This document shows, in pieces, positions 1 to 63,969 of a stretch of 63,969 bases of DNA. Every line of letters begins with the position of its first letter. The stretch's first letter is position 1. The translations under genes and the position numbers were made by a program. The notes under the pieces are model-generated. The model made no database searches, was not told where the DNA came from, and worked only from the letters and a program-made list of their open reading frames with translations. Source of the DNA: Haloarcula rubra (GTDB lineage Archaea; Halobacteriota; Halobacteria; Halobacteriales; Haloarculaceae); the NCBI RefSeq assembly GCF_019599465.1, contig NZ_RKLR01000017.1:1-63969 (forward strand), read 5' to 3'.

Positions 1-2
1 TG

Positions 3-293
3 GACTTCCCGGTCGACGGGGAGATGCAGGCCGACACGGCCGTCGTCGAGGACATCCTCAACACCACCTACGAGTTCTCCGAACTCGAGGACCCTGCGAA
101 CGTCCTCGTCTTCCCGAACCTCGAAGCGGGCAACATCGGCTACAAACTCCTGCAGCGGCTGGGTGGTGCCGAGGCCATCGGCCCGATGCTCGTCGGCATG
201 GACAAACCGGTCCACGTCATTCAGCGCGGTGACGAGGTCAAGGACATCGTCAACCTCGCTGGCGTCGCTGTCGTAGACGCTCAGCAAGAGTAG
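3..293 (+). CDS. maeB: NADP-dependent malic enzyme, C-terminal end (5' truncated by window)
   Basis: Only the last 96 codons are in the window; the frame is open from base 3. The visible part is the end of a phosphotransacetylase-like domain: VDGEMQADTAV, then FPNLEAGNIGYKLLQRLGG, then GPMLVGMDKPVHVIQRG and a terminal IVNLAGVAVVDAQ. The KPVHV...VDAQ ending fits the regulatory C-terminal domain of MaeB-type malic enzymes (malate to pyruvate plus CO2 with NADPH) better than a free phosphate acetyltransferase, because haloarchaea normally make acetate by the ADP-forming route. A stand-alone Pta-like protein cannot be excluded without the upstream sequence. Confidence 0.82.
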   Translation, partial: DFPVDGEMQADTAVVEDILNTTYEFSELEDPANVLVFPNLEAGNIGYKLLQRLGGAEAIGPMLVGMDKPVHVIQRGDEVKDIVNLAGVAVVDAQQE

Positions 294-359
294 TCAGGGC
301 AACAGCGTTGGCGCATTACCGAGGAACGGAGGACCGCGCAAACGAACACACTAAAGGCC

Positions 360-467
360 ATGTCGGTGTACAACCTCGACGAACCGCCGACGGCCGAAGT
401 CACCGACCGAGTGGCCGGGGACGACCGAATCATCGAGACGACGTACGTCGCCCTCGGCGACGAGTAA
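360..467 (+). pseudogene. 35-codon remnant, possibly of an ACT-type domain
   Basis: An ATG opens 35 codons rich in GC at third positions, unlike the AT-rich sequence just downstream. The peptide (MSVYNLDEPPTAEV...RIIETTYVALGDE) resembles the last strand-helix-strand of ACT domains such as the C-terminus of SerA-type phosphoglycerate dehydrogenases. I see no upstream part. It is most likely the stub of a gene lost by deletion; a genuine microprotein is the alternative. Confidence 0.35.
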
Positions 468-568
468 CCGAATTATAAAAACACCGGAAAGCTGGAGTCG
501 CAATTCGATCCACTCATTGAAAAATTAAAATATAACTCATGTACTAAGTCAGATTATTAATTGACAAC

Positions 569-688
569 ATGGAAAACAACAAATATTCGCTGGTCGGTGT
601 TACAGATGATTTAGAGGAGGTACAAGCGGTCGAGAACATAGCAGACTATATCGATTTACTACCATTTGAGTCCGCACACATTTATTAG
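569..688 (+). CDS. 39-residue small protein upstream of pckA
   Basis: ATG (569) to TAG (686-688), 39 residues, starting MENNKYSLVGVTDD and ending PFESAHIY. It lies in an AT-rich stretch and ends 18 bp before the pckA start, so the two may share a transcript. It contains a run of acidic residues (DDLEEVQAVENIADYIDLL) typical of halophile proteins. I do not recognise a family; it could also be leader sequence without function. Confidence 0.35.
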   Translation: MENNKYSLVGVTDDLEEVQAVENIADYIDLLPFESAHIY

Positions 689-706
689 TCTATACAGAGT
701 CGAGAT

Positions 707-2221
707 ATGCACGTAATGTCAGAAACAGAGATTAATAAACAGCAGTTAGTATCACGATTACCGGATCCAGAAGAAAGCGAGAACATCATTCACAACCCTC
801 CAACCGACGAATTACGTGCGTTCTCGGCAGACCTCGAGACGACGACGGAATTCGAATCTCCGTCGTACGTCAGCATCGAAAAGTCTCGAAATGCTGAAAA
901 GACCAAAAACCGAATCGACGACGAGTTTGATGCCGCAGACTGGAAGTTCATCAACGAAGCACTCGAGTCTGCAAACGAGTCGGAGCTCGTTTGTGTAGAT
1001 CGGCAAGTGGGGCGACACCCAGAGAATAGCTATGTTTGCAGGTACTATGTCCCAAAATGGTACAGCCGTATCGCACTCAGCCTGTCTAAACTACTGGAAC
1101 CCGCAGATCTTACTCGCGAACCAGACTTCCACACGGTACAGCTCCCGAGTTGGGAAGAGACACAGATTCGAATTCTCCCAGAACAGGGGTTCACGGTCGT
1201 CGCTGGAAGTGACTACTTTGGTGAAGCAAAAAAATCGTTCCTCCGGTTGTTTATGTACTACTCGAAACAGCAAGGAGGACTCGGTTTGCACGCTGGGAGC
1301 AAGCAAGTCCGCTTGGAGACCGACGACGGAATGGAGACCATTGGACAACTATTCCTCGGCCTGTCCGGTACGGGTAAGTCGACACTGACAGCACACGGGC
1401 TCTGGCTTGATGATCCAGAAGACGCAACGATGCTTCAAGATGATGTCTGTGCTCTCCGACCAGACGGCATCGTTGCTGGGAGCGAAGGCAGAGGATTATT
1501 CATCAAAACACATTGCCTTGACGAGGAGACTGAACCGGGAATTTACAACGCGGCGACAGACGAATCTGCGATTCTAGAGAACGTCGACGTTGCGTCTGAT
1601 GGAACGGTTTATTTCGACAGCGACAGGTACACTACCAACGGACGTGCAATTATACAGCGGGAACAGTTGGCGTCTGCCGGTGAGGAGATTGACTTGCCAA
1701 AGGTAGATCAAGTATTCTTTATTACACGGAATCCGGCTATGCCTCCAGTCGCAAAATTGAGTCCTGAAGAGGGTGCCATCGCATTCATGCTCGGCGAATC
1801 GGTCCAGACAAGCGCGGGAGATCCAACGGCCGCAGGAAAGTCGATACGCGTTGTCGGGACGAACCCGTTTATAATCGGATCGGAAGGCAAAGAAGGAAAC
1901 CGGTTCCGGGATCTCATCGCAGATCTCGACGTGGAATGTTATGTGTTGAACACAGGGAGTGTTGGGTCAACAGATATTGGTGTTCAAGACACGATCACCC
2001 TATTGCGTGCTATTGTACGTCAAGACGTTCAGTGGGAAACAGATATGACAACAAATCTAACAGTTCCTGTCGATGTCCCGGATATGGATGTGATCAAGTT
2101 CGATGTCGAAGCGAATTTAGAGGACTGCGAGGCCACTCTTGATGACCTCCGTCGAGACCGGGAACAGTACCTCGAAAAGTTCGACGACCTTGACGATGAC
2201 ATCAAGGAAGCATTGTACTGA
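707..2221 (+). CDS. pckA: phosphoenolpyruvate carboxykinase (ATP)
   Basis: Interconverts oxaloacetate plus ATP with PEP, CO2 and ADP, the entry step of gluconeogenesis from C4 acids, in the cytosol. 504 residues against about 530 for the family. The catalytic half is clear: GRHPENSY (about 102-109; Arg equivalent to the substrate-binding Arg of GRSPKD), GEAKK (172-176; metal and substrate lysines), LHAGS (194-198; metal His), P-loop GLSGTGKS (218-225), LQDDV (243-247; kinase-2 metal Asp), IYNAATDESAILENV, VFFITRN...PPVAKLSPEEG and YVLNTGSVGSTDIGVQDT. The N-terminal 90 residues are divergent. ATG at 707 and 716 are both possible starts. Next to the malic-enzyme gene it suggests a C3/C4 interconversion locus. 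ATP-PEPCK is mainly bacterial and eukaryotic, so lateral acquisition is plausible. Confidence 0.9.
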   Translation: MHVMSETEINKQQLVSRLPDPEESENIIHNPPTDELRAFSADLETTTEFESPSYVSIEKSRNAEKTKNRIDDEFDAADWKFINEALESANESELVCVDRQVGRHPENSYVCRYYVPKWYSRIALSLSKLLEPADLTREPDFHTVQLPSWEETQIRILPEQGFTVVAGSDYFGEAKKSFLRLFMYYSKQQGGLGLHAGSKQVRLETDDGMETIGQLFLGLSGTGKSTLTAHGLWLDDPEDATMLQDDVCALRPDGIVAGSEGRGLFIKTHCLDEETEPGIYNAATDESAILENVDVASDGTVYFDSDRYTTNGRAIIQREQLASAGEEIDLPKVDQVFFITRNPAMPPVAKLSPEEGAIAFMLGESVQTSAGDPTAAGKSIRVVGTNPFIIGSEGKEGNRFRDLIADLDVECYVLNTGSVGSTDIGVQDTITLLRAIVRQDVQWETDMTTNLTVPVDVPDMDVIKFDVEANLEDCEATLDDLRRDREQYLEKFDDLDDDIKEALY

Positions 2222-3542
2222 TTGAAGGGTACTGAATAATCCTGAGATATAATCAAAAATTTCCAATAGCAGTTCGAAGCTCTCTTCTCTCAAGTATTGT
2301 TGACAAAGCAGAACTAAACGAAAGTCAAAAAAGAACTAGCTCGGACAACTGGTTTGGAAGATTTCGATCCTCTCAGAATGTGCATCTGTCGCACTGTCAT
2401 TTGTATTCGACCGCAAATACAGCCTCATCATGAACCAGAAAATCACGGGTAGAGACCGTTTGTGTTACCGGTTAATTTGGTGTCCGCACGAAGACGGGAT
2501 TAACACTTGAGCGAAGTGGATACAGTGCTAATCCTCTCCTCAATATTCCCGTCTTCTCGACCAGATCAGCGTAGAGTGTAGCGGTGACCGTCGTTGATTT
2601 GGCTGCGAGCGAAAGAAGACCAGCGAGTGCTGTGAATTCCCTGTCGCGCAGCACACTGATTGAGCTACCAGTAGTATTTATTCTGAGACCATTGATAACC
2701 GTCACTCTCTGGCATTTGAGGTGAGTGAAATAATGATGGTGCAAGGGATGGTATGCGACCCATGGGGGGAGTCCCTGTACACCCATACGATACTCAGACC
2801 GACAGGTGAGAGATACAGTCCCGGAGACGATGATAACACAGGGTGAAACAGCGCCTTTAGAACTGCTACTCGTCACCCGCCATCTCTAAGCCGGAGTGGC
2901 ATGTACTTATATATTAGGATATATCTTTGATCGCATTTGAGTTTACCAGATGCGCACATTCTAAAACAGGACCTGGCCGAAACAGTGCTGCACAATTACA
3001 GAGATTGTGTGACAGAGAGCATTAGTATCTCTAAGTCAAATACACTTCTTCCGTCAAAGAATTTAGAGAATCACTCGCAAACTGGGGAATATAGAAAATT
3101 ATAGCCTCACAATATATACAAATGAGATGATATATGCCGTATCTATCTACAAAATGATATTCTATACTTGTATACTCGTAGCAGAGAGGCTGTTACGCGT
3201 CGAAAGCCGCATGAACATCCGCTATGAATGGATGACCAAAATTATATGGCCGGTCGAAGCCCTTTATTCAAACTCGTAGACCTCCGAGGAGCGGCAAGTT
3301 CTGGACCCGAGACCAGTCAGAACAGCAGCGAACACCGGCCCGGTGGCTATCCACCGCAGTCCACGGCCGTTGCGGACCGATGTAACTCCTGATCTCGGGC
3401 GATTCTTACTGTGGGGCGGCAGTGTCTCTTCTATGCGACTGAAGGTATCACAGAATCTCCAGCCGATGGATAGTTGACCATCTACCTTGCAACAGAAACT
3501 CCATACGTTCGTGACAGGACTCTTCTCGCAAAGTCCCGAATG
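2222..3542. other. 1.3-kb AT-rich spacer without a convincing gene
   Basis: Base composition drops sharply after pckA. Open frames exist (for example a 134-codon frame on the minus strand at 2472-2876 and a 54-codon frame on the plus strand at 3228-3392), but none shows a recognisable motif or strong halophile codon bias. Many short AT runs (2900-3200) look like decayed DNA. I see no RNA gene. Confidence 0.5.
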
Positions 3543-3758
3543 TTACTGTGATCTCGATTCTTGAGGAACTGACTTGGCCGAAGGGGTTCTGAAACAACCG
3601 AGATCGTATTCTGACATATCGTACCGACAAAACTCAGTCGCACCACAGATAGCACACTTGTCAGTCCCGGGAGCGACCGTTGTGCCGCACTGTCGACATT
3701 CGACAGCGACGGTCACTTCCTTGCCGAGGAGGTGCTCAAGAACTGTGCGGAAACCCAT
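3543..3758 (-). CDS. small double-CxxC zinc-ribbon protein
   Basis: 71 residues from the ATG at 3758 (MGFRTVLEHLLGKEV). The core is VECRQCGTTVAPGTDKC followed by AICGATEFCRYDM: two CxxC knuckles 14 residues apart, the pattern of the widespread small haloarchaeal zinc-ribbon proteins. The C-terminal 25 residues after CRYDM are not typical of the family and may come from readthrough after loss of the original stop. A second, truncated copy lies at 19863-19960. Biochemical role unknown; such ribbons often mediate protein or nucleic-acid contacts. Confidence 0.6.
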   Translation of the reverse strand: MGFRTVLEHLLGKEVTVAVECRQCGTTVAPGTDKCAICGATEFCRYDMSEYDLGCFRTPSAKSVPQESRSQ

Positions 3759-4024
3759 CCTAGCCTGCATAGGGTATCGAGAGGGTGTCATAGAACAGTT
3801 CGCATACCCCGCAAGTCGTCACAGAGTGATTCGTTCAGTACAGTACATCTACTGAGCGGCGTATTCTCTCATCGGGGCCTGAAACGAAGTGACTTCGGCA
3901 GTAACGACTTGTTCACTAAGTCGCAAAACCACTCAATACAGAGAATATACCTATCATTTAGTAATTTGTAGACGAGAGGTATAGTTGCCTAAATTACATA
4001 TGGGTGTGCGTTCAGTACTGTAGC

Positions 4025-4390
4025 ATGGTGGATACCGGTTCCTTATTCCAATTGTTGGCCGACGACACCCGCCGACGCATACTCTATGCGTTGTGCGATA
4101 ATGCGTCGATCCGTATTCCAGAAGGTATCCTCTCACGCGGTCAGGTACAATCACGAGACACTCAACCGCACTCTCCTCACAGTTCTTCCACCCAAATCAA
4201 CGGAGAGTCGGTGCAACAACTCGAAATGCAGCTTCATCACGTGCATCTCCCAAAATTAGAGGATGGAGGTGCTATCGAATGGGAACGAGAAACACAAACC
4301 GTCTCACGAGGCCCGCAATTCGATAAGTTGGAAGCCATTCTCAGACTCCTCTTCGTGAACCAAGACCGACTTCCGGATGATTTCCTTTGA
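4025..4390 (+). CDS. DUF7344-type winged-helix protein
   Basis: 121 residues from the ATG at 4025. An N-terminal LFQLLADDTRRRILYAL, a middle linker rich in Ser/His/Gln, then LHHVHLPKLEDGGAIEWE and VSRGPQFDKLEAILRLL are the hallmarks of the haloarchaeal DUF7344 family, thought to be DNA-binding wHTH regulators. The linker (about residues 45-65) is longer and less acidic than usual. The gene stands alone, convergent with the membrane-protein gene at 4575-5171. A second member is at 7309-7701. Confidence 0.65.
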   Translation: MVDTGSLFQLLADDTRRRILYALCDNASIRIPEGILSRGQVQSRDTQPHSPHSSSTQINGESVQQLEMQLHHVHLPKLEDGGAIEWERETQTVSRGPQFDKLEAILRLLFVNQDRLPDDFL

Positions 4391-4574
4391 TTTCAGCCAT
4401 TTCGCTCTGTTATTCGGCCCTCCTCACAACTGCGATACTGGTTATTAAGCGCTCTGTATCTTGCAGGGTCGCAACCGATTTGCTCGAGTCCTGTCAGTAA
4501 CGTCGTGCGAGATACAGAGAGAACACGTTGCAGATAGGTAATTATGGCTGGCGGAGTCCACAAAGGTGGGCTGG

Positions 4575-5171
4575 TCAGAGTACGCCTCGGAGGCCGAGCA
4601 TCATCAGAATAATAGCCAGCATGAAGATGGTTTGGAGGAGTCCCCACTGCATAGCTTTGCCGAATAACTCATCAAGTCGGTCGCCATCAGGAGCGTCCTG
4701 ATTGAGTTCGACGACCATCTTCGTGGTGACCAGGTGCAATGGGCCGAATCCGTTAATCAGCATTAGTATGCCGATTCCGAGGGCACCCCACAGCCAGATT
4801 GACGGGGTAGTCCAGTAGCCTAACATAGCTGCAAGACCGATACCCGAACCGATCACACCGAGACTGAGTGGCTCGGCCACGGCAACCATTTTCGGTATGA
4901 GTTGCTGATTGACTGCACCAGCAGCCTCGTCAGGAGCCGCATCAAGAGACGGCCCCAACACGAATTTGAAAAAGAAGTCGAGGCCAAACCAGAAAGCGCC
5001 CAGAGCCACGTGCGTGTAAAACATCAGTGCCGTATTCCCGGATAAGTACGCGAGAACCGGCATCCCGAGGGTGATAAGTATGGAGACAACTGTGAACTGC
5101 CTATCAGCTAATTCAACAACTAAACCGATCTCTTCCCCATGGGATGTAGGGTTATTATATGTAGATGCCAT
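4575..5171 (-). CDS. integral membrane protein, paralogue of the gene at 22227-22820
   Basis: 198 residues, about five hydrophobic segments (near 30-50, 60-80, 105-125, 130-150, 175-197). Signature stretches include HVALGAFWFGLDFFFKFVLG and GALGIGILMLINGFGPLHLV. The His-x5-Phe-Trp-x-Gly pattern in the second segment recalls heme- or copper-associated membrane families (CopD, DUF2269, HemJ), but I cannot place it in any of them. It shares about three quarters of its residues with the protein at 22227-22820. A TATA box lies 28 bp from the ATG, indicating a leaderless monocistronic mRNA. Function unknown. Confidence 0.75.
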   Translation of the reverse strand: MASTYNNPTSHGEEIGLVVELADRQFTVVSILITLGMPVLAYLSGNTALMFYTHVALGAFWFGLDFFFKFVLGPSLDAAPDEAAGAVNQQLIPKMVAVAEPLSLGVIGSGIGLAAMLGYWTTPSIWLWGALGIGILMLINGFGPLHLVTTKMVVELNQDAPDGDRLDELFGKAMQWGLLQTIFMLAIILMMLGLRGVL

Positions 5172-5513
5172 ATGCTATCTCCTGAAATCCAACCTACATA
5201 AATATTGTCAAAAAGGATATTGTTCCTCCTTCGGGAGAATACTTGCTAAATCGACCAGAGTAGATGCTATCGATATCTTTGAGCGCCCAGTGCAAGATAC
5301 GCATACCCACTCTAACGGATAATTCGCCGAATCTCGGGTGCAAACAACATCGTGTGAATCGTTCTATGACACCCTCTATCGATGTAATTCTTCCAGATAC
5401 CAATGTTGCTCGAAATCGGCAGACATAGCGACCCTACATCACCAAACGCTTATTTTTGTGGGTGATCCACGATTTTGTGGAAGGACAGTTGTCACACGCT
5501 CCTTCCCACTCCC
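5172..5513. other. intergenic region
   Basis: Holds the minus-strand TATA box of the preceding gene; otherwise no gene or repeat that I can support. Confidence 0.4.
5195..5203 (-). promoter_or_regulatory. TATA box of the membrane-protein gene at 4575-5171
   Basis: Read on the minus strand, TTTATGTA is centred about 28 bp upstream of the ATG at 5171, the spacing expected for a haloarchaeal leaderless transcript. Confidence 0.5.
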
Positions 5514-5666
5514 ATGAACCGTGATGCGTCGACGCTCGGTCGGTGTCCAGAGTGTGGCGAGAGCATCTCTGCTGCATGGGTGTTAGTTGAATACGAGAAA
5601 GCCGATGGCACGACTGGGGTCTGGGCTGAGTGCCCGGCCTGTGCAGATGTTGTCTGTCCTGAGTAG
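5514..5666 (+). CDS. 50-residue zinc-finger protein
   Basis: From the ATG at 5514 (MNRDASTLGRCPECGES). CPEC, then a WVLVEYEKADGTTGVWAEC strand region, then CPACADVVCPE: two CxxC pairs around a short beta sheet, as in the tiny haloarchaeal zinc-finger proteins found next to transcription regulators. An upstream in-frame ATG at 5475 would add 13 atypical residues, so the internal start is preferred. Role unknown. Confidence 0.65.
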   Translation: MNRDASTLGRCPECGESISAAWVLVEYEKADGTTGVWAECPACADVVCPE

Positions 5667-5705
5667 CAGCAGCGGTGGTTCATAACCGGTCCGAAACAGC
5701 AGTTG

Positions 5706-5954
5706 CTACGTCGTCGCCACCGAGGGAGGTTCACTGCCGGTCGTCACAACACTACGGAGAGTATCTGGATCAGTTTCTTCGAGAAATTTCTGACGTGCAT
5801 ACGTATTTTCGCCTTCGGGGACGCCGTCCGTAGCTGCTGTCCCTGCACAGAGCGAGCAGTCAGGCCAGTTATCCGGCAGTTTCAGTCGCTCTGTTTCTCG
5901 GATCGCTATTGCTTGCTGCAGGGGATGACAGTCAGGAGCCGTGTGAATATGCAC
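5706..5954 (-). CDS. small conserved haloarchaeal protein, His/Cys-rich N-terminus
   Basis: 82 residues from a GTG at 5954. HTAPDCHPLQQAIAIRETER, LKLPDNWPDC and SLCAG form a His/Cys set (H4, C9, H10, then C, C) that could bind zinc. I have seen the same arrangement (HT.P.C..L..A..IRE...L) as a recurrent small-protein family in haloarchaea, without known function. Convergent with the zinc-finger gene at 5514-5666, with 39 bp between stops. Confidence 0.5.
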   Translation of the reverse strand: MHIHTAPDCHPLQQAIAIRETERLKLPDNWPDCSLCAGTAATDGVPEGENTYARQKFLEETDPDTLRSVVTTGSEPPSVATT

Positions 5955-6460
<506 letters not shown>

Positions 6461-7012
6461 ATGCCCACAGAGGTGACAATGACGAAATCCAATGAGAACC
6501 AGTCGAACGGAATGGAGGCGGAGTCAGACGAACAGCCAGAGTATGTCGAGACGGGAACTCGCGTTGAATTCTGGATACGTGAGGATACACCATACTGCGT
6601 CCATGACGTACAAGAGAGAACATACGAGCGGTTACAATGTCTTCAGGAGGCAGGTCGTATCGCCTCGGTCACCAGTCACCTGTGGAACCCTATCGAGACG
6701 ACGCCCAAAAAAACGAGTCAAGAGCATACCGCTGTCTATCGTGAGCGATTATCGGAATTCAAGGCCTGGGCGAACGAACACAGCCGCTCGCTCACGCCGG
6801 GGTTCAAAACACGTCCAATCAGCTCGCTGTTTGCTGAAGAGGAGCAGGAAGTAATCGTCCCCCCGATGCTGTGTCTCGCTGTTTATAAAAATGATAAGCT
6901 TAGATCTGTGTTTCCGAACGCTGACGGTGACTGCGTCCACACAGTCGGCGACGGTCTTGACCGCCTCGAATCAGAGACTGACGGCTCCAGTATCGGGGGT
7001 GTGACAGCGTGA
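6461..7012 (+). CDS. conserved haloarchaeal protein of unknown function
   Basis: 183 residues (ATG 6461; a second ATG at 6479 is equally plausible). After a Ser/Glu-rich head, residues about 28-75 read YVETGTRVEFWIRED...VHDVQERTYERLQCLQEAGRI. The C-terminal half has VIVPPMLCLAVYKNDKLRSVFPNADGD and VHTVGDGLDRLE. This resembles a family commonly found near Bat-type and DUF7344 regulators in haloarchaea. No catalytic motif or membrane segment. Followed by the coupled pair at 7103-7701, with which it may share function. Confidence 0.6.
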   Translation: MPTEVTMTKSNENQSNGMEAESDEQPEYVETGTRVEFWIREDTPYCVHDVQERTYERLQCLQEAGRIASVTSHLWNPIETTPKKTSQEHTAVYRERLSEFKAWANEHSRSLTPGFKTRPISSLFAEEEQEVIVPPMLCLAVYKNDKLRSVFPNADGDCVHTVGDGLDRLESETDGSSIGGVTA

Positions 7013-7102
7013 ACAGATCCACCATTTCAGGGCCACACATCGAACGCGACAGCCGGTTATCGCACACAGGTACTGTTAGCTGTCCCACGGTAGGTGGTCG
7101 TG

Positions 7103-7312
7103 ATGACTAACCGTGACGCTCTCTCACCACATGTTCGGATCGTCGAAGCAGAACATCATCTGAGCGAGGCCCAATCGGCACTGGCCGAGGAGGACAACGA
7201 ATTAATCGATTTGATTGCCGAGCTACGCCGTGAGGTCAACGCGGTTGGTCAGATGGTAGAGGAGACGCACAAAGACACCACAGATCCGTGGCGACGGAGA
7301 AAATCGCCATGA
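7103..7312 (+). CDS. small coiled-coil protein
   Basis: 69 residues from the ATG at 7103 (MTNRDALSPHVRIVEAEH). Residues 15-55 have heptad-like spacing of Leu/Ile/Val with many Glu, suggesting a short coiled coil. Its TGA overlaps the ATG of the DUF7344 gene by 4 bp (ATGA), a sign of translational coupling, so the two probably act together. No known domain. Confidence 0.55.
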   Translation: MTNRDALSPHVRIVEAEHHLSEAQSALAEEDNELIDLIAELRREVNAVGQMVEETHKDTTDPWRRRKSP

Positions 7313-7701
7313 CGCCCCCACAGACCGTAGATGCCGCTGATCTCCAGTCGCTTACGGTAGACGAAATACACGATCTACTTTCGTCGCGCTACCGGCGGTA
7401 TACGCTATACAGCCTCTCGGTGTTTACACCTCCAGTGACACTGGCCCGAGTTGCAGATTACGTCACGGAGTGGGAATTCGGCGTGGCTGTTGACGACTTC
7501 CCAGACAAGCGCCTCGAAGTATACATGGCGCTGTACCATGATCATCTCCCACACCTCGTCAACGCCGGCGCCATCAACTACGATCAAGAGACTGACACAC
7601 TCGAACCCGGGTCGAAAGCGGCAGAACTACAGTTCGAACTTGATCGCCTGCGGGACGAAGAACTGCAAGAGGCACACAAGCAGCTATTTACAGGCATCTG
7701 A
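7309..7701 (+). CDS. DUF7344-type winged-helix protein
   Basis: 130 residues from the ATG at 7309, which overlaps the upstream stop (ATGA); an upstream GTG at 7288 is less likely. LTVDEIHDLLSSRYRRYTLYSL, LARVADYVTEWE, then MALYHDHLPHLVNAGAINYD follow the DUF7344 pattern of a recognition-helix region and LyHxHLPhL motif. Likely a DNA-binding regulator coupled to the coiled-coil protein. Convergent with the Bat-type sensor gene. Confidence 0.7.
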   Translation: MTPPQTVDAADLQSLTVDEIHDLLSSRYRRYTLYSLSVFTPPVTLARVADYVTEWEFGVAVDDFPDKRLEVYMALYHDHLPHLVNAGAINYDQETDTLEPGSKAAELQFELDRLRDEELQEAHKQLFTGI

Positions 7702-7886
7702 GCCACAACAGCAGTTTTCCGTGCATCTGACTGTAGAGCACGTCATGGCCAATTCAACCCACTCATCGACCTGCTGCTGGCATCAATGAGTGACGCATCG
7801 CCGACAGTGCAAACCGGTTCGCTATCCGACCCTGTTCTGTGGCTGTATACCGGAACCTACACGACCGAATCTGTTGTGAGCGGCCA

Positions 7887-10800
7887 CTACTCGTCTAACA
7901 GGACTGAAACTACTGTGTCGTGTGCTTTCCGGAGACGGTAGTGCAGCGCTGGCGAGGAAATATCGAACGTATCGGCGATCTCTTCCACTGTCGTGTCGCG
8001 TGGCCACCGGTAATATCCCCGTGAATAGGCCGCTTTGAGCGTGGCCTCTTGTTTCGGTGTCAGCAGCTCGTTGACCTGTTCTCGCATGGCGGTTACTGTT
8101 TTCATCGGCCGGTCGACGTGCCGTTTACTGACAACTTCGATCCCGGGAACAATCTCACGGAGATCAGCAAGGAGAGGGCCGACTGTCACTCCCGGCGGCA
8201 GTTCGACGCTAAGCGAGATGTCACCGTCCTCTGCACGTGCTCTCGTCATGGACGCGCCATAGTCAGTGAGGACATCAAGTGGCAGCCGAGGTATCTCCTC
8301 GAGATGAGTTTCGATGAGTGCCGGCTCGCTGTTTTTTACCGGACGTACCACTTCACTCTCTGCGTCTAGTTGTCCATCGTCCAGGTGGTTGCATACCTCT
8401 GCTGGATCACCTCCTAGCACCGTGAGATAATAGATGTGGCCGCCGTCGCTGATCGGAACACGCTGTTCGAGTTCGAGTTCGCATCCCAACTCGGTCGTTA
8501 CTTCAGCGAAGTCGATCGCAGCGTCAGGCATCTGAAAGTCGAGAGCAACAGCGGTCTCAGCTGTAAGCGAGCGCTGACTGTGCACTCGCTGAATTGCAAG
8601 CGCGATACTTCGGCCAAGATCAGTGAGTACTGCCTGTTCGGCCTCGCTAATCGTGTGTTCCTCTGGCGTATAGACGACCAGCACACCGTATGTCGTTTCG
8701 TCAGTGGCGATGGGGACTGCCGCAAGCGAATGATGCCCACTCTCAAGCGCTATCTCTCGTCTGGAGTCCGGAAATCGATCCGCAGTGGATATATTGTCGA
8801 TAACTTGTAGCTCACCCGCCTGAAGCGCGACCGATGCGGGTCCCGGTTCTCCGCCCGAAATCCGATCAAGATAGGCGTCGTTGATGCCGGCACTCGTCTG
8901 TGGAACGATGGTTGGGTCGTTCGAGCCCGATTGGCTCCGCCTTCCGACCCAGACTGTCTGATACAGGTCGGAATCGGTGAGCCGCTCACAGACGGCAGTC
9001 TCGATGCCTTCTCGCGTAGTCGTGTTTTGCAGTGCCTGTGTGAGATTCCGAACGAGCGTATTGAGTCGCTTGAGCTGGGTGAGGTCATCCCGTTGCTGTG
9101 CGAGCGTCTGTTCGCGCTTTTTCCGGTCGCTGATGTCAGTAGCTGTGCCAAACCACTCGACAATCTCGCCGTCGTCGTCCAGAATCGGCACTGCTCGCGA
9201 GTGTATCCAGCCTCGCGTTCCATCCACTTGCACCACCTGGTGTTCCAGTTCAAACCTGCTTCTAGTCTCGATAGCCTCTTCGATGGCCGCCGTTACTCGC
9301 GGCCGTTCGTCCGGTGGAATGTACTCCTCCAGCCACGTCTGTCGGGGGTTGTCCGTATCGGCAATGAACTCTTGCCCATCCATATACCTCATTTCGGACC
9401 AATCTGAACTCATTCGATAGACGACATCCGAGGTAGCCGTTACGAACGCATCCAGTCGCTCTTGGCTCTCGCGTAACGCCTCTCGGGCTTCCTTGCGTTC
9501 CGTGATTTCCTGTGAGATAACACTGAGCCCCCCCTCATCAGGATACGCCTGTAGTTCTACCCAGTAGTCTTCAGCCTCGGTGTAGTACTCACACGACTTT
9601 GGCTCCTGTGACTCCATAGCCTCCCGGAGCGTCTCCCCAAATACGGTTTCCTCGAGTTCGGGATACACGTCCCAGAAATCTTTGCCGAGGATATCCGCAG
9701 CCGGCATATCGCCACGGTCTGCAACAGTGTCGTTCCAGTAGGTGACGTTCCAGTCGGAATCGAAAGCGTAGTAGGCGTCAGTAATCCGCTCGGTCAGCCG
9801 CTGGTACTTTTGTTCACGCTTTTTGCGCTCAGTCACGTCGCTAGCGATACCGACGATGGCTCGAAGTGTCCCGTTGTCGTCGTAGATGCCAGACGATCGA
9901 TCGTGGATCCACCGTATCTCTCCGTCTGGTTGGACGACGCGGTAGGTCTCTTCGTATGCATCGGGGTTGGTCTGCTGCGCTCCGAGTGCTTCCTGTACTC
10001 GCTCACGGTCGTCAGAATGGATGGCATCAACGAACGATTTAGCGTCTGTACGCAGCGTCTCAGTCGGGCGGCCCCAGACATCTTCGTACGAGTCGCTAAC
10101 AAACTCGATTTCGTCTTTCTCTGGGCTGGTTATCCAGACGACGTCAGAAACGGTTGTCTTGATCTGCTCGAGTCTCTCCTCACGCTCCCGGCGTTCGAGT
10201 TCGTGTCCCACCCAATTGCTGAGACACTCCACGAATGTCACCGCCCAGTCGGGGAACGCTTCGGCACGTGGATCTATGCTATAGAAACAGAAGGTACCGT
10301 ACACCTCTCCATTGACAGTGACGGGTGCTCCGAGGTAACTCGCGATTCCCCACTCAGAACCCACTAGCTCAGGGGCTTGCGCTTTAACATCCCTAAGGAC
10401 TAGTGTCTGGTTTTGCTCGACGACGCGCTCACAATTGGGTAAGTCCGCTAACGGGACCGTTGTGCCCTGAAGGTCGGCCGATGATTGTGTAGCGACCGAC
10501 TCGAAGATGTACTGGTCGTCTTGCACACGAGAGAGGGTTGCGTAGTCGATTCCGATGGCGTTCTGCCCGAGCTCTAAGAGCGTCGTAATCTTTTCACCGA
10601 ACGAACGGTCGGGCGCAGTACTGATTTCACACGCCTCGCGTAAGACCCGTTGACCGTCCTTCCGGGCGGTGGTCTCACGGTGAGTGACCGTAGCGTGTTT
10701 TGCTCCGTCATGTATGACGGTGGTCGCGTGCGTCGAAAACCATCGTCGTCTGTCAGAGGATTCGACGGTGAACTCGATTTCGAACTGTTCACGGGTCCCC

Positions 10801-11057
10801 TGCAGCAGTTCGCGAACTCCGGTAGCCACACGGTCTGCAGACGTCGTCTCGGCAGTATCCAGAGCTGTCAAATAATCCTCACCGGCGGCAGCGGAATGCA
10901 ACCAATCATCGGTTGTTTCGGCACCGTCCTCCCACGCAGAGTTCGTCGCGAGAACCGTTCCGTCGGCGCCGAGAATAGCGGCGCTATTCGGGACCATCTC
11001 GACAGCAGAAACCAAGAATTGTCGCTCAGGACCTCCATTCGGGAGGCTCGAAACCAT
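7887..11057 (-). CDS. multi-PAS/GAF bacterio-opsin-activator (Bat) family sensor-regulator
   Basis: 1056 residues, no membrane segment. Order of domains: PAS (about 15-130), GAF (150-290), PAS with PAC (300-415), PAS (425-525), PAS with PAC (535-650), GAF (675-820), Bat-type GAF-like domain (825-985) and HTH_10 (about 1000-1052; LTPKQEATLKAAYSRGYY then TVEEIADTFDISSPALHYRLRKA). There is no histidine-kinase or receiver domain, so signal input and DNA binding are in one chain. The GAF segments (NAIGIDYATLSRVQ, YLGAPVTVNGEVYGTF) resemble light/redox-linked GAFs. Likely a cytosolic one-component regulator of an unknown regulon, with targets not evident nearby. The start at 11057 fits PAS1. Confidence 0.88.
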   Translation of the reverse strand: MVSSLPNGGPERQFLVSAVEMVPNSAAILGADGTVLATNSAWEDGAETTDDWLHSAAAGEDYLTALDTAETTSADRVATGVRELLQGTREQFEIEFTVESSDRRRWFSTHATTVIHDGAKHATVTHRETTARKDGQRVLREACEISTAPDRSFGEKITTLLELGQNAIGIDYATLSRVQDDQYIFESVATQSSADLQGTTVPLADLPNCERVVEQNQTLVLRDVKAQAPELVGSEWGIASYLGAPVTVNGEVYGTFCFYSIDPRAEAFPDWAVTFVECLSNWVGHELERREREERLEQIKTTVSDVVWITSPEKDEIEFVSDSYEDVWGRPTETLRTDAKSFVDAIHSDDRERVQEALGAQQTNPDAYEETYRVVQPDGEIRWIHDRSSGIYDDNGTLRAIVGIASDVTERKKREQKYQRLTERITDAYYAFDSDWNVTYWNDTVADRGDMPAADILGKDFWDVYPELEETVFGETLREAMESQEPKSCEYYTEAEDYWVELQAYPDEGGLSVISQEITERKEAREALRESQERLDAFVTATSDVVYRMSSDWSEMRYMDGQEFIADTDNPRQTWLEEYIPPDERPRVTAAIEEAIETRSRFELEHQVVQVDGTRGWIHSRAVPILDDDGEIVEWFGTATDISDRKKREQTLAQQRDDLTQLKRLNTLVRNLTQALQNTTTREGIETAVCERLTDSDLYQTVWVGRRSQSGSNDPTIVPQTSAGINDAYLDRISGGEPGPASVALQAGELQVIDNISTADRFPDSRREIALESGHHSLAAVPIATDETTYGVLVVYTPEEHTISEAEQAVLTDLGRSIALAIQRVHSQRSLTAETAVALDFQMPDAAIDFAEVTTELGCELELEQRVPISDGGHIYYLTVLGGDPAEVCNHLDDGQLDAESEVVRPVKNSEPALIETHLEEIPRLPLDVLTDYGASMTRARAEDGDISLSVELPPGVTVGPLLADLREIVPGIEVVSKRHVDRPMKTVTAMREQVNELLTPKQEATLKAAYSRGYYRWPRDTTVEEIADTFDISSPALHYRLRKAHDTVVSVLLDE

Positions 11058-11435
11058 ACGAACGTCACCTGCTCCGGCAACTTAACACACTCGAATCAGA
11101 CTACTAACACGATAGGTGTTTACAGCGATGATCCGCGAAGGAGACTGCTGGCTCGGACTGGTTGACAATCGTCCTAGCACTAATTCGGGATCAGGTATGT
11201 GTCCTCTGCCAATCTTACCAGCCTCCAACATGGCACCTTTCTTTGGAAACCAAGCGTCGTATTCAAAATGAACCCCGACCCGGCACACGTCGCCATCGAG
11301 CAGTAGCTCCGGCAACACGCAGTTTTGCTCTTTGATTTCACCTCAAAACTAGACCACGAACGGTTGACGCGGAGTATGAGTAGACAGTGTATCTCGGCTG
11401 ACTGCAAGTATCAGGCTCTCTTTACACCATTAAGC
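11058..11435. other. intergenic region, possible decayed coding DNA
   Basis: Two overlapping minus-strand frames (11082-11318 and 11180-11407) give peptides such as VHFEYDAWFPKKG that look protein-like but match nothing I know. Probably relics; no RNA or repeat seen. It marks the change from chromosomal-type genes to the replicon module. Confidence 0.35.
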
Positions 11436-11759
11436 TCAGCCGTCGAGGTTGGCTGGGCCGATGTACTTTGATTTAATCTTTTCACCTTCCCGCCACTGCC
11501 AATAGTGGTATTGGTTGTCGTTGATTTCCTTGATTGTGATCGTCGCTTTGGCAGGGACGTCGTCCGGGAGGTTGTCTGGTCGCTCCTCCACTTCTTCTTG
11601 GTCAGCCGACTCCTCAATACGGGCCTCACGTTCCTTGTGCTCGGCTAGTGCTTCGGCGTACGTAGCAATGTCTCGGAGTCGTTCCGGGGTTGACTCGCTG
11701 AGCGTATTGACGATCTCCGTCGTGAGGTTCGCCGGTGGGGTCGGGGGTTCGTAGGACAT
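11436..11759 (-). CDS. small conserved protein of haloarchaeal plasmids (DUF6788-like C-terminus)
   Basis: 107 residues. The N-terminal two thirds are helical and charged (PERLRDIATYAEALAEHKER). The C-terminus NQYHYWQWREGEKIKSKYI matches the YyxWREGxKvksKYiGP motif recurrent in small proteins of haloarchaeal plasmids and viruses. Function unknown. The palindrome at 11770-11818 sits immediately upstream of its ATG, so it may be autoregulated or controlled through that site, divergently from the regulator gene at 11897. Confidence 0.65.
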   Translation of the reverse strand: MSYEPPTPPANLTTEIVNTLSESTPERLRDIATYAEALAEHKEREARIEESADQEEVEERPDNLPDDVPAKATITIKEINDNQYHYWQWREGEKIKSKYIGPANLDG

Positions 11760-11769
11760 CGGCTACTCT

Positions 11770-11818
11770 CGTATTAACCAACACAACTCGCTAATGCATA
11801 GTTTTGTTGGTTAATACG
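11770..11818. repeat. palindromic element copy 1 (TTAACCAACA/TGTTGGTTAA)
   Basis: Arms CGTATTAACCAACA (11770-11783) and TGTTGGTTAATACG (11805-11818) are a perfect 14-bp inverted repeat around a 21-bp AT-rich spacer. It lies between the divergent genes at 11759 and 11897. Three further copies exist in the window. Confidence 0.85.
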
Positions 11819-11865
11819 ATGGGAGCGGCCCCCACTCCGTTGGCTGTAACATTACTCGAAACTCC

Positions 11866-11873
11866 TTTATATA
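11866..11873 (+). promoter_or_regulatory. TATA box of the regulator gene at 11897
   Basis: TTTATATA centred about 27 bp upstream of the GTG at 11897. It supports a leaderless transcript and fixes the start against the longer frame. Confidence 0.55.
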
Positions 11874-11896
11874 GTAGTTTCGTGCTATGTTATACT

Positions 11897-12820
11897 GTGC
11901 TCCGGCGCATCGAACTAAAGGTCCTCGCCACGGTCGCCCGCGGCGACACGATCTCCGAGCTCGCGACGAAGCTCGACCACAGCGAGAGCTACCTCTCCCG
12001 TGCCGTCGCCGACCTCGTTGAAAAGGGGCTCGTCTACACGGAACGCGATGGCCGGCGCAAAAGAGTCGTTCCGTCGGATGCTCGCGCCGTCGAACTCTAT
12101 CGGGATCTCGTCCGCCAGCACTCCCACATCGACTTTCCCGAGCTGCTGACCGGCAAGACACTCGAAGTGCTGTACTACCTCGACCAGCCACGGACCGTCT
12201 CCGAGATCGCCGACCGGAGCGACAACTACCGCAACACGGTCAACCGAGTCCTCAAGCGGTTTCGCGACCGGGGCCTCGTCGGGACGGCCGACGGCCGCTA
12301 TGACTTCAACGCCGACTTCGACCGTCTCCACGCGTTCGTCCATGAACTCGCACACCATCTTCATCGCCAACGCCTCGAATCCGTTGTCCCGAAGGGCACG
12401 ATTCTCTGGGAGGACTATGACGAATTCCTCACCCAGATCGAGACGGAGATCGACGCAGAGGAGTTCCACGAAACCGGCCTCGCTCGATTCGCGGCCTTTG
12501 ACCTCCAGTTCATGCTCACTGGCCACCGCTACTACCTCTACTCCGAGGAACTCGACGCAGTCTCGCCGGCGGAGCTCTGCTGTCACACGCTGTTAATCGA
12601 CGACGGCAGCCGTCACCGTTCGTACTGTCTCCTCCTGCTCAGCCACGTCGACGTCGACGAGGAGGACCTCCGAGAGCAGGCGGCGAAGTATGACCTCGAA
12701 GACGAAGCCGACGCCTTGCTCCGCTACCTTGAGACCCACGGCGAGGTCGACGACGACCGACTCCCGGAGTGGGACGAGTTCCAGGAGCTGGCGGCTGACT
12801 ACGAGGTGTGGCTCTCCTGA
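11897..12820 (+). CDS. two-winged-helix transcription regulator
   Basis: 307 residues from a GTG placed by the TATA box at 11866. Two tandem wHTH domains: LKVLATVARGDTISELATKL with LSRAVADLVEKGLVYTE (about 5-50), then KTLEVLYYLDQPRTVSEIA and NTVNRVLKRFRDRGLVGT (about 90-140). The C-terminal half (from GTILWEDYDEFL through FAAFDLQFMLTGHRYYLYS to ELCCHTLLID) is a domain of unknown function. The same architecture recurs in the gene at 54138-55178, which also starts with a GTG and a similarly spaced TATA box. Both sit beside toxin-like genes (VapBC here, a nucleotidyltransferase there). Confidence 0.75.
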   Translation: MLRRIELKVLATVARGDTISELATKLDHSESYLSRAVADLVEKGLVYTERDGRRKRVVPSDARAVELYRDLVRQHSHIDFPELLTGKTLEVLYYLDQPRTVSEIADRSDNYRNTVNRVLKRFRDRGLVGTADGRYDFNADFDRLHAFVHELAHHLHRQRLESVVPKGTILWEDYDEFLTQIETEIDAEEFHETGLARFAAFDLQFMLTGHRYYLYSEELDAVSPAELCCHTLLIDDGSRHRSYCLLLLSHVDVDEEDLREQAAKYDLEDEADALLRYLETHGEVDDDRLPEWDEFQELAADYEVWLS

Positions 12821-12857
12821 GACCGAACTTCGTCGCCAGCCGTGGCGTCAGCCAGCG

Positions 12858-13292
12858 TCAGTTCGGGTCGTAGGGATTCGTTGCTGTATCGAGCCGATAG
12901 ACATCCCCGACAGCGTCAAAATCGTCGTCAAACGCATAGAGGTAGCCGAGCCCCTCGGTTTGCATATACGCGACAATGCAGGCGTCGACGAAGGAGAGTG
13001 GTTCGTGTTGGCGAAAGAGGGCCTTCCCTGTCGCGAGGGCGTCGGTGGTGAGTGAGTCGATGTGGAAGCGGGCGTTTTCTTCGATGCGATCGAGGAGATC
13101 GACGGCTGCGTCGTGGCCGGCGTGGCTCGTGAGGCCGTTGAGTGTTTCCGCGAGCACGTAGTCGAGGACGACTGCCTCCGGGAGCGTACCATTGTCGATG
13201 CCCTGGAGCACCGGAAGCGCGGCATCGTGGGATCCGTCCCCCCGGTATGCGGCGGCAAAGAGGACTGTCGTATCGATGAGTGCCCGAGACAT
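12858..13292 (-). CDS. vapC: VapC-type PIN-domain toxin
   Basis: 144 residues, the usual PIN length. Conserved acidic residues: D7 in ALIDTTVLFAA, E in YVLAETLNGLTSH, D in LSFVDACIVAYM and D in YAFDDDFDAV. These bind the metal ion of a single-strand RNase that in other VapC proteins cleaves tRNA or rRNA. Its start immediately abuts the stop of the AbrB-type antitoxin gene, forming a vapBC operon. It likely stabilises the replicon whose origin lies 1 kb away. Confidence 0.88.
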   Translation of the reverse strand: MSRALIDTTVLFAAAYRGDGSHDAALPVLQGIDNGTLPEAVVLDYVLAETLNGLTSHAGHDAAVDLLDRIEENARFHIDSLTTDALATGKALFRQHEPLSFVDACIVAYMQTEGLGYLYAFDDDFDAVGDVYRLDTATNPYDPN

Positions 13293-13544
13293 TTACTCGA
13301 CGTCGACGCCCCAGGCGTCGTGATCGCTCGTTACATCGGTCGATTCCGCTCCGTCGTAGCCGTCGAAGTCGGCGAAGGTACCTGTTTGCTGTTGGATGAC
13401 GTGCACCCGAATGCTCCCGTCGTCTTCGAGATGCCATCGGAGGTGATCCCCATCGTCGATATCGAGCTCACGCCGAATCCGGGCAGGGATGTTCGCCTGG
13501 TTTCCAGACACCTTGCTTTCGGCGTCGACTCTGTCGCTGCTCAT
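13293..13544 (-). CDS. vapB: VapB-type AbrB/SpoVT swapped-hairpin antitoxin
   Basis: 83 residues from the ATG at 13544. VSGNQANIPARIRRELDIDDGDHLRWHLEDDG is the swapped-hairpin AbrB DNA-binding fold (residues about 8-45), followed by an acidic tail (GTFADFDGYDGAEST...) of the kind that occupies the toxin active site. An upstream in-frame extension to 13676 has no antitoxin features. First gene of the operon, so it probably represses its own promoter. Confidence 0.85.
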   Translation of the reverse strand: MSSDRVDAESKVSGNQANIPARIRRELDIDDGDHLRWHLEDDGSIRVHVIQQQTGTFADFDGYDGAESTDVTSDHDAWGVDVE

Positions 13545-13632
13545 AGCTCTGGCTACGTGACCCGCCGTGAAAAGTCTAGTGTGCCGCCACACTACCCAGT
13601 GGAATGAGAGGGATTCCGAAGAAGATGGTAAC

Positions 13633-13842
13633 CTACCCTGGGGTCGTTGGGAGCCGGCCGCCTGGTCGGGGAACACGGCCCCGTTTGATTTCGTGGTCGA
13701 CGCGACGCAGATGCCTGCAGCCGCCTTTGGGTGAGCGCTGCTGCCAGTCGGGACAGGTACACGATTCGTCGATGACGTCGACGATGTTCCGTAGTACGGT
13801 CAGATGGTCGTCCGGGGAAGAACGCCCGGAAGTGCGTACACA
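13633..13842 (-). pseudogene. fragment with a SWIM-type zinc finger
   Basis: An open minus-strand frame without a start codon ends at TAG 13633-13635. It encodes DHLTVLRNIVDVIDE then CTCPDWQQRSPKGGCRH and LRRVDHEIKRG. CxCx(n)CxH is the SWIM zinc-finger pattern, and this variant (CPDW...GGCRHLRRVD) recurs in haloarchaeal accessory DNA. The upstream coding part appears frameshifted or deleted. SWIM proteins bind DNA or protein partners. Confidence 0.45.
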
Positions 13843-13890
13843 TGACCTGCGGCGGGAATGGCTTCCGCAGATCGGCTGGCGCGGGATATC

Positions 13891-13930
13891 TTAACCAACA
13901 ATTCAGTGTGTCCGGCTAAATGTTGGTTAA
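13891..13930. repeat. palindromic element copy 2
   Basis: TTAACCAACA (13891-13900) and TGTTGGTTAA (13921-13930), perfect 10-bp arms with a 20-bp spacer, about 160 bp left of the first origin repeat. Confidence 0.8.
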
Positions 13931-14090
13931 TAGAATTGGGGGGATTGGCAATCCTCGAGGACGTCGATAACTCCTTCCGACTTGATACTGATTTGTTGAG
14001 CCACTCGCGACGAGATGGAGAGCGTCCGACTACAACAGGCCGAGCGCCTCGGAAATCAAACCCGAGCGGTTCCATATCGACTAGGACACC

Positions 14091-14518
14091 CCCACCCCAC
14101 TGCTTCCGCTGTTAGCGACAGAACAGACAGCACCACCCCCATGGGAGGGGGTGTCTTGTTGTTCGGTGCAAAACAGCGTGCGGATATAGTTTATAGTGAA
14201 TACACTTGAAGTTATTCACTAGCTCTAGAAACATACCTGACGAAACGGGGACGGCTTCGAAGCACCAGCAAGATCTAACAGCGGAAGCAGTGGGGTGGGG
14301 GTCATCCCCACCCCACCATGCTAATAGATGATCTTCGGCTAACAGCGGAACTGGTGGGGTGGGACCCAATCCAAACTACCGAGGAAGAACGGAGCTTCGT
14401 ACCTGCCCTCTCTAACAGCGGAAGTAGTGGGGTGGGTCCCTCCCCCATCTTGTTACTCTAACAGCGGAAATAGTGGGGTTATCTATATTTAAGTAACGCC
14501 GAACAACGGAAGCAGCGG
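14091..14518. repeat. left cluster of origin-recognition-box-like repeats (ORB1-6)
   Basis: Consensus CTAACAGCGGAA-(4 bp)-GTGGGGTGGG. Copies: ORB1 14091-14115 (inverted), ORB2 14275-14300, ORB3 14339-14363, ORB4 14412-14436, ORB5 14458-14480 and a degenerate ORB6 14501-14518. The G-rich half of ORB2 is followed by its complement, making an 11-bp perfect palindrome at 14290-14316. Multiple copies with a G-string next to orc1/cdc6 are the classic haloarchaeal origin layout; binding by the adjacent Orc protein is inferred. Confidence 0.85.
14175..14235. other. candidate duplex-unwinding element
   Basis: The AT-rich stretch between the oppositely oriented ORB1 and ORB2 contains ATAGTTTATAGTGAATA and a 7-bp inverted repeat (GTGAATA 14196-14202, TATTCAC 14213-14219). 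An AT-rich region bracketed by inverted ORBs is where archaeal origins melt. Confidence 0.55.
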
Positions 14519-14558
14519 AACCAAAGGTTAAGTCAATTCGTGTCACAAGGTGGTAGTA

Positions 14559-15746
14559 ATGTCTGATCTCTCATTTACGCCGACCTCTTCAATCTTCGAA
14601 CAGCGTGAGGCACTGCTCGAGGAGTGGACGCCTGATGAGCTCGTTGGCCGCGACGACGAGCTGAATCGTTATCACGCAGCGCTTCAGCCAGTCATCAATA
14701 ACGAGAGTCCTTCGAACATCTTCCTGTATGGCAAGAGTGGTGTTGGAAAGACTGCCGCGACACGCTATCTGTTGAATGCACTCGAACGAGATGCGGCGGA
14801 CGTCGACGGCCTTGACCTACATACGATCGAAATAAATTGTGATGGGCTCAACTCCAGTTATCAGGCCGCCGTCGCTCTGGTGAATGAACTTCGAGACCCG
14901 GCAAACCAGATTTCTAACACCGGCTATCCACAGGCATCGGTCTATCAGTTCCTCTTCGAAGAACTCGATAAGGTTGGTGGGACTGTCCTCATCGTGTTGG
15001 ACGAAGTCGATCACATCCGGGACGACTCCCTCCTGTACAAACTTCCACGCGCCCGATCCAACGGTGACGTGACTGATGCGAAACTGGGAGTTATCGGAAT
15101 CTCCAACGACCTCGATTTCCGCGCTCAGTTATCTTCGAAAGTCCGCTCGAGTCTCTGTGAGAAGGAAGTCTCCTTTTCGGCATACGACGCTGGCGAACTA
15201 CAACTGGTTCTCCAGCAGCGTGAAGCAGTTGCATTCCAGAATGGCGTACTCGACGACGGCGTCGTCGAGATGTGTGCTGCGTATGGAGCGAAAGACTCCG
15301 GTGACGCTCGGCAAGCTCTCGATCTCCTGTTGGAGGCCGGTGACCTCGCTCGCGAGAATAACGATGAACTCGTCACCGAATATCACGTCAAACAGGCCCG
15401 CCGTCGCCTGCAGACGGATCAAGTAGTCGAGGGAATCCGGAACTACTCAGACCACGGCCAACTGGTCCTCTATGCATTGACCCTTCTCGCCGAACAGGGG
15501 GAGACTCCTGCGAGAACCAAAGATATCCTCGCAGCGTATGAGCAGGTCGCTAACGAGAACGGCATGAATCCAGTCTCCCTACGCTCGGTTCGAGACTATC
15601 TCGGTGAACTCGATCAGCTCGGGATCATCTCCTCAACTGAGTACAATCGCGGTAAGGGAGGTGGCAAGTACAAAGAACACGACCTCGAGCAATCAATCAG
15701 CTCGGTTAAAACGGGGTTGTCTGAACTCTTAGACGCGACACCCTGA
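14559..15746 (+). CDS. orc1/cdc6: Orc1/Cdc6 replication initiator
   Basis: 395 residues from the ATG at 14559 (an upstream GTG at 14550 adds three). AAA+ ATPase: DELVGRDDEL (box II), Walker A YGKSGVGKT (about 57-65), Walker B VLIVLDEVDHI (about 145-155), sensor 1 LGVIGISND and sensor-2 region GDARQALDLLLEAGDLA. The C-terminal winged helix is about 290-395 (LTLLAEQGETPARTKDILAAYE). It recognises origin repeats, melts DNA and loads MCM. ORB-like repeats lie on both sides within 100 bp, so this is an autonomous origin with its cognate initiator, of the plasmid or secondary-replicon type. Confidence 0.95.
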   Translation: MSDLSFTPTSSIFEQREALLEEWTPDELVGRDDELNRYHAALQPVINNESPSNIFLYGKSGVGKTAATRYLLNALERDAADVDGLDLHTIEINCDGLNSSYQAAVALVNELRDPANQISNTGYPQASVYQFLFEELDKVGGTVLIVLDEVDHIRDDSLLYKLPRARSNGDVTDAKLGVIGISNDLDFRAQLSSKVRSSLCEKEVSFSAYDAGELQLVLQQREAVAFQNGVLDDGVVEMCAAYGAKDSGDARQALDLLLEAGDLARENNDELVTEYHVKQARRRLQTDQVVEGIRNYSDHGQLVLYALTLLAEQGETPARTKDILAAYEQVANENGMNPVSLRSVRDYLGELDQLGIISSTEYNRGKGGGKYKEHDLEQSISSVKTGLSELLDATP

Positions 15747-15825
15747 CCCACCGGTTCCGCTGTTAACTCCAACCCCACTGGTTCCGCTGATAGCGACCAT
15801 AACAACCCCACCAGTTCCGCTGTTA
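15747..15825. repeat. right cluster of origin-recognition-box-like repeats (ORB7-9)
   Basis: Three copies in reverse orientation to ORB2-5: 15747-15766, 15773-15793 and 15806-15825, core TTCCGCTGTTAG preceded by CCCCAC. They begin at the base after the orc1/cdc6 stop, so the initiator gene is framed by inward-facing G-strings. Confidence 0.85.
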
Positions 15826-15942
15826 GCGCTGAGAGGAATCTCGCCCATGGCAAGCGAATCAGCGATCCCAATGACCAAGTAGGCAAACATGGTTCAGAAT
15901 GCTCGTCAGACCCATTAACCTCCAGTGTACTGTCGTCACTAG

Positions 15943-16908
15943 ATGCAGTCTGAGCGAACACGTAGTGACGACAGGTCGCGACAAACAGATTTCCCACTTA
16001 CTGACCACAGCGCTGACGCTGTCTCAGGCGACTACCGAGACAGCGTCGACGCACACGTCTCGTCTGAAGACAACGGCCCGTTGATCGTGAGTATTAGCGA
16101 TATTCACGGGTTTCTCGATGCTGCACGGAGTGCATTACTGACGTTGGGAGACCATCCCGACTACGACCCAATCGTCGAACAAGACGAGGCTGGAAACCTT
16201 CACTGGGCGAGCAACGATTATGTCCTCGTGTTCAATGGCGATCTCGTTGACCGTGGTCCAGCTAACGTCGAAACAATACAGATGGTTGCTCGTCTCATCG
16301 AGCAAGCTCCACGTGGGCGCGTACGAGTAACACTCGGTAATCACGAGATGGGGATTCTCACACAGGCACTCTTCAGCTGGGGCAGTTGGTTTTCCGGACA
16401 GGTTGGACCAGATGCTCGGCGCTCGCTAGTCACTGCTATTCGAAACGGCCACGTTGTAGCTGCATACAAGGGCTACACTGTCACCTATGCACATGCCGGG
16501 CACAACGATCCATATGACGTAACGACTGTGAATCGAAACCTGGCTGATGCAGCTTCCCAACTTCATGGTACGATCGGCAGTGCCGACGATGTGACGATCC
16601 AACAGCAAATTGTTCAGGACAACCCACTCGTGTTGGGCATGGGCACGCGCCATCCGAAAGGCCCTGACGCTGGATTAATCTGGTTGGATTTCCAGCATCT
16701 CCAACGAGATGCACCCCCGCAAGTCGTTGGACATACTCGACATGATACGATTACGCACAAAGGCCAGGTGATCTGTCAAAACGTGATCCGAAACACAGTC
16801 GATACACCCGGTGGCGAGGCCGTCCTTGTCGAAGACTCAGCTGGCCTCGCTTCTCTTCGAAGAGATGCCACCGGTGATGTCACGGAACAACCGGTGACGC
16901 TGGAGTAA
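15943..16908 (+). CDS. calcineurin-like metallophosphoesterase (PPP-type)
   Basis: 321 residues. Metal-site motifs in order: SDIHG (about 49-53), GDLVDRG (about 98-104), GNHEMG (about 133-138), then AHAGH and GHTRHD near the C-terminus. This is the binuclear-metal serine/threonine or diadenosine-tetraphosphate phosphatase fold (PrpA/ApaH group). The first 40 residues are a polar unstructured leader. It lies 118 bp after the origin repeats; whether it acts in replication control or is a passenger is unknown. Substrate not predictable from sequence. Confidence 0.85.
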   Translation: MQSERTRSDDRSRQTDFPLTDHSADAVSGDYRDSVDAHVSSEDNGPLIVSISDIHGFLDAARSALLTLGDHPDYDPIVEQDEAGNLHWASNDYVLVFNGDLVDRGPANVETIQMVARLIEQAPRGRVRVTLGNHEMGILTQALFSWGSWFSGQVGPDARRSLVTAIRNGHVVAAYKGYTVTYAHAGHNDPYDVTTVNRNLADAASQLHGTIGSADDVTIQQQIVQDNPLVLGMGTRHPKGPDAGLIWLDFQHLQRDAPPQVVGHTRHDTITHKGQVICQNVIRNTVDTPGGEAVLVEDSAGLASLRRDATGDVTEQPVTLE

Positions 16909-16919
16909 TCCGCTGCTCA

Positions 16920-16959
16920 CTAACCAACGCCAGTCCATTTTGGCGGGAATGTTGGTTAG
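16920..16959. repeat. palindromic element copy 3
   Basis: CTAACCAAC (16920-16928) and GTTGGTTAG (16951-16959), 9-bp perfect arms with a 22-bp spacer, between the convergent phosphoesterase and coiled-coil genes. Four bases inside each arm (GCCA...TGGC) partly continue the symmetry. Confidence 0.75.
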
Positions 16960-17015
16960 CCAAACCCGTTTTCGTGTGCTGGATGATTTTGCGATATACT
17001 AAGATACGCGTTATC

Positions 17016-17903
17016 CTACAGTCCGAAAAGACTGGCGTCCTGTGCCTCAGCCAACTCCTCCTGGGTGTCTTCGACGTTGTCCAGCCGGCGTTTGAGGTCC
17101 TCGATAGTGCTGTCCAACTTGTCGACCTTATTCTCGAGTCGAGATATCTGTCTGTCGTGACGGCTAATTTCTTCCTCAAGTTCGTCGACACGATCGTTTA
17201 AATTGCTTATCTTCCCACTGTTCACCTCGACATCGACTCGCATCTCTGTCGCGAAGTCTTTTAGAACACGGACCTTGACCTCATCGACGTACTCCTGGAG
17301 TTTGCCCACATCAGTTTCGAGATCCCTTTGCGTTCGTTTTACATCCTGCAGATCCTCTTCCTTCGACTCCTTGACTGACTTGATCTGTTCCTCTAGATCC
17401 TGGACCGCTGTCAGTGCAGCCTCCTCCGCAGCGTCTTGGGCCCGGTCTTCGGTTGATTCGACCATCTCTTCGGTCTCAGCCTGGACCTCCTTGATGGTCT
17501 CAAGTGCCTCATGCACCTCCGATTTGAGTGGTGTGAACTTACCCTGCACCGTCGCGGCTGTCGACTTGGCGGCTTTCGCCGTCGAGAGAGCGCGCTGGCA
17601 CACATTGATAGCTTCCTCCTCGGTTTGTGGGATCTTGATGTCGTCGTAGTTGGCCTTGACCCAGCGCTCGCCGAGTTCTGTAATAAGCCATTTCGCCTCG
17701 CCCCCGGGCTCCGGGGCGATTTTCTGGACCTGTCCAGCGTCGACGAGCGCATTATGATACCCACCTGTGCAGCGATAGTGCACCTGCTGGGTTTTATTAA
17801 GGCCTGCCGCTGACACGACGTCGCTCGTCAGCACTGGGCCGTCTTGCTGGTCCAGTGCGAGTAGAATCCGTTCAGCCTTCCTGTGGTGGTCCGTATCGCC
17901 CAT
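17016..17903 (-). CDS. winged-helix protein with long coiled coil
   Basis: 295 residues from the ATG at 17903 (MGDTDHHRKAERILLALD). N-terminal wHTH (about 5-75; VLTSDVVSAAGLNKTQQVHY, LVDAGQVQKIAP), a middle helical region, then about 170 residues of heptad coiled coil (ETIKEVQAETEEMVEST... to LKRRLDNVEDTQEELAEA). No ATPase motif. Architectures of this kind (DNA-binding head, long rod) occur in archaeal plasmid partition adaptors and viral proteins. Palindrome copy 3 lies 56 bp past its stop codon. Role unknown; a segregation or DNA-bridging function is my inference. Confidence 0.7.
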   Translation of the reverse strand: MGDTDHHRKAERILLALDQQDGPVLTSDVVSAAGLNKTQQVHYRCTGGYHNALVDAGQVQKIAPEPGGEAKWLITELGERWVKANYDDIKIPQTEEEAINVCQRALSTAKAAKSTAATVQGKFTPLKSEVHEALETIKEVQAETEEMVESTEDRAQDAAEEAALTAVQDLEEQIKSVKESKEEDLQDVKRTQRDLETDVGKLQEYVDEVKVRVLKDFATEMRVDVEVNSGKISNLNDRVDELEEEISRHDRQISRLENKVDKLDSTIEDLKRRLDNVEDTQEELAEAQDASLFGL

Positions 17904-18165
17904 GGCCCGCAAATGTGAGTCATATTTGAAAGCTTTACCGCTACCACTGACCCTCGCAAGAGAATCGGCCTATTTGCTGCCCCCCTCCACCCAGCGACAC
18001 CCTATAAGGGGGGGACCCCCCACCGCGGAGCGAAGACCCCGGGGAGGGGTGCCGACCGCTTGTAGCCTGCCCTGCCTGTCCCACGAGTGTAGCCACTGGC
18101 TGCCTGTCCCTTATATACGAAAGCGAACGGGGCCGGGATAGGCGTAGCCCGCTCTCAGAAACGGA
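17904..18165. other. GC-rich palindromic intergenic segment
   Basis: 18008-18050 carries runs GGGGGGG-ACCCCCC and ACCCCGGGGAGGGGT that can form near loop-less hairpins. They are followed by two imperfect direct repeats TGTAGCC...TGCCTGTCCC (about 18061-18082 and 18089-18110). No gene. It might be a terminator, a single-strand initiation site or a recombination scar. Confidence 0.4.
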
Positions 18166-18429
18166 TCACGGGGCGACGTCGCCGCAGTCCCGCGCCGTCG
18201 AGCCCTGGTGGGAGGACTTGAGCAACTGCAGAGTCACGACGTCGGTACAGTCCAAACACACTTCCACTGTGCTACCATGGTGCTCGTCACGACTCAAGAT
18301 AGAGGCAGACTGACGACGCGCCTCACACGCGCTTGACGAATTACTCTGGAGACCGTATACGTCGATCCACGACCATCCATGACACGGCTCTCTGTACGTA
18401 TTCGGGATCGTACGGTAGACGTCGGCCAT
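18166..18429 (-). CDS. hypothetical small protein
   Basis: 87 residues from the ATG at 18429 (MADVYRTIPNTYREPCHGW). The C-terminal part has HHGSTVEVCLDCTDVVTLQLL with one CxxC. No family recognised, and codon bias is weaker than in neighbouring genes. It may be real or a decayed frame. Confidence 0.3.
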   Translation of the reverse strand: MADVYRTIPNTYREPCHGWSWIDVYGLQSNSSSACEARRQSASILSRDEHHGSTVEVCLDCTDVVTLQLLKSSHQGSTARDCGDVAP

Positions 18430-18722
18430 CGTGACAACCACCTCCGCTACTGTGATCGGATCCCACGTGATCGAGAGGATAGCCGATGAAGGATAGCGGT
18501 TTTGGCGTTTGAATCGGATCAGAGAGTGCCCCGGACGGCAGTCGTTCGGCCGGTGAGATTGATCACCGACGTCGGATTGTCGTTGCGTGCTCGTGGCTCG
18601 CCATCTATACGGTATCTGTGACTCGCCAGCCCGGAATGCGGGTTTCGCGGATGGCGACATCTGGAGGAGTAGTTATCGGCGAATCGTAGCAACGATGACA
18701 CTCCGAATACTGTCGGCGCGCC

Positions 18723-19136
18723 CTACTCCTCAGATGTGTCTGGCGAGTCGACTTCGGTAGAGCTACTATAGGCGTCTTCATTATCGGTCTCACGCTGGAG
18801 CAGTTCTTCGATACCTTCCTTGAAGAGTCCCTCTGCGAACACTGTCGCACGGTACGAATACTCGATCGCTCCTTCGGACGGCCGATTCTTTGTTCGTGTC
18901 TCCACCAAGCCGACGTCGGTGAGTGCCTGTAGGTGTGACTCTACCGCGTCGTGCTCGCTATCGAACGCTGTTTGAAGCATCTCTTTCGACATTTCGCCGT
19001 TCTGTAAAAGGTACCGAACGAGTTCGAACTGTGATCGTGTACTTAACACTGCGAGCATCTCGAGATAGGCTTCGAGGGAGAGGACGCTGTTCTCGGGTAG
19101 CACGCTCTCGTGCTCTGGTGGCTTCTCACCGGACAT
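18723..19136 (-). CDS. ArsR-like winged-helix regulator
   Basis: 137 residues from the ATG at 19136 (MSGEKPPEHESVLPENSV). wHTH at about 20-95: MLAVLSTRSQFELVRYLLQNG, MSKEMLQTAFDSEHDAVESHLQALTDVGLVET, then wing residues around IEYSYRATVFAEGL. The C-terminal tail is acidic. No metal-binding Cys or His pattern is seen, so the inducer is unknown. Monocistronic; the adjacent DNA is repeat-rich. Confidence 0.7.
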   Translation of the reverse strand: MSGEKPPEHESVLPENSVLSLEAYLEMLAVLSTRSQFELVRYLLQNGEMSKEMLQTAFDSEHDAVESHLQALTDVGLVETRTKNRPSEGAIEYSYRATVFAEGLFKEGIEELLQRETDNEDAYSSSTEVDSPDTSEE

Positions 19137-19862
19137 CGATGCGTGGAGACTCGACGCCACCGTTCAAGTGGATTTCTACGCTGGGGTGAGCATTCTGACT
19201 CTGGACGAACCGTGGGGCCACAGGGTTTCGACGGCGTTGAAAACGGTGTGTCCGGCCGAGGACCGGCGTGTGGTCAGTTGGCCTTCGTCCTATTTGATCA
19301 TGGGGCTACCCCTCTCCGCTAGTAGGCATCTGTCGGGGTGTGTAGCTCCCATTTTGGTAACGTCGGCTCTATACCCGCAACTATAAACAGAGGGTGGGGT
19401 CGGCATGGTTCAGTAACGTCGTCTGTCTACCAGTATACTGAAGAACGGGGGGTGTTGCGTCGTCTCGCTACCCCACACTGAAGCGAGGTCGATTGCGTCG
19501 ACTGACTACCATTACACTGAAACGGGGTTGATTGCGTCGACTGACTACCATTACACTGAAACGGGGTTGATTGCGTCGACTGACTACCATTACACTGAAA
19601 CGGGGTTGATTGCGTCGACTGACTACCATTACACTGAAACGGGGTTGATTGCGTCATCTCGCTACCATTACAGTGAAGTGGGATTGCGTCATCTGACTAC
19701 CACTACATTGAAACGGGGTTGATTGCGTCGACTGACGGGGTTGATTGCGTCGACTGACTACCACTACACTGACATACCGAGGGTTTGCGACGCCGTCGAG
19801 TTATCCAGGTTGCACACAGGGGGTGAGTGTAGGGCGACCGTTCAGAACGACATCGGACTAGC
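19137..19862. other. intergenic region with minisatellite
   Basis: 19137-19415 holds nothing I can support; the rest is the 39-bp tandem array described separately. Confidence 0.5.
19416..19772. repeat. 39-bp tandem repeat array
   Basis: The unit begins GCGTCGACTGACTACCATTA and ends AAACGGGGTTGATT. Four adjacent copies (starting 19495, 19534, 19573, 19612) are identical; diverged copies flank them (about 19416, 19457, 19651, 19686 and a last one from 19746), and one copy near 19725 is internally deleted. There are no unique spacers, so it is not a CRISPR array. Because 39 is divisible by 3, both strands carry artificial 13-residue repeat frames (for example IASTDYHYTETGL). The identical core implies recent expansion. 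Confidence 0.9.
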
Positions 19863-19960
19863 TTATGCTGGAATGTCGTATCGACAAAATTCAGTCCCAC
19901 CACAGGTGTCACACTCGTCTGTCTCGGGAGCAACTGTTGTCCCGCACTGTCGACATTCGA
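19863..19960 (-). pseudogene. truncated zinc-ribbon gene (copy of 3543-3758)
   Basis: Minus-strand codons VECRQCGTTVAPETDEC, DTCGGTEFCRYDIPA and a TAA stop at 19863-19865. The two CxxC knuckles are intact, but the first 20 residues are missing: at about 19960 the sequence switches into an SDR gene on the other strand. Unlike the copy at 3543 it has the normal CRYDIPA end. Confidence 0.65.
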
Positions 19961-19970
19961 CGATGACGAT

Positions 19971-20534
19971 GTCGAGACGGCGATCGAGGAGATCACGAGC
20001 CAATGGGGCCAGATTGATATCCTCGTCAATAATGCCGGGATATTCAACTTCGCTCTGTTCGAAGACCAGAGACTCGCTGATACGAAACGTGAATTTGAGG
20101 TGAACTACTTCGGCTACGTCCGACTAATCCACGCCGTCCTCCCCCACATGCGAGAACGGGATGCGGGCATCATCCACAACGTGAGTTCCGGGGCAGGGCT
20201 TGTCGGCCACCCGGGACTTTCCGGCTACGCTTCGACGAAAGGCGCAATCGAGGCGCTCGTACGTTCTCTGCGACTGGAACTGCGACACGAGAGTGTCGCG
20301 TGTACCGTGATGCACCCGCCACTGTCGAATACACGCTCCACGGCCGAACTCGGCTACCCGGAATCACTGTTGAGTGACCCGGCAGATGTTGGCCGCAAGT
20401 TAGCGGGGAAGATCGAATCGAAGGAACCGGTAATCCACGCTAACTGGAAGACGAAACTCGGTCTTGCCGTCTCGAAGCGTGTGCCGTATCTCGTGCGAAA
20501 GGGGACCGAACGGTTCGTCGAACCCGCTGAGTAG
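19971..20534 (+). pseudogene. short-chain dehydrogenase/reductase, 5' truncated
   Basis: About 188 codons remain, from VETAIEEITSQWGQIDILVNNAG to a TAG at 20532. NNAG, NVSS and the catalytic YASTK (Ser-x12-Tyr-x3-Lys) are present. The Rossmann cofactor motif TGxxxGIG and roughly 70 N-terminal residues are absent, replaced by the zinc-ribbon fragment. An internal ATG at 20100 could give a partial protein but without an NAD(P) site. Non-functional as an oxidoreductase. Confidence 0.8.
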
Positions 20535-20660
20535 ATCCTACGCTTCCCGGAGAAGCAGGCTCAAAGCTCCAGTACTGCTTGTTGTTAGACGACCATCTAA
20601 CAGGTCTCTGGCGAGACACGGACTAGGTTTTTCTCGGGTGGGGTGCTAACAAATAACATC

Positions 20661-21035
20661 ATGAGTTGTGATGAGTTACCCCCAAAACCAGATCCCGACG
20701 ATGATGTATTCGAGGTGTGTCCGGTTGCCCGGGCGTTCGAGATAGTCGGCTCAAAATGGCGACTTACCGTGCTGCGGAGCCTCCACCTGTACGGAGAACA
20801 ACGATTCAGTGAGCTCCAGGAAACGACAACGGCCGACTCGACGACCCTTTCGCGCGTGCTGGAGAATTTAGAGAACCAGGATCTCGTTACCCGACGGTTG
20901 GAGGACCGACCGATCTCCACGTACTACGACTTGACGGAACGAGGGGAATCGCTCACTGGCGTGTTCGACGAGTTCGAGGAATGGGCATTCGAACACACTG
21001 CGGCGGAGATGCCTGCCGTTGAGCTACCCGAGTAG
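20661..21035 (+). CDS. HxlR-family transcription regulator
   Basis: 124 residues from the ATG at 20661 (MSCDELPPKPDPDDD). CPVARAFEIVGSKWRLTVLRSL, then FSELQETTTADSTTLSRVLENLENQDLV and the wing RPISTYYDLTERG are the HxlR/MarR-like wHTH. The conserved Cys at the start of CPVARAF is the redox or electrophile sensor residue in relatives such as HypR and YodB. It sits 142 bp before an NmrA-type gene, a common pairing in which the regulator controls the reductase under oxidative or quinone stress. Confidence 0.85.
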   Translation: MSCDELPPKPDPDDDVFEVCPVARAFEIVGSKWRLTVLRSLHLYGEQRFSELQETTTADSTTLSRVLENLENQDLVTRRLEDRPISTYYDLTERGESLTGVFDEFEEWAFEHTAAEMPAVELPE

Positions 21036-21177
21036 TTCGCTCTGATCGACGCTTTCCGGTTACGAAATGTTACTTCCTTATACGATCATAACCGACTCAT
21101 ACATATATCACAAAAATTATAATTTCGGCTGGGGCGAAATCGTCGTGTGGCCACTTCGGCCAGGGAAGTTGATACAC

Positions 21178-22119
21178 ATGGTAGAAACGCCAGTGGATAC
21201 AGCAGATACCAAAGAACAGAGCGTCTTAGTGGTCGGTGCGACGGGAAACCAGGGCGGCGTCACAATCGATCATCTGTTAGCGGCCGACAGTGAATTCACT
21301 GTCTGTGGCCTCACACGAACGCCGGACAGCGAGGCCGCAAGATCCCTCGCAGAACGCGGTGTGGACATCAGGCGAGGGAACCTGAACGACAAGGAGACGC
21401 TCCGACCTGCCGTTGACGGTATCGACGCCGTCGTCATCGTAACGAACATCTGGTCAGCCGGATTCGACGAGTCGATTCTCCAGGGAAAGAACATCGCCGA
21501 CGTGGCCGTTGAAATGGGGGTCGACCATGTGGTGTTTAGCGGCGCTGGATACCATGACCGGAATCTCGGAATCGCCGCCCTCGAACCAACCGGTGAGGTT
21601 GAGCAGTATATCAGGTCGCTGAATGTACCCGCGACATTCTTACGGCCCGTGTGGTTCATGCATAACCTCGAACCCGCCTATGAAGATATCCTCGACGGCA
21701 CACTCGCCTTGCCCGTAGAAGAGGATGTGACTCTTCAGATGATCGATGTCGACGATGTAGGCCGCGCGACCGCGCAGATCCTCGCGGATCCCAACGAGTT
21801 TACGGGGAAAGGTTTCGATCTCGCAGGGGACGAACGCTCGCTCTCCGAGATGGCTCGGATCCTATCCGAGGTAACGGTTGCTGACGTCCAACCGTACACC
21901 GTTCCCATCGAGGACGCCAGAGAAGAGATGGGCGATGCGATGGCCGAACTGTTCCAGTGGTTCAACGACGAGGGCTACTCGGTCGATATCGAGCACATGG
22001 AGCGACGGTTGGGGTTCGAATTCACCAGTTTCCGCGAGTACCTTGAAAACAACGGCTGGATTGACAAGAAGCAACCGACCCGGATTCCCGGCCTCGTGAA
22101 GGCCATGATGCAAGGCTGA
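21178..22119 (+). CDS. NmrA-like NAD(P)-binding protein
   Basis: 313 residues from the ATG at 21178; the longer frame back to 21067 crosses the promoter region. Rossmann motif VLVVGATGNQGG (about 14-25), then TRTPDSEAARSLAERGVDIRRGNLND and VVFSGAGYHD. There is no Tyr-x3-Lys active site of classical SDRs, so it is either a redox-sensing dinucleotide-binding protein (NmrA) or an atypical reductase (HSCARG/QorB-like). Its partner is probably the HxlR regulator upstream. Confidence 0.8.
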   Translation: MVETPVDTADTKEQSVLVVGATGNQGGVTIDHLLAADSEFTVCGLTRTPDSEAARSLAERGVDIRRGNLNDKETLRPAVDGIDAVVIVTNIWSAGFDESILQGKNIADVAVEMGVDHVVFSGAGYHDRNLGIAALEPTGEVEQYIRSLNVPATFLRPVWFMHNLEPAYEDILDGTLALPVEEDVTLQMIDVDDVGRATAQILADPNEFTGKGFDLAGDERSLSEMARILSEVTVADVQPYTVPIEDAREEMGDAMAELFQWFNDEGYSVDIEHMERRLGFEFTSFREYLENNGWIDKKQPTRIPGLVKAMMQG

Positions 22120-22226
22120 TGCTAGTATGCAAAATATGACTACAAACGAACCAGATCGAACGGTCGCTATAGGAGTTCATCGGAACGGCATCGGTGGCGT
22201 CAATTGGTATCTAACCGGGGTGACCG

Positions 22227-22820
22227 ATGGCATCCATTGACCAGCCAACGTCGCATCGTGAAGAACTCGGGTTGGTCGTTGACCTCGCTGACCAACAGTT
22301 TGCCATCGTCGCCGTCCTCGTCACAATCGGGGCACCGGTCGTCGCGTACCTGTCGGGCATCGCATCGTTCATGTTCTACGTCCACGTTGCACTTGGAGCG
22401 TTCTGGTTTGGACTCGACTTCTTTTTCAAGTTCGTACTCGGACCCGCGCTTGACGCTGCACCGGAGGATGCTGCCGGTGCAGTCAATCACCAACTGATCC
22501 CGAAGATAGTTGCGGTGGCTGAACCGCTCAGCGTCGGTGTAATCGGGTCTGGCATAGGTCTCGCATTCATGTTGGGGTATTGGGCTGATCCCTCGATTTG
22601 GCTGTGGGGCGCACTCGTCATCGGGATACTCATGCTTCTAAACGGCTTTGGACCACTCCATCTAGTTACGACGAAGATGGTCGTGGAACTCAACAACGAT
22701 GATCCGGATGGCGAGCGACTCAACACGTTATTCAGCAAAGCCATGCAGTGGGGACTGCTCCAAACCGTGTTCATGCTGGCTATCATTATGATGATGGTTG
22801 GCCTCCGCGGGTTGCTTTGA
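22227..22820 (+). CDS. integral membrane protein, paralogue of 4575-5171
   Basis: 197 residues, five hydrophobic segments, signature HVALGAFWFGLDFFFKFVLG and GALVIGILMLLNGFGPLHLV, same length and topology as the gene at 4575-5171. The start follows a 37-codon open frame (22127-22240) that overlaps it by 14 bp and may be a leader. Unknown function; the N-terminus (TSHREELGLVVDLADQQ) is cytosolic or external and acidic. Duplication followed by modest divergence suggests both copies are used. Confidence 0.75.
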   Translation: MASIDQPTSHREELGLVVDLADQQFAIVAVLVTIGAPVVAYLSGIASFMFYVHVALGAFWFGLDFFFKFVLGPALDAAPEDAAGAVNHQLIPKIVAVAEPLSVGVIGSGIGLAFMLGYWADPSIWLWGALVIGILMLLNGFGPLHLVTTKMVVELNNDDPDGERLNTLFSKAMQWGLLQTVFMLAIIMMMVGLRGLL

Positions 22821-23200
22821 CCGGGCCGGTATCGACTACTTCAGACAGAACAACCGCTTTGAACAGGTTCAGTTGGGGGAGTTCTACTACTGACTATCTG
22901 TCCTGTATCTCGTAAAGGAGGTGAAGATTGCTTAGATATTGCCAGAAACCCCGTTTTTAACCCTCGAATTCGGACGCTTCATGGCTGAAGGTCGATTCCT
23001 TCGATAGTCGAACCAGAGCCTGCAGCGCCATCGCTGCATCTACTAGTAGTTTCTGAATGTGGAACCCCGTTTCGGGGAGAATCCCTCTCACGCTGTGCAG
23101 CCACCACACTGAGTGTCTACTAGCAGAAATCTGACTGAGCTGGTAGAGACTAGTTTGCTCAGTACAGGGGAGGGAACTACTGCCACGGACTACACGAGTC
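22821..23200. other. intergenic region with a diverged dispersed repeat
   Basis: Contains the repeat at 23040-23113; the remaining sequence has no gene that I can support. Confidence 0.4.
23040..23113. repeat. dispersed ~75-bp repeat, copy A
   Basis: CTACTAGTAGTTTCTGAATG, followed by TGGAACCCCGTTTC, CCCTCTC and TGTGCAG. It is about three-quarters identical to 24361-24435. It begins with the palindrome CTACTAGTAG. Possibly a transposon end or a MITE relic. Confidence 0.5.
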
Positions 23201-23662
23201 TCAAATGCACGAGTGAGCGACGCTAACCCAACCTGAGGTGCGAATGACTTTGAGCCCTGCAAGATCCTGATCATCACAATTGGCCGTGACGTACCACACG
23301 ATTTCCCCTACATCCTGAGAGACGACAACAACCACGGCAAAGCGTTGAGGGAGATCGTTAATGGAAGTCTGATTTGTTTCCCCAGAAGCAAGCGTGTACC
23401 GTCCATGGAGACGGGCCGATTCGGGTAGTTCGACGGTCGTGAGTGTCTGGTTATCTCCGGAATTGTGAGAGGTGATTCCTTGGTCAATCGAGGTGGTGTC
23501 AACACGCCCGTCATTAAAGCGAATGGTGTATTCAGCCGGGAGTTCTACCACTGACACTTCGAACGTGTGATTTGTGCTTGCTGAGTTGTTGAGGATAACC
23601 GTAACCGGGCGCTCTTGAACGGATGAGCCACTGAATGGAAGGGCAGTACAGCCTGCGACCAC
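23201..23662 (-). CDS. lipoprotein-like secreted protein, start uncertain
   Basis: The frame VAGCTALPFSGSS... begins at a GTG (23662), but upstream in-frame codons to 23728 spell a signal peptide (RRVLCTFGLGALLVVAGC, lipobox VAGC) without any start codon. ATGs at 23724 and 23729 are in other frames. A one-base deletion near the start would explain this. The mature part (TVILNNSASTNHTFEVSVV, ETNQTSINDLPQRFAVVVVV) is Thr/Ser/Asn-rich and beta-strand-like, as in small haloarchaeal surface lipoproteins. Either expressed from the shifted ATG or a recent pseudogene. Confidence 0.5.
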   Translation of the reverse strand: MVAGCTALPFSGSSVQERPVTVILNNSASTNHTFEVSVVELPAEYTIRFNDGRVDTTSIDQGITSHNSGDNQTLTTVELPESARLHGRYTLASGETNQTSINDLPQRFAVVVVVSQDVGEIVWYVTANCDDQDLAGLKVIRTSGWVSVAHSCI

Positions 23663-23904
23663 CAGCAGCGCTCCAAGACCGAACGTACAAAGAACGCGCC
23701 TCGGTTGGTCGTCCCACCGTGCATACCATCAGTTCGCGAGGCACCGTAATCAATAGCAGTCGCTTATCGTTTGGCTGGTGCAACGACTGGTAACTACGCA
23801 CACCTGCTGAACGGTCGATACAGACGGTCACTCTACCAGCGGTGACTCAAATTGCTACTTGGGGTATCCGGAGATTCATACTAACTGCTGGTGAGGCATG
23901 TAGT

Positions 23905-24201
23905 ATGGCTCAGCGTGCCCCAGCGACTCCACAGTACATTCTCGCTATCGCGGGGCCACTCATCGGAGCGGGACTATTGTTTTTCAATTTCGTAGTGTCC
24001 TGTGGGCCGGTCGGGTATTCAGCGGGCGAATCGCCGCCGCGTGGGTTTCGATATGTCATCCTTGAGTGGCAGAACATCGGTATCGCGTACGGGAACGGCT
24101 GTGAGATAACATATCATCCGATTATTCTATTTGGCGGGATAGCCCTCATTGGTGCCGGAATCCTCTCCCTCTCCGTCATCTGGAGGCATACCGGACAATA
24201 A
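23905..24201 (+). CDS. small two-TM membrane protein
   Basis: 98 residues from the ATG at 23905 (MAQRAPATPQYILAIAG). Hydrophobic segments at about 11-32 and 73-93, with a polar loop of about 40 residues containing two Cys. No family recognised. It may be co-located by chance with the divergent lipoprotein gene. Confidence 0.5.
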   Translation: MAQRAPATPQYILAIAGPLIGAGLLFFNFVVSCGPVGYSAGESPPRGFRYVILEWQNIGIAYGNGCEITYHPIILFGGIALIGAGILSLSVIWRHTGQ

Positions 24202-24360
24202 GCAGTGTATAGTGGCCGGCAGGTTCAGTAACTTCACCGTGAAATGAAGGGCGCTCTGGTGAGACCGCCTTTGAACCAGCAGACCTGATGGAGATGACCA
24301 ATGTAGTATACTATCCTGCTACAGTCGTCTCCAGTATAGCGGTTTTCGACACAATAGCGC

Positions 24361-24435
24361 CTACTAGTAGTTGCTGAATGTGGAACGCCGTTTCCCCAAG
24401 AGTCCCTCTCCGGGTGTGCAGACACCATAGCTGAG
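24361..24435. repeat. dispersed ~75-bp repeat, copy B
   Basis: CTACTAGTAGTTGCTGAATG followed by the same GTGGAAC..CCGTTT, TCCCTCTC and TGTGCAG blocks as 23040-23113. It ends 5 bp before the left end of the IS630 element. Confidence 0.5.
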
Positions 24436-24485
24436 AACTGCTATAGTAACCGTTAGAACTTTTCACTCTGTCACTCTTTCAATAG

Positions 24486-25013
24486 ATGGTGGATCATCTC
24501 GACGAAATCTCCGTCGAGGAATTGCAAGACGCTCTCAACAACGTGGACGGTAAGAAGCCGACACAACGGCTTTTAGCGGCAATCGCGTACAAAAACGGTG
24601 TTTCGCAAACTGAGTTAGCCGAGTGGTACGACGTTCAGCGGCGGACAATCTACAGCTGGCTCAAGCGACTCGATACCGACGAGTCGCTTGAGCAGGCTGT
24701 GTCTGATGATAAGCGAACTGGGAGAAAACGAAAACTCTCAGAAACACATCAAGAAGAATTCGAAGAAACCGTTCACGAACCACCCGGCGAGGTCGGTATC
24801 GACGCGCCGGCGTGGACGCCGGCGCTCGTCCAAGACTATCTCGAAGAAACGTACGGTGTCGAGTATTCAATCCCGAGTTGTCGGCGGTTGCTGAAAGAAG
24901 CGGGATTGAGTTATCAGAAATCACGCCGGAAAGCCGCCGAAGCAGACGAAGACGAGCAAGAGGAATTCCACGACGAACTCAAAAAAGGCGGCGGGAGATG
25001 GACGCCACCGTAG
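24486..25013 (+). CDS. IS630 transposase, N-terminal frame (HTH)
   Basis: 175 residues. Helix-turn-helix for TIR binding: KPTQRLLAAIAYKNGVSQTELAEWYDVQRRTIYSWLKRL (about 18-60), a second HTH-like region near 110-150. It ends at TAG 25011-25013 after crossing A6G at 24981-24987, a likely -1 slippage site that would join it to the DDE frame. Confidence 0.8.
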   Translation: MVDHLDEISVEELQDALNNVDGKKPTQRLLAAIAYKNGVSQTELAEWYDVQRRTIYSWLKRLDTDESLEQAVSDDKRTGRKRKLSETHQEEFEETVHEPPGEVGIDAPAWTPALVQDYLEETYGVEYSIPSCRRLLKEAGLSYQKSRRKAAEADEDEQEEFHDELKKGGGRWTPP

Positions 25014-25489
25014 TCTGGATCGACCAAACCAAGAAATCCGTGCAAGTCGAGCTGCGTGCCGCGTGGTTTCCGCGCGGCACGCGGCCCACCGTCGAACTGT
25101 CTGGCCAACGCGACTGGACGTGTCTGCTGGGCGCGATCACCGAGAACGGTGATCGCTTTTTCTCCCGATTCACCGAGTACGTCACCGCCGAACACGCGAA
25201 ACATTTCATTTTGGCATTATGCAAAGAATTCGAAGACAACTTGATTGTTGTCCTAGATGGAGCGCCATATTTCCAGGCGTCGGCCGTCACGGACCTAGCG
25301 GCCCGTGACGACCTCGCCTTCGTGACGTTACCGTCGTATTCGCCGGAACTGAATCCTGTCGAGGAGTGCTGGAGACAGCTTCAAGCGTTTCTTAGCAACC
25401 GCTTCTTAGACTCACTCGACGAGCTGACGACAGCGATTGATACAGCTCTCGACCAACTTTCCATCCCAAAAGTGAGCAACTATTTCTAA
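24998..25489 (+). CDS. IS630 transposase, C-terminal frame (DDE domain)
   Basis: 164 codons from the ATG at 24998, in the -1 frame relative to the HTH frame, open back to 24812. RNase H-fold DDE residues: D in VVWIDQTKK, D in NLIVVLDGAPYF and E in SPELNPVEECWRQLQ. Expected product is a fusion with the upstream frame made by ribosomal frameshifting at A6G; internal initiation is the alternative. The catalytic residues are intact, so the element could still be active. Confidence 0.8.
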   Translation: MDATVVWIDQTKKSVQVELRAAWFPRGTRPTVELSGQRDWTCLLGAITENGDRFFSRFTEYVTAEHAKHFILALCKEFEDNLIVVLDGAPYFQASAVTDLAARDDLAFVTLPSYSPELNPVEECWRQLQAFLSNRFLDSLDELTTAIDTALDQLSIPKVSNYF

Positions 25490-25501
25490 CATTTACTATA
25501 G

Positions 25502-25853
25502 TTTGATAGCGCTGGAAGCCACTCGCATCAATCGCGGCTTCACCACTTCAGCCCGCCTGCTCCGCCGAAGCGCGGAGCAGGCGGCGGAGTTCACGCATCC
25601 GGTACTCTTGTTCCCACCGGCACAACGAGCTGTAGTTCGGTGCCTCATCAAGGTAGAATACGGCGAGAATATCGGGCATCTCTTCAGTCTCACGGAGACT
25701 CTTCTCCAGTTCGACACGGTACAGAATCAACGCGATCTGCACCCACTCGGCGTACCCGTCCGCGCCGTCCGGTGCGGCGGGTACGTCCGGATTGTCAACG
25801 TGTTGTTTGGCAAGATCACGACACATTCGAGCGAGCCGTCTGAGCGATGCCAT
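25502..25853 (-). pseudogene. IS5-family transposase, N-terminal fragment
   Basis: MASLRRLARMCRDLAKQHVD (start 25853), then EWVQIALILYRVELEKSLRETEEMP, DEAPNYSSLCRWEQEYRMRE and LRRLLRASAEQAG are the N-terminus of haloarchaeal IS5 transposases. A TGA at 25548-25550 stands where the family has Trp (AEQAG-W-SGEAAIDASGF). The frame continues SGEAAIDASGFQRYQT until it is cut off exactly at the IS630 right end. The C-terminal part is not on the other side of the IS630 copy, so a deletion accompanied or followed insertion. Confidence 0.8.
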
Positions 25854-25948
25854 ATCGACAGACGGCGTCCATTTCCCGGTTAGCTTGACGGAATCTTCCT
25901 GTGAAAGCGTCTGAGACTCCCGTCAATCAGCGGCAAAACAGGGCAACA

Positions 25949-27217
25949 TCATATCAACTGAACGCTAATAATTACTCCAGCAATTCCTATCAGCGACAGA
26001 TACGCCGATTTTCGAACTACCGGTTTCAGCAACGACCGATTGATACTCGCTGCAAATCCGATTTTCACCAGTATACTGGACAGCGTACCAGCGAGAACCC
26101 CATGTGCTGCTACTGCAGGTGTGATCTGCCCATTTGCAGCTAGCGAGACCGCCGTCGTAGTTGTCGTTCCGCTTGAGACGATCCCACTGAGGAAACTGGT
26201 AATGAGGAAGCCAGTCGTTCCGAACAAGCGCTGAGCTCCTGCCGTCAGTATGAGTACACCAAGGAAGAGGAGACCAAATTTGAGTGCACTCGTACTGCTG
26301 AATGGAGAATCAAAATCGACATCTAATTCGCCCTCCCAATCACCATCGTAGAGGGCAAGCGCTACCCCGCTGATTGCAATTAGACCGAGGGGTAGTCCAA
26401 CACTGATAGCCGATTCTGGTACAAACACGACGATAATCGCTAAATTCCGGATAGCCATCGCCGCATCGGCTATCAGTATTGTTCCTACTGCGAGTCTCGT
26501 GATACCTACGTTGTTTTTAGCACGTCCTGCAATCTCACCGATTACAGCTGTGGAGTTTACTAACCCACCGAAGAATCCGGTTACAGCGATGCCCATACTT
26601 CCGTACCGCTGCATAACAGTATAATTAACAAACCCGATACCACTGACTGCAATCACCAGCATCCAGACGAGCTTTGGATCGATTGCATCCCATGGGCCAT
26701 AGGTACCCCCAGGTAGCAGCGGATAGACCACGAAGGCAATAATCGCAAACTCTCCCGCACTTCGTACTTCTTCTCGCGAGAGCTGGTTTGCGAATCCATG
26801 CAACTCGCCTCGTAGGACGAGAAGAAATGACGATGTGATTCCGATGATGGCTCCGATGAGTACGTGCTCCGCACCTACGAGTATACCAACCGCGTACGCG
26901 AGCAGAAGTGAAGTAGATGTTGTCAGGGATAACCCCAGTTCAGGGTCATTAATCGATTTGTTGAATTGCGATACTAAACCACGGACACCCAGCAGACCAC
27001 CCTGAATTAGCACTAGTACTCCGCCCAGTGCTAACAGCACCCCATCATTAAGTGACATTGCTGCTGCACCGATTAAACTGGTTAGTGTGAATGTGCGTAT
27101 GCCCGCGGACTTGTTTGACCACTCCCGTTCAAGACCAAGCAGCATCCCCAGCAATCCAGCTATGAAGAGATTGACAATCTCTGTATCGAGTGTAAGACCC
27201 TCTATTCCTACGACCAT
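25949..27217 (-). CDS. MgtC/SapB-DUF4010 membrane protein
   Basis: 422 residues, about 12 hydrophobic segments. The N-terminal MgtC domain (LFIAGLLGMLLGLEREWSNKSAGIRTFTL) is followed by DUF4010 (about 190-420; YTVMQRYGSMGIAVTGFFGGLVNSTAVIGE, SSGTTTTTAVSLAANG). MgtC proteins modulate Mg2+ homeostasis and intramembrane ATPases in bacteria; the role of the DUF4010 fusion is unknown. A disrupted paralogue of identical length is at 34322-35590. The first codons follow a TATA-like TTTATATAG around 27279-27287. Confidence 0.85.
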   Translation of the reverse strand: MVVGIEGLTLDTEIVNLFIAGLLGMLLGLEREWSNKSAGIRTFTLTSLIGAAAMSLNDGVLLALGGVLVLIQGGLLGVRGLVSQFNKSINDPELGLSLTTSTSLLLAYAVGILVGAEHVLIGAIIGITSSFLLVLRGELHGFANQLSREEVRSAGEFAIIAFVVYPLLPGGTYGPWDAIDPKLVWMLVIAVSGIGFVNYTVMQRYGSMGIAVTGFFGGLVNSTAVIGEIAGRAKNNVGITRLAVGTILIADAAMAIRNLAIIVVFVPESAISVGLPLGLIAISGVALALYDGDWEGELDVDFDSPFSSTSALKFGLLFLGVLILTAGAQRLFGTTGFLITSFLSGIVSSGTTTTTAVSLAANGQITPAVAAHGVLAGTLSSILVKIGFAASINRSLLKPVVRKSAYLSLIGIAGVIISVQLI

Positions 27218-27363
27218 GATCGAATTAGCAATCCGGTACTCGGCTAGAAATCGAGATTTTTGCTTGTCGACCCGTCATATTTATATAGTATATGTAGCTC
27301 TATTGTGTCTATAGGGACAAACATAGTGATGGGTAATAGGTGTTACTCTTGACTCACCGATGC

Positions 27364-27564
27364 GTCACAACGCTTCGCTGGGACATCAACGTTCGCGCAT
27401 CCACGATTATCGGCTTCGTCGGTGAGGCGGTATTGGGGGTCCCACTGCAGACTCAAATCAACTATTTCAACTGGGAAGCAGTTCTCACTATCCTCATCTC
27501 CATTCTCGGCCTCGTTCTTGTGAGCGAGGCTGTGTCTGCATATCTGCGAAAGAAAGTGATGTAG
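27364..27564 (+). pseudogene. C-terminal remnant of a phosphonate-type ABC permease (PhnE-like)
   Basis: TTLRWDINVRASTIIGFVGE, then LQTQINYFNWEAVLTILISI and a final SEAVSAYLRKKVM match the last transmembrane segment and EAA-proximal region of PhnE-family permeases (RWxxNxRASTxxGxVGAGGIG). The Gly-rich turn has degraded (GEAVLG for GAGGIG), and at least 200 N-terminal residues are missing. No other phn gene nearby. Confidence 0.65.
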
Positions 27565-27744
27565 ACACTCTACTATCACCTACCGTGTTACGGACGAGAT
27601 TGTTAATACTATTAGATAGTTCAAAAGTTTTATATATGTGTATGTGTATATACTACGAATGGGGTCGGACACCACTGTGTCTGCCACTCTGGTGTGCCCC
27701 ACTCCGTTTTGAAACATGCGAAAAATGCCATTAGATTCTAATAA

Positions 27745-28483
27745 GCACTGTTTAGTTGAGCGAGTTTGAGAAGCGAGGAGGCCGTAGCGAGAAGTGTCCA
27801 TGCAACTCGTAGACCTCCTCAGCGAGACGTTGAACGAGGACAACGAAGACGTTTGGGAGAACGAGCGCACCCCGACACCGGTCCGGCGATTTGGGTTCGT
27901 CTCCATACGGCGGGGCTGTCGATCAGGGAGACGGTTGCGATCTTAGACCTGCTGGGTGTCGATCACTCTCACGGTGCGGTCTGGAACTGGGTTCATACAC
28001 TGTCTGAAGCCCAGAGCGACCCGCCGACGGCGGAGCCGTCGCGGGTCGCGGTCGACGAGAAACAAATCACGGTTGACGGGGAAAAGAAATGGTTGTACGC
28101 CGCTGTCGATACTGAATCAAAGTTGCTGCTCGAAATTGACGTGTTCAGTCGCCGCGGGACTGGCCCCGCGGCGGCGTTCCTACATCAGCTCACCGAGAAA
28201 CACGATGTCGCCGATACAGTGTTTCTCGTCGGTGCTGGCGGCTATCTGACTGCCCTTGCTCGTCATGGATTGAGCGGTCGGCTCGACTACCGAACCCGGA
28301 ACCACATCGAAAAATGGTTCCAGGCGGTGACCATGCGAATCGATCGCTTTCACTCCTGGAGAAGCAGTCAATCCAGCGCGAAACAGTGGCTACGACACTT
28401 CAGACATCACTACAACCATGAAAGGCCGAACCAGGCACTTGACGGACGAACGCCAGCTGAGGAGGTTCAGAACTAGACAGTGC
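27745..28483 (+). mobile_element. IS6-family element, inactivated
   Basis: About 740 bp with short inverted ends (GCACTGTTTAGTT at 27745-27757, AACTAGACAGTGC at 28471-28483; one mismatch). It holds a single transposase gene with a frameshift and a lost catalytic Asp. Inserted just upstream of the ugp operon promoter. Confidence 0.75.
27801..28476 (+). pseudogene. IS6-family transposase, frameshifted and lacking the second DDE aspartate
   Basis: The N-terminus MQLVDLLSETLNEDNEDVWE starts at 27801. Near 27890 a one-base deletion (TTTGGGTTCGTC) moves the reading to the frame VRLHTAGLSIRETVAILDLLGV. The rest is complete: SRVAVDEKQITVDGEKKW (first Asp), NHIEKWFQ (Glu), then NHERPNQALDGRTPAEE. The middle motif reads VFLVGAGGYLT, where the family has VFLVDGAGYLT, so the second catalytic Asp is missing. 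Two independent lesions; inactive. Confidence 0.85.
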
Positions 28484-28544
28484 CGGTTGAAAGTGAAGTT
28501 CTCTACGTCGACACGTCCCCGTAGCCCGCCAGGTTAAATCCAAC

Positions 28545-28574
28545 TATATAATACCTTGGCAAAAGAAATATAAC
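28545..28574 (+). promoter_or_regulatory. promoter region of the ugp operon
   Basis: Two TATA-like boxes, TATATAATA (28545-28553) and AAATATAAC (28566-28574). The second lies about 35 bp before ATG 28605 and 17 bp before ATG 28587; the first would give a leader of about 30 nt to the internal start. Confidence 0.4.
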
Positions 28575-28604
28575 AGTCTATCACACATGATTGATCGGCT
28601 AGCA

Positions 28605-30014
28605 ATGACAGCAAACAGGTCCAGACGTAAGTTCATCAAAGGCGCAGGAGCAGCAACCATCGCCGGCCTAGCAGGCTGTACAGGTGACGGCGGGTCGGAC
28701 GGCAGCAGTGGTGACGGCTCCAGCGGTGACGGTAGCAGTGGCGACGGGACCACGGCTGGCTCGACCGGTTCGGAGACGGTGAGTCTCCGGTTCTGGCACG
28801 CGATGGGCGGCGACCTCGGCAAACTCATCGACTCGATGGTGAGCGACTTCGCGAGTCAGGCCGACGGCATCGAGATGACCGCCACGCAGAAGGGGAGTTA
28901 CCGGGAGACGCTGAACGCGACGACGTCAGCGGTCCAGGCAGGCAACCCACCAGCCATCGCGCAAATATTCGAGATCGGGACACAGCTCGCTATCGACAGC
29001 GGTGTGTTCGCCCCGGTCGAGGACATCATCCCGTCTGACGTCAACTTCGACAACTACCTCGATTCGGTGCTGAACTACTACCGGATCAACGGGAAACTCA
29101 ACTCGATGCCGTTCAATTCCTCGAACGCCATCTTCTACTACAACAAGAACGCCTTCGAGGAGGCGGGACTGGACCCGGAGAACCCACCGACGACCTTCCA
29201 GGGAATCACCGATGCGGCGAACACACTGACCGAGGCCGGCGTCGTCGACAAGGGGACGACGTGGCCGAACCACTCGTGGTTCGTCGAGCAGTGGTTCGCA
29301 GAGCAGGGTCAGACGCTCGTCAACAAGAAGAACGGGCGCACGGGACGCGCCGACAAGATCCACCTCGAGAGCGAGGCCTCGAAGAATATTTTCAACTGGT
29401 GGGCAGACCTCTACAACCAAGACCAGTACCTCAACCCCGGTATCGAGGCGTGGTCGGAGGCCCAGCAGGCGTTCCTCACACAGAAGGTCGGCATCCTCGG
29501 CTACTCGACGTCGAGTATCGCCCCGATGAAGCAGGGTGCCAAAGACAACGGCTTCGAACTCGGTACGATGCGACTCCCGACCCCCGGTGGCCAGCGCGAG
29601 GGCGTCGTCATCGGCGGCGCTTCCCTGTGGTCACCGGCGGACATCTCGGAGGCCAAGAAGCAGGCCGCCGGTAAGTTCCTCGCGTGGCTGACCAAGCCCG
29701 AGCAACAGAAGCGCTGGCACACCAACACTGGCTACTTCCCGGTCCGGGAGGAGGCAATCTCAGAACTCGAGAACGAGGGCTTCTACGAGGAGAACCCCAA
29801 CTTCACGACGGCGATAGAACAGCTCCGAGAGACAAAGGATTCGCCGGCGACTCGCGGTGCCCTGATGGGGCCGTTCACACAGATCCGCACGATGGTCGAA
29901 GAGGGGTACGTCAATATGATACAGAACGAGAACCGGAGCGTCACTGACGTCCTCAACAAGGTCGACTCCGATGCAGAGGACGCGCTGGCGTCCTACAATC
30001 AGAAGGCCAACTAA
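28605..30014 (+). CDS. ugpB: glycerol-3-phosphate ABC transporter, substrate-binding lipoprotein
   Basis: 469 residues from the ATG at 28605. Tat lipoprotein signal: RSRRKFIKGAGAATIAGLAGC (Cys about 24) followed by a GDGSSGDG linker. The mature part follows the UgpB/MalE-type fold: SLRFWHAMGGDLGKLIDSM, GNPPAIAQIFEIGTQLAIDSG, NSMPFNSSNAIFYYNKNAFEEAGLDP, NHSWFVEQWFAEQG and GVVIGGASLWSP. It binds sn-glycerol-3-phosphate or glycerophosphodiesters outside the membrane. First gene of ugpB-ugpA-ugpE-ugpC; the nearby secreted GDPD supports this substrate rather than a sugar. Confidence 0.85.
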   Translation: MTANRSRRKFIKGAGAATIAGLAGCTGDGGSDGSSGDGSSGDGSSGDGTTAGSTGSETVSLRFWHAMGGDLGKLIDSMVSDFASQADGIEMTATQKGSYRETLNATTSAVQAGNPPAIAQIFEIGTQLAIDSGVFAPVEDIIPSDVNFDNYLDSVLNYYRINGKLNSMPFNSSNAIFYYNKNAFEEAGLDPENPPTTFQGITDAANTLTEAGVVDKGTTWPNHSWFVEQWFAEQGQTLVNKKNGRTGRADKIHLESEASKNIFNWWADLYNQDQYLNPGIEAWSEAQQAFLTQKVGILGYSTSSIAPMKQGAKDNGFELGTMRLPTPGGQREGVVIGGASLWSPADISEAKKQAAGKFLAWLTKPEQQKRWHTNTGYFPVREEAISELENEGFYEENPNFTTAIEQLRETKDSPATRGALMGPFTQIRTMVEEGYVNMIQNENRSVTDVLNKVDSDAEDALASYNQKAN

Positions 30015-30068
30015 GAGACGAAGGACGACACCACTTGCATCGTATCCTCGACCACCACTTTACAACCC

Positions 30069-30962
30069 ATGGCAGAATACACCAAACCATACGACTCGAA
30101 GCTTCAGGCGGGGGCGCTGTTACTGCCGACCTTCGTCGTGCTTGTCGCGTTCCTGTACTACCCAGCAGTCGAGACGTTCCGGCTGAGCTTTCACCAGACG
30201 CTGTTACTCGGGACAAAACAGACGTTTGTGGGAGTGGCAAACTACGTCGGGCTCCTGACCTCGGAGGCGTATCGGACGAGCGTAATCATCTCGTTCGCCT
30301 TCGCCGCGGCCGTAGTGGTCGGGACACTGTTGGTCTCGTTGTTTGTCTCCTATCTCCTTTTCGAAGTGGAGGCCTGGGAGTCGAGTTACCTGTTGGTCGC
30401 GATTTGGCCCTACGCGTTGCCGACAGCTGTCGCTGCGACGATCCTCACCTTTATGCTCCACCCGAACCTTGGGATCGTGACCCATTACCTCGAGGCGCTG
30501 ACCGGGCTCTCGCTCGACTGGTTCACGAGCGGCCCGCAGGCGTTCCTCGTCGTGGCTATCGTGGCCATCTGGAAACAACTCGGCTACAACATCATCTTCC
30601 TCGTCGCAGCGCTGAACAACGTTCCCAAGACCCTGACCGAATCCGCTCAGCTCGACGGAGTCGGGCGGTTGACGATGCTATATCGAGTGTACGTCCCGCT
30701 CATTTCTCCAACGCTCGTTTTCCTGGTGGTGATGAACACCATCTACGCCTTCTTCGGGACGTTCCCCCTCGTGGACCTGATGACTAGTGGCGGGCCCAAC
30801 AACGCGACGAACCTGCTCATCTTCAAACTGTACCGTGACGCCTTCGCGTTCAACAGTCTGGGGAAGGCATCCGCCGAGTCGGTGATCCTGTTCGTCATCG
30901 TCTCGGTGCTGATGTACCTCCAACTGCGCTTCAGCGACAGTCACACCCACTACGGAGCCTAA
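30069..30962 (+). CDS. ugpA: glycerol-3-phosphate ABC transporter permease UgpA
   Basis: 297 residues, six membrane segments. The EAA loop ESAQLDGVGRLTMLYRVYVPLISP (about 195-220) contacts the ATPase. MalF-type family; it pairs with UgpE to form the channel. It starts 54 bp after ugpB and ends 4 bp before ugpE. Confidence 0.85.
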   Translation: MAEYTKPYDSKLQAGALLLPTFVVLVAFLYYPAVETFRLSFHQTLLLGTKQTFVGVANYVGLLTSEAYRTSVIISFAFAAAVVVGTLLVSLFVSYLLFEVEAWESSYLLVAIWPYALPTAVAATILTFMLHPNLGIVTHYLEALTGLSLDWFTSGPQAFLVVAIVAIWKQLGYNIIFLVAALNNVPKTLTESAQLDGVGRLTMLYRVYVPLISPTLVFLVVMNTIYAFFGTFPLVDLMTSGGPNNATNLLIFKLYRDAFAFNSLGKASAESVILFVIVSVLMYLQLRFSDSHTHYGA

Positions 30963-30966
30963 CATC

Positions 30967-31851
30967 ATGGCGACAGAAACCACGGATCGGACCGAGGCGG
31001 GAGGGAATCTTCCCGGAGCCGTATCGGTGAGCGACGTCTTCGACGACCAGTTGTTCGTCCACCTGGGCCTCGTCGTGTCGGTACTCCTGATGTCGATGCC
31101 GCTGGTACTCGCGGTCATCATGAGTACGCAGACGTCGACGGAGGTGTACCAGGTTACCAACATCGGCCCCGGGAGCGCCGGCCTCTCGAACTACGAGACG
31201 GCGCTCAGCGAGTACAACCTGATGCAGTACATGATCAACTCCTTCGTGATGGCGACGGTCATCGTCGTCGGAAAGGTGGCCCTGTCGCTGTTGGCCGCAC
31301 TTGCACTGGTGTACTATCGGCTCCCGTACGAGCGGGCCATCTTCATGTTCATCCTCCTCACGTTGCTCATCCCGGTCCCGGTGCGCATCGTCCCGCTCTT
31401 CCAGTTGATGGCAGACCTCGGCTGGGCGAACACGTTGCTCTCTATCACGGGCCCGTACATCGCGAGCGCGACGGCGGTGTTCCTGTTCAGACAGCACTTC
31501 ATGTCGATCCCGGCGTCACTCGTCGAGAACGCACGACTTGACGGCGTCGGCCCGCTCCAGTTCCTCTTCAAGGTGTTGATCCCCATGTCTAAGGGGATGA
31601 TCGCTGGCGTCTCCGTTATCACGTTCATCTACGCGTGGAATCAGTACCTCTGGCCGCTCATCGTCATCAGCGACCAGTCGAAACAGGTCATTCAGGTGGG
31701 TATCAAGTTCCTACAGGGTGCCAGCCAGTCGGGACTCACCCAGTGGGGCCTGATCATGGCCGGCGCCGTCATAGCGTTGCTCCCGCCGCTAGTCGTGCTC
31801 TACGCGCTGCACCGCCCACTTCTCGAAACCTTCGCCCTCCAACAAAAATAA
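30967..31851 (+). CDS. ugpE: glycerol-3-phosphate ABC transporter permease UgpE
   Basis: 294 residues, six membrane segments after a polar N-terminus (MATETTDRTEAGGN). EAA loop ENARLDGVGPLQFLFKVLIPMSKG (about 185-208). MalG-type permease, conserved WNQYLWPLIV near the C-terminal third. Separated by 4 bp from the genes on each side, so translation is probably coupled. Confidence 0.85.
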   Translation: MATETTDRTEAGGNLPGAVSVSDVFDDQLFVHLGLVVSVLLMSMPLVLAVIMSTQTSTEVYQVTNIGPGSAGLSNYETALSEYNLMQYMINSFVMATVIVVGKVALSLLAALALVYYRLPYERAIFMFILLTLLIPVPVRIVPLFQLMADLGWANTLLSITGPYIASATAVFLFRQHFMSIPASLVENARLDGVGPLQFLFKVLIPMSKGMIAGVSVITFIYAWNQYLWPLIVISDQSKQVIQVGIKFLQGASQSGLTQWGLIMAGAVIALLPPLVVLYALHRPLLETFALQQK

Positions 31852-31855
31852 GCCC

Positions 31856-32980
31856 ATGTCACAGATTACACTCGACACACTGACGAAGCACTTCGGCGAC
31901 GTCGAAGCGGTCAAAGGCATTGACCTCACCGTCCGGGAGGGCGAATTCCTCGTCCTCGTCGGTCCGTCCGGGTGTGGCAAGTCGACGACGCTCCGGATGA
32001 TCGCCGGCCTTGAAGAGATCACCGATGGGACGCTGTCGATCAACGACACCGTGATCAACGACCTCCCACCCAACGAGCGGAGCATCGCGATGGTGTTCCA
32101 GAACTACGCGCTGTACCCACACATGACGGCGCGTAAGAACATGACCTTCGGTATCAAATCATCGACCTCGTTCGACGATGAGGAGATCGATCGCCGGCTG
32201 ACCGAGGTCGCCGAAACGCTCGACATCGAAGAGTTGGTCGACCGCAAACCCGGTGAACTGTCCGGGGGCGAACGACAGCGCGTCGCAATCGGCCGAGCGC
32301 TGCTCCGCGAACCCGAAGTGTTCCTGCTCGACGAGCCACTGTCGAACCTAGACGCCAAACTCCGCGTCCAGATGCGGGCGGAACTGCTAAAACTCCACCA
32401 GCGCCTCGAGACGACCACCGTCTACGTGACGCACGACCAGACGGAGGCGATGACGCTCGGCGACCGGGTTGCCGTCCTGAACGAGGGGCAGATCGAGCAG
32501 GTCGACACACCACAGACGCTGTACGACTTCCCCGAGACGCAGTTCGTCGCGGAGTTCATCGGGAGTCCAGCCATGAACATCCTCCCGATTGAAATCGTTG
32601 GCGAGGAACCGGTACGAGTCCAGCACGACGGCTTCGACCTGCCGTTGCCGAATCCCGAGAACTTCGACGCAACGCCGTCGACGGCGTACCTCGGCGTCCG
32701 ACCCGAGGACGTCTCGCTGGAGTCGAATCTCCCGGACGACGCACAGACGTTCACCGCCGACGTCACCGTCACCGAACCCCTCGGAGAGTCACTCCTGTTG
32801 CACTGTACGGTCGGCTCAGACGAGATCCAGATGAAGGCCGAGGCACGCAGCGAAATCAACCCCGGCGACACCATCTCTATCGGCGTCGACGAGGAGCGAC
32901 TCCACGTCTACGACGCCGACGGCGACGCTGTGTACCACTCGTCAGCACGAAGTCCCGCCCTCGAAGAGCCGATTTCCTAG
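31856..32980 (+). CDS. ugpC: glycerol-3-phosphate ABC transporter ATPase UgpC
   Basis: 374 residues, normal for MalK/UgpC. Walker A GPSGCGKST (about 37-45), Q-loop VFQNYALYPHMT, signature LSGGERQR (about 134-141), Walker B VFLLDEPLSNLDAKL (about 152-166), H-loop VYVTHDQTEAMTL. The C-terminal TOBE/MalK regulatory domain spans about 240-360 (GVRPEDVSLE). Cytosolic energy-coupling subunit of the operon. MalK-type ATPases can serve several transporters. Confidence 0.9.
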   Translation: MSQITLDTLTKHFGDVEAVKGIDLTVREGEFLVLVGPSGCGKSTTLRMIAGLEEITDGTLSINDTVINDLPPNERSIAMVFQNYALYPHMTARKNMTFGIKSSTSFDDEEIDRRLTEVAETLDIEELVDRKPGELSGGERQRVAIGRALLREPEVFLLDEPLSNLDAKLRVQMRAELLKLHQRLETTTVYVTHDQTEAMTLGDRVAVLNEGQIEQVDTPQTLYDFPETQFVAEFIGSPAMNILPIEIVGEEPVRVQHDGFDLPLPNPENFDATPSTAYLGVRPEDVSLESNLPDDAQTFTADVTVTEPLGESLLLHCTVGSDEIQMKAEARSEINPGDTISIGVDEERLHVYDADGDAVYHSSARSPALEEPIS

Positions 32981-33379
32981 GGTACGTAGGCCGAACGGCC
33001 TCCGTCGGTGGTCGTACTCGGCAGCCAGATTTCGACCGACGACCACCAGTGTCGGGCCATCCAAGAACCCGAATCCCTGTCTCGTCTACTACTCATCTAC
33101 TTCGTTCGATCGCCCGTTCCAGTTCGTCAGTGACCTCGCTGAGCGCGGTTGGGATCTCGAACTCCAGGACGTTGCCATCGATCCGGTAGGTCGAACCCGA
33201 CACACTCAACGACTCGTCCCGTCGCGGCCGGTGGAGACGAACCTGCTGTCCCGGCGGGAATCGGGTCAGTCACGAACCGGGGGAACTCGAAGAGGCTAGA
33301 CGGTGTCGTCCATCGTTCGCACAGGTACAGCTTTTATTAGGGCCGGATTTGAGTATTTTCGTTAGGAAGGTTCGATCAG
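32981..33379. other. intergenic region with a coding relic
   Basis: Contains the minus-strand remnant at 33093-33269. TTTTATTAG at about 33332-33340, 40 bp before the ugpQ start, may be its TATA box. Confidence 0.4.
33093..33269 (-). pseudogene. C-terminal coding remnant, family not identified
   Basis: 58 codons open from 33269 to a TGA at 33093-33095, no start codon, strong halophile codon use. It reads TRFPPGQQVRLHRPRRDES then STYRIDGNVLEFEIPTALSE and VTDELERAIERSR. It looks like the last domain of a regulator or nuclease and may be what is left of a gene associated with the ugp locus. Confidence 0.35.
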
Positions 33380-34243
33380 ATGTCGAGAGTTCCGTACAGG
33401 AGACGAGAGTTCATACCTGCCGTCAGTGGGGCTGCCGTGGCAGCGATGGCGGGATGTCTCGGTGTGGTCGAAGAAGGAACCACCGACGGGAACGATACCG
33501 AGAGGGACGACACAATGCATACAACCGACTCGAAAGACGACAACGGCGACGAAGGAACGAGAGCAAGGACAGACGGCGGTGACCTCCGGATCATTGGTCA
33601 CCGTGGGTGTGCCGACCAGTACCCCGAGAACACGGTGTTCGCCGTCGAGCAGTCCGCACCACACGTCGACATGATCGAAATCGACGTCCAGCGGTGTGAA
33701 TCGGGGGAACTCGTAGTCTTTCACGACGACAAACTCGACCGACTGACCGACGCCACTGGCTCCGTGGAGACGACCGACTGGGAGACGCTACGGGAGTTGC
33801 AGATACTCGACAGTGACGAGACGATCCCCTTACTGTCTGAACTCCTCGACGCAGTGCCGACAGACACCGCGGTCAACATCGAACTCAAACACGAGGGCAT
33901 GGCGAGCGAGATTCTCGAAGCCGCGAGCGCGGTTCCGAACGAGGTGCTGATATCCTCGTTCTCGGTCACCGCGTTGCGGGAGGTCAGAGAGCGAGACGAG
34001 GAGGCAGCGCTCGCATTGGTCATCTACGAGAAACCCGACCGCAACCGCTCAATCGCCATGGACCTCGACTGTGTCGCGATCAACCCCGGGTACGAGATGG
34101 TTCTCGGGACGGATTTCGTCAAGAAGGCCCACGCGGACGGACTCGGGGTCAACACGTGGACAATCGACGATGCGGCCACCGCAGACCGGGTACGAGCCGC
34201 GGGTGTCGATGGGGTCTTCGTCGATCGGTGGGATATCGTCTGA
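33380..34243 (+). CDS. ugpQ: secreted glycerophosphodiester phosphodiesterase
   Basis: 287 residues. Tat lipoprotein signal RRREFIPAVSGAAVAAMAGC (Cys about 27), then an acidic/Thr linker to about 68. The GDPD TIM barrel carries HRGCADQYPENTVFA (catalytic His, metal Glu), EIDVQRCESGELVVFHDDKLDRLTD (metal Glu/Asp, second catalytic His) and IELKHEGM (metal Glu). It hydrolyses glycerophosphodiesters to glycerol-3-phosphate plus alcohol at the cell surface, feeding UgpBAEC. It lies 399 bp downstream of ugpC. The archaeal substrate would be sn-glycerol-1-phosphate lipid head-group debris or algal and bacterial phosphodiesters; stereospecificity cannot be read from sequence. Confidence 0.88.
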   Translation: MSRVPYRRREFIPAVSGAAVAAMAGCLGVVEEGTTDGNDTERDDTMHTTDSKDDNGDEGTRARTDGGDLRIIGHRGCADQYPENTVFAVEQSAPHVDMIEIDVQRCESGELVVFHDDKLDRLTDATGSVETTDWETLRELQILDSDETIPLLSELLDAVPTDTAVNIELKHEGMASEILEAASAVPNEVLISSFSVTALREVRERDEEAALALVIYEKPDRNRSIAMDLDCVAINPGYEMVLGTDFVKKAHADGLGVNTWTIDDAATADRVRAAGVDGVFVDRWDIV

Positions 34244-34321
34244 GCCGTCGTGCGAGACACGTCGACGAGAGAACGGGACACGAGACGTCGAGATTCGGCC
34301 GGTCGCCGACTGGCCGGCGAC

Positions 34322-35590
34322 TCAGAGTAACTGGACGCTGAGCGCGTCACCGAGTACGCCGATCAACGACAGATACGCCGACTTCCGAACGACTGGTGAG
34401 AGTAGCGAGCGGTTGATGCTGGCTGCGAGGCCGATTTTGACGAGGATGCTCGAGAGCATCCCGAGGAGGATACCCCGTGTCGCCGTGACATTCGAGATCA
34501 GACCGGTCGTGGCGAGTGTCTCCGCTGTGGTCGTTGTCGTGCCACTCGAGACGAGACCCGACAGGAAACTACTCAACAGGAACCCGGACTTTCCGAAGAA
34601 GTCCTGTGCCCCTGCCGTGAGGACCAACACGAGCAAGAAGAGCGTGCCGAACTTCAGCGCGTTCCGGCTACTGAACGGCGAGTCGAACTCGAGGTCGATC
34701 TTCCCCTCCCAGTCCGTGTCGTACAGTGCAAGCGCGATCCCTTCGAGCGTGATGAACCCGAGTGGGAGACCGACACCGAGGGCCGACGCTGGCAGGAAGA
34801 CGACGAGGATAGCGAGGTTACGCACCGCCATCGCGGCGTCGGCCATCAGTATCGTCCCGACGGCGACCTGCAGTATCCCGGCGTTCTCTCGTGCTTGACC
34901 CCCGATCTCGCCGATGACCGCCGTCGAGTTGACCAGCCCCCCGAAGAAGCCAGTGATAGCGATACCGTGGCTCCCGTAGCGCTGGATGACGGCGTAGTTG
35001 ACGAAGCCGATGGCGCTGACGGCGATGACGAGTAATCACACGAGTTTCGGTTCGATCGCGTTCCACGGGCCGTACGTGCCACTGGGGAGGATCGGATAGA
35101 CGACCAACGCGATGATAGCGAACTCGGCGGCGCTCCGCACTTCTTCGCGAGAGAGCGTGTTCGCGAAGCCGTGCAGTTCCCGACGGAGGACGAGGAGGAA
35201 CGACGAGGATATCCCAATGACGACTCCGGAGAGTCCTTCCCCGCTACCGACGAGGATCCCGACGACGTACGCGACGAGTAACGACGTTGACGTCGTCAGC
35301 GAGAGTCCTCGCACACCGTCGGTGTCAGCTCCGACCACCTCGGAGATGAGTCCCTGGACCCCGAGGAGGCCCCCCTGGAGGAGCACGAGGATACCACCGA
35401 GCGCGACGAGAATCGGCTCTTCGGCCATCACCGAGGCCGCGCCGATGATGCTCGTCAGCGTGAACGTCGGAATGCCCGCAGACTTGTTCGACAACTCTCG
35501 TTCGAGGCCGAGAAGCATCCCAAGCGCCGCTGCGACGAACAACTGGACCACTGCGGGGTCGACGTCGAGGCCGTTCATAGTGGATATCAT
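34322..35590 (-). pseudogene. MgtC/SapB-DUF4010 membrane protein, one in-frame stop
   Basis: Same 422-codon length and architecture as 25949-27217. A single TGA (plus-strand TCA at 35036-35038) replaces the Trp of AIDPKLVW-MLVIAVSGIGF; after it the frame continues LLVIAVSAIGFVNYAVIQRYGSHGI through to IGVLGDALSVQLL without other lesions. The N-terminal MgtC half (184 residues) could still be made, and an internal start at 34846 could make the C-terminal part. Convergent with ugpQ. Either a very recent mutation or a base-call error. Confidence 0.85.
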
Positions 35591-35869
35591 CAGTCCTTCT
35601 CCGAACGGGTCACGCGTGGCAACTGCGTGCAGTGACTCGACTCCGGTCCGTTCCGGAGTCGCAGCCGCGTGGGATCTATATTCTATACAGTCCTATGTAC
35701 CACGCTATGGGTGGCGTGACGACGGATATAATTCTTCGGGAGGACTCCCGGCCTCCGAGTTGGGTCCACTGAACGGAAACAGGAACCGTGGGCGGTTCGA
35801 CGGGGTGAGACGTCGGGCGATCAGAAGAAATTCGTACTAGGGAGGCGTCTCCCCAACTGGACCTAGGCA

Positions 35870-37024
35870 ATGGAGAAATCACGGCGGTATCAGGCGATCT
35901 ACTTCGTTTACTTCGCGGCCTTTAGCGGGTTCGTCGCCTACCGAAACGTGTTCTATCAGGAACTGGGCATGGACGGGGTCCAGATGGGCATACTCGGTTC
36001 CATGCTCGTGGCGAGTGGGGTGCTCGCGCAACCGGTCTGGGGAGTCGTCGCGGACTACACGCGCTCACCGAGTCGGGTGATCATGCTGGCGGCAGCGCTC
36101 TCAGGGGTCGCAATCTTGACGTACCCGTTAGCGATGGGGCTCCCGGGGAGTCCGTTTCTGCTCGTTGCCGTCGGGACCGTTGCCTACGCGGCGACACGCG
36201 CACCCATCGTCCCGATCTCGAACGCATTGGTCGTCTCACGAGGGTACAACTACGCGCTGACACGGAGCTTTGGGTCGCTGGCGTTCGGCGCGACCGTCCT
36301 GACGCTCAGTACAGTACTGGTTTGGACCGGCGTGAGTGTCATCGTCTACGTGTACGTCGCCGGAATGGTCGTCCTCGTGGCGTTACTCCGTGGCGTGCCG
36401 GAAGTCGAGGAGACGGTGTTCGAAGGGTCGATCGGCGTGCAAGCGATCGGACTCGTTCGACAGCCACGGTACCTGCTCGTGTTGCTGGCGGCGTTCGCGA
36501 TGGGGTTTATCTCGTTCACTGGGAGCGCCTTCTTTTCAGTGTACATGCGGGCGGTCGACCTGGGAGACGGACTGACAGGCATCGCATGGGCGACGAAGAC
36601 CGTCGCCGAAGTGGTGGTGTTCTTGCTGCTGTCGCGACTCGACAGGTGGCACGGGCTAGCCGTCGCCACTGCCGGTCTAACCTATGCGGGGGGATTCGCG
36701 ACGCTGTCGACGTTCTCGTCGCTCGGCCCGGTCCTCGTCGCCAACGTCGGAATGGGACTGGGTGTGGCGTTCGTCTACTTCGCACTCGTCAACCTCGCTC
36801 ACGACTGTGCGCCAGATGGACTCGATTCGACGGCCCAGACGCTCGTCACCAGTGTGGGGATCGGCGCTGGCGGATCGATCGGTGAAGTCGTCATCGGGTG
36901 GACGGTCGACGCTGTCGGCGTCCAGGCCATGTATGCGTATCTCGCCCTCGCGTCGCTCTCGCTTACCCTCTGTGGTGTCTTTCTCGTCGCCCTCAACCGG
37001 CGGCGTCGGTCCGGCGGAGGTTGA
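35870..37024 (+). CDS. MFS transporter (MFS_1-like)
   Basis: 384 residues, 12 predicted membrane segments. The N-terminal YFVYFAAFSGFVAYRNVFYQELGMDGVQMGIL and VWGVVADYTRSPSRVIM (the loop 2-3 motif) match the MFS_1-like/HcaT-LacY-related group. Substrate not predictable; position beside the ugp locus suggests a small organic solute. A TATA-like TCTATATTC lies at 35676-35684 but far from the start (about 190 bp), so the real promoter is unclear. Confidence 0.8.
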   Translation: MEKSRRYQAIYFVYFAAFSGFVAYRNVFYQELGMDGVQMGILGSMLVASGVLAQPVWGVVADYTRSPSRVIMLAAALSGVAILTYPLAMGLPGSPFLLVAVGTVAYAATRAPIVPISNALVVSRGYNYALTRSFGSLAFGATVLTLSTVLVWTGVSVIVYVYVAGMVVLVALLRGVPEVEETVFEGSIGVQAIGLVRQPRYLLVLLAAFAMGFISFTGSAFFSVYMRAVDLGDGLTGIAWATKTVAEVVVFLLLSRLDRWHGLAVATAGLTYAGGFATLSTFSSLGPVLVANVGMGLGVAFVYFALVNLAHDCAPDGLDSTAQTLVTSVGIGAGGSIGEVVIGWTVDAVGVQAMYAYLALASLSLTLCGVFLVALNRRRRSGGG

Positions 37025-37097
37025 GTAGTGGTTGGACGAGATAGTGGCAATCAGGGTTCAAGAGAGCCAATGTCGACTTCGACGATTAAATGAGATT

Positions 37098-37437
37098 GGC
37101 TCTGGTGAGTCGCTGGACTGCGTCGGTTTCGACCGTCAGAACTAGGGAGAAGAAGTGGGAAACCGTCGATGATTCATGTTTAAAATCTCCCGCTTCACGA
37201 GCAATGTCGTTCAGTTAACTAAAAATGCTGTTGGTGAGCGAGGCGAAGTCGCCGCCCCCGAAGGGGTGGCAGCTTCGCCGAGAATGCGGTGGTGTCGCTG
37301 CACTGTCTGCGGGTTTACTAGAAAAATCCTACCGAGAAGTACTCGATTTGCTGAGCGAGATGCCACAAATACTTGGGAAGATCGGCCGGCTCAAGGCTGA
37401 TCTTCCCGATCACTCGACGCTAGTCAAGTGGTTTGAT
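37098..37437 (+). mobile_element. truncated, frameshifted copy of the IS5 element at 56456-57395
   Basis: The left end GGCTCTGGTGAGTCGCTGG matches the complete copy. The transposase begins MFKISRFTSNVVQLTKNAVGERGEVAAPEG (37176), shifts frame around 37265 and continues AGLLEKSYREVLDLLSEMPQILGKIG to HSTLVKWFD, where it stops abruptly at about 37437. The catalytic domain is gone. The break lies 9 bp before the TATA box of the IclR gene. Confidence 0.85.
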
Positions 37438-37478
37438 TCTGCCGAACTAATAAATACTTGCGACTGCATCGTATTATT

Positions 37479-38294
37479 ATGATTACCAACGATACTGACT
37501 ACGAGGTCGAAACAACGCAGCTATCACTGGATGTCCTTGATATCGTTTCTGAGTGTGATGGTGCGAGACTGCGCGATGTGGTCGAGCGACTTGGCATTGC
37601 GAAAAGTACTGCTCATAAACATTTGACGACGCTTCGGAAGAATGGCCTTCTGACGAAGCGTGGTGATAGGTACTATGTTGGCCTGAAATTCCTGAACTTC
37701 GGCGAACAGGCTCGTAGTCAGTGGACAGAGTATCAATATATCGAGGAGACAATTGGAGACTTGACTGCGCGGACCGAGGAAGAGTGCGATTTCGTTGCCC
37801 CAGATCGGGGCCGCATAATTACAATCGCGGAGTCATATCACAAGTGGGTAAAACACAGCGACGGGTCAGGGGCTGACGTCTCAGAAAAATACAGAGCGCG
37901 TATTGGGTCGTATTATTGTATGCATGCGACAGCATCTGGGCTCGCGATATTGGCAACGTATTCCCCATCACGAATAGAAGAGATTATCGACCAATGGGGA
38001 CTCCCTGCACGTACCGAGCATACGATTACGACTCGGGAGAAACTATACGCCGAGCTTGAACAGATCCGAGAACAAGGGTATGCAGTCGACAACCAAGGAT
38101 ACACTGAGGGTATGCGGAGTATCGGTAGAGCAGTTCATGGGCCGGATGGAAAGGTACTTGGTGCACTGAGCGTTTCAGGACCAGTCTACCGAGTTGACGG
38201 CTCCGTACTCCAACGAGAGATTCCGAATGCACTTATTGAGGTAACTGAAAAGCTCGAAGAACAACTCCGTTCGAAACAGACTGATGCAGTCTGA
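37479..38294 (+). CDS. IclR-family transcription regulator
   Basis: 271 residues from the ATG at 37479; the box TAATAAATAC at 37446-37455 lies 27 bp upstream, favouring this leaderless start. wHTH (about 10-70; LDVLDIVSECDGARLRDVVERLGIAKSTAHKHLTTLRKNGLL), then the GAF-like effector domain (about 85-260; YCMHATASGLAILATYSP, GALSVSGPVYRV). Effectors are small organic acids or aldehydes in known members. The Fe-ADH and ALDH genes 1-2.5 kb downstream are the obvious candidate targets. Confidence 0.88.
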   Translation: MITNDTDYEVETTQLSLDVLDIVSECDGARLRDVVERLGIAKSTAHKHLTTLRKNGLLTKRGDRYYVGLKFLNFGEQARSQWTEYQYIEETIGDLTARTEEECDFVAPDRGRIITIAESYHKWVKHSDGSGADVSEKYRARIGSYYCMHATASGLAILATYSPSRIEEIIDQWGLPARTEHTITTREKLYAELEQIREQGYAVDNQGYTEGMRSIGRAVHGPDGKVLGALSVSGPVYRVDGSVLQREIPNALIEVTEKLEEQLRSKQTDAV

Positions 38295-38522
38295 TAGGGA
38301 TTTCTGTCACTGTGTCTCGGCCCGGGTCGGATATATACCAACATGACTGGCGATGATAATTTTGAACGGAGATATAGCATTCTATTTTCAACAGTCTGGA
38401 GTCAATAGCTGAATCATCAGAACTGCTCCTGTTAACTACCAGTTATTGGTGAACGCGTAGTATCCGATCTGGAAGCCGTCACACTCGGCAATACAATTAT
38501 ACCTTGGAATGCTGTTGTGAGG
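38295..38522. other. intergenic region
   Basis: AT-rich spacer between the IclR gene and the IS1595 relic; nothing recognised. Confidence 0.4.
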
Positions 38523-39086
38523 TTATGTAACCGACTCCGGTACTGTTTGCACTGGTAGCAACGATTTCGCGGATTTCGCTGTCACGGCGTACCGCTCATC
38601 CGCACCGCGATCGACCAGCGTGAAAACCGGCGGTTTGTCGCCGTCGTACGATTCTCAACCGCGCGTGGACAGGCCACGCGAGCGCACTCTTGGTCGCGCT
38701 CCCGGCCTTTGAGGCCGGCAGAGACGTATACTTCGTCGATTTAGATCGGATCGGACAGCGTGACCGAAGGCGCGTCGAGCATGCTGACGAAGCGCTCGAC
38801 GCGCCGTCTCACCGTCCCTGTAGGAGAGATCGAGTTCCGCCTCGATCTGACGAATGCTCGTGTTGATCCGTAAGAATACGTAGATCGTGAAATACCACTC
38901 TTTCAGAGTGAGCTTCGGGTGGGCAAAGATTGTCCCGGTCTTGTCGTTGAACGTTCGACCGCAATTCTTACACAAATACCGCTGATACACCCGGCAGCGG
39001 GGGCACTCGACACCATCACGCCAACGAACCTGTTGCAGCAGGTCCGCTGCAGCCGATTCCGACACGAACCGGCTTATTGGGAACAT
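38523..39086 (-). pseudogene. IS1595-family (ISH4-like) transposase relic
   Basis: From MFPISRFVSESAAADLLQQV (39086) through WRDGVECPRC, where a block is deleted from the zinc-binding region, to YLCKNCGRTFNDKTGTIFAHPKLTLKEWYF and TSIRQIEAELDLSYR. A frameshift follows; the correct frame then reads VERFVSMLDAP and DPI-stop-IDEVYVSAGLKGRERDQ (Glu to TAA), and another frame gives SYDGDKPPVFTLVDRGADERYAV before a stop at 38523. The C-terminal half is missing. At least three inactivating lesions. Confidence 0.85.
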
Positions 39087-39366
39087 GTCGGGCACCGCTG
39101 GCGCGGTGCCCTTGCCCTCTTCGACTTTCAGCCGCAACTCTCCCCGTCAACAGTCTCCTTCCCAAGAGCGTTCTTTTATTTAGTTGAGCAGTTCCAGTTA
39201 CAGTCGAAGGCACGGTAGTCACTTACGAGTGCGAACAGTCCCGTTTCAACCACTGCGTATCGCTGAGAGAAATAACATACAGGGAATCCTGACAGGAGTG
39301 TACAATGTACAGAACGACATTTAGTCACAAAAAACGGCCGTGTCGGCAGCCCCACCCAAACCGTGA

Positions 39367-40566
39367 TCAGTACGCGTCGCGGGCGACTTCGAGGAGATCC
39401 GATGCGTCGGCGCCACGTGGATTATCATGGATTTCGATTGTATCGAGTGATTTCTCGGCGATTTCAGAGAGATCATCCTCGTCGACACCGAGTTCACTGA
39501 GGCTCGATGGGAGATCTACTTCGTCTATCAGTTCTTCGACGGCCTCGACACCTGCTCGAGCGGCTTCGACATCCGAGAGCCCAGAAATATCGAGCCCCAT
39601 CGCGTCAGCAACATTGGCGTACCTAGCAGGATGCTTCTCTAGGTTGTATCGCATCACTGGCGGCGTGAAGACGGCAATGGCTTCGCCGTGTGGAATTTCC
39701 GGATACATTCCGCCTGTAACCTCGGCAAGGGAGTGGATCGCACCGAACCCTGCGAAGTTTTCGCAGAAGCCCGCCATGTGAGAACCGAACAGTAATTGCT
39801 CGCGCGCTTCCATATCACCCGTCTCGTAGGCATCAGGGAGATACTCTGGGACGAGTTCCATAACGTGGCGCGTGTAGGGCTTGACCAGTTCGGGCGCGCC
39901 CGCAGCAACGTGGTTCTCCAGCGCATGGGAGAACGCGTCGAAGCCGGTCGCAGCAGTCTGCCGTGGCGGAAGTGACGCAGTCAGTTCGGGATCGACAAGT
40001 GATATCTCGGCTCCGAGGTACGGTCCATCAGGGTACAATGGTGGTTGGCCGATTGCCATCTTGAATTGGCGCTCCTCAGAGGTAATGACTGCCCAGTAGT
40101 CGACTTCGCTTCCCGTACCAGCGGTCGTGGGGACCGTGATGAGCGGATGGGTGTGGTTTTCGATGTTACCGGCGGTGACGTCGTCGGGCGTATTGACTTC
40201 GTAATCAGAGAGCTCACCCGAATTTGTAGTCATTAGTGTCGCGCACTTCGCAGTGTCGATGACGCTTCCACCACCGACAGCGACGACCACGTCGTGCCCG
40301 CCCGCGTTCAATACATCCACTGCGTCGGACACCATCGAAACCGTCGGGTTCGGTTCCACGTCATCATACACATCGTATTCGACGCCTTCGGCTTCAAGCG
40401 ATGCCTCGATTCCGTCGAGGATACCGGCCTCACGGATTCCCTGATCGGTCACGATGAGAGCGCTCTCCCATCCCTTGGCATCGATGATTTCACCAGCTCT
40501 GTCGCTCTTGCCGTTCCCGAACTCAACCCAGATGGGGAACGAGAGTGTATATCCGCCGAGGCTCAT
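39367..40566 (-). CDS. iron-containing alcohol dehydrogenase
   Basis: 399 residues, full length for the Fe-ADH family. N-terminal dinucleotide domain with VAVGGGSVIDTAK (about 94-106) and PTTAGTGSEV (about 144-153). Metal ligands lie in the C-terminal domain: D in TAATGFDAFSHALE, H in FSHALE, H in GAIHSLAEVTGGMY and H in IPHGEAIAVF. It oxidises an alcohol or reduces an aldehyde with NAD(P). Divergent from the ALDH gene (206 bp between starts), suggesting an alcohol-to-acid pathway under IclR control. Substrate unknown; hydroxyacid-oxoacid or propanediol-type activities are possible. Confidence 0.88.
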   Translation of the reverse strand: MSLGGYTLSFPIWVEFGNGKSDRAGEIIDAKGWESALIVTDQGIREAGILDGIEASLEAEGVEYDVYDDVEPNPTVSMVSDAVDVLNAGGHDVVVAVGGGSVIDTAKCATLMTTNSGELSDYEVNTPDDVTAGNIENHTHPLITVPTTAGTGSEVDYWAVITSEERQFKMAIGQPPLYPDGPYLGAEISLVDPELTASLPPRQTAATGFDAFSHALENHVAAGAPELVKPYTRHVMELVPEYLPDAYETGDMEAREQLLFGSHMAGFCENFAGFGAIHSLAEVTGGMYPEIPHGEAIAVFTPPVMRYNLEKHPARYANVADAMGLDISGLSDVEAARAGVEAVEELIDEVDLPSSLSELGVDEDDLSEIAEKSLDTIEIHDNPRGADASDLLEVARDAY

Positions 40567-40739
40567 TGGAACATCCCCCGGGTCGGCATCTGATTCCCAT
40601 ACGCCTCAGTACTTGAATGGCAAATGCTATTCTGTCGCATCCATGCTAGTGACCGACAGGCGCATTATAAAGACTGTTGGATTCGGCAAAATGAGTGTCA
40701 TTTTTAACAGACAGACGATATCCTGGCAGAAAAAACGGG

Positions 40740-40748
40740 AATTTTATT
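40740..40748 (+). promoter_or_regulatory. TATA box of the aldehyde dehydrogenase gene
   Basis: AATTTTATTG about 28 bp upstream of the ATG at 40773; supports that start over the upstream in-frame ATG at 40695. Confidence 0.45.
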
Positions 40749-40772
40749 GACTCCCGGGTTGATCATTTTGCT

Positions 40773-42287
40773 ATGGGTGAACAACCACCAAACAAGAGTA
40801 GTATTTTCGATAGCCACATCAGTAAACACGAAGATGCGACGGCCGATCGCAAGTTTGCGGCATGGATCGACGGTGCGGAATACGCAGGAGAGAATCTAAT
40901 AAGCGTTCTCGATCCAGTAATCGATGAGCCGATTGTCGATGTCCCACAGTGTGACGCCGAGGATGTCGACACAGCCGTTGACGCAGCCTGGGACGCGTTT
41001 GATCAAGAGTGGGAGGAGACAACTCCACGTGACCGATCTGCACTCATGTTCGAGTGGATCGACAGACTAGAAGACCATGTTGACGAACTCGCGCTATTGG
41101 AATGTCTGGACTGTGGCAAGCCGATGTCGCAGGCCCGTGGTGAGGTTGAGGGCGCTATCGACACACTGGAATTCTACGCGTCTGTCTGTCGAGCGCAACG
41201 GGGCAGTGAAGTGCCGGCCGCGAACGATTTACACCTGTATACAAAACACGAGCCGTTCGGCGTCGTGGGTCAGGTTGTCCCCTGGAACTATCCCCTGTGG
41301 GCGGCCGCATGGAAACTCGGACCGGCACTCGCAGCTGGCAACGCCTGTGTACTGAAGCCGGCCAGCGACACGCCACTGACGACAATCCGTGCTGCACAGC
41401 TATCAAAAGATGTCTTCCCCGACGGTGTCTTGAACGTCGTCACTGGACGGGGAAGTGAGGCTGGCCAAGCACTGGTAGAGCATGAAGACGTTCAAAAAAT
41501 CTCCTTCACGGGAAGTACCACGGTCGGGAGTGGAGTCATGCGGGCGGCAGCCGACCGTGTCGCTCCGGTGACGCTGGAACTCGGCGGGAAGTCTCCGTTT
41601 ATCGTCTTCCCCGATGCGGATCTCGACAAGGTTGTCGACGCGGTTGCCAATGGCATTTTTTACAGCACCGGCGAAATCTGTGACGCTTTCTCCCGCGCGC
41701 TCGTCCACGAATCGATCGCCGAGGAGTTCACCGAGCGATTCGTTCAAAAAGCGGAATCGTACGTTCTCGGGGATCCGCTATCCGAAGAGACGACAATGGG
41801 GCCGCTGACATCCGAAAGCCAGTTCGAAGCAGTCACTGATTACATTGAAACCGGAAAGAAAGAGGCAGAGCTGCTCTGTGGCGGCGGCCGTCCCGATGAT
41901 CCCGAACTATCTGATGGCTGGTACATCGAACCGACCGTTTTCGGGAACGTAACAAACGATATGGAAATCGCACAAGAAGAGATATTCGGACCGGTTCAGA
42001 CCATCATCACCTTCGAGGACTACGACGAAGCGATTGAGATCGCAAACGACACGCAGTACGGGCTGGCTTCAGGGATCGGCACAGAAAGTACCTCCCTTGT
42101 CCACCAGGCTGCAGACGATCTGGAGGCTGGATTGGTGTATGTTAATGAGTACGGCCCGATCCTACCTGAAGCGCCGTACGGAGGGTTCAAGCAATCCGGC
42201 TTCGGGAAGGACCTCGGTCTCGAAGCGATTGACCACTACCAGCAGACCAAAAGCGTCTACGTTAATCTCGACGAACCCTCGTTGTAA
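40773..42287 (+). CDS. NAD(P)-dependent aldehyde dehydrogenase
   Basis: 504 residues from the ATG at 40773. VVPWNYPLWAAAWKLGPALAAGNACVLKPA (Asn and Lys of the active site and cofactor pocket), FTGSTTVGSGVM, catalytic base E in LELGGKSPF, catalytic Cys in STGEICDAFSR, and EEIFGPVQTI. It resembles betaine-aldehyde and related dehydrogenases; the residue after the catalytic Cys is Asp with Phe next, which differs from the common C-x-A-G. Converts an aldehyde to its acid in the cytosol, probably the product of the divergently encoded Fe-ADH. Confidence 0.9.
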   Translation: MGEQPPNKSSIFDSHISKHEDATADRKFAAWIDGAEYAGENLISVLDPVIDEPIVDVPQCDAEDVDTAVDAAWDAFDQEWEETTPRDRSALMFEWIDRLEDHVDELALLECLDCGKPMSQARGEVEGAIDTLEFYASVCRAQRGSEVPAANDLHLYTKHEPFGVVGQVVPWNYPLWAAAWKLGPALAAGNACVLKPASDTPLTTIRAAQLSKDVFPDGVLNVVTGRGSEAGQALVEHEDVQKISFTGSTTVGSGVMRAAADRVAPVTLELGGKSPFIVFPDADLDKVVDAVANGIFYSTGEICDAFSRALVHESIAEEFTERFVQKAESYVLGDPLSEETTMGPLTSESQFEAVTDYIETGKKEAELLCGGGRPDDPELSDGWYIEPTVFGNVTNDMEIAQEEIFGPVQTIITFEDYDEAIEIANDTQYGLASGIGTESTSLVHQAADDLEAGLVYVNEYGPILPEAPYGGFKQSGFGKDLGLEAIDHYQQTKSVYVNLDEPSL

Positions 42288-43960
42288 CCAGTCTATCGTA
42301 AAAAACAGGAAGATGATCTGTGGCGCTCTCATTTTTTCTTTCGATGCCTTCTCTCAGCAGTGTCCGCCGTCGGTCAGAGTACCGGGGTAGTCTTTTTCAA
42401 TTATTGGGCTCTCGTTGGTCGATTACGACACTTCTGAAGTTTCAAATATTACCACGCCAGTAGAGATGGAAGAATGATGACTCGCTTTTCTCCCATTCTT
42501 TTTGTCGAGGGTTATTACTATTACCTGCAGGGACTGTATCACCTCGAATTGCAAATATCCTCGTGAAATACTAGCTATACTGTGATGGTGGTCACAGTGT
42601 TAGCAGGCATTTATGTGTACCAGTTCTTAATCAATGTTTATATGAAAGTTCGATTCTACCGAACCGATATTTGAGCCTGCATGCCCCCGGACAGCGTTTT
42701 GAATCCACCCGGATCATCGCATGTAATCGACTTCCATCGGGTTATACTGGTTCTCCAGCGTTTTACAAGAATGGGGTTGGAACTACTCCAAACTAAGTGG
42801 CAGTCCTGATGTCGCCACAATAATTCTCTTGAGTTCGGATTATCGAAACTCTGTTGATCGAGTAGAAGTCTTGGATAACATGAGTACTCGCATTATCTTT
42901 TGGAGTGGTCTCACATACTACTACACGAGCTTAGCTTATCCGCTTGTCTTGGTACACTTGCGAACAAACATTTCACTTCTACCCTCAGTTTATGACTATC
43001 TCCTTAGTTCGACTCAGCCGAACTCTCTCGAGATGGTTCATAGACATTGAGGTACAGGATGCTGTTACAAATCTATACGTCGCATATATCTAACTATATA
43101 ATAGACGTAGATATATTACAGATACCTATAGACATATTGTGCCATTTTGAGCCTATATGTTGGAAAACCATCCTCGAAATCTCATATTGACCTCCCAAAT
43201 ATATAGATATGGAATATTCGAACTCGTAATGTGGAGATATTAAACGTAAATCCAAGATCTGGAGCATACAGATGCACTATCGGTCCGGTGCGTCCGAAGC
43301 CTCCTCAAAGAATACGCATTCCTCAACGTCAGCAAAAAGAGCCTCGACACTGTCGAAGCGCTGAAGAAAGCGATACAGAACATGAAATGCTGGCTCTGTT
43401 GACTCGATGGAAACGCTGCTACTCCATGAGAGCGTGAATTAAGATATGGGGCGCAAGAGACCGAGAGGATTTCTGTGCCACAGAGCACGTTCTTGTGACT
43501 GGTCCGTGTGCGAAAGAAGCCGAGTCATGGGCGTGACAGCCCGGATGCCGCGCGGAGTGGTCAGCGCTATGTTTGTGCTTTCAGAGCGCGTAAGGGATCG
43601 TAATGACAACAGGTCGTCGGATCGAAGTGGTGAGGCAACTGTCGGGAGAGCAACTCGGAATCGGTCCACCCTAAGCGTGATTGTCGAGGTGTCTGCGGAC
43701 TGTTGTCGACCAATTCTTGAGTCGCTATGGTAGGCGACAGTCACTCGACCAAATAGTCCGCATTCATCCTCAGTGCACACCGATTACAATAATAATCGTA
43801 TCTATCCTCTCCGTCCAGAATCGATTTTGGTGGTGAGGTGTGCCCGACCCTTGATTCGGCCGCTACTGTTCGCCGACTGGTCGACGTTCCAGGTCATGAG
43901 TCGAATTGTTATATATGTTGATATTCTGCGGCCGCCGTTACAACGTTTGGGGGCGGGAGC
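42288..43960. other. 1.7-kb AT-rich spacer without supported genes
   Basis: Low-GC sequence with scattered short frames. One plus-strand stretch (about 43258-43404) reads LEHTDALSVRCVRSLLKEYA then FLNVSKKSLDTVEALKKAI, clearly protein-like and perhaps a gene end, but I cannot name it. Overlapping frames at 43439-43780 lack any motif. No RNA genes or tandem repeats seen. Confidence 0.45.
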
Positions 43961-44437
43961 CTATTCGGCGATGTCCAGGACCGTCGCCGCCGACAACTCC
44001 CGAACCCGGGACGGTGCAATCGGGAAGACCGCTTCAGGCGTGCCGGCCGCTGCCCAGATGGTGCCGAACTCTGTCAGAGTCTCGTCGAACAGGACTGGAA
44101 CCTGCGTGTCGTGGCAGAACGGCGGGACGCCGCCGATCGACCAGCCAATCTGGTCTTTGACCCGGCCGGCGTCGGCCATCGACACCGCATCCTCCGGGAC
44201 ACCGAAGTGGGCGGCGAGTTTCGCCTCGCTCACGCGGTTGGCACCGCTGGTCACGACCACCACTACGTCACCGTCAACGGTCATGACGATGCTGCTGGCA
44301 ATCTGGGCCTGTTCGCAACCGACCGCAGCAGCAGCGTCGGCGGCTGTCTTCGTTCCTTCAGGAAACTCGTGGACGTCTATCTCGACGCCGTACTGCTCGC
44401 GCGCTCGCTCGGCCAATGTCTCGGCACTCGGGTGCAT
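43961..44437 (-). CDS. ybaK: YbaK/EbsC-family aminoacyl-tRNA deacylase
   Basis: 158 residues from the ATG at 44437 (MHPSAETLAERAREQYGV), the usual family start. KTAADAAAAVGCEQAQIASSIVM contains the catalytic-pocket Lys; DVVVVVTSGANRVSEAKLA, IGWSIGGVPPFCHDTQVPVLFDETL and the Gly-Gly-Val-Pro-Pro motif follow. These proteins hydrolyse mischarged tRNA (for example Cys-tRNAPro) or free aminoacyl analogues. Monocistronic. Confidence 0.88.
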   Translation of the reverse strand: MHPSAETLAERAREQYGVEIDVHEFPEGTKTAADAAAAVGCEQAQIASSIVMTVDGDVVVVVTSGANRVSEAKLAAHFGVPEDAVSMADAGRVKDQIGWSIGGVPPFCHDTQVPVLFDETLTEFGTIWAAAGTPEAVFPIAPSRVRELSAATVLDIAE

Positions 44438-44614
44438 GGCGAGTCTGTTGTCCCCCCGGGTGAAAACCACTCCGGGGCCGTCGTGCATCTGCGTGTCGAA
44501 CTGCGTCTCTTCGTCTGAGGCCCACTTAATGATTAGCTTGCCTACAGTTATTTATGCCCCAGTCGTGACACCGATATGTACGGTCCGCCCGAGCACGGGC
44601 GGTCTCAACCACCT

Positions 44615-45742
44615 ATGACCCGAGATACCCATCAGTTCCGACGACGGACAGTACTGCAATCACTCGGCGGCGCTGTCGTAGCAAGTACAGCGTATGCCGG
44701 ACTCTCAGGCGCGAGTCAACACTGCGACGCGACTGTAAGTGATGGTGACTCCATCCAGTCGGCGATAGACAGTGCGAGTACTGGCGACACGATCTGTGTC
44801 GAAGCGGGCACGTACGACGAGGATGTCACAGTCGACGTCGAGGAACTCACACTCGATGGCCCCAACAGTGGGACACCTGGTGACGGCGACCGTAACGACG
44901 AGGCGACTATCGAAGGGCAGGTGATCCTCAGCGCTGATGCAACGGTGCTAGACGGGTTCGAGGTCACGCCACCGGCGGCGACGGGTACTACGACCTCCGA
45001 GGCTGTCAGGGCCAGCAATACGCCCGACGATGTCATCATCGCGAACAACGTCGTTCAGGATTTCGAGCGGGACGACCCTGGTGGTAATTTCTACGGCGTC
45101 GACGGGATCAACATCTTCGGTGGAAGCGACGGTGATGCCATCGAGGATCCGACGGTACGCCAGAATCTGGTACAGAACATACGCAACGAGGACGTTGGGG
45201 GCGCTGCTGCCATCAGCATCCAGGGGAACGTCACCGGTGCCGTCGTCGAGGACAACGTCGCAACGGACATTGCTGAGGAGGTGACTGCCTACGGATTCGG
45301 TGTCGTCATTCGGGGAACTGGGAACCACGACAAGGTGCCCGAGGATGTCGAGGTAATCGGCAACGAACTGAGGAATGTGTTGTCGGATCCGAACTCACAG
45401 TTCGACGGCGTCGGGTTCGAAGTGGAGGCTGACGGGACGAGCTATCTGGCTACCGAGAACGTGATCGAAGACAACAACCTGGGAATCGAGGTCAAGGTGG
45501 CAGCTGATGAGACGACCGTCGATTTCAACGACATTGCGGGGAACACGCGCCTGGGGGCGTTCAATCGTGACGACACCACGCTAGATGCGACGGACAACTG
45601 GTGGGGCCACGCCAGTGGACCAGGTGGGCCCGATGGTCGACGCAATCCTGATGGAGAAGAGGTCGGGCAAGGCGACGATATCGAGGGTGACGTCGCGTTC
45701 GAGCCGTGGCTCCGACGGTCGATCGAGAACGCCTCGCGGTGA
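44615..45742 (+). CDS. Tat-exported right-handed beta-helix protein
   Basis: 375 residues from the ATG at 44615. Signal RRRTVLQSLGGAVVASTAYA (about 8-27). The mature part starts with the DUF1565/NosD-like segment DGDSIQSAIDSASTGDTICVEAGTY, followed by repeating coils (ATIEGQVILS, VIIANNVVQ, VIGNELRNV, VIEDNNLGIEV) and ends with LDATDNWWGHASGPGG, the terminal cap motif of such proteins. Probably a surface carbohydrate-binding or polysaccharide-modifying protein; no catalytic residues identified. Confidence 0.85.
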   Translation: MTRDTHQFRRRTVLQSLGGAVVASTAYAGLSGASQHCDATVSDGDSIQSAIDSASTGDTICVEAGTYDEDVTVDVEELTLDGPNSGTPGDGDRNDEATIEGQVILSADATVLDGFEVTPPAATGTTTSEAVRASNTPDDVIIANNVVQDFERDDPGGNFYGVDGINIFGGSDGDAIEDPTVRQNLVQNIRNEDVGGAAAISIQGNVTGAVVEDNVATDIAEEVTAYGFGVVIRGTGNHDKVPEDVEVIGNELRNVLSDPNSQFDGVGFEVEADGTSYLATENVIEDNNLGIEVKVAADETTVDFNDIAGNTRLGAFNRDDTTLDATDNWWGHASGPGGPDGRRNPDGEEVGQGDDIEGDVAFEPWLRRSIENASR

Positions 45743-46285
45743 AGGTACCGGGTGGTGGTTTGCGCGGATGGAACAGAGGGGCATACCTGTGCTCACTGGT
45801 TAAGATTCGACACCAGCCAGAGACTATGGCGCGATTGGTGGCTCAGGAGGAGAAACTCAGTTGCCTTCGGGACTGTACGAGTCGGATGATAGCTCTTTGA
45901 GTGTTGCTTTTTCTTTTTTGGCGTAACTCCCGTAACTGGAGGCGATCAGGTCCCGTGCAAACCAGTACACCTTGTATTCGGAGGGATTGCCGGAATAATC
46001 TGCCATCCACCATCGACGACGTGAGTTAATAGCAAGAAAACAAGTTACATTTTGGATACGTTATACACACGCCGTAGCTTTACCTCCCGCGAAATCGAGT
46101 TTTTTGAAGAAACTATCACCGCCACCGCCATCGTGCTGAACCAGTTATTTTACGACCAATGATGGTATCTAATGAGGTTCCTCGTTTGCAGTGTCGCCCC
46201 TCTCCAAGCGAATACCACTCTATACGGGTTCGGCGAAGAACGTCTGGGCCGTATGCAGAAGTCTGTCGGTTAGTTCCCTGCCTCT
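45743..46285. other. intergenic region
   Basis: A T-rich tract (TTTTTCTTTTTT, about 45906-45918) may terminate the beta-helix transcript. No gene seen; it marks the start of the plasmid-type block. Confidence 0.4.
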
Positions 46286-46537
46286 CTACACCGTCGCCGC
46301 CACGTGCTGATACTCCGGCTGCGACGGCGTTGGCCTGAGCGTCAATCCCACCAGCGCCAACTCCCGTAACACCTCGGGTGGTATGCCCTCAGCGTCACAC
46401 AACACGGCGTCGAGCGTCCACGCGTCGTACTGACTCGCGTTCGGCGCGACGACGTCGACGGCGACCGTCGGCACACAATCCCGAATCGCCCGCGCAGCCC
46501 ACAGTACCCGCTTCCGTTCTTCGACGGTACAACTCAC
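46286..46537 (-). CDS. conserved haloarchaeal plasmid protein, second gene of a coupled pair
   Basis: 83 residues from a GTG at 46537 that overlaps the upstream stop (GTGA). VEERKRVLWAARAIRDCVPTVAVDVVAPNASQYDAWTLDAVL then PPEVLRELALVGLTLRP and SQPEYQHVAATV. The two-gene arrangement and the RP..SQPEY..VATV ending are familiar from haloarchaeal megaplasmids. Function unknown. Confidence 0.65.
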   Translation of the reverse strand: MSCTVEERKRVLWAARAIRDCVPTVAVDVVAPNASQYDAWTLDAVLCDAEGIPPEVLRELALVGLTLRPTPSQPEYQHVAATV

Positions 46538-46824
46538 GCGTCGACACCTCGGACGAGATCGCCGACCAGTGACCCACCGACATGTGGGCCTTCGTCCCAA
46601 CCGCGCTCCTCACGAGTGTATTCGCACCACTCACCGAGCATCCAGAAGCGCGTATCAGCCGACTTGACTTTCTCGGCGTCGTCGCCTGCTACTACGACCA
46701 CGGCTTTGTCGTAGCTGTCCCAGTAATGGGTATCACCGACGCCGTCAACGCCGAGGAAAAGCGGACGCTGGGTGAGTAGTTCGCGTGCGGTACGTTCTTG
46801 AGGGTTGACTTCGGATTTCGACAT
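46534..46824 (-). CDS. conserved haloarchaeal plasmid protein, first gene of a coupled pair
   Basis: 96 residues from the ATG at 46824 (MSKSEVNPQERTARELLTQR). PLFLGVDGVGDTHYWDSYDKAVVVVAGDDAEKV, then CEYTREERGWDEGPHVGGSLVGDL. A known plasmid-borne small family without assigned role; translationally coupled to the next gene. Confidence 0.65.
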   Translation of the reverse strand: MSKSEVNPQERTARELLTQRPLFLGVDGVGDTHYWDSYDKAVVVVAGDDAEKVKSADTRFWMLGEWCEYTREERGWDEGPHVGGSLVGDLVRGVDA

Positions 46825-46974
46825 GGGTTGTCCAAGAACCCACGCGCCTCGGTGCTCCAACACCGGGGCGATTTCCTGAACGGCGGAAATCGACCAGCGA
46901 CGCGTGCGTTCTCAGTTGATACTCAGGGCTTACGCCCACTTAGTAATTTCGCTTGTTGGCGAAGAATAGTGGTA

Positions 46975-47352
46975 TTAGTCGCCGTTGGAAGCTCCGGCTT
47001 CACGACGCCCATCCATCGTAATCATGTAGTATGCCCGCTTTCCGGCCTCATCCTCTGGGATGGGTTGAATGTTACCTTCGTCAAGAGATTCCTTGTCAAC
47101 TCTCGCAACTAGACCTTGATCCTCAAGCTCAGATAGAATCGTCTGAACGGTTCGGTAGCTGAATGTAATTCCCCTCTCGATTTTAAGTCCCCGGAATATC
47201 GCCTTTGGAGGGAGTGCTATCCCGTGCTCTGCCATGAATTCAAGAACTACATTCCGGCGTTCCTCCGGGGGCATATCACCGCCATCGCCCGCTGTTTTAT
47301 TAGTTATCCCGGTAATACTCTCTTCTCCCCTACTGGTGCTATCAGACGCCAT
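46975..47352 (-). CDS. winged-helix protein of plasmid/virus type
   Basis: 125 residues from the ATG at 47352 (MASDSTSRGEES). wHTH about 28-85: PPEERRNVVLEFMAEHGIALPPKAIFRGLK and ITFSYRTVQTILSELEDQGLVARVD, wing EAGKRAYYMIT. Similar single-wHTH proteins (LPPKAIFRNLK...FSYRTVQRRL) are common in haloarchaeal proviruses and plasmids and are likely transcription regulators of those elements. Confidence 0.75.
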   Translation of the reverse strand: MASDSTSRGEESITGITNKTAGDGGDMPPEERRNVVLEFMAEHGIALPPKAIFRGLKIERGITFSYRTVQTILSELEDQGLVARVDKESLDEGNIQPIPEDEAGKRAYYMITMDGRREAGASNGD

Positions 47353-48036
47353 GTGGTTCATAACTGCACCAATAGACGCAAACTACTAAGTGGTTGCGCA
47401 CTGCACAGTCTTAGCACGGCCGACGCGTCGCTCCTTGGGCGTCGTTGGAAAACCGAGTGCGACGCCGTGCCTGAACACGGGCGCCGCGTCGGTAACGCAC
47501 CGCATGAACGCACTCGATACGGGGAGGCTTGAAACCTCGCCACCGGCCGCGCCGCATCGCCCGTTGACTACCCACCATGCCACCATGCCCACCGAGCACC
47601 AGCGCTTTCGGTCACGATTCGCCGATTCTCAAACCACCAGACGACGATTCTTTCGGTCACTTTCGGTCAACATTCGGTCATCGCCTGAGACAGCTGCAAA
47701 CCCGCCACAGTGCCTCGCAGACGAAACTCACATCGCGAAAACCGACTTTCAATCACCGACACGAACTAGTCTTCCCTATCCACTCGCCCACCAGTTGGAT
47801 AAGCACGACTGGAGCTGGCTTCAAGCGACGATGACAAAGCGACATGGCAGGACCCCGGGGGGTGGGCTTTGGGCCATGGCGGGGGGAGAACGAAACGACC
47901 GGGGCCCGAGACGTGTGTCAGAAATTCACACGGAAAAGGCTTGGTCCAAATCTGACACCCACACACTCGCCATCCGGACACAGACGCGATACGTGCCGAC
48001 TGGCAGCGGCCGTCCGAGAAACGGGGAGTGTGCCTG
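47353..48036. other. 684-bp non-coding control region
   Basis: Several overlapping frames on both strands with no motif; instead there are the TTCGGTCA repeats (47605-47680) and GC-rich palindromic sequence near 47855-47880. Probably the promoter/control region of the small-gene operon that starts at 48037. Confidence 0.45.
47605..47680 (+). repeat. iteron-like CTTTCGGTCA repeats
   Basis: CTTTCGGTCA at 47605-47614, 47650-47659 and 47660-47669, and CATTCGGTCA at 47671-47680. The last three are spaced 10-11 bp, one helical turn, all in the same orientation. That is the pattern of an iteron or of cooperative operator sites for a plasmid protein. Confidence 0.6.
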
Positions 48037-48237
48037 ATGGCTGACGCCGAACCGCGTGCGAACCCACACAGTGCCGAGCTACCCGACGAGTTGCTGCTGC
48101 GCTACCGCGGCAGCCTCGCTCACTACACCGGATGGAGTAGCGACTTCGCGATTGTCGAAAATCAGTACGACCTGTACCGCCGGGTCACCGAGCCGACGGA
48201 GGTCACACTCCAACGACGGGAGGTGCTACACACGTGA
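48037..48237 (+). CDS. small plasmid protein, operon gene 1
   Basis: 66 residues from the ATG at 48037 (MADAEPRANPHSAELPDELL). LLRYRGSLAHYTGWSSDFAIVENQYDLYRRVT. No known domain. The TGA overlaps the next GTG by 4 bp, as do the following junctions, giving a tight four-gene operon. Confidence 0.55.
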   Translation: MADAEPRANPHSAELPDELLLRYRGSLAHYTGWSSDFAIVENQYDLYRRVTEPTEVTLQRREVLHT

Positions 48238-48641
48238 CCAAAGATGGCACCAAAGAGACGAAATGGGGAATCGGTCGCCGGTGGAGCGTTGGGGGTGACA
48301 AAGTACTCGTCCGCCGACCGGTCTCCACCTCCACGCCAGTTACTGATAAGCGGCCGGAAACCGGACGCTCTACCCCGGTTCGTTCTACAGAAACGATGGC
48401 GACAGACCGACCCGCACCGCACTCGTCAACGTGTGTCGGGTCCGACATCGATGCCGGCGGTGCTGAACACGACTACTGTTGTCAGGACTGCCTCGCTGTC
48501 TTTGCTGAGCCTATCGAGCGCGAGCGCAGAGCACCGTCTCAATCCGGCCATCTCGCTGGCAAACTTATCGAGATAGACGACGGCCGGCTATTCACAGTCG
48601 GTGGACACGATAGAGATGCTGACGATGGTGATTTGGCATGA
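48234..48641 (+). CDS. small Cys-containing protein, operon gene 2
   Basis: 135 residues if the overlapping GTG at 48234 is used, 81 if ATG 48396 (MATDRPAPHSSTCVGSD) is used. The N-terminal part is basic and low-complexity, unlike halophile proteins, so the shorter form is credible. C-terminal HDYCCQDCLAVFAEPIERER and LAGKLIEIDDGRLFTVGGHD; CCxxC plus an upstream Cys could bind zinc. Function unknown. Confidence 0.5.
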   Translation: MTKDGTKETKWGIGRRWSVGGDKVLVRRPVSTSTPVTDKRPETGRSTPVRSTETMATDRPAPHSSTCVGSDIDAGGAEHDYCCQDCLAVFAEPIERERRAPSQSGHLAGKLIEIDDGRLFTVGGHDRDADDGDLA

Positions 48642-48952
48642 CGTCTTACCACGACCTGACCGGCTTCCAGCGCGACCTGCTGGAAGCGATCGCCGCCGTC
48701 GACGACGAACCCTACGGCCTCGCGCTCAAGGACTATCTCGACGACCGGTACGCCGACCCGATCAACCACAGTCGGCTCTACCAGAACCTCAGCCAACTCG
48801 CCGAATTGGGCTTGCTCTCCCCCGAGCAACTCGACGAGCGCACGAACGCGTACCGACTGACTGACGCCGGCCGCACCGTCCTCTACCGACACGCTCGCGA
48901 CCTGCAGGCAGTTTGTCCATCCGACGCCTTGCAGGGGAGGCGACGGCGATGA
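48638..48952 (+). CDS. PadR-family regulator, operon gene 3
   Basis: 104 residues from the ATG at 48638 (ATGA overlap). LTGFQRDLLEAIAAVDDEPYGLALKDYLDDRY, NHSRLYQNLSQLAELGLLSPEQ, then RTNAYRLTDAGRTVL: a PadR wHTH with the family YGxxLKxxLxxxY and GLL..... NxYxLT motifs. Probably the regulator of this plasmid operon. Confidence 0.8.
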   Translation: MTSYHDLTGFQRDLLEAIAAVDDEPYGLALKDYLDDRYADPINHSRLYQNLSQLAELGLLSPEQLDERTNAYRLTDAGRTVLYRHARDLQAVCPSDALQGRRRR

Positions 48953-49254
48953 CGACGACACTGCCGGAAGTGGGCGAAGTGGTCGTTCTAAAGACGTACG
49001 AGTCCGACCCGTGGCTCCTCGTCTGTGCGACGAACGACGACGCCCAGACCATCACTGGGACCCTCCTCGCGGACCTCGCCCACGAGACTGTCCTCCGGAT
49101 AGCCGCGTCTATCGGTGACCGACCACGCCGACGTCGGCTCACCGAAGCCGTTCGTCGTGCGGACCTCCGCACGCTCGAAGTGCCTGTTCGGGACTATCGC
49201 CACCGAGGTGGGCCGGGCATTCAGGGCTGTTCGTCGCCAGCACCGGTGAACTGA
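48949..49254 (+). CDS. small beta-rich protein, operon gene 4
   Basis: 101 residues from the ATG at 48949 (ATGA overlap). LPEVGEVVVLKTYESDPWLLVCATNDDAQTITGTLLADLAHETVLRI. It resembles an SH3-like or small beta-barrel N-terminus followed by a basic helix (GDRPRRRRLTEAVRRADLRTLEV). No family recognised. Confidence 0.55.
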   Translation: MTTTLPEVGEVVVLKTYESDPWLLVCATNDDAQTITGTLLADLAHETVLRIAASIGDRPRRRRLTEAVRRADLRTLEVPVRDYRHRGGPGIQGCSSPAPVN

Positions 49255-49392
49255 CCAGACAGTCCGAGCGGGGATTCCCACGGCGGTCGCGAGTCAGCAC
49301 GCAGCGACTCTGTTAGCTTCGCGAGCCGCGGCGCTGTGCCGAATGGGGGCAAGTACCCGCACTAGACCGTCGCCCGTACCGTGGTCGGGACG

Positions 49393-49417
49393 CCCGGTTC
49401 GATTCCGGGACGGGCAC
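49393..49417 (+). other. tRNA 3'-end-like sequence (candidate attachment site)
   Basis: CCCGG (49393-49397), TTCGATT loop (49398-49404) and CCGGG (49405-49409) form a canonical T-arm. ACGGGCAC follows as an acceptor 3' strand; CGCCCGT about 20 bp upstream could pair with it, but no D or anticodon arm fits between. It may be the tRNA 3' segment carried by an integrating element, or a chance hairpin. Confidence 0.4.
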
Positions 49418-49427
49418 TGTGGTTACA

Positions 49428-50294
49428 ATGCCACGATCTACGACAAGCGACGACGACAGTACCGACGCAGACGACCGAGACAGTGCGCTCGCCGAGCAGC
49501 TCGGGATGGATATCAGCCAGAGCGACGACGACCCCGCGGACTTGCTTGCTGCCCTCGACGACGCGGACGTCAACCCACTCGTCGTGCAGCTCTGTGAGAC
49601 ACTCGTCGGGACCATCGAGGACCTGCAGGAACGCGTCGAGGAACTCGAAGTTCAACGAGAGAAGACCCACGAAATCGCGACCAGTGCCAGCGGTCAGGCG
49701 GCGACCAACCAATCCCGACTGGACGACCTCGAAGAGGAGCAAGAAGAGACACACGAGATTGCGAAAAGCGCCATCGCTCGTGTGGCCCAGATGGACGCCG
49801 ACACAGATCCGACAGATGCTGACCAGTCTGGGGCCGAGCCGAGTTCATCGCCGCTGGACTTCTTCGCCAACTGCCGGGAGACCAAAGTCAAGAACGTGTT
49901 CGTCGAAGAGTCGAACCGGCAGAACACCTACCGCGCCATCAAGGTCGCCAAAGCCTGGCCGGAGTTCGCCACCGAACGGACTGACGGCAGTGGCGTGTTC
50001 ATGACCAAAGACGACGTCGAGACGGCCCTCGTCGGCACATTAGGACGCCAACCTCATCGACAGACGGTCGCTCGTGTCTGGGATACCCTTATCGACCTCG
50101 GTGGGGCCGACCTCGTCGAGAAACGCCGCTGCATCGACAGTACGCAAGAGGCCACATTGATCCTCGCGATGGACATGGATACCGCTGAAGGGCTGTTGGA
50201 GAAGCGCTACGTTGGGTTAGACCTGATCGACGGTTCAGACCAGAAAGCGTCCATCGGTGGTGTCACGCCCGTTGTGACGGGGGAACCCGCCTGA
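49428..50294 (+). CDS. coiled-coil plus winged-helix protein of plasmid/virus type
   Basis: 288 residues from the ATG at 49428 (MPRSTTSDDDSTDADDRDSA). Acidic N-terminus, coiled coil at about 55-125 (VGTIEDLQERVEELEVQREKTHEIA, LDDLEEEQEETHEIAKSAIARV; the THEIA(T/K)SA unit occurs twice), then a C-terminal wHTH-like domain (about 140-260; CRETKVKNVFVEESNRQNTYRAIKVAKAWPEFA). The layout mirrors the protein at 17016-17903 with domain order reversed, and palindrome copy 4 lies 263 bp past its stop. Role unknown; DNA bridging or partition is an inference. Confidence 0.65.
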   Translation: MPRSTTSDDDSTDADDRDSALAEQLGMDISQSDDDPADLLAALDDADVNPLVVQLCETLVGTIEDLQERVEELEVQREKTHEIATSASGQAATNQSRLDDLEEEQEETHEIAKSAIARVAQMDADTDPTDADQSGAEPSSSPLDFFANCRETKVKNVFVEESNRQNTYRAIKVAKAWPEFATERTDGSGVFMTKDDVETALVGTLGRQPHRQTVARVWDTLIDLGGADLVEKRRCIDSTQEATLILAMDMDTAEGLLEKRYVGLDLIDGSDQKASIGGVTPVVTGEPA

Positions 50295-50847
50295 GCCCTG
50301 TGACAGTGACTGGATAGTCAGGTAACCGTACACATTCACTGCAGGTGGACGCGGTGGCACGTGCCCTGCCGCCGCCGACGCCCGGCTATGCTAGCTACAG
50401 CAACCGGCAGCACCTCCTTCTGTACAGAGTCGGTGCGTGTGTTCGTAACGCACGCAACGCTCTCATGCTAAATCTCCCCGTCACAACAGCTGTGACGTGT
50501 GCAGTGTCCAGCCTGCAGTTTTCACTAGAGCACGGTCGATGGCATGTCTGGCTACCTTAACCAACAGCTAGAGAGCATTCTCCGATTTGTTGGTTAAACA
50601 GGCTGATCGATTTGAGGTCAATAGCCACTTCCCCGAAGTGGGTTCCTCTCCGGGTGATTACTGAATGCCCAGATCCCCCAGCACTGCATACGCCGTCCTT
50701 CGCAGCTATCTCGTACAGAACGACTCCCTCGATCAAACCGGTGAATAATCGCCTGACTCCAGTCTACCCATGTTCGGGGTTGCGATGACTGTATCCGCTG
50801 TATTCAGCGCGCCCATTATCGGTTACTGACGGTTTCAACAGGGCGTT
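50295..50847. other. intergenic region with palindrome copy 4
   Basis: Between convergent genes. Apart from the palindrome at 50557-50597 I see no gene; a 71-codon plus-strand frame (50345-50560) runs into the palindrome and has no family features. Confidence 0.45.
50557..50597. repeat. palindromic element copy 4
   Basis: TTAACCAACA (50557-50566) and TGTTGGTTAA (50588-50597), perfect 10-bp arms and 21-bp spacer, identical arms to copy 2 some 36 kb away. Confidence 0.8.
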
Positions 50848-51654
50848 CTATTGTGATGGTGCTACCTCGCGAATCCGGAGCGAATATTGATCGGGTAGCT
50901 CCTCAATGCTGACCCGAATCTTCAGGATGCGTTCATTCCTAGCCAGTGCTTCCATCGATTCGACCTGCGACCGCTCGAATGACGCCCCGCCGGTCTTGAT
51001 TTCACAGTAGTACCGCTCCAGCAGCGCACCGTCCCACCCGTCCTTGGCCTCAACGACACAGTCCGGCGTCCACCGTTCTTTCCCGTCCGAACAATCGACC
51101 GAGAGCAGTCGGCCGCGATTGACATCCACGTTCAGTCCCCACTCGAGGTTATCCTCGTCGATGTCCAGGTCTTGCCGGACGAAGTAGACAAGTGCGTGTG
51201 GCTTTGGTGATTCTAAGAGGATTGCCTCGCCGAGCGCACCGTAGAGGTTTGCCCCGACGTCGAACGTCCACGTGTCCCCGTCGACGTCGGCCGGTTCCTT
51301 GATTGACGGGTTATGATCGGCGAGGAGGTACGCGTCGATGTCTTTTGGTTCGTTCTCAGGAACGGCTTGGATTCTGAGCGACCCGTCCGACGCCGACAAC
51401 TGACCGGCGTACGCTTCTGCGTGGTGTCTCGACCCGAATGCAAGAATACCTCCGTGCGATTCGGTCACCGCCCGAAGTTGTGCATTCACCTCGAGTGCAC
51501 CAGCTTTCGCTTCGACAGTGTAGCCTGTTCGGGCTCCTGGTTCAATGGGGTCGGCAGTATGGTCGGCGCTGGTCGTTTCGTTAGCTGTCGGGTCTTCGAC
51601 GAGGGCCCCGTCCTCGAACCGCAGTTGAAATGTCTCTTGTTCGTTGTTAGTCAT
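50848..51654 (-). CDS. PD-(D/E)xK-like protein (DUF3883/NERD-type unclear)
   Basis: 268 residues. The N-terminal two thirds have no recognised domain. The C-terminal third carries WTPDCVVEAKDGWDG then RYYCEIKTGGASFERSQVESMEAL: Asp ... Glu-x-Lys with a following Gln-containing helix, the PD-(D/E)xK nuclease core. Divergently transcribed from the HNH nuclease gene (219 bp between starts), which suggests a restriction or anti-invader role. Could also be a non-catalytic end-binding protein. Confidence 0.55.
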   Translation of the reverse strand: MTNNEQETFQLRFEDGALVEDPTANETTSADHTADPIEPGARTGYTVEAKAGALEVNAQLRAVTESHGGILAFGSRHHAEAYAGQLSASDGSLRIQAVPENEPKDIDAYLLADHNPSIKEPADVDGDTWTFDVGANLYGALGEAILLESPKPHALVYFVRQDLDIDEDNLEWGLNVDVNRGRLLSVDCSDGKERWTPDCVVEAKDGWDGALLERYYCEIKTGGASFERSQVESMEALARNERILKIRVSIEELPDQYSLRIREVAPSQ

Positions 51655-51873
51655 CGGAACGTCCTCCAGTATGGCCTCGCCACGTCAGACCGAACCACTC
51701 TGTTCTCTTGAAGCCCTCCGCGTCGCCGTGAATGTTCCGTCTCTCGTCGACGAACGCCTCAACGGTTTCCATGCAGAGGAATCTTTCAAACCCGCCGGAC
51801 ATGCGTTTGCTGCGCGCGCATAGGGCCTGTCACGCTGGCATTTATTAACTGAGGGCGGTAACGCCGCGGTATC

Positions 51874-52917
51874 ATGCAACATGCGTTCCAGGTCGGCCAA
51901 CAATACCGAGACACGGGGAGCTACCGCAACTCAGACGACCAGTTCTTGCGGTGGATTCGTGGCCCCCTCGACAGCGGTATCAAGAACACCGGCGGTATCC
52001 GTGATCTCGGAGCGGATCGGTCCGATACGCCTGCGGCGCTGGTACTTGTCTCGAACGATAGTGGCGTCTCCCAGCACGATGACCCATGGGAAGACACGCT
52101 CGCGGTCAACGCCGGCTACATCAGCTACTGGGGCGACGCAAAGGCCTCGAACCCCTACGACGAGTCCGCACAGAACCAGAAAATCAAGACTGCCTTCGAC
52201 AGGGCCGCGGCCGGGCGGCGAGAGGACGTCCCACCTGTCCTCGTCTTCCGCAAACCTGAATCAGGCGTCGTCGAGTTCTGTGGGCTCTGCGTCCCAGACC
52301 ACTTCGAAGTCGGGCCGTACCATGCTGAGGGCGGCACGCAGATCCCGAACTACCAGTTCCACTTCTCCATACTCAATACCAACGCTGTCCCGGTCACGTG
52401 GCTCCACGAGCGCGCTCAGCAGAACGACGATAGCGAGGCACCTGACGTCTGGCAGCACTGGATCCAGACCGGAGAGGTCGCCCAGTGGCCAACCGGCGAA
52501 ACCCTTGACCAGAGTGGCCGAGTCCGACGCTACGAAACCACCGAAACTGTCGTCAGTGACGCCTTTCGCGAAAAAACGTTTGATCGCTATGGCCATACTT
52601 GCACCATGACCGGGATTCAAGAAGACGATCTCCTGGACCTAGCGCACATCCTCCCGCGAAGCCAGCATCCTGATCTTGCCGAGCACCCGGAGAACGTCCT
52701 CGTGTTGAACTCGCTGCACCACCGGGCATTCGACGCCGCGCTGTTCACCATCGACAGCGACTATCGTATCCGAACGAGCCCGTCGTTCGATCCAGCGCAC
52801 CCGTTCCTACGGGAAACTATTTCGGAAAGAGCGGGAGAGGAGCTATCGTTCCCACCCAACGTACAGATTCAGCCCTCTTTTCTCGAGGAGCTCAACACAG
52901 GTCTGTCGTGGTTGTGA
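51874..52917 (+). CDS. HNH endonuclease with SRA-like N-terminal domain
   Basis: 347 residues. N-terminal half FQVGQQYRDTGSYRN, RDLGADRSDTPAALVLVSNDSG, NAGYISYWGDAK, PPVLVFRKPESGVVEFCGLCVPDHFEVG, NYQFHFSILNTNAVPVTWLHER resembles the SRA/sulfur-binding modules of ScoMcrA-type restriction enzymes. The C-terminal HNH has CTMTGIQEDDLLDLAHILPRSQHPDLAEHPENVLVLNSLHHRAFD (His, Asn, His in place). It would cut DNA bearing a modified base recognised by the first domain, i.e. type IV restriction. The HNH half is homologous to that of 61596-62582. Confidence 0.8.
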   Translation: MQHAFQVGQQYRDTGSYRNSDDQFLRWIRGPLDSGIKNTGGIRDLGADRSDTPAALVLVSNDSGVSQHDDPWEDTLAVNAGYISYWGDAKASNPYDESAQNQKIKTAFDRAAAGRREDVPPVLVFRKPESGVVEFCGLCVPDHFEVGPYHAEGGTQIPNYQFHFSILNTNAVPVTWLHERAQQNDDSEAPDVWQHWIQTGEVAQWPTGETLDQSGRVRRYETTETVVSDAFREKTFDRYGHTCTMTGIQEDDLLDLAHILPRSQHPDLAEHPENVLVLNSLHHRAFDAALFTIDSDYRIRTSPSFDPAHPFLRETISERAGEELSFPPNVQIQPSFLEELNTGLSWL

Positions 52918-52976
52918 TCTGTGAGGACTGCCGACTCACTCAAGACCTACCGCTGAGAAAAATGTAGGGCGGGGAG

Positions 52977-53246
52977 TCACTCGTCAGGTTTCGTCCCGGT
53001 ACGAAGGTTCTCCCGGTATTGTGCCCACGCTCGGTACATTTCCACCCGTTCTTCTTCTGTCAGCGTGTCGTGCTCGTCCGCGTCGTAGAACGGAAGTTCG
53101 TCCTTTTCGGGCATCGCCATCACCTGCCCGAGCGGATAGAGCTGCTCGTAATAGTGTTCGAGCACCCAGTCTTCGCCGTGTTCGTCGACGGCTTGCTGGA
53201 TGTACGGGGAAGCTTCCGGGTATCTGTCGGCGAGTGTCTCGGTCAT
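52977..53246 (-). CDS. small acidic protein, unknown
   Basis: 89 residues from the ATG at 53246 (MTETLADRYPEASPYIQQAV). HGEDWVLEHYYEQLYPLGQVMAMP and EEERVEMYRAWAQYRENLRTG. Acidic, mostly helical, no known domain. Next gene upstream on the same strand is 55 bp away, so a bicistronic unit is likely. Confidence 0.55.
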   Translation of the reverse strand: MTETLADRYPEASPYIQQAVDEHGEDWVLEHYYEQLYPLGQVMAMPEKDELPFYDADEHDTLTEEERVEMYRAWAQYRENLRTGTKPDE

Positions 53247-53301
53247 TGGTCGTCGTGTACTGCTGGAGGCTGTCTGTATCCGTACGTCCAAGCGTTAGCG
53301 G

Positions 53302-53658
53302 TCAGGCGTCCGCGAATTCTGCGAGTGAATGATTTGCGCTGTCACTGTTCCACTTACCAATTTGAATGAGTTCGAACGTGTCGAGGCGAACGTCAAGTGC
53401 AGCGTCGATCTGTGTCCGGACAGCGGTGGAGAGACTGTCGATGGGGATCGCAGTAAGTGCGTACTGGGTGAGGAAGTAACTGGTTGCGAGGCTCGTCGGG
53501 GCGACGACGATGACGTCAGATCCATCGACATCATCGAGCGCGAGTTGAGCATCTCGGTACTGGAGCACTGTCGCATCCAGTTCTTCGACGGGGAAGAGAC
53601 AGCCAGCAGCACCGTACTCGATACTCGCTCCCGCCGACTCAAAATGCCCTTTGAGCAT
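53302..53658 (-). CDS. unknown protein, possible partner of 52977-53246
   Basis: 118 residues from the ATG at 53658 (MLKGHFESAGASIEYGAAGC), preceded by an AT-rich TATATTTGA about 18 bp upstream. FPVEELDATVLQYRDAQLALDDVDGSDVIVVAPTSLATSYFLTQYALTAIP. Mixed alpha/beta. No family recognised. In the restriction/toxin-like block, so a small two-gene toxin-antitoxin or immunity unit is conceivable but unproven. Confidence 0.5.
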   Translation of the reverse strand: MLKGHFESAGASIEYGAAGCLFPVEELDATVLQYRDAQLALDDVDGSDVIVVAPTSLATSYFLTQYALTAIPIDSLSTAVRTQIDAALDVRLDTFELIQIGKWNSDSANHSLAEFADA

Positions 53659-53877
53659 ATTCGAATTCAAATATATGCCCGATGGTCATTAATATTGTGG
53701 TGGGTGCCTCGGTTCGTGACTACCTCACCGCATGCCCCCATTTTGACTATCCCTGTCTCCCCCACAAGCCGATATCCTCCGCGATCTCTACGACTGCACC
53801 GCGGCGGAACTCGCAACCCACTCTGTCGAACACATTGAACAGCGTCTTCGTTCAGGAATGGGGGAGTGAAAATAGTC

Positions 53878-53982
53878 TCAATCGGTAAGGAATGTCTCAA
53901 ACTCGCGGGTGGGTGAATGGAACCCAGCTTCGTCGATCCAACGCTTGAGATGCGTATCTGCAGTCGCTGCAAAAATAAGCAT
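53878..53982 (-). pseudogene. 34-codon coding relic
   Basis: MLIFAATADTHLKRWIDEAG, FHSPTREFETFLTD, ATG 53982 to TGA 53878, with in-frame open codons upstream (ASGSSAEALA). Strong coding character; just left of it the other strand reads QADILRDLYDCTAAELATHS then VEHIEQRLRSGMGE (stop about 53870). Both look like gene ends left by rearrangement. Confidence 0.35.
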
Positions 53983-54108
53983 GGCGAGTGCCTCAGCGCT
54001 TGACCCCGAGGCGGTTCACAGCCACTGTTTCGGTGTATCAGAATCAAAAGATATCTCCCATCGCCATAGCCAATCAAAAAGAGGTTTGTAAAACCTGGCT
54101 CACAGCTA

Positions 54109-54115
54109 TTATATA
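54109..54115 (+). promoter_or_regulatory. TATA box of the regulator gene at 54138
   Basis: TTATATA centred 26 bp upstream of the GTG at 54138, the same geometry as at 11866/11897. Confidence 0.55.
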
Positions 54116-54137
54116 CAGTCCGATCCAAATTTTACAT

Positions 54138-55178
54138 GTGCTCCAGCAGAGCGATCTCAAAATCCTCTCCAGTCTTCGACAGAAGTCGCTGGAGGGTTCT
54201 GAGATCAGTGAGCGAACAGGGCTCGCATCCGGAACAGTTCGGCGACGAGTTGCGACACTTCGTGAGCAGGAGCTTGTAGAACGACTCGAAACAACGGAGG
54301 GGTCGAAAATCTTCTACCGGCGTCAGCAAAGCGACGTCGCGACAGCACTCGATACCGCTGCAGACTCCGTTCCACACGTCGACCTTCCAGACTTTTTGAC
54401 GCCGTCTCTACTAACGGTTCTCTATTGGGTAGAGAAACCACTTGGTCCCTCAGAGATTGCTACGCGTGTCGACCTCAGCCGTGTTCGTGTACAACAGCTC
54501 CTCTCGACATTAGTCAGACGACAGTTCGTCACAAAGCCAGATCGGGGACATTACGAATTGAAATCCGAATATAAGAAACTCGGCAGACTTGCAGAGGCTG
54601 TCGCCCGCCACACACAGCGAGTTGAGATCAAACCCGTCTTTCCAGATGCCACGATCGTCTGGGCGGCCCCCTGTGAGGCACTGGTCGTTCCAGGTGAGTC
54701 GACGAAGGGGCTGGCCGATGAACTCGTGGACGACACTGAGTGGACAGTTACCGGACTCGCTGCATTCCCACAGTTCGGATTTGATTTCACCGTCGCTGAT
54801 GCCCCTCTACTCTACAGAAATACCGCTGAGAAGACCGGTGACCTGCAAGTGCACCCAGCAGAAGCGGTCTGTCACGCACTTTGCCGTCGTATCGAGCATC
54901 GATTAGTCCGGTTTTGTATTCTTGTCGTACTCGATGGGGTTATGCGAGGGGAGATTTCACTAACGGGGCTGCAGGAGACAGCAAGCATCTACGGTATGGA
55001 ACGTGAAATCGAGGCGCTGGTCACGTTTGTCGAACAGCGTGGTGACAGTAACGTACTGCCGACAGATCTGTCGAGTTCGTTTCCCTCGTGGCAGCGGGTA
55101 GTAGATACAGGGACACAGTACGATCTCGATGTTGAGCGAGCGGTCAGCCAGCTGCCGGAAGAAACGGGGGAATCGTAG
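54138..55178 (+). CDS. two-winged-helix transcription regulator, paralogue of 11897-12820
   Basis: 346 residues from a GTG fixed by the TATA box at 54109. First wHTH about 5-55 (LKILSSLRQKSLEGSEISERTGLASGTVRRRVATLREQELVERL), second about 85-135 (LLTVLYWVEKPLGPSEIATRVDLSRVRVQQLLSTLVRRQFVTK). The C-terminal domain includes ATIVWAAPCEALVVPGEST, GLAAFPQFGFDFTVADAPLLYRN and HPAEAVCHALCRR. It stands 62 bp before a DUF6036 nucleotidyltransferase gene, an AbiEi/AbiEii-like pairing in which the wHTH protein would act as repressor and antitoxin. Confidence 0.75.
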   Translation: MLQQSDLKILSSLRQKSLEGSEISERTGLASGTVRRRVATLREQELVERLETTEGSKIFYRRQQSDVATALDTAADSVPHVDLPDFLTPSLLTVLYWVEKPLGPSEIATRVDLSRVRVQQLLSTLVRRQFVTKPDRGHYELKSEYKKLGRLAEAVARHTQRVEIKPVFPDATIVWAAPCEALVVPGESTKGLADELVDDTEWTVTGLAAFPQFGFDFTVADAPLLYRNTAEKTGDLQVHPAEAVCHALCRRIEHRLVRFCILVVLDGVMRGEISLTGLQETASIYGMEREIEALVTFVEQRGDSNVLPTDLSSSFPSWQRVVDTGTQYDLDVERAVSQLPEETGES

Positions 55179-55240
55179 CGAACCGGGCCGATGTCAGGTC
55201 AACAGTACTCTTTTCAACATCTATGCAGAGAAAACAGACG

Positions 55241-56116
55241 ATGAGCGACGAGCAGCGATACTCAAGTCGGGACGACATTATGGAGACGTTAGAGAAGATC
55301 GACGGACAGCTGGAACAAGAGGCGGTTGTCTATCTTCTTGGGGGTGGTGCGATGGCGCTCGAAACAGTCAAACCGGCTACCAAAGATATCGATTTGCTCA
55401 CGCCAACAAACGAATATTACCGGCGTATCCGAGCAACACTGCTCGAACTTGGCTTCGAGCCGAAGGAACACACCGAACCGGATTATGACTCGCTGGGCGC
55501 TACGAGTGTTCTCAAATACAACGAGGGCCACATCGATCTCTTCGACCGGCAGGTGATGTCGAAGCTGTCGCTCTCTGAGGGTATGCAAACACGTTCCGAG
55601 TCTGTATTCGAGGGTGAACGCTTGACCGTGTATCGACTCAGTTGGGTCGATATAACGCTATTCAAATCGATGACACCGCGGGACGATGACCGAAACGACG
55701 TGGAAGCACTGATCGCGCGTGGAATCGACTTCGACGTACTCGCGGCAGAAATCGACGACCAATTGCCGCTAAACTACGGTGTCGACGAATACGAATGGAT
55801 TGTACAGGATGCAAAAAAGCATCCGATTTTCCAGCTCGAATCGACGTTTACAGACATCGAAGGGTTGCCGAACGATCTTGTCGAGAAAGTGCAGCGGTTG
55901 GCAGATCTCGTTGATGCCGAACGGGCTCTCTTCTACGAACTCCGAAGCCGAGAGTCAGTCGAGAAGGCGAGCTTCATCGCCGAGTTTGCACCAGACACCT
56001 ATTCGACCGAGGAACAGCTACGCGCCGGACTCACACGACTTGAAGAGAAGGGATTAGTCGAAGTGAATAGTGGACAGGTCGTTTTCGTGACCGATCCACT
56101 CCAAGAGCAGGAGTAA
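55241..56116 (+). CDS. DUF6036-type nucleotidyltransferase (AbiEii-like)
   Basis: 291 residues from the ATG at 55241 (MSDEQRYSSRDDIMETLEKI). NTase core: VYLLGGGAMALETVKPATKDIDLLTPT (GG...DxD-type motif, about 29-55), HIDLFDRQVMSKL supplies a further Asp, and SWVDITLFKSMTPRDDDRNDVEAL follows. The C-terminal ~70 residues form a wHTH-like module (EEQLRAGLTRLEEKGLVEV). Homologous nucleotidyltransferases are toxins of type IV toxin-antitoxin systems (AbiE, MenT). Together with the upstream regulator it is a candidate system; toxicity is an inference. Confidence 0.75.
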   Translation: MSDEQRYSSRDDIMETLEKIDGQLEQEAVVYLLGGGAMALETVKPATKDIDLLTPTNEYYRRIRATLLELGFEPKEHTEPDYDSLGATSVLKYNEGHIDLFDRQVMSKLSLSEGMQTRSESVFEGERLTVYRLSWVDITLFKSMTPRDDDRNDVEALIARGIDFDVLAAEIDDQLPLNYGVDEYEWIVQDAKKHPIFQLESTFTDIEGLPNDLVEKVQRLADLVDAERALFYELRSRESVEKASFIAEFAPDTYSTEEQLRAGLTRLEEKGLVEVNSGQVVFVTDPLQEQE

Positions 56117-56175
56117 TGTCTCCCGCCTTGGACAGCCGGTGCATTAATTGATTGTCACCTCGCCAATCAGAGCAG

Positions 56176-56466
56176 ATGGTGAATAAACGTGAACGCCAGA
56201 TTCAGAACAAGGCTGTCACGATTGCCAGTCGGGACTCGTATGAGGTTCGTGAGACAGATATCAGCCAGTTAGAGAAGCTTCGAACAGCAAGCGGACTGAA
56301 TATGGGCGAGATCAGTGATCTTTTTGGCGAGTCAAGTAACTGGTACTCGAATCATAAACGGTCAGGCGGGACCCACGAATTCTCGCGGCCAGACTATATC
56401 CGAGTCAAGGATTTGCTTGAGGTCGAGTATCTTCGAGACCGTGTCGAGTTCAGTAGGCTCTGGTGA
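56176..56466 (+). pseudogene. small HTH-like protein truncated by IS5 insertion
   Basis: From the ATG at 56176: MVNKRERQIQNKAVTIASRD, LEKLRTASGLNMGEISDLFG, NWYSNHKRSGGTHEFSRPDY, VKDLLEVEYLRDRVEFSR. The middle looks like a helix-turn-helix. The last three codons and the stop are supplied by the IS5 left end (GGCTC at 56456), so the natural C-terminus is lost. DNA right of the IS (57404-57541) has a short coding-like frame (HDQIVTLLNDDTDSITADNR) that might be related. Confidence 0.5.
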
Positions 56467-57395
56467 ATCGCTAGACAGCGTCGGCCTCGACCATCAGAAC
56501 TAGGAAGATGAAGCGGGAAACCGCCGATGCTCTATGTCGAAGATCTCCCGCTTCACGAGCAAAGTCGTTCAGTTAGCTAAAAATGCTGTTGGTGAGCGAG
56601 GCGAAGTCGCCGCCCCCGGAGGGGGTGGCTGCTTCGCTGAGTATGCGGTAGTGTCGCTGCACTGTCTGCGGGTTTACCTGGAGAAATCCTACAGAGAAGC
56701 ACTTGATTTGCTGAGCGAGATGCCGCATATTCTCGGGGAGATCGGCCTCGAAGCGACCGATCTCCCAGACCACTCCACGCTAATCAAGTGGTTTGACAGA
56801 ATCAAGACAGCACTCTGGCGAGTGCTGCTGCGCCTGTCGGCGCAGCTGCACGAGCCGAGCGAACACGCTGCTATCGACGCGACGTTCTTCGACCGCGAAA
56901 ACGCCAGCAAACACTACTGCCGCCGGACGAATTACCGAGTTCAGACGCTCAAAACAACAGCTCTCGTCGACACAGAAAGCCAAGCCATTCTGGACGTTCA
57001 CTGTACGACCGAGAAACGCCACGACACACAGCTCGGCTGGCAGGTCGCCCGCCGCAACGCGGACAACCTCGCCAGTCTCGCCGCTGACAAAGGCTACGAT
57101 TGGATGGAGTTACGCGACAAACTCCACGAAGAGGGCGTGAGACCGCTGATAAAGCATCGTGAGTTCCGGCCCATCGATCACGCGCACAACGCGCGGGTCG
57201 ATGGGTCTCGATACCGCCAGAGAGCGATGTGTGAGACCATTTTCTCGACGATCAAGCGCACGCTCGGCGATGCTGTACGTGCGCGAACTTGGTACGGCGA
57301 ATTCCGAGAACTCGTCCTGATGTGTGCGGTTTACAAAACCAAGAAGGCAGTGAAACTGTGAAATCAAGCCACGTCTGGCGATTCACCACGGCCCA
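56456..57395 (+). mobile_element. IS5-family insertion sequence, complete
   Basis: 940 bp. The left end GGCTCTGGTGAATCGCTAGA and the right end (complement GGGCCGTGGTGAATCGCCAG, ending at 57395) share TGGTGAATCGC. It holds one intact transposase gene. A truncated sister copy lies at 37098-37437. Confidence 0.85.
56534..57361 (+). CDS. IS5-family transposase (ISH type)
   Basis: 275 residues, intact. MSKISRFTSKVVQLAKNAVG, YAVVSLHCLRVYLEKSYREALDLLSEMP, SEHAAIDATFFDREN (first D), LASLAADKGYDWMELRDKL (second D), RYRQRAMCETIFSTIKRTLG (E of Y-x2-R-x3-E-x6-K) make a complete DDE set. Probably active; it has interrupted the small gene at 56176. Confidence 0.92.
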   Translation: MSKISRFTSKVVQLAKNAVGERGEVAAPGGGGCFAEYAVVSLHCLRVYLEKSYREALDLLSEMPHILGEIGLEATDLPDHSTLIKWFDRIKTALWRVLLRLSAQLHEPSEHAAIDATFFDRENASKHYCRRTNYRVQTLKTTALVDTESQAILDVHCTTEKRHDTQLGWQVARRNADNLASLAADKGYDWMELRDKLHEEGVRPLIKHREFRPIDHAHNARVDGSRYRQRAMCETIFSTIKRTLGDAVRARTWYGEFRELVLMCAVYKTKKAVKL

Positions 57396-57548
57396 GCGAT
57401 TAGAAATCGCACAAGGAGCACGACCAGATTGTCACATTGCTGAACGATGATACAGATTCGATCACCGCTGACAACCGGCGCGACGTTGCTGCTTCGTCAC
57501 GCCCGAACGTTCCTTGTGGCCGGCGCAACTCACTTGGACTGTAGGGTC

Positions 57549-60320
57549 TCAGGTTTGTGAATTGACGAGGCGCTCTGCTTCGGGAGTTGCTCGGATCCGC
57601 ACGGAATCATCCCGGTAAAAGTATTCGTCGAGCGTTGAGGTAAGATAGCGATGCACGTCTTTTCCGGAGTCGAGGTTCCACCGTGAGGCCAATTCCCCGT
57701 TGCTTGTGGGTTGCATTGTCACGATATCACTGAGCCTCCCCAGGTCTTTCTCAGGGAGTTCGGAGGTCTCATCTGCAGACTCATCGTCGATAGCACCGGC
57801 AGTGATCGGGGTAGGGAGGTCCGGGGAAACCGTGGTTTCGCTGTCCCAGTCGAAGATCGCGTCGTTGCTGTCAGCGTACGCGATGAAGGAGCGAAGAATG
57901 TTGTCGCGCGTGGTTTTGCTGCCGATACGGTCTACGTTACCGATGACGATAAGTTTGGATTTCGGGCGTGTTGCGGCGACGTTGAACCGGTTGCGATCGC
58001 CGGCGAATTGCAGGCTGCCTGGGTCGGTGCCGACGACACTGTAAATGATGATGTCGCGTTCGCGACCCTGGAAGCCGTCGACGGTTTCAACGTCGACGGT
58101 GTACTCGGTGTCGAGTTCGTCGCGGATAACGTTCCGTTGTCCGCGGTACGGAGTGATAACGCCGATCTGGTCCGGGTCGAGGCCGTAGTCTTGGACCAGG
58201 CGTGTGACTAACTGGACACAGACTTGGGCTTCCTGCTTGTTGAACGGGCTACCGTAGCGTTTACGCCAGCCTTGCTCAGCGCTGGTTGCCACCATCGACA
58301 CTGGTTCGTCGAGGATTTGATCGACAAACAGGTCGTCGGAGCGCAGGTGCGAGGGGGTTGTGATGGCTTCCGTCCCGGTGTTAGCGATCTCGATGTTTGA
58401 GTCGTAGACATGCTCGCGTGCGAATCCGATAATCGGCTGAGCAGATCGGTAGTGCGTGCGGAGCCATGCGTCTTCGCCGAAGCGGTCCCGGAGGAAGTTG
58501 AAGATGCTTGCCCCAGCTGGGGGGCGCCCAGAGTCAGTGTTGATGCTTTTCAGGACTGGCAATAACTGGTTGTGATCACCGACGACGACCCATTTTTTCG
58601 CGGTCGCCATTGCCAGGAGTCCCATTGGCGTGCTGATTTGGCTGGCTTCGTCGATGATGACGGTGTCGAAATCAACGCGCGCGAGCCCGCCAAGTTGGGA
58701 ACGGACCAGGGTTGCGCCGGTGATATCGGCTTGCTTGACTGATGTGGCTTCGGATTCCTCCCATTTGTCGCGGAGCTCTCGTTGGAGTGTAGTCAACTCT
58801 TCGCGTTCGGCGGCGATTTCAGCGTCGATCTCACCTACTCGATTGGACTCTTGTAGTCGATGGTCGACATCGTTGGTGAGGTACTGTTTGTGTTCTTCGA
58901 GCGCGTTGATTCGCTCTTGATGCTCACTAATCTGGGCTTTGAGTTCATCGACACGCTGTAACAAGTCGCTCACTGATGCTGTGTCGCTGTCGATGACTTT
59001 GTCCAACATCAGTTCTTTCGCTTTCGTCGAGACTTTTTCGGGCCGACCGACGCGGACGACTCGCTGCGGGTTGTCACCGGCGAGTTTCTCGATGACGTTG
59101 TCGACGGCGATGTTGGTGTGTGATGTGACGAGGACGCGCTCACCGGCGTTAGCCAGTTCCTGTGCTGCTTTGGCAATCACTTCGGTTTTCCCTGTCCCGG
59201 GCGGGCCGACGACCGTGTACAGATCCCCGGGCTGCATGCCGAGGACATGGTTGACGACATCTCGCTGTGATTCATTTAGTGGGAAGGTGTCTCGGTCGAC
59301 ACTGGTCAGGTGTGAGTGATCCGTCGGAGTGATTTGCGGTGGCGAGTCGCTGTGCAGCGTGTCAAGGAGCTGCGTTGAGTTCTGTACGAGGCGCTTGTGA
59401 TCCGGGCTTGCCGTGTCGTACCCAGTAAACCCACGTCGAGCTTCAAGCAGCCAGGATTGCTGCAGAATGGTCGTGATATGTGATTCTGCACTCCATAACT
59501 CGACGGACAGCCCCTCTGCGAGCGGGAGCGACCCCATGTCACCGTAATCGACGTGCACTTCACTTTCGGTGGTATTGATCACTCGCCCGAGGAGGAGTCG
59601 TCGATCCTTCACCGTGTACCCGACTTGACTGCCGTCTTCGATCCAATCCGGTGGACGATGCGCTGTCCCGATGACAACGAACTGTGATTCAGCGTTGTGT
59701 TCAGTGATTTCCCCAGAGAGTTTCTGGTCATACCGGTCTTGCCGTTCACGTTTCGCCTCTTCGTGGACGATTTGTGGCCACCCGCCAAGCAGCGTGTCAC
59801 AGTCAGGGCAGGTCAGCTGTGGTGCGGACTCGAAGACGTACCCGCAGTTGTCACAACTGAGCTGACCCTCACTTTCGATTGTGACTGCACGCTCCAACGC
59901 TTCTCGAATGACAGTGTGGTTGTTCTCAAGGAAGTTTCGTGCAGTCGCTACCGGCTCCTCGATCTCAGATACGACCTCAAGCGTTTCGAGCCGGTCTTGA
60001 ATCTGACTGGTAATTGCCGACCCCAGGAAACGACTCCCTGGGGTAAATTCACGTTGCGCTCCGACCAACGCGTAGTGAACAATGGCTGCGACTGCAGCGT
60101 TGCGTCCGAGTTGTTCAGCAAACGCAGTGATACCCGCTCGAGGACACTCGGTGATCCAATCTTGCGTTCGTCGAGCAGAGGGTGGGAACTCGAATTGGAG
60201 TTGCGGTGCCGTTCGAGAGACGACGTACGGCGCATCGATTAACAGGTCGACCGTTCTGATGATCTCCGGCGCGATTCCCAACTTTCGACCACACTGCGCA
60301 TGCACACACCACCTCGTCAT
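57549..60320 (-). CDS. SF1 DNA/RNA helicase with zinc-ribbon N-terminus (Upf1/Dna2-like)
   Basis: 923 residues. The N-terminal 345 residues are unique: CVHAQCGRKLG, then a zinc ribbon LSCDNCGYVFE...TCPDCD (Cys 156, 159, 171, 174) and an OB-like segment about 210-290. Helicase core: NESQRDVV (Q motif), GPPGTGKTEV (372-381, motif I), VLVTSHTNIAVDNV (Ia), coiled coil about 450-525, IIDEAS (555-560, motif II), VVGDHNQLLP (III), HYRSAQPI (IV), GVITPYRGQRNVI, TVDGFQGRERDIIIYS (V), NVAATRPKSKLIVIG (VI). It follows the EVE/PD-(D/E)xK gene by 137 bp on the same strand, so it is probably the motor of a two-gene restriction system. The C-terminus (about 855-920) is wHTH-like. Confidence 0.88.
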   Translation of the reverse strand: MTRWCVHAQCGRKLGIAPEIIRTVDLLIDAPYVVSRTAPQLQFEFPPSARRTQDWITECPRAGITAFAEQLGRNAAVAAIVHYALVGAQREFTPGSRFLGSAITSQIQDRLETLEVVSEIEEPVATARNFLENNHTVIREALERAVTIESEGQLSCDNCGYVFESAPQLTCPDCDTLLGGWPQIVHEEAKRERQDRYDQKLSGEITEHNAESQFVVIGTAHRPPDWIEDGSQVGYTVKDRRLLLGRVINTTESEVHVDYGDMGSLPLAEGLSVELWSAESHITTILQQSWLLEARRGFTGYDTASPDHKRLVQNSTQLLDTLHSDSPPQITPTDHSHLTSVDRDTFPLNESQRDVVNHVLGMQPGDLYTVVGPPGTGKTEVIAKAAQELANAGERVLVTSHTNIAVDNVIEKLAGDNPQRVVRVGRPEKVSTKAKELMLDKVIDSDTASVSDLLQRVDELKAQISEHQERINALEEHKQYLTNDVDHRLQESNRVGEIDAEIAAEREELTTLQRELRDKWEESEATSVKQADITGATLVRSQLGGLARVDFDTVIIDEASQISTPMGLLAMATAKKWVVVGDHNQLLPVLKSINTDSGRPPAGASIFNFLRDRFGEDAWLRTHYRSAQPIIGFAREHVYDSNIEIANTGTEAITTPSHLRSDDLFVDQILDEPVSMVATSAEQGWRKRYGSPFNKQEAQVCVQLVTRLVQDYGLDPDQIGVITPYRGQRNVIRDELDTEYTVDVETVDGFQGRERDIIIYSVVGTDPGSLQFAGDRNRFNVAATRPKSKLIVIGNVDRIGSKTTRDNILRSFIAYADSNDAIFDWDSETTVSPDLPTPITAGAIDDESADETSELPEKDLGRLSDIVTMQPTSNGELASRWNLDSGKDVHRYLTSTLDEYFYRDDSVRIRATPEAERLVNSQT

Positions 60321-60457
60321 GATATCTAGTAAGAGTGTCTGTCATTACATATTAAACTATTCACTAAATGAGGCAAAATTGGATGCTGTAAGGGCCGTCA
60401 CGTATGGCGGTTATCAACAGCAGTGAGTACATCCGTGTATCGACGTATCCCCTAGTT

Positions 60458-61471
60458 TCAAAACACGTCTTGCAGCGGCCCGGCTTGCTCGACGGTTGCA
60501 TATGTGTCCCGAACGCCAGCAAACGAGAGATACCGGAGGCTACAGTGATCAGCATTTTCCAGCACATGCTGGAACGTCGGCCGATTGATCTCTTCACGAA
60601 CCTTGTCCTCATCGTCATCGGGGGCGACGATGTGCATGTCGACGGCGATGTTTGGGACTTTGACCATGAAGTCGGTCATGCGGAGGATACCGCTGTAGAT
60701 GCTGGTGGTGCTTTCGACTTCGAAGAGTTTGACGATGAAATCGTCTTGCAGCCAGATGACGTCGACATATTCGATGATGCGCGTGGCGGCGGCGCTGAAC
60801 CCAGGAAGGTTGAGGTTCTTGACGCAGTCTCCGCCGAGTCGGTGCCCGTTGTACGTGCGGTTTTTGTCGTTCGTGGCGACGTACACGTAGTAGCCGTGTC
60901 GTAGGCCGAGTTGAATGAGTAACCACTGTATTTCTGTGTGTTCTCGTGGATCGTCATCGTCCCCACCAGTGTCTGGTGGGTCGATCTTGCCGCCGTTATG
61001 GAAATCCTGGAAGGCTTCTTCGACTGAATTGTATTCCCGGAGGAGACTACTGACTGCGTCTTGGGACACGCGAAGGAACCGGTAGGGAACCCAGTTGTCC
61101 TCGTACCCGAGTAGCTGCGCGATTCGCTCTCGGTCGACAGATATCTCCTGGTAATCGGTGACAGTATAAATGAATCGACTGTCAGGGTTATCCCACAGCG
61201 TGTCACCGACTGACGGGTTTTCGAAGACAGCGCCGACACGACCGGCAGCAAAGAAATCACCGTCGTTATACAAGAGGAGTGGATCACCGGTCTCCATTTC
61301 TTCGAAAAACGTGCGTTTCTGATTCCCGTCGGTGGTACCCCAAATCCGTGCTTCGGCTTGTTTCTGGAGATCTTCAGGCGCTTCCGCAGGGACAGATACT
61401 GGCGAGGCAACGGTGTCGTTGAATCGCTGAATCCAATCGTCACCGACAGGAACGACATACAGGCGAGTCAC
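60458..61471 (-). CDS. EVE-like domain fused to PD-(D/E)xK nuclease domain
   Basis: 337 residues. N-terminal EVE/PUA-like reader (about 1-150): WIQRFNDTVASPVS, ARIWGTTDGNQKRTFFEEMETGDPLLLYNDGDFFAAGRVGAVFEN, YRFLRVS. Acidic linker (PDTGGDDDDPREH). C-terminal PD-(D/E)xK fold (about 178-320): TEIQWLLIQLGLRHGYYVYVA, IEYVDVIWLQDDFIVKLFEVESTTSIYSGILRM (Asp in VDVIW, then Glu-x-Glu instead of Glu-x-Lys), HIVAPDDDEDKVREEINRPTF. The FEVExTTSIYSGILRMxD motif is a known variant in restriction-like proteins. Probably senses a modified base and cleaves, with the neighbouring helicase. Cytosolic. Confidence 0.75.
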   Translation of the reverse strand: MTRLYVVPVGDDWIQRFNDTVASPVSVPAEAPEDLQKQAEARIWGTTDGNQKRTFFEEMETGDPLLLYNDGDFFAAGRVGAVFENPSVGDTLWDNPDSRFIYTVTDYQEISVDRERIAQLLGYEDNWVPYRFLRVSQDAVSSLLREYNSVEEAFQDFHNGGKIDPPDTGGDDDDPREHTEIQWLLIQLGLRHGYYVYVATNDKNRTYNGHRLGGDCVKNLNLPGFSAAATRIIEYVDVIWLQDDFIVKLFEVESTTSIYSGILRMTDFMVKVPNIAVDMHIVAPDDDEDKVREEINRPTFQHVLENADHCSLRYLSFAGVRDTYATVEQAGPLQDVF

Positions 61472-61595
61472 AGTCTGTTGATTCCGGCTGGAATGTCTTG
61501 TAGCTTAGTAGAATACTGGGTCAGAAAACGTGTACTCCACGGCGGCACGTCCGATTCTAGAAAGATCCATACCTTGGCCCTGTCACTGTGTCGTC

Positions 61596-62582
61596 ATGCC
61601 TCCAGATCGCCTCCGTAGTATCGTCCCGATGTTTGGGGGCGGGACACGCTACGTCGAGACATTGGATGCGGTGCTTGAGTTCGTGACCAACCATCACCCA
61701 ACAACAGACGAACTCGTAGGGTGGCACCGCGGATCGTTTACGAATGTATCCAGTCGAGACTCGATTATGCGGCGGGTGAGCTATCTCCAACAGGTCGGGT
61801 TCCTCAGCCAGACGAACGACCAGTGGGAACTCGGTGACGCCGGTCGGGAGTACACCGACCACGGTGACGTAGCGACGCTGCTGCGAATTATGTGTGATCG
61901 GAACGTCGGGCTGCGAAGTCTGCTGTATGCGTTGGTTGCTGGGTCGATGACACTCGGGGAGGTGAGTGAGCAGCAGCTCGATACGCATCCAGAGTTAGGG
62001 TGGAGCCGCGGAGAGACAGACATGGCAAAGCAGCGGGTGAATTGGCTGCGCAGTATGACCCTCGTTGAGAAGCGCGGCGACGAGTACGCGTTGACGGATG
62101 ATGGCCTCCAGTTCGTTGAGAGCGCGGTGGAGGAGTGGGCTGATTCGGACTGGACACCGTCGGTGAGCGATGCTGGGGAACAGGCTGGAACGTACGAAAC
62201 GACTGTCCATGCACGGTCGGTCGATCCGGAGTTCCGTGCGACGGTTCTGTCACGGCACGACCGCACGTGCCCGATCTCGGGGGTGGATCACCCGGGACTG
62301 CTGGACGTGGCGCATATCTTGTCGTGGAGTGATTATCCCGCACACAGGGCCGATATCTCGAACGTGCTGGCGCTCAGTAAGACGCACCACGCGGAGTTTG
62401 ACCGGGAGCTATTCACGATTGACCAGGACTACCGGTTGCGTGTGCATCCTGAGTTCGAGACTGAGAGTGACGTGTTACAGCGGAAGATCATTGACCGCGA
62501 AGGGGAGCGAATCTCGATTCCAGAGAAGAGTTTGAAGCCGCAGTACGTCAGGCAGCACAATTCGTCGCTTGCGTGGCTGTGA
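61596..62582 (+). CDS. HNH endonuclease with winged-helix N-terminus
   Basis: 328 residues from the ATG at 61596 (MPPDRLRSIVPMFGGGTRYV). Two wHTH-like repeats (about 18-95 and 105-190: YVETLDAVLEFVTNHHPTTDELVG, RVSYLQQVGFLSQTNDQWELGDAGREY; RVNWLRSMTLVEKRGDEYALTDDGLQFV). HNH domain about 225-285: CPISGVDHPGLLDVAHILSWSDY, ISNVLALSKTHHAEFD, with a C-terminal tail LAWL shared with the HNH protein at 51874. Divergent from the EVE nuclease gene (125 bp between starts), so the three genes form one bidirectional locus. Only the nuclease module is shared with the other HNH protein; the reader domain has been exchanged. Confidence 0.78.
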   Translation: MPPDRLRSIVPMFGGGTRYVETLDAVLEFVTNHHPTTDELVGWHRGSFTNVSSRDSIMRRVSYLQQVGFLSQTNDQWELGDAGREYTDHGDVATLLRIMCDRNVGLRSLLYALVAGSMTLGEVSEQQLDTHPELGWSRGETDMAKQRVNWLRSMTLVEKRGDEYALTDDGLQFVESAVEEWADSDWTPSVSDAGEQAGTYETTVHARSVDPEFRATVLSRHDRTCPISGVDHPGLLDVAHILSWSDYPAHRADISNVLALSKTHHAEFDRELFTIDQDYRLRVHPEFETESDVLQRKIIDREGERISIPEKSLKPQYVRQHNSSLAWL

Positions 62583-62672
62583 GTGCGAGTATCGGCGGTC
62601 AAATGTGGCTGATCAGGGAGGTGGAGAGACAGTCGCTCTCACTGGGAGCGTGAAGGAGCGGGGAATCTGGCG

Positions 62673-63104
62673 TCAAAGGTGATCGTTGTACCAGACGAGT
62701 GTTTCGCCATATTGGAGGCCGTCGGTCGGCGTTTCGATTGAAATCGTGGCGTCAGCGTCATCGAGCAGCGGGATGAGTTCGTCGTAGTAATCGCGGCCGG
62801 CATGGAACACGAATTGCGTTCCGTCCCTGAGCAACCCCTTATCTTGGAGCTGAGTGTCGACCGTTTCCGACCAGTCTCGTTTCCGTTCGACCGATGCGCC
62901 GCTCAGGGTGTCGTCGTACGGTTCGATAGGTTTGCCATCGGGTTCGAGCAGGCCGTGTTTCGCTGAGAGGATGTACCAGTCATCGTGATTTGCTCTGGCG
63001 TACTGGCGGGCTTTCCTGAAAAACGCAGATCCGTCATACAGGTCTTGTGGCGGTGCTGCGTCCTCACGCTTGCTCTTCGTGCAACTCACGAGACCAATTT
63101 CCAT
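62673..63104 (-). CDS. DUF6884-family protein
   Basis: 143 residues. IGLVSCTKSKREDAAPPQDLYDGSAFFRKARQYARAN, WYILSAKHGLLEPDGKPIEPYDDTL and FHAGRDYYDELIPLL are the DUF6884 hallmarks (LVSCsKsK, L(Y/S)..lF.ka..YA, SAKHGLl.p...i.pYd.tL). Members cluster with restriction and nucleic-acid-modification genes and share a fold outline with 7-deazaguanine/YaaA-type proteins, but no activity is established. Convergent with the HNH gene, 90 bp apart. Confidence 0.75.
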   Translation of the reverse strand: MEIGLVSCTKSKREDAAPPQDLYDGSAFFRKARQYARANHDDWYILSAKHGLLEPDGKPIEPYDDTLSGASVERKRDWSETVDTQLQDKGLLRDGTQFVFHAGRDYYDELIPLLDDADATISIETPTDGLQYGETLVWYNDHL

Positions 63105-63335
63105 ACGGAGAACGATAGCGCTGGACGGAAATAGCCTCAGGTGAGGGTTGCCTAGCGGATTCCGTACCGCACTAGTTTGAGACGGTGTCGTGTTTGACGG
63201 GGTGTTCTAATGCCCACTTGCATCCGTCTTTAGCTAAGAGAAGAATCGCGTGACAGCGGCGGCTTATCGAGGCTACTTTTCGAGAGGAATGAGGAGGAGA
63301 AGTCTGTGCACAACCCTCGCTCCTCATCGAGAATT

Positions 63336-63969
63336 ATGCGTCGACTCACTACGCTTTTTCCATCTGAGTTCCTCGAAGAGCACGCCGAGGAACTCGGCGT
63401 GGTCGAGCGAGAGAGCAAACTACAGATTCCCGTCCTCGTCTGGGCGCTCGTGTTCGGCTTCGCCGCAGGCGAGAGCCGAACACTCGCTGGGTTCAGACGG
63501 AGCTACAACTCCACAGCTGATGAGACGATCTCTCCCGGCGGTTTCTACCAACGGTTGACGCCGTCACTCGTAGAGTATCTCCGCGACCTCGTCGAGCGGG
63601 GCCTCGACGAGGTCGCTGTTCCCGATGCTGTTGACGCTGATATCGACCGATTCAGAGACGTCATGATCGCTGATGGGACTGTGTTGCGGTTGCACGAGTT
63701 CCTCTCTGAGCAGTTTCAAGCTCGCCACGAGGAGCAGGCTGGAGCGAAGCTCCACCTGCTCCACAACGTTACTGACCAGACGATTGAACGGATCGACGTT
63801 ACGGACGAGAAAACGCACGACAGCACGCTGTTCAAGACTGGGTCGTGGCTGCAAGGACGGCTCGTTCTGCTCGACCTAGCGTATTTCAAGTACCGCCGCT
63901 TCGCGTTGATCGACGAGAACGACGGCTACTTCGTAAGTCGGCTGAAAGAGAGTGCAAATCCCGTGATTA
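63336..63969 (+). CDS. IS4-family (ISH8-like) transposase, 3' end outside window
   Basis: From the ATG at 63336: MRRLTTLFPSEFLEEHAEEL, RTLAGFRRSYNSTADETISPGGFYQRLTP, FRDVMIADGTVLRLHEFL (first catalytic D), TDQTIERIDVTDEKTHDSTLF, LVLLDLAYFKYRRFALIDENDGYFVSRLK (second D). About 211 residues are visible and the frame is still open at the window edge, so the gene continues. The 63105-63335 gap upstream should hold the element's left end, which I could not delimit. Confidence 0.9.
   Translation, partial: MRRLTTLFPSEFLEEHAEELGVVERESKLQIPVLVWALVFGFAAGESRTLAGFRRSYNSTADETISPGGFYQRLTPSLVEYLRDLVERGLDEVAVPDAVDADIDRFRDVMIADGTVLRLHEFLSEQFQARHEEQAGAKLHLLHNVTDQTIERIDVTDEKTHDSTLFKTGSWLQGRLVLLDLAYFKYRRFALIDENDGYFVSRLKESANPVI

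What the first reader, a model, noticed from the sequence alone, without database searches (positions are those of the whole stretch)
57549..62582. EVE-nuclease + zinc-ribbon SF1 helicase + divergent wHTH-HNH: candidate modification-dependent restriction system
A 337-residue protein joins an EVE-like modified-base reader to a PD-(D/E)xK core with a FEVESTTS variant, is followed on the same strand by a 923-residue SF1 helicase with an N-terminal zinc ribbon, and is divergent (125 bp) from a double-wHTH HNH nuclease. Reader, motor and two different nucleases in one bidirectional locus resemble type IV restriction (McrBC, ScoMcrA) in logic, but I know of no named system with this exact set. A DUF6884 gene is convergent with the HNH gene.
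Basis: partly seen in the sequence, partly recalled or inferred. Interest (0 to 1): 0.75.

Follow-up and report, generated by a model that had tools for sequence, protein, structure and literature searches.

The report
Separate DNA-cutting genes in defence island
A salt-loving archaeon carries, side by side, a predicted enzyme that should cut chemically marked foreign DNA, a second DNA-cutting enzyme and a helicase; comparison with hundreds of relatives shows these are mostly separate defence genes that happen to sit together, not one new three-part machine.

Summary
The genes are real and placed as described, but the three-gene "system" is not conserved. In 391 haloarchaeal genomes the EVE-nuclease occurs in 13, the helicase in 9 and the double-wHTH HNH in about 58; nuclease and helicase occur together only in this genome, and their junction is not shared with relatives of either gene. 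The 337-aa protein is best read as a single-chain type IV (modification-dependent) restriction enzyme: an EVE/YTH-type reader whose model matches Thermococcus McrB's m6A-reading domain and the EVE-HNH enzyme VcaM4I, fused to a nuclease domain with a conserved D...ExE motif shared with bacterial "type II restriction endonucleases". It tends to lie near adenine methyltransferases (7 of 13 within 10 kb, 0.34 expected), suggesting it complements them against modified viruses. The HNH enzyme has a BpuJI/FokI-like double winged-helix module on an HNH domain 45-55% identical to short haloarchaeal wH-HNH proteins. It and the EVE-nuclease form a divergent pair intact in one other genome and degraded in two. 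The helicase is a separate Upf1/IGHMBP2-like gene of unknown role. New members of known kinds; no activity has been shown.

The parts
60458..61471 (-). EVE/YTH-type reader (about residues 1-157) fused to a PD-(D/E)XK-type nuclease domain (about 176-330; D237, E251-x-E253); predicted single-chain modification-dependent restriction endonuclease
   Evidence: (PADLOC REase_II E 1e-12)
61596..62582 (+). Double winged-helix + HNH endonuclease, 328 aa (GTG at 61530 is an over-extension)
   Evidence: (HNH_2 E 5e-12)
61472..61595 (.). Divergent intergenic region, 124 bp; relative to Halovenus rubra it lacks about 410 bp that hold a small ORF (80 aa) preceding the HNH gene there
57549..60320 (-). SF1 helicase of the Upf1/IGHMBP2 type with internal zinc ribbon and C-terminal DUF5797; neighbour, not shown to belong with the nucleases
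60321..60457 (.). Junction between EVE-nuclease and helicase; not conserved on either side; TATA-like TTTAATAT at 60356-60349
62673..63104 (-). DUF6884 protein, convergent with the HNH gene; also next to the HNH gene in one other of 18 loci examined (L059)

Best explanation
The locus is part of a haloarchaeal defence island made of separate modules. The 337-aa protein is a stand-alone type IV restriction enzyme: its EVE/YTH-type domain flips a modified base into an aromatic pocket (invariant W44 and W93 are candidate pocket residues) and the fused PD-(D/E)XK-type domain then cuts nearby DNA without needing the helicase. Which base it reads is unknown. It probably complements nearby restriction-modification or BREX systems by attacking viruses whose DNA modification evades them. 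The divergent HNH gene is a second nuclease whose double winged-helix module supplies target recognition; the two nuclease genes sometimes travel together. The helicase is an independently acquired neighbour. Shown: gene structure, domain content, motif conservation, distribution, lack of EVE-nuclease/helicase linkage. Inferred: modification dependence, cleavage, target base, antiviral role.
For: Conserved D/ExE in orthologs; nuclease domain about 40% identical to bacterial proteins annotated type II restriction endonuclease with a different N-terminal domain. The same reader is fused to HNH, Mrr-type and McrB-type partners elsewhere in haloarchaea. EVE-nuclease/helicase linkage only in this genome; homology on either side of the junction stops at the gene ends. 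Neighbouring adenine methyltransferases in 7 of 13 loci within 10 kb. Literature: EVE-PD(D/E)XK restriction enzymes predicted as a class (PMC7641849), base flipping by the VcaM4I EVE domain (PMC7897488), BREX plus a type IV enzyme giving complementary protection (PMC8565348).
Against: No biochemical data. The structure model is modest (mean pLDDT 61; much of the nuclease half below 50), so the PD-(D/E)XK fold rests on motif, secondary structure and homologs. The enrichment near methyltransferases could mean a classical RM partnership. The methyltransferase statistic assumes random placement and ignores general defence-island clustering. The host genome has several candidate adenine methyltransferase loci, so a broad m6A cutter would be self-toxic.
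Confidence: 0.72

Rival explanations
1. The three genes form one modification-dependent restriction system (reader-nuclease, motor, accessory nuclease).
For: Adjacent genes, two on the same strand; the helicase has intact Walker motifs and in a few other loci also lies near nuclease-like genes (L044, L045, L050, L086).
Against: No other genome has both an intact EVE-nuclease and the helicase; junction not conserved; 137-bp gap with a TATA-like element; none of the other EVE-nuclease loci examined has the helicase in the stretch fetched, mostly about 20 kb.
Confidence: 0.07
2. The divergent EVE-nuclease and double-wHTH HNH genes form a two-nuclease cassette, with the helicase an outsider.
For: Same divergent pair in Halovenus rubra with DNA homology that starts and stops at the two stop codons (60458 and 62582); degraded copies of both genes in the same divergent layout in G033 and G384; a wHTH2-EVE-HNH single-chain fusion in L053; five full-length HNH genes have an EVE-domain gene within about 5 kb against about 0.1 expected by a rough random-placement estimate (positions).
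Against: Most EVE-nuclease orthologs lack the HNH gene nearby and most HNH genes lack the EVE-nuclease; in the G384 remnant the HNH piece is only 46% identical; clustering of defence genes inflates the estimate.
Confidence: 0.2
3. The EVE-nuclease is the restriction half of ordinary RM systems, partnered with whichever adenine methyltransferase lies nearby.
For: Directly abutting an Eco57I-like methyltransferase gene in L038, HsdM 67 bp away in L033, methyltransferase genes adjacent in L034 and L039; enrichment.
Against: The methyltransferases belong to unrelated classes (type I, Eco57I-like, N4/N6, Dam-like), one is a remnant lacking the catalytic part (L041), and the window's contig has no hit to the two methyltransferase families searched.
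Confidence: 0.13

Closest known systems
EVE-PD(D/E)XK type IV restriction enzymes predicted by Bell et al. 2020 (PMC7641849)
   Same: Same core architecture: EVE-like reader fused to a PD-(D/E)XK nuclease in one chain
   Different: That paper is a survey and predicts function; this haloarchaeal family was not found named in the passages read
VcaM4I (EVE-HNH endonuclease, PMC7897488)
   Same: N-terminal EVE reader and C-terminal nuclease, single chain, no helicase
   Different: HNH instead of PD-(D/E)XK; reads 5mC/5hmC, whereas the base read here is unknown
Thermococcus gammatolerans McrBC (YTH-type McrB)
   Same: Closest solved reader domain by fold and by profile
[quoted passage not shown] PMC11037411, PMC10101028)
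   Same: HNH domain of the window protein is 45-55% identical to haloarchaeal proteins of about 240 aa with a wH-HNH layout
   Different: Double winged-helix module resembling BpuJI/FokI recognition domains rather than a single DpnI-like wH (E about 3e-3)
Mokosh (MkoA)
   Same: Best PADLOC hit of the helicase, over the helicase core only
   Different: No phospholipase D partner; different N- and C-terminal domains

Membership tests
EVE/PUA-type modification-dependent (type IV) restriction endonuclease | PUA-superfamily reader domain | tested here: met
   Foldseek to TgMcrB YTH, VcaM4I, YTH, THYN1 and EVE structures; EVE profile matched by 8 of 13 relatives, below the curated cut-off for the window protein
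EVE/PUA-type modification-dependent (type IV) restriction endonuclease | Fused endonuclease domain with conserved active-site motif | tested here: met
   D237 and E251-x-E253 conserved in orthologs that retain the region; homologs annotated as restriction endonucleases; fold not confidently modelled
EVE/PUA-type modification-dependent (type IV) restriction endonuclease | No obligatory cognate methyltransferase | tested here: inconclusive
   No hit to two methyltransferase families on the window's contig, but 7 of 13 loci have one within 10 kb
EVE/PUA-type modification-dependent (type IV) restriction endonuclease | Cuts modified and not unmodified DNA | not testable with these tools
   Needs biochemistry
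McrBC | McrB AAA+ GTPase plus McrC | tested here: not met
   No McrB or McrC among the genes of the locus; the helicase is SF1, Upf1-like
ScoMcrA (SBD-SRA-HNH) | Sulfur-binding and SRA domains on the HNH protein | tested here: not met
   The HNH protein has two winged helices before the HNH domain and no SRA or SBD hit; the phosphorothioate-restriction NCBIfam match is far below its cut-off (48.7 of 180 bits)
wH-HNH 6mA-dependent endonucleases | HNH domain of the same family | tested here: met
   45-55% identity to 238-241 residue open frames with one N-terminal winged helix and an HNH domain; their identity with the enzymes of PMC11037411 was not checked by accession
wH-HNH 6mA-dependent endonucleases | Single DpnI-like winged helix as reader | tested here: not met
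   Two winged helices; best structural matches are BpuJI and FokI recognition domains, none with E below 0.001
Mokosh | SF1 helicase MkoA with phospholipase D nuclease MkoB, or the fused MkoC | tested here: not met
   Only the helicase core matches; no PLD gene among the neighbours scanned

The most novel reading that the evidence does not exclude
A divergent two-nuclease cassette in which a base-flipping EVE/YTH reader-nuclease and a BpuJI/FokI-like winged-helix HNH nuclease act together on modified viral DNA, one reading the modification and the other the sequence, with single-chain wHTH2-EVE-HNH fusions as the merged form.
Probability: 0.15. Interest if true: 0.6.

Novelty: new member of a known kind. 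Interest (0 to 1): 0.36.

Why it matters
It gives an experimentally tractable haloarchaeal EVE/YTH-PD-(D/E)XK restriction enzyme and a double winged-helix HNH enzyme, and it shows reader and nuclease modules being shuffled freely in haloarchaeal defence islands. If the enzyme reads a viral base modification, it would help show how archaea counter modified viruses. As a 'new three-gene system' it does not hold.

Tried and rejected
Single three-gene system: rejected on distribution and junction. Mokosh, McrBC, ScoMcrA: defining parts absent. Search for EVE-nuclease relatives in viral contigs: none. Pfam EVE over the own genome: no hit at E 0.001, so the curated model misses this family. Truncation of the helicase by the IS5 element: two orthologs have about 120 extra C-terminal residues, but five others end where the window's does (one more is shorter), and no trace of the extra domain was found downstream.

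Full report
What is there. The window is one whole contig (C8, 63,969 bases) of a 4.67-Mb haloarchaeal genome. An IS5-family element (terminal repeats near 56456 and 57393) lies about 155 bp beyond the helicase stop.

The EVE-nuclease. Pfam sees EVE only weakly (E 0.11), but an AlphaFold2 model from 12 orthologs (reader part mostly pLDDT 61-85, nuclease part poor) matches the YTH-type N-terminal domain of Thermococcus gammatolerans McrB (E 1e-6, target TM 0.68), VcaM4I and a long list of YTH and EVE structures. A profile of 13 diverse haloarchaeal readers picks the same McrB domain first in the PDB, though weakly (E 0.025). In that alignment W44 and W93 of the full-length protein (W43 and W92 of the sequence as aligned) are invariant; that they line the pocket is inference from the base sandwich described for VcaM4I (PMC7897488) and from general knowledge of YTH domains. 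The C-terminal half has conserved H178 and E180, D237 and E251-x-E253, a D...ExE arrangement as in BamHI (own knowledge), and is about 40% identical to the C-terminal part of bacterial proteins annotated type II restriction endonuclease that carry a different N-terminal domain. So it is a reader joined to a widespread nuclease.

Distribution. In 391 class genomes the EVE-nuclease (full-length or nearly) is in 13, the helicase in 9, the double-wHTH HNH in about 58. A further search of 146 family genomes found no new full-length EVE-nuclease and one more helicase. No genome but this one has both an intact EVE-nuclease and the helicase; G384 has a broken helicase and an EVE-nuclease fragment about 900 kb apart. 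DNA homology to the EVE-nuclease of G180 ends exactly at the stop codon 60458, and homology to the helicases of G386 and G271 ends about 9 bp inside the helicase start, so the 60321-60457 junction is shared with neither.

The pair that does recur. In G180 (Halovenus rubra) the same divergent HNH/EVE-nuclease pair occurs; homology runs from one stop codon to the other (88% and 80% identity) and the flanks differ, with a small 80-aa ORF in the gap that the window lacks. G033 keeps only the C-terminal pieces of both genes, back to back, and G384 a C-terminal HNH piece and an N-terminal EVE-nuclease piece in the same divergent layout. Five full-length HNH genes (G000, G180, G024, G053, G386) have an EVE-domain gene within about 5 kb; a rough random-placement estimate expects 0.1, which overstates the case because defence genes cluster. 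The 510-aa protein in L053 joins double wHTH, EVE and HNH in one chain.

Neighbours elsewhere. The EVE-nuclease lies near N6-adenine methyltransferases in 7 of 13 loci within 10 kb, 0.34 expected under random placement (P about 8e-9, same caveat): type I HsdM, Eco57I-like enzymes, and genes that I read as BREX (BrxC/PglY-like and PglX-like proteins in L035 and L036; by inspection of the sequences, not by a BREX-specific search). BREX with a type IV enzyme giving complementary protection has been shown in Escherichia fergusonii (PMC8565348), which makes complementarity the most economical reading.

The HNH protein. Its model (confident only for the winged helices) matches the recognition domains of BpuJI and FokI (E 3e-3 to 1e-2), and its HNH domain is 45-55% identical to short haloarchaeal wH-HNH proteins, a layout for which 6mA-dependent restriction has been shown (PMC11037411). 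It is therefore probably a restriction nuclease; whether it depends on modification is open.

The helicase. It is an SF1, Upf1/IGHMBP2-like protein (TIGR00376, E 5e-77, below that model's cut-off) with an internal zinc ribbon and C-terminal DUF5797; MkoA of Mokosh matches only its core. It sits among defence-type genes elsewhere, but no constant partner was found.

Verdict. Observation confirmed; the one-system interpretation is not supported, the type IV interpretation of the EVE-nuclease is the best reading. New members of known kinds in a shuffled defence island, with a modest chance that the two nucleases form a cassette.

Noticed in passing
51874-52917 (+): AspBHI-N (SRA-like) domain fused to an HNH domain 39% identical to that of the 61596 gene: another predicted modification-dependent nuclease in the same window.
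   Followed up: partly
53988-56116 (+): Winged-helix regulator (HVO_2833_C) followed by a DUF6036 nucleotidyltransferase with a weak AbiEii match: possible AbiE-like toxin-antitoxin pair.
   Followed up: no
56152-57393: IS5-family element with terminal inverted repeats; its left end supplies the stop codon of the small ORF 56152-56466, which therefore looks truncated.
   Followed up: partly
50848-51654 (-): 268-aa protein with no match in Pfam, PADLOC or NCBIfam; contains an EIKTG stretch that could be part of a nuclease motif.
   Followed up: no
28156-28484: About 69% DNA identity to the stretch just upstream of the helicase in L044 (9068-9399); nature unknown.
   Followed up: no
L070:9400-11460: Single chain with two reader-like domains and an McrB-type AAA ATPase, followed by a gene clustering with one next to the helicase in L044.
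   Followed up: partly
L051, L052, L057, L058: EVE-like domain fused to an Mrr-type nuclease (about 448 aa), in L051 and L058 within about 2.5 kb of a double-wHTH HNH gene.
   Followed up: partly
L031:8958-9200: 80-aa small protein found just upstream of the HNH gene in several genomes and absent from the window.
   Followed up: partly
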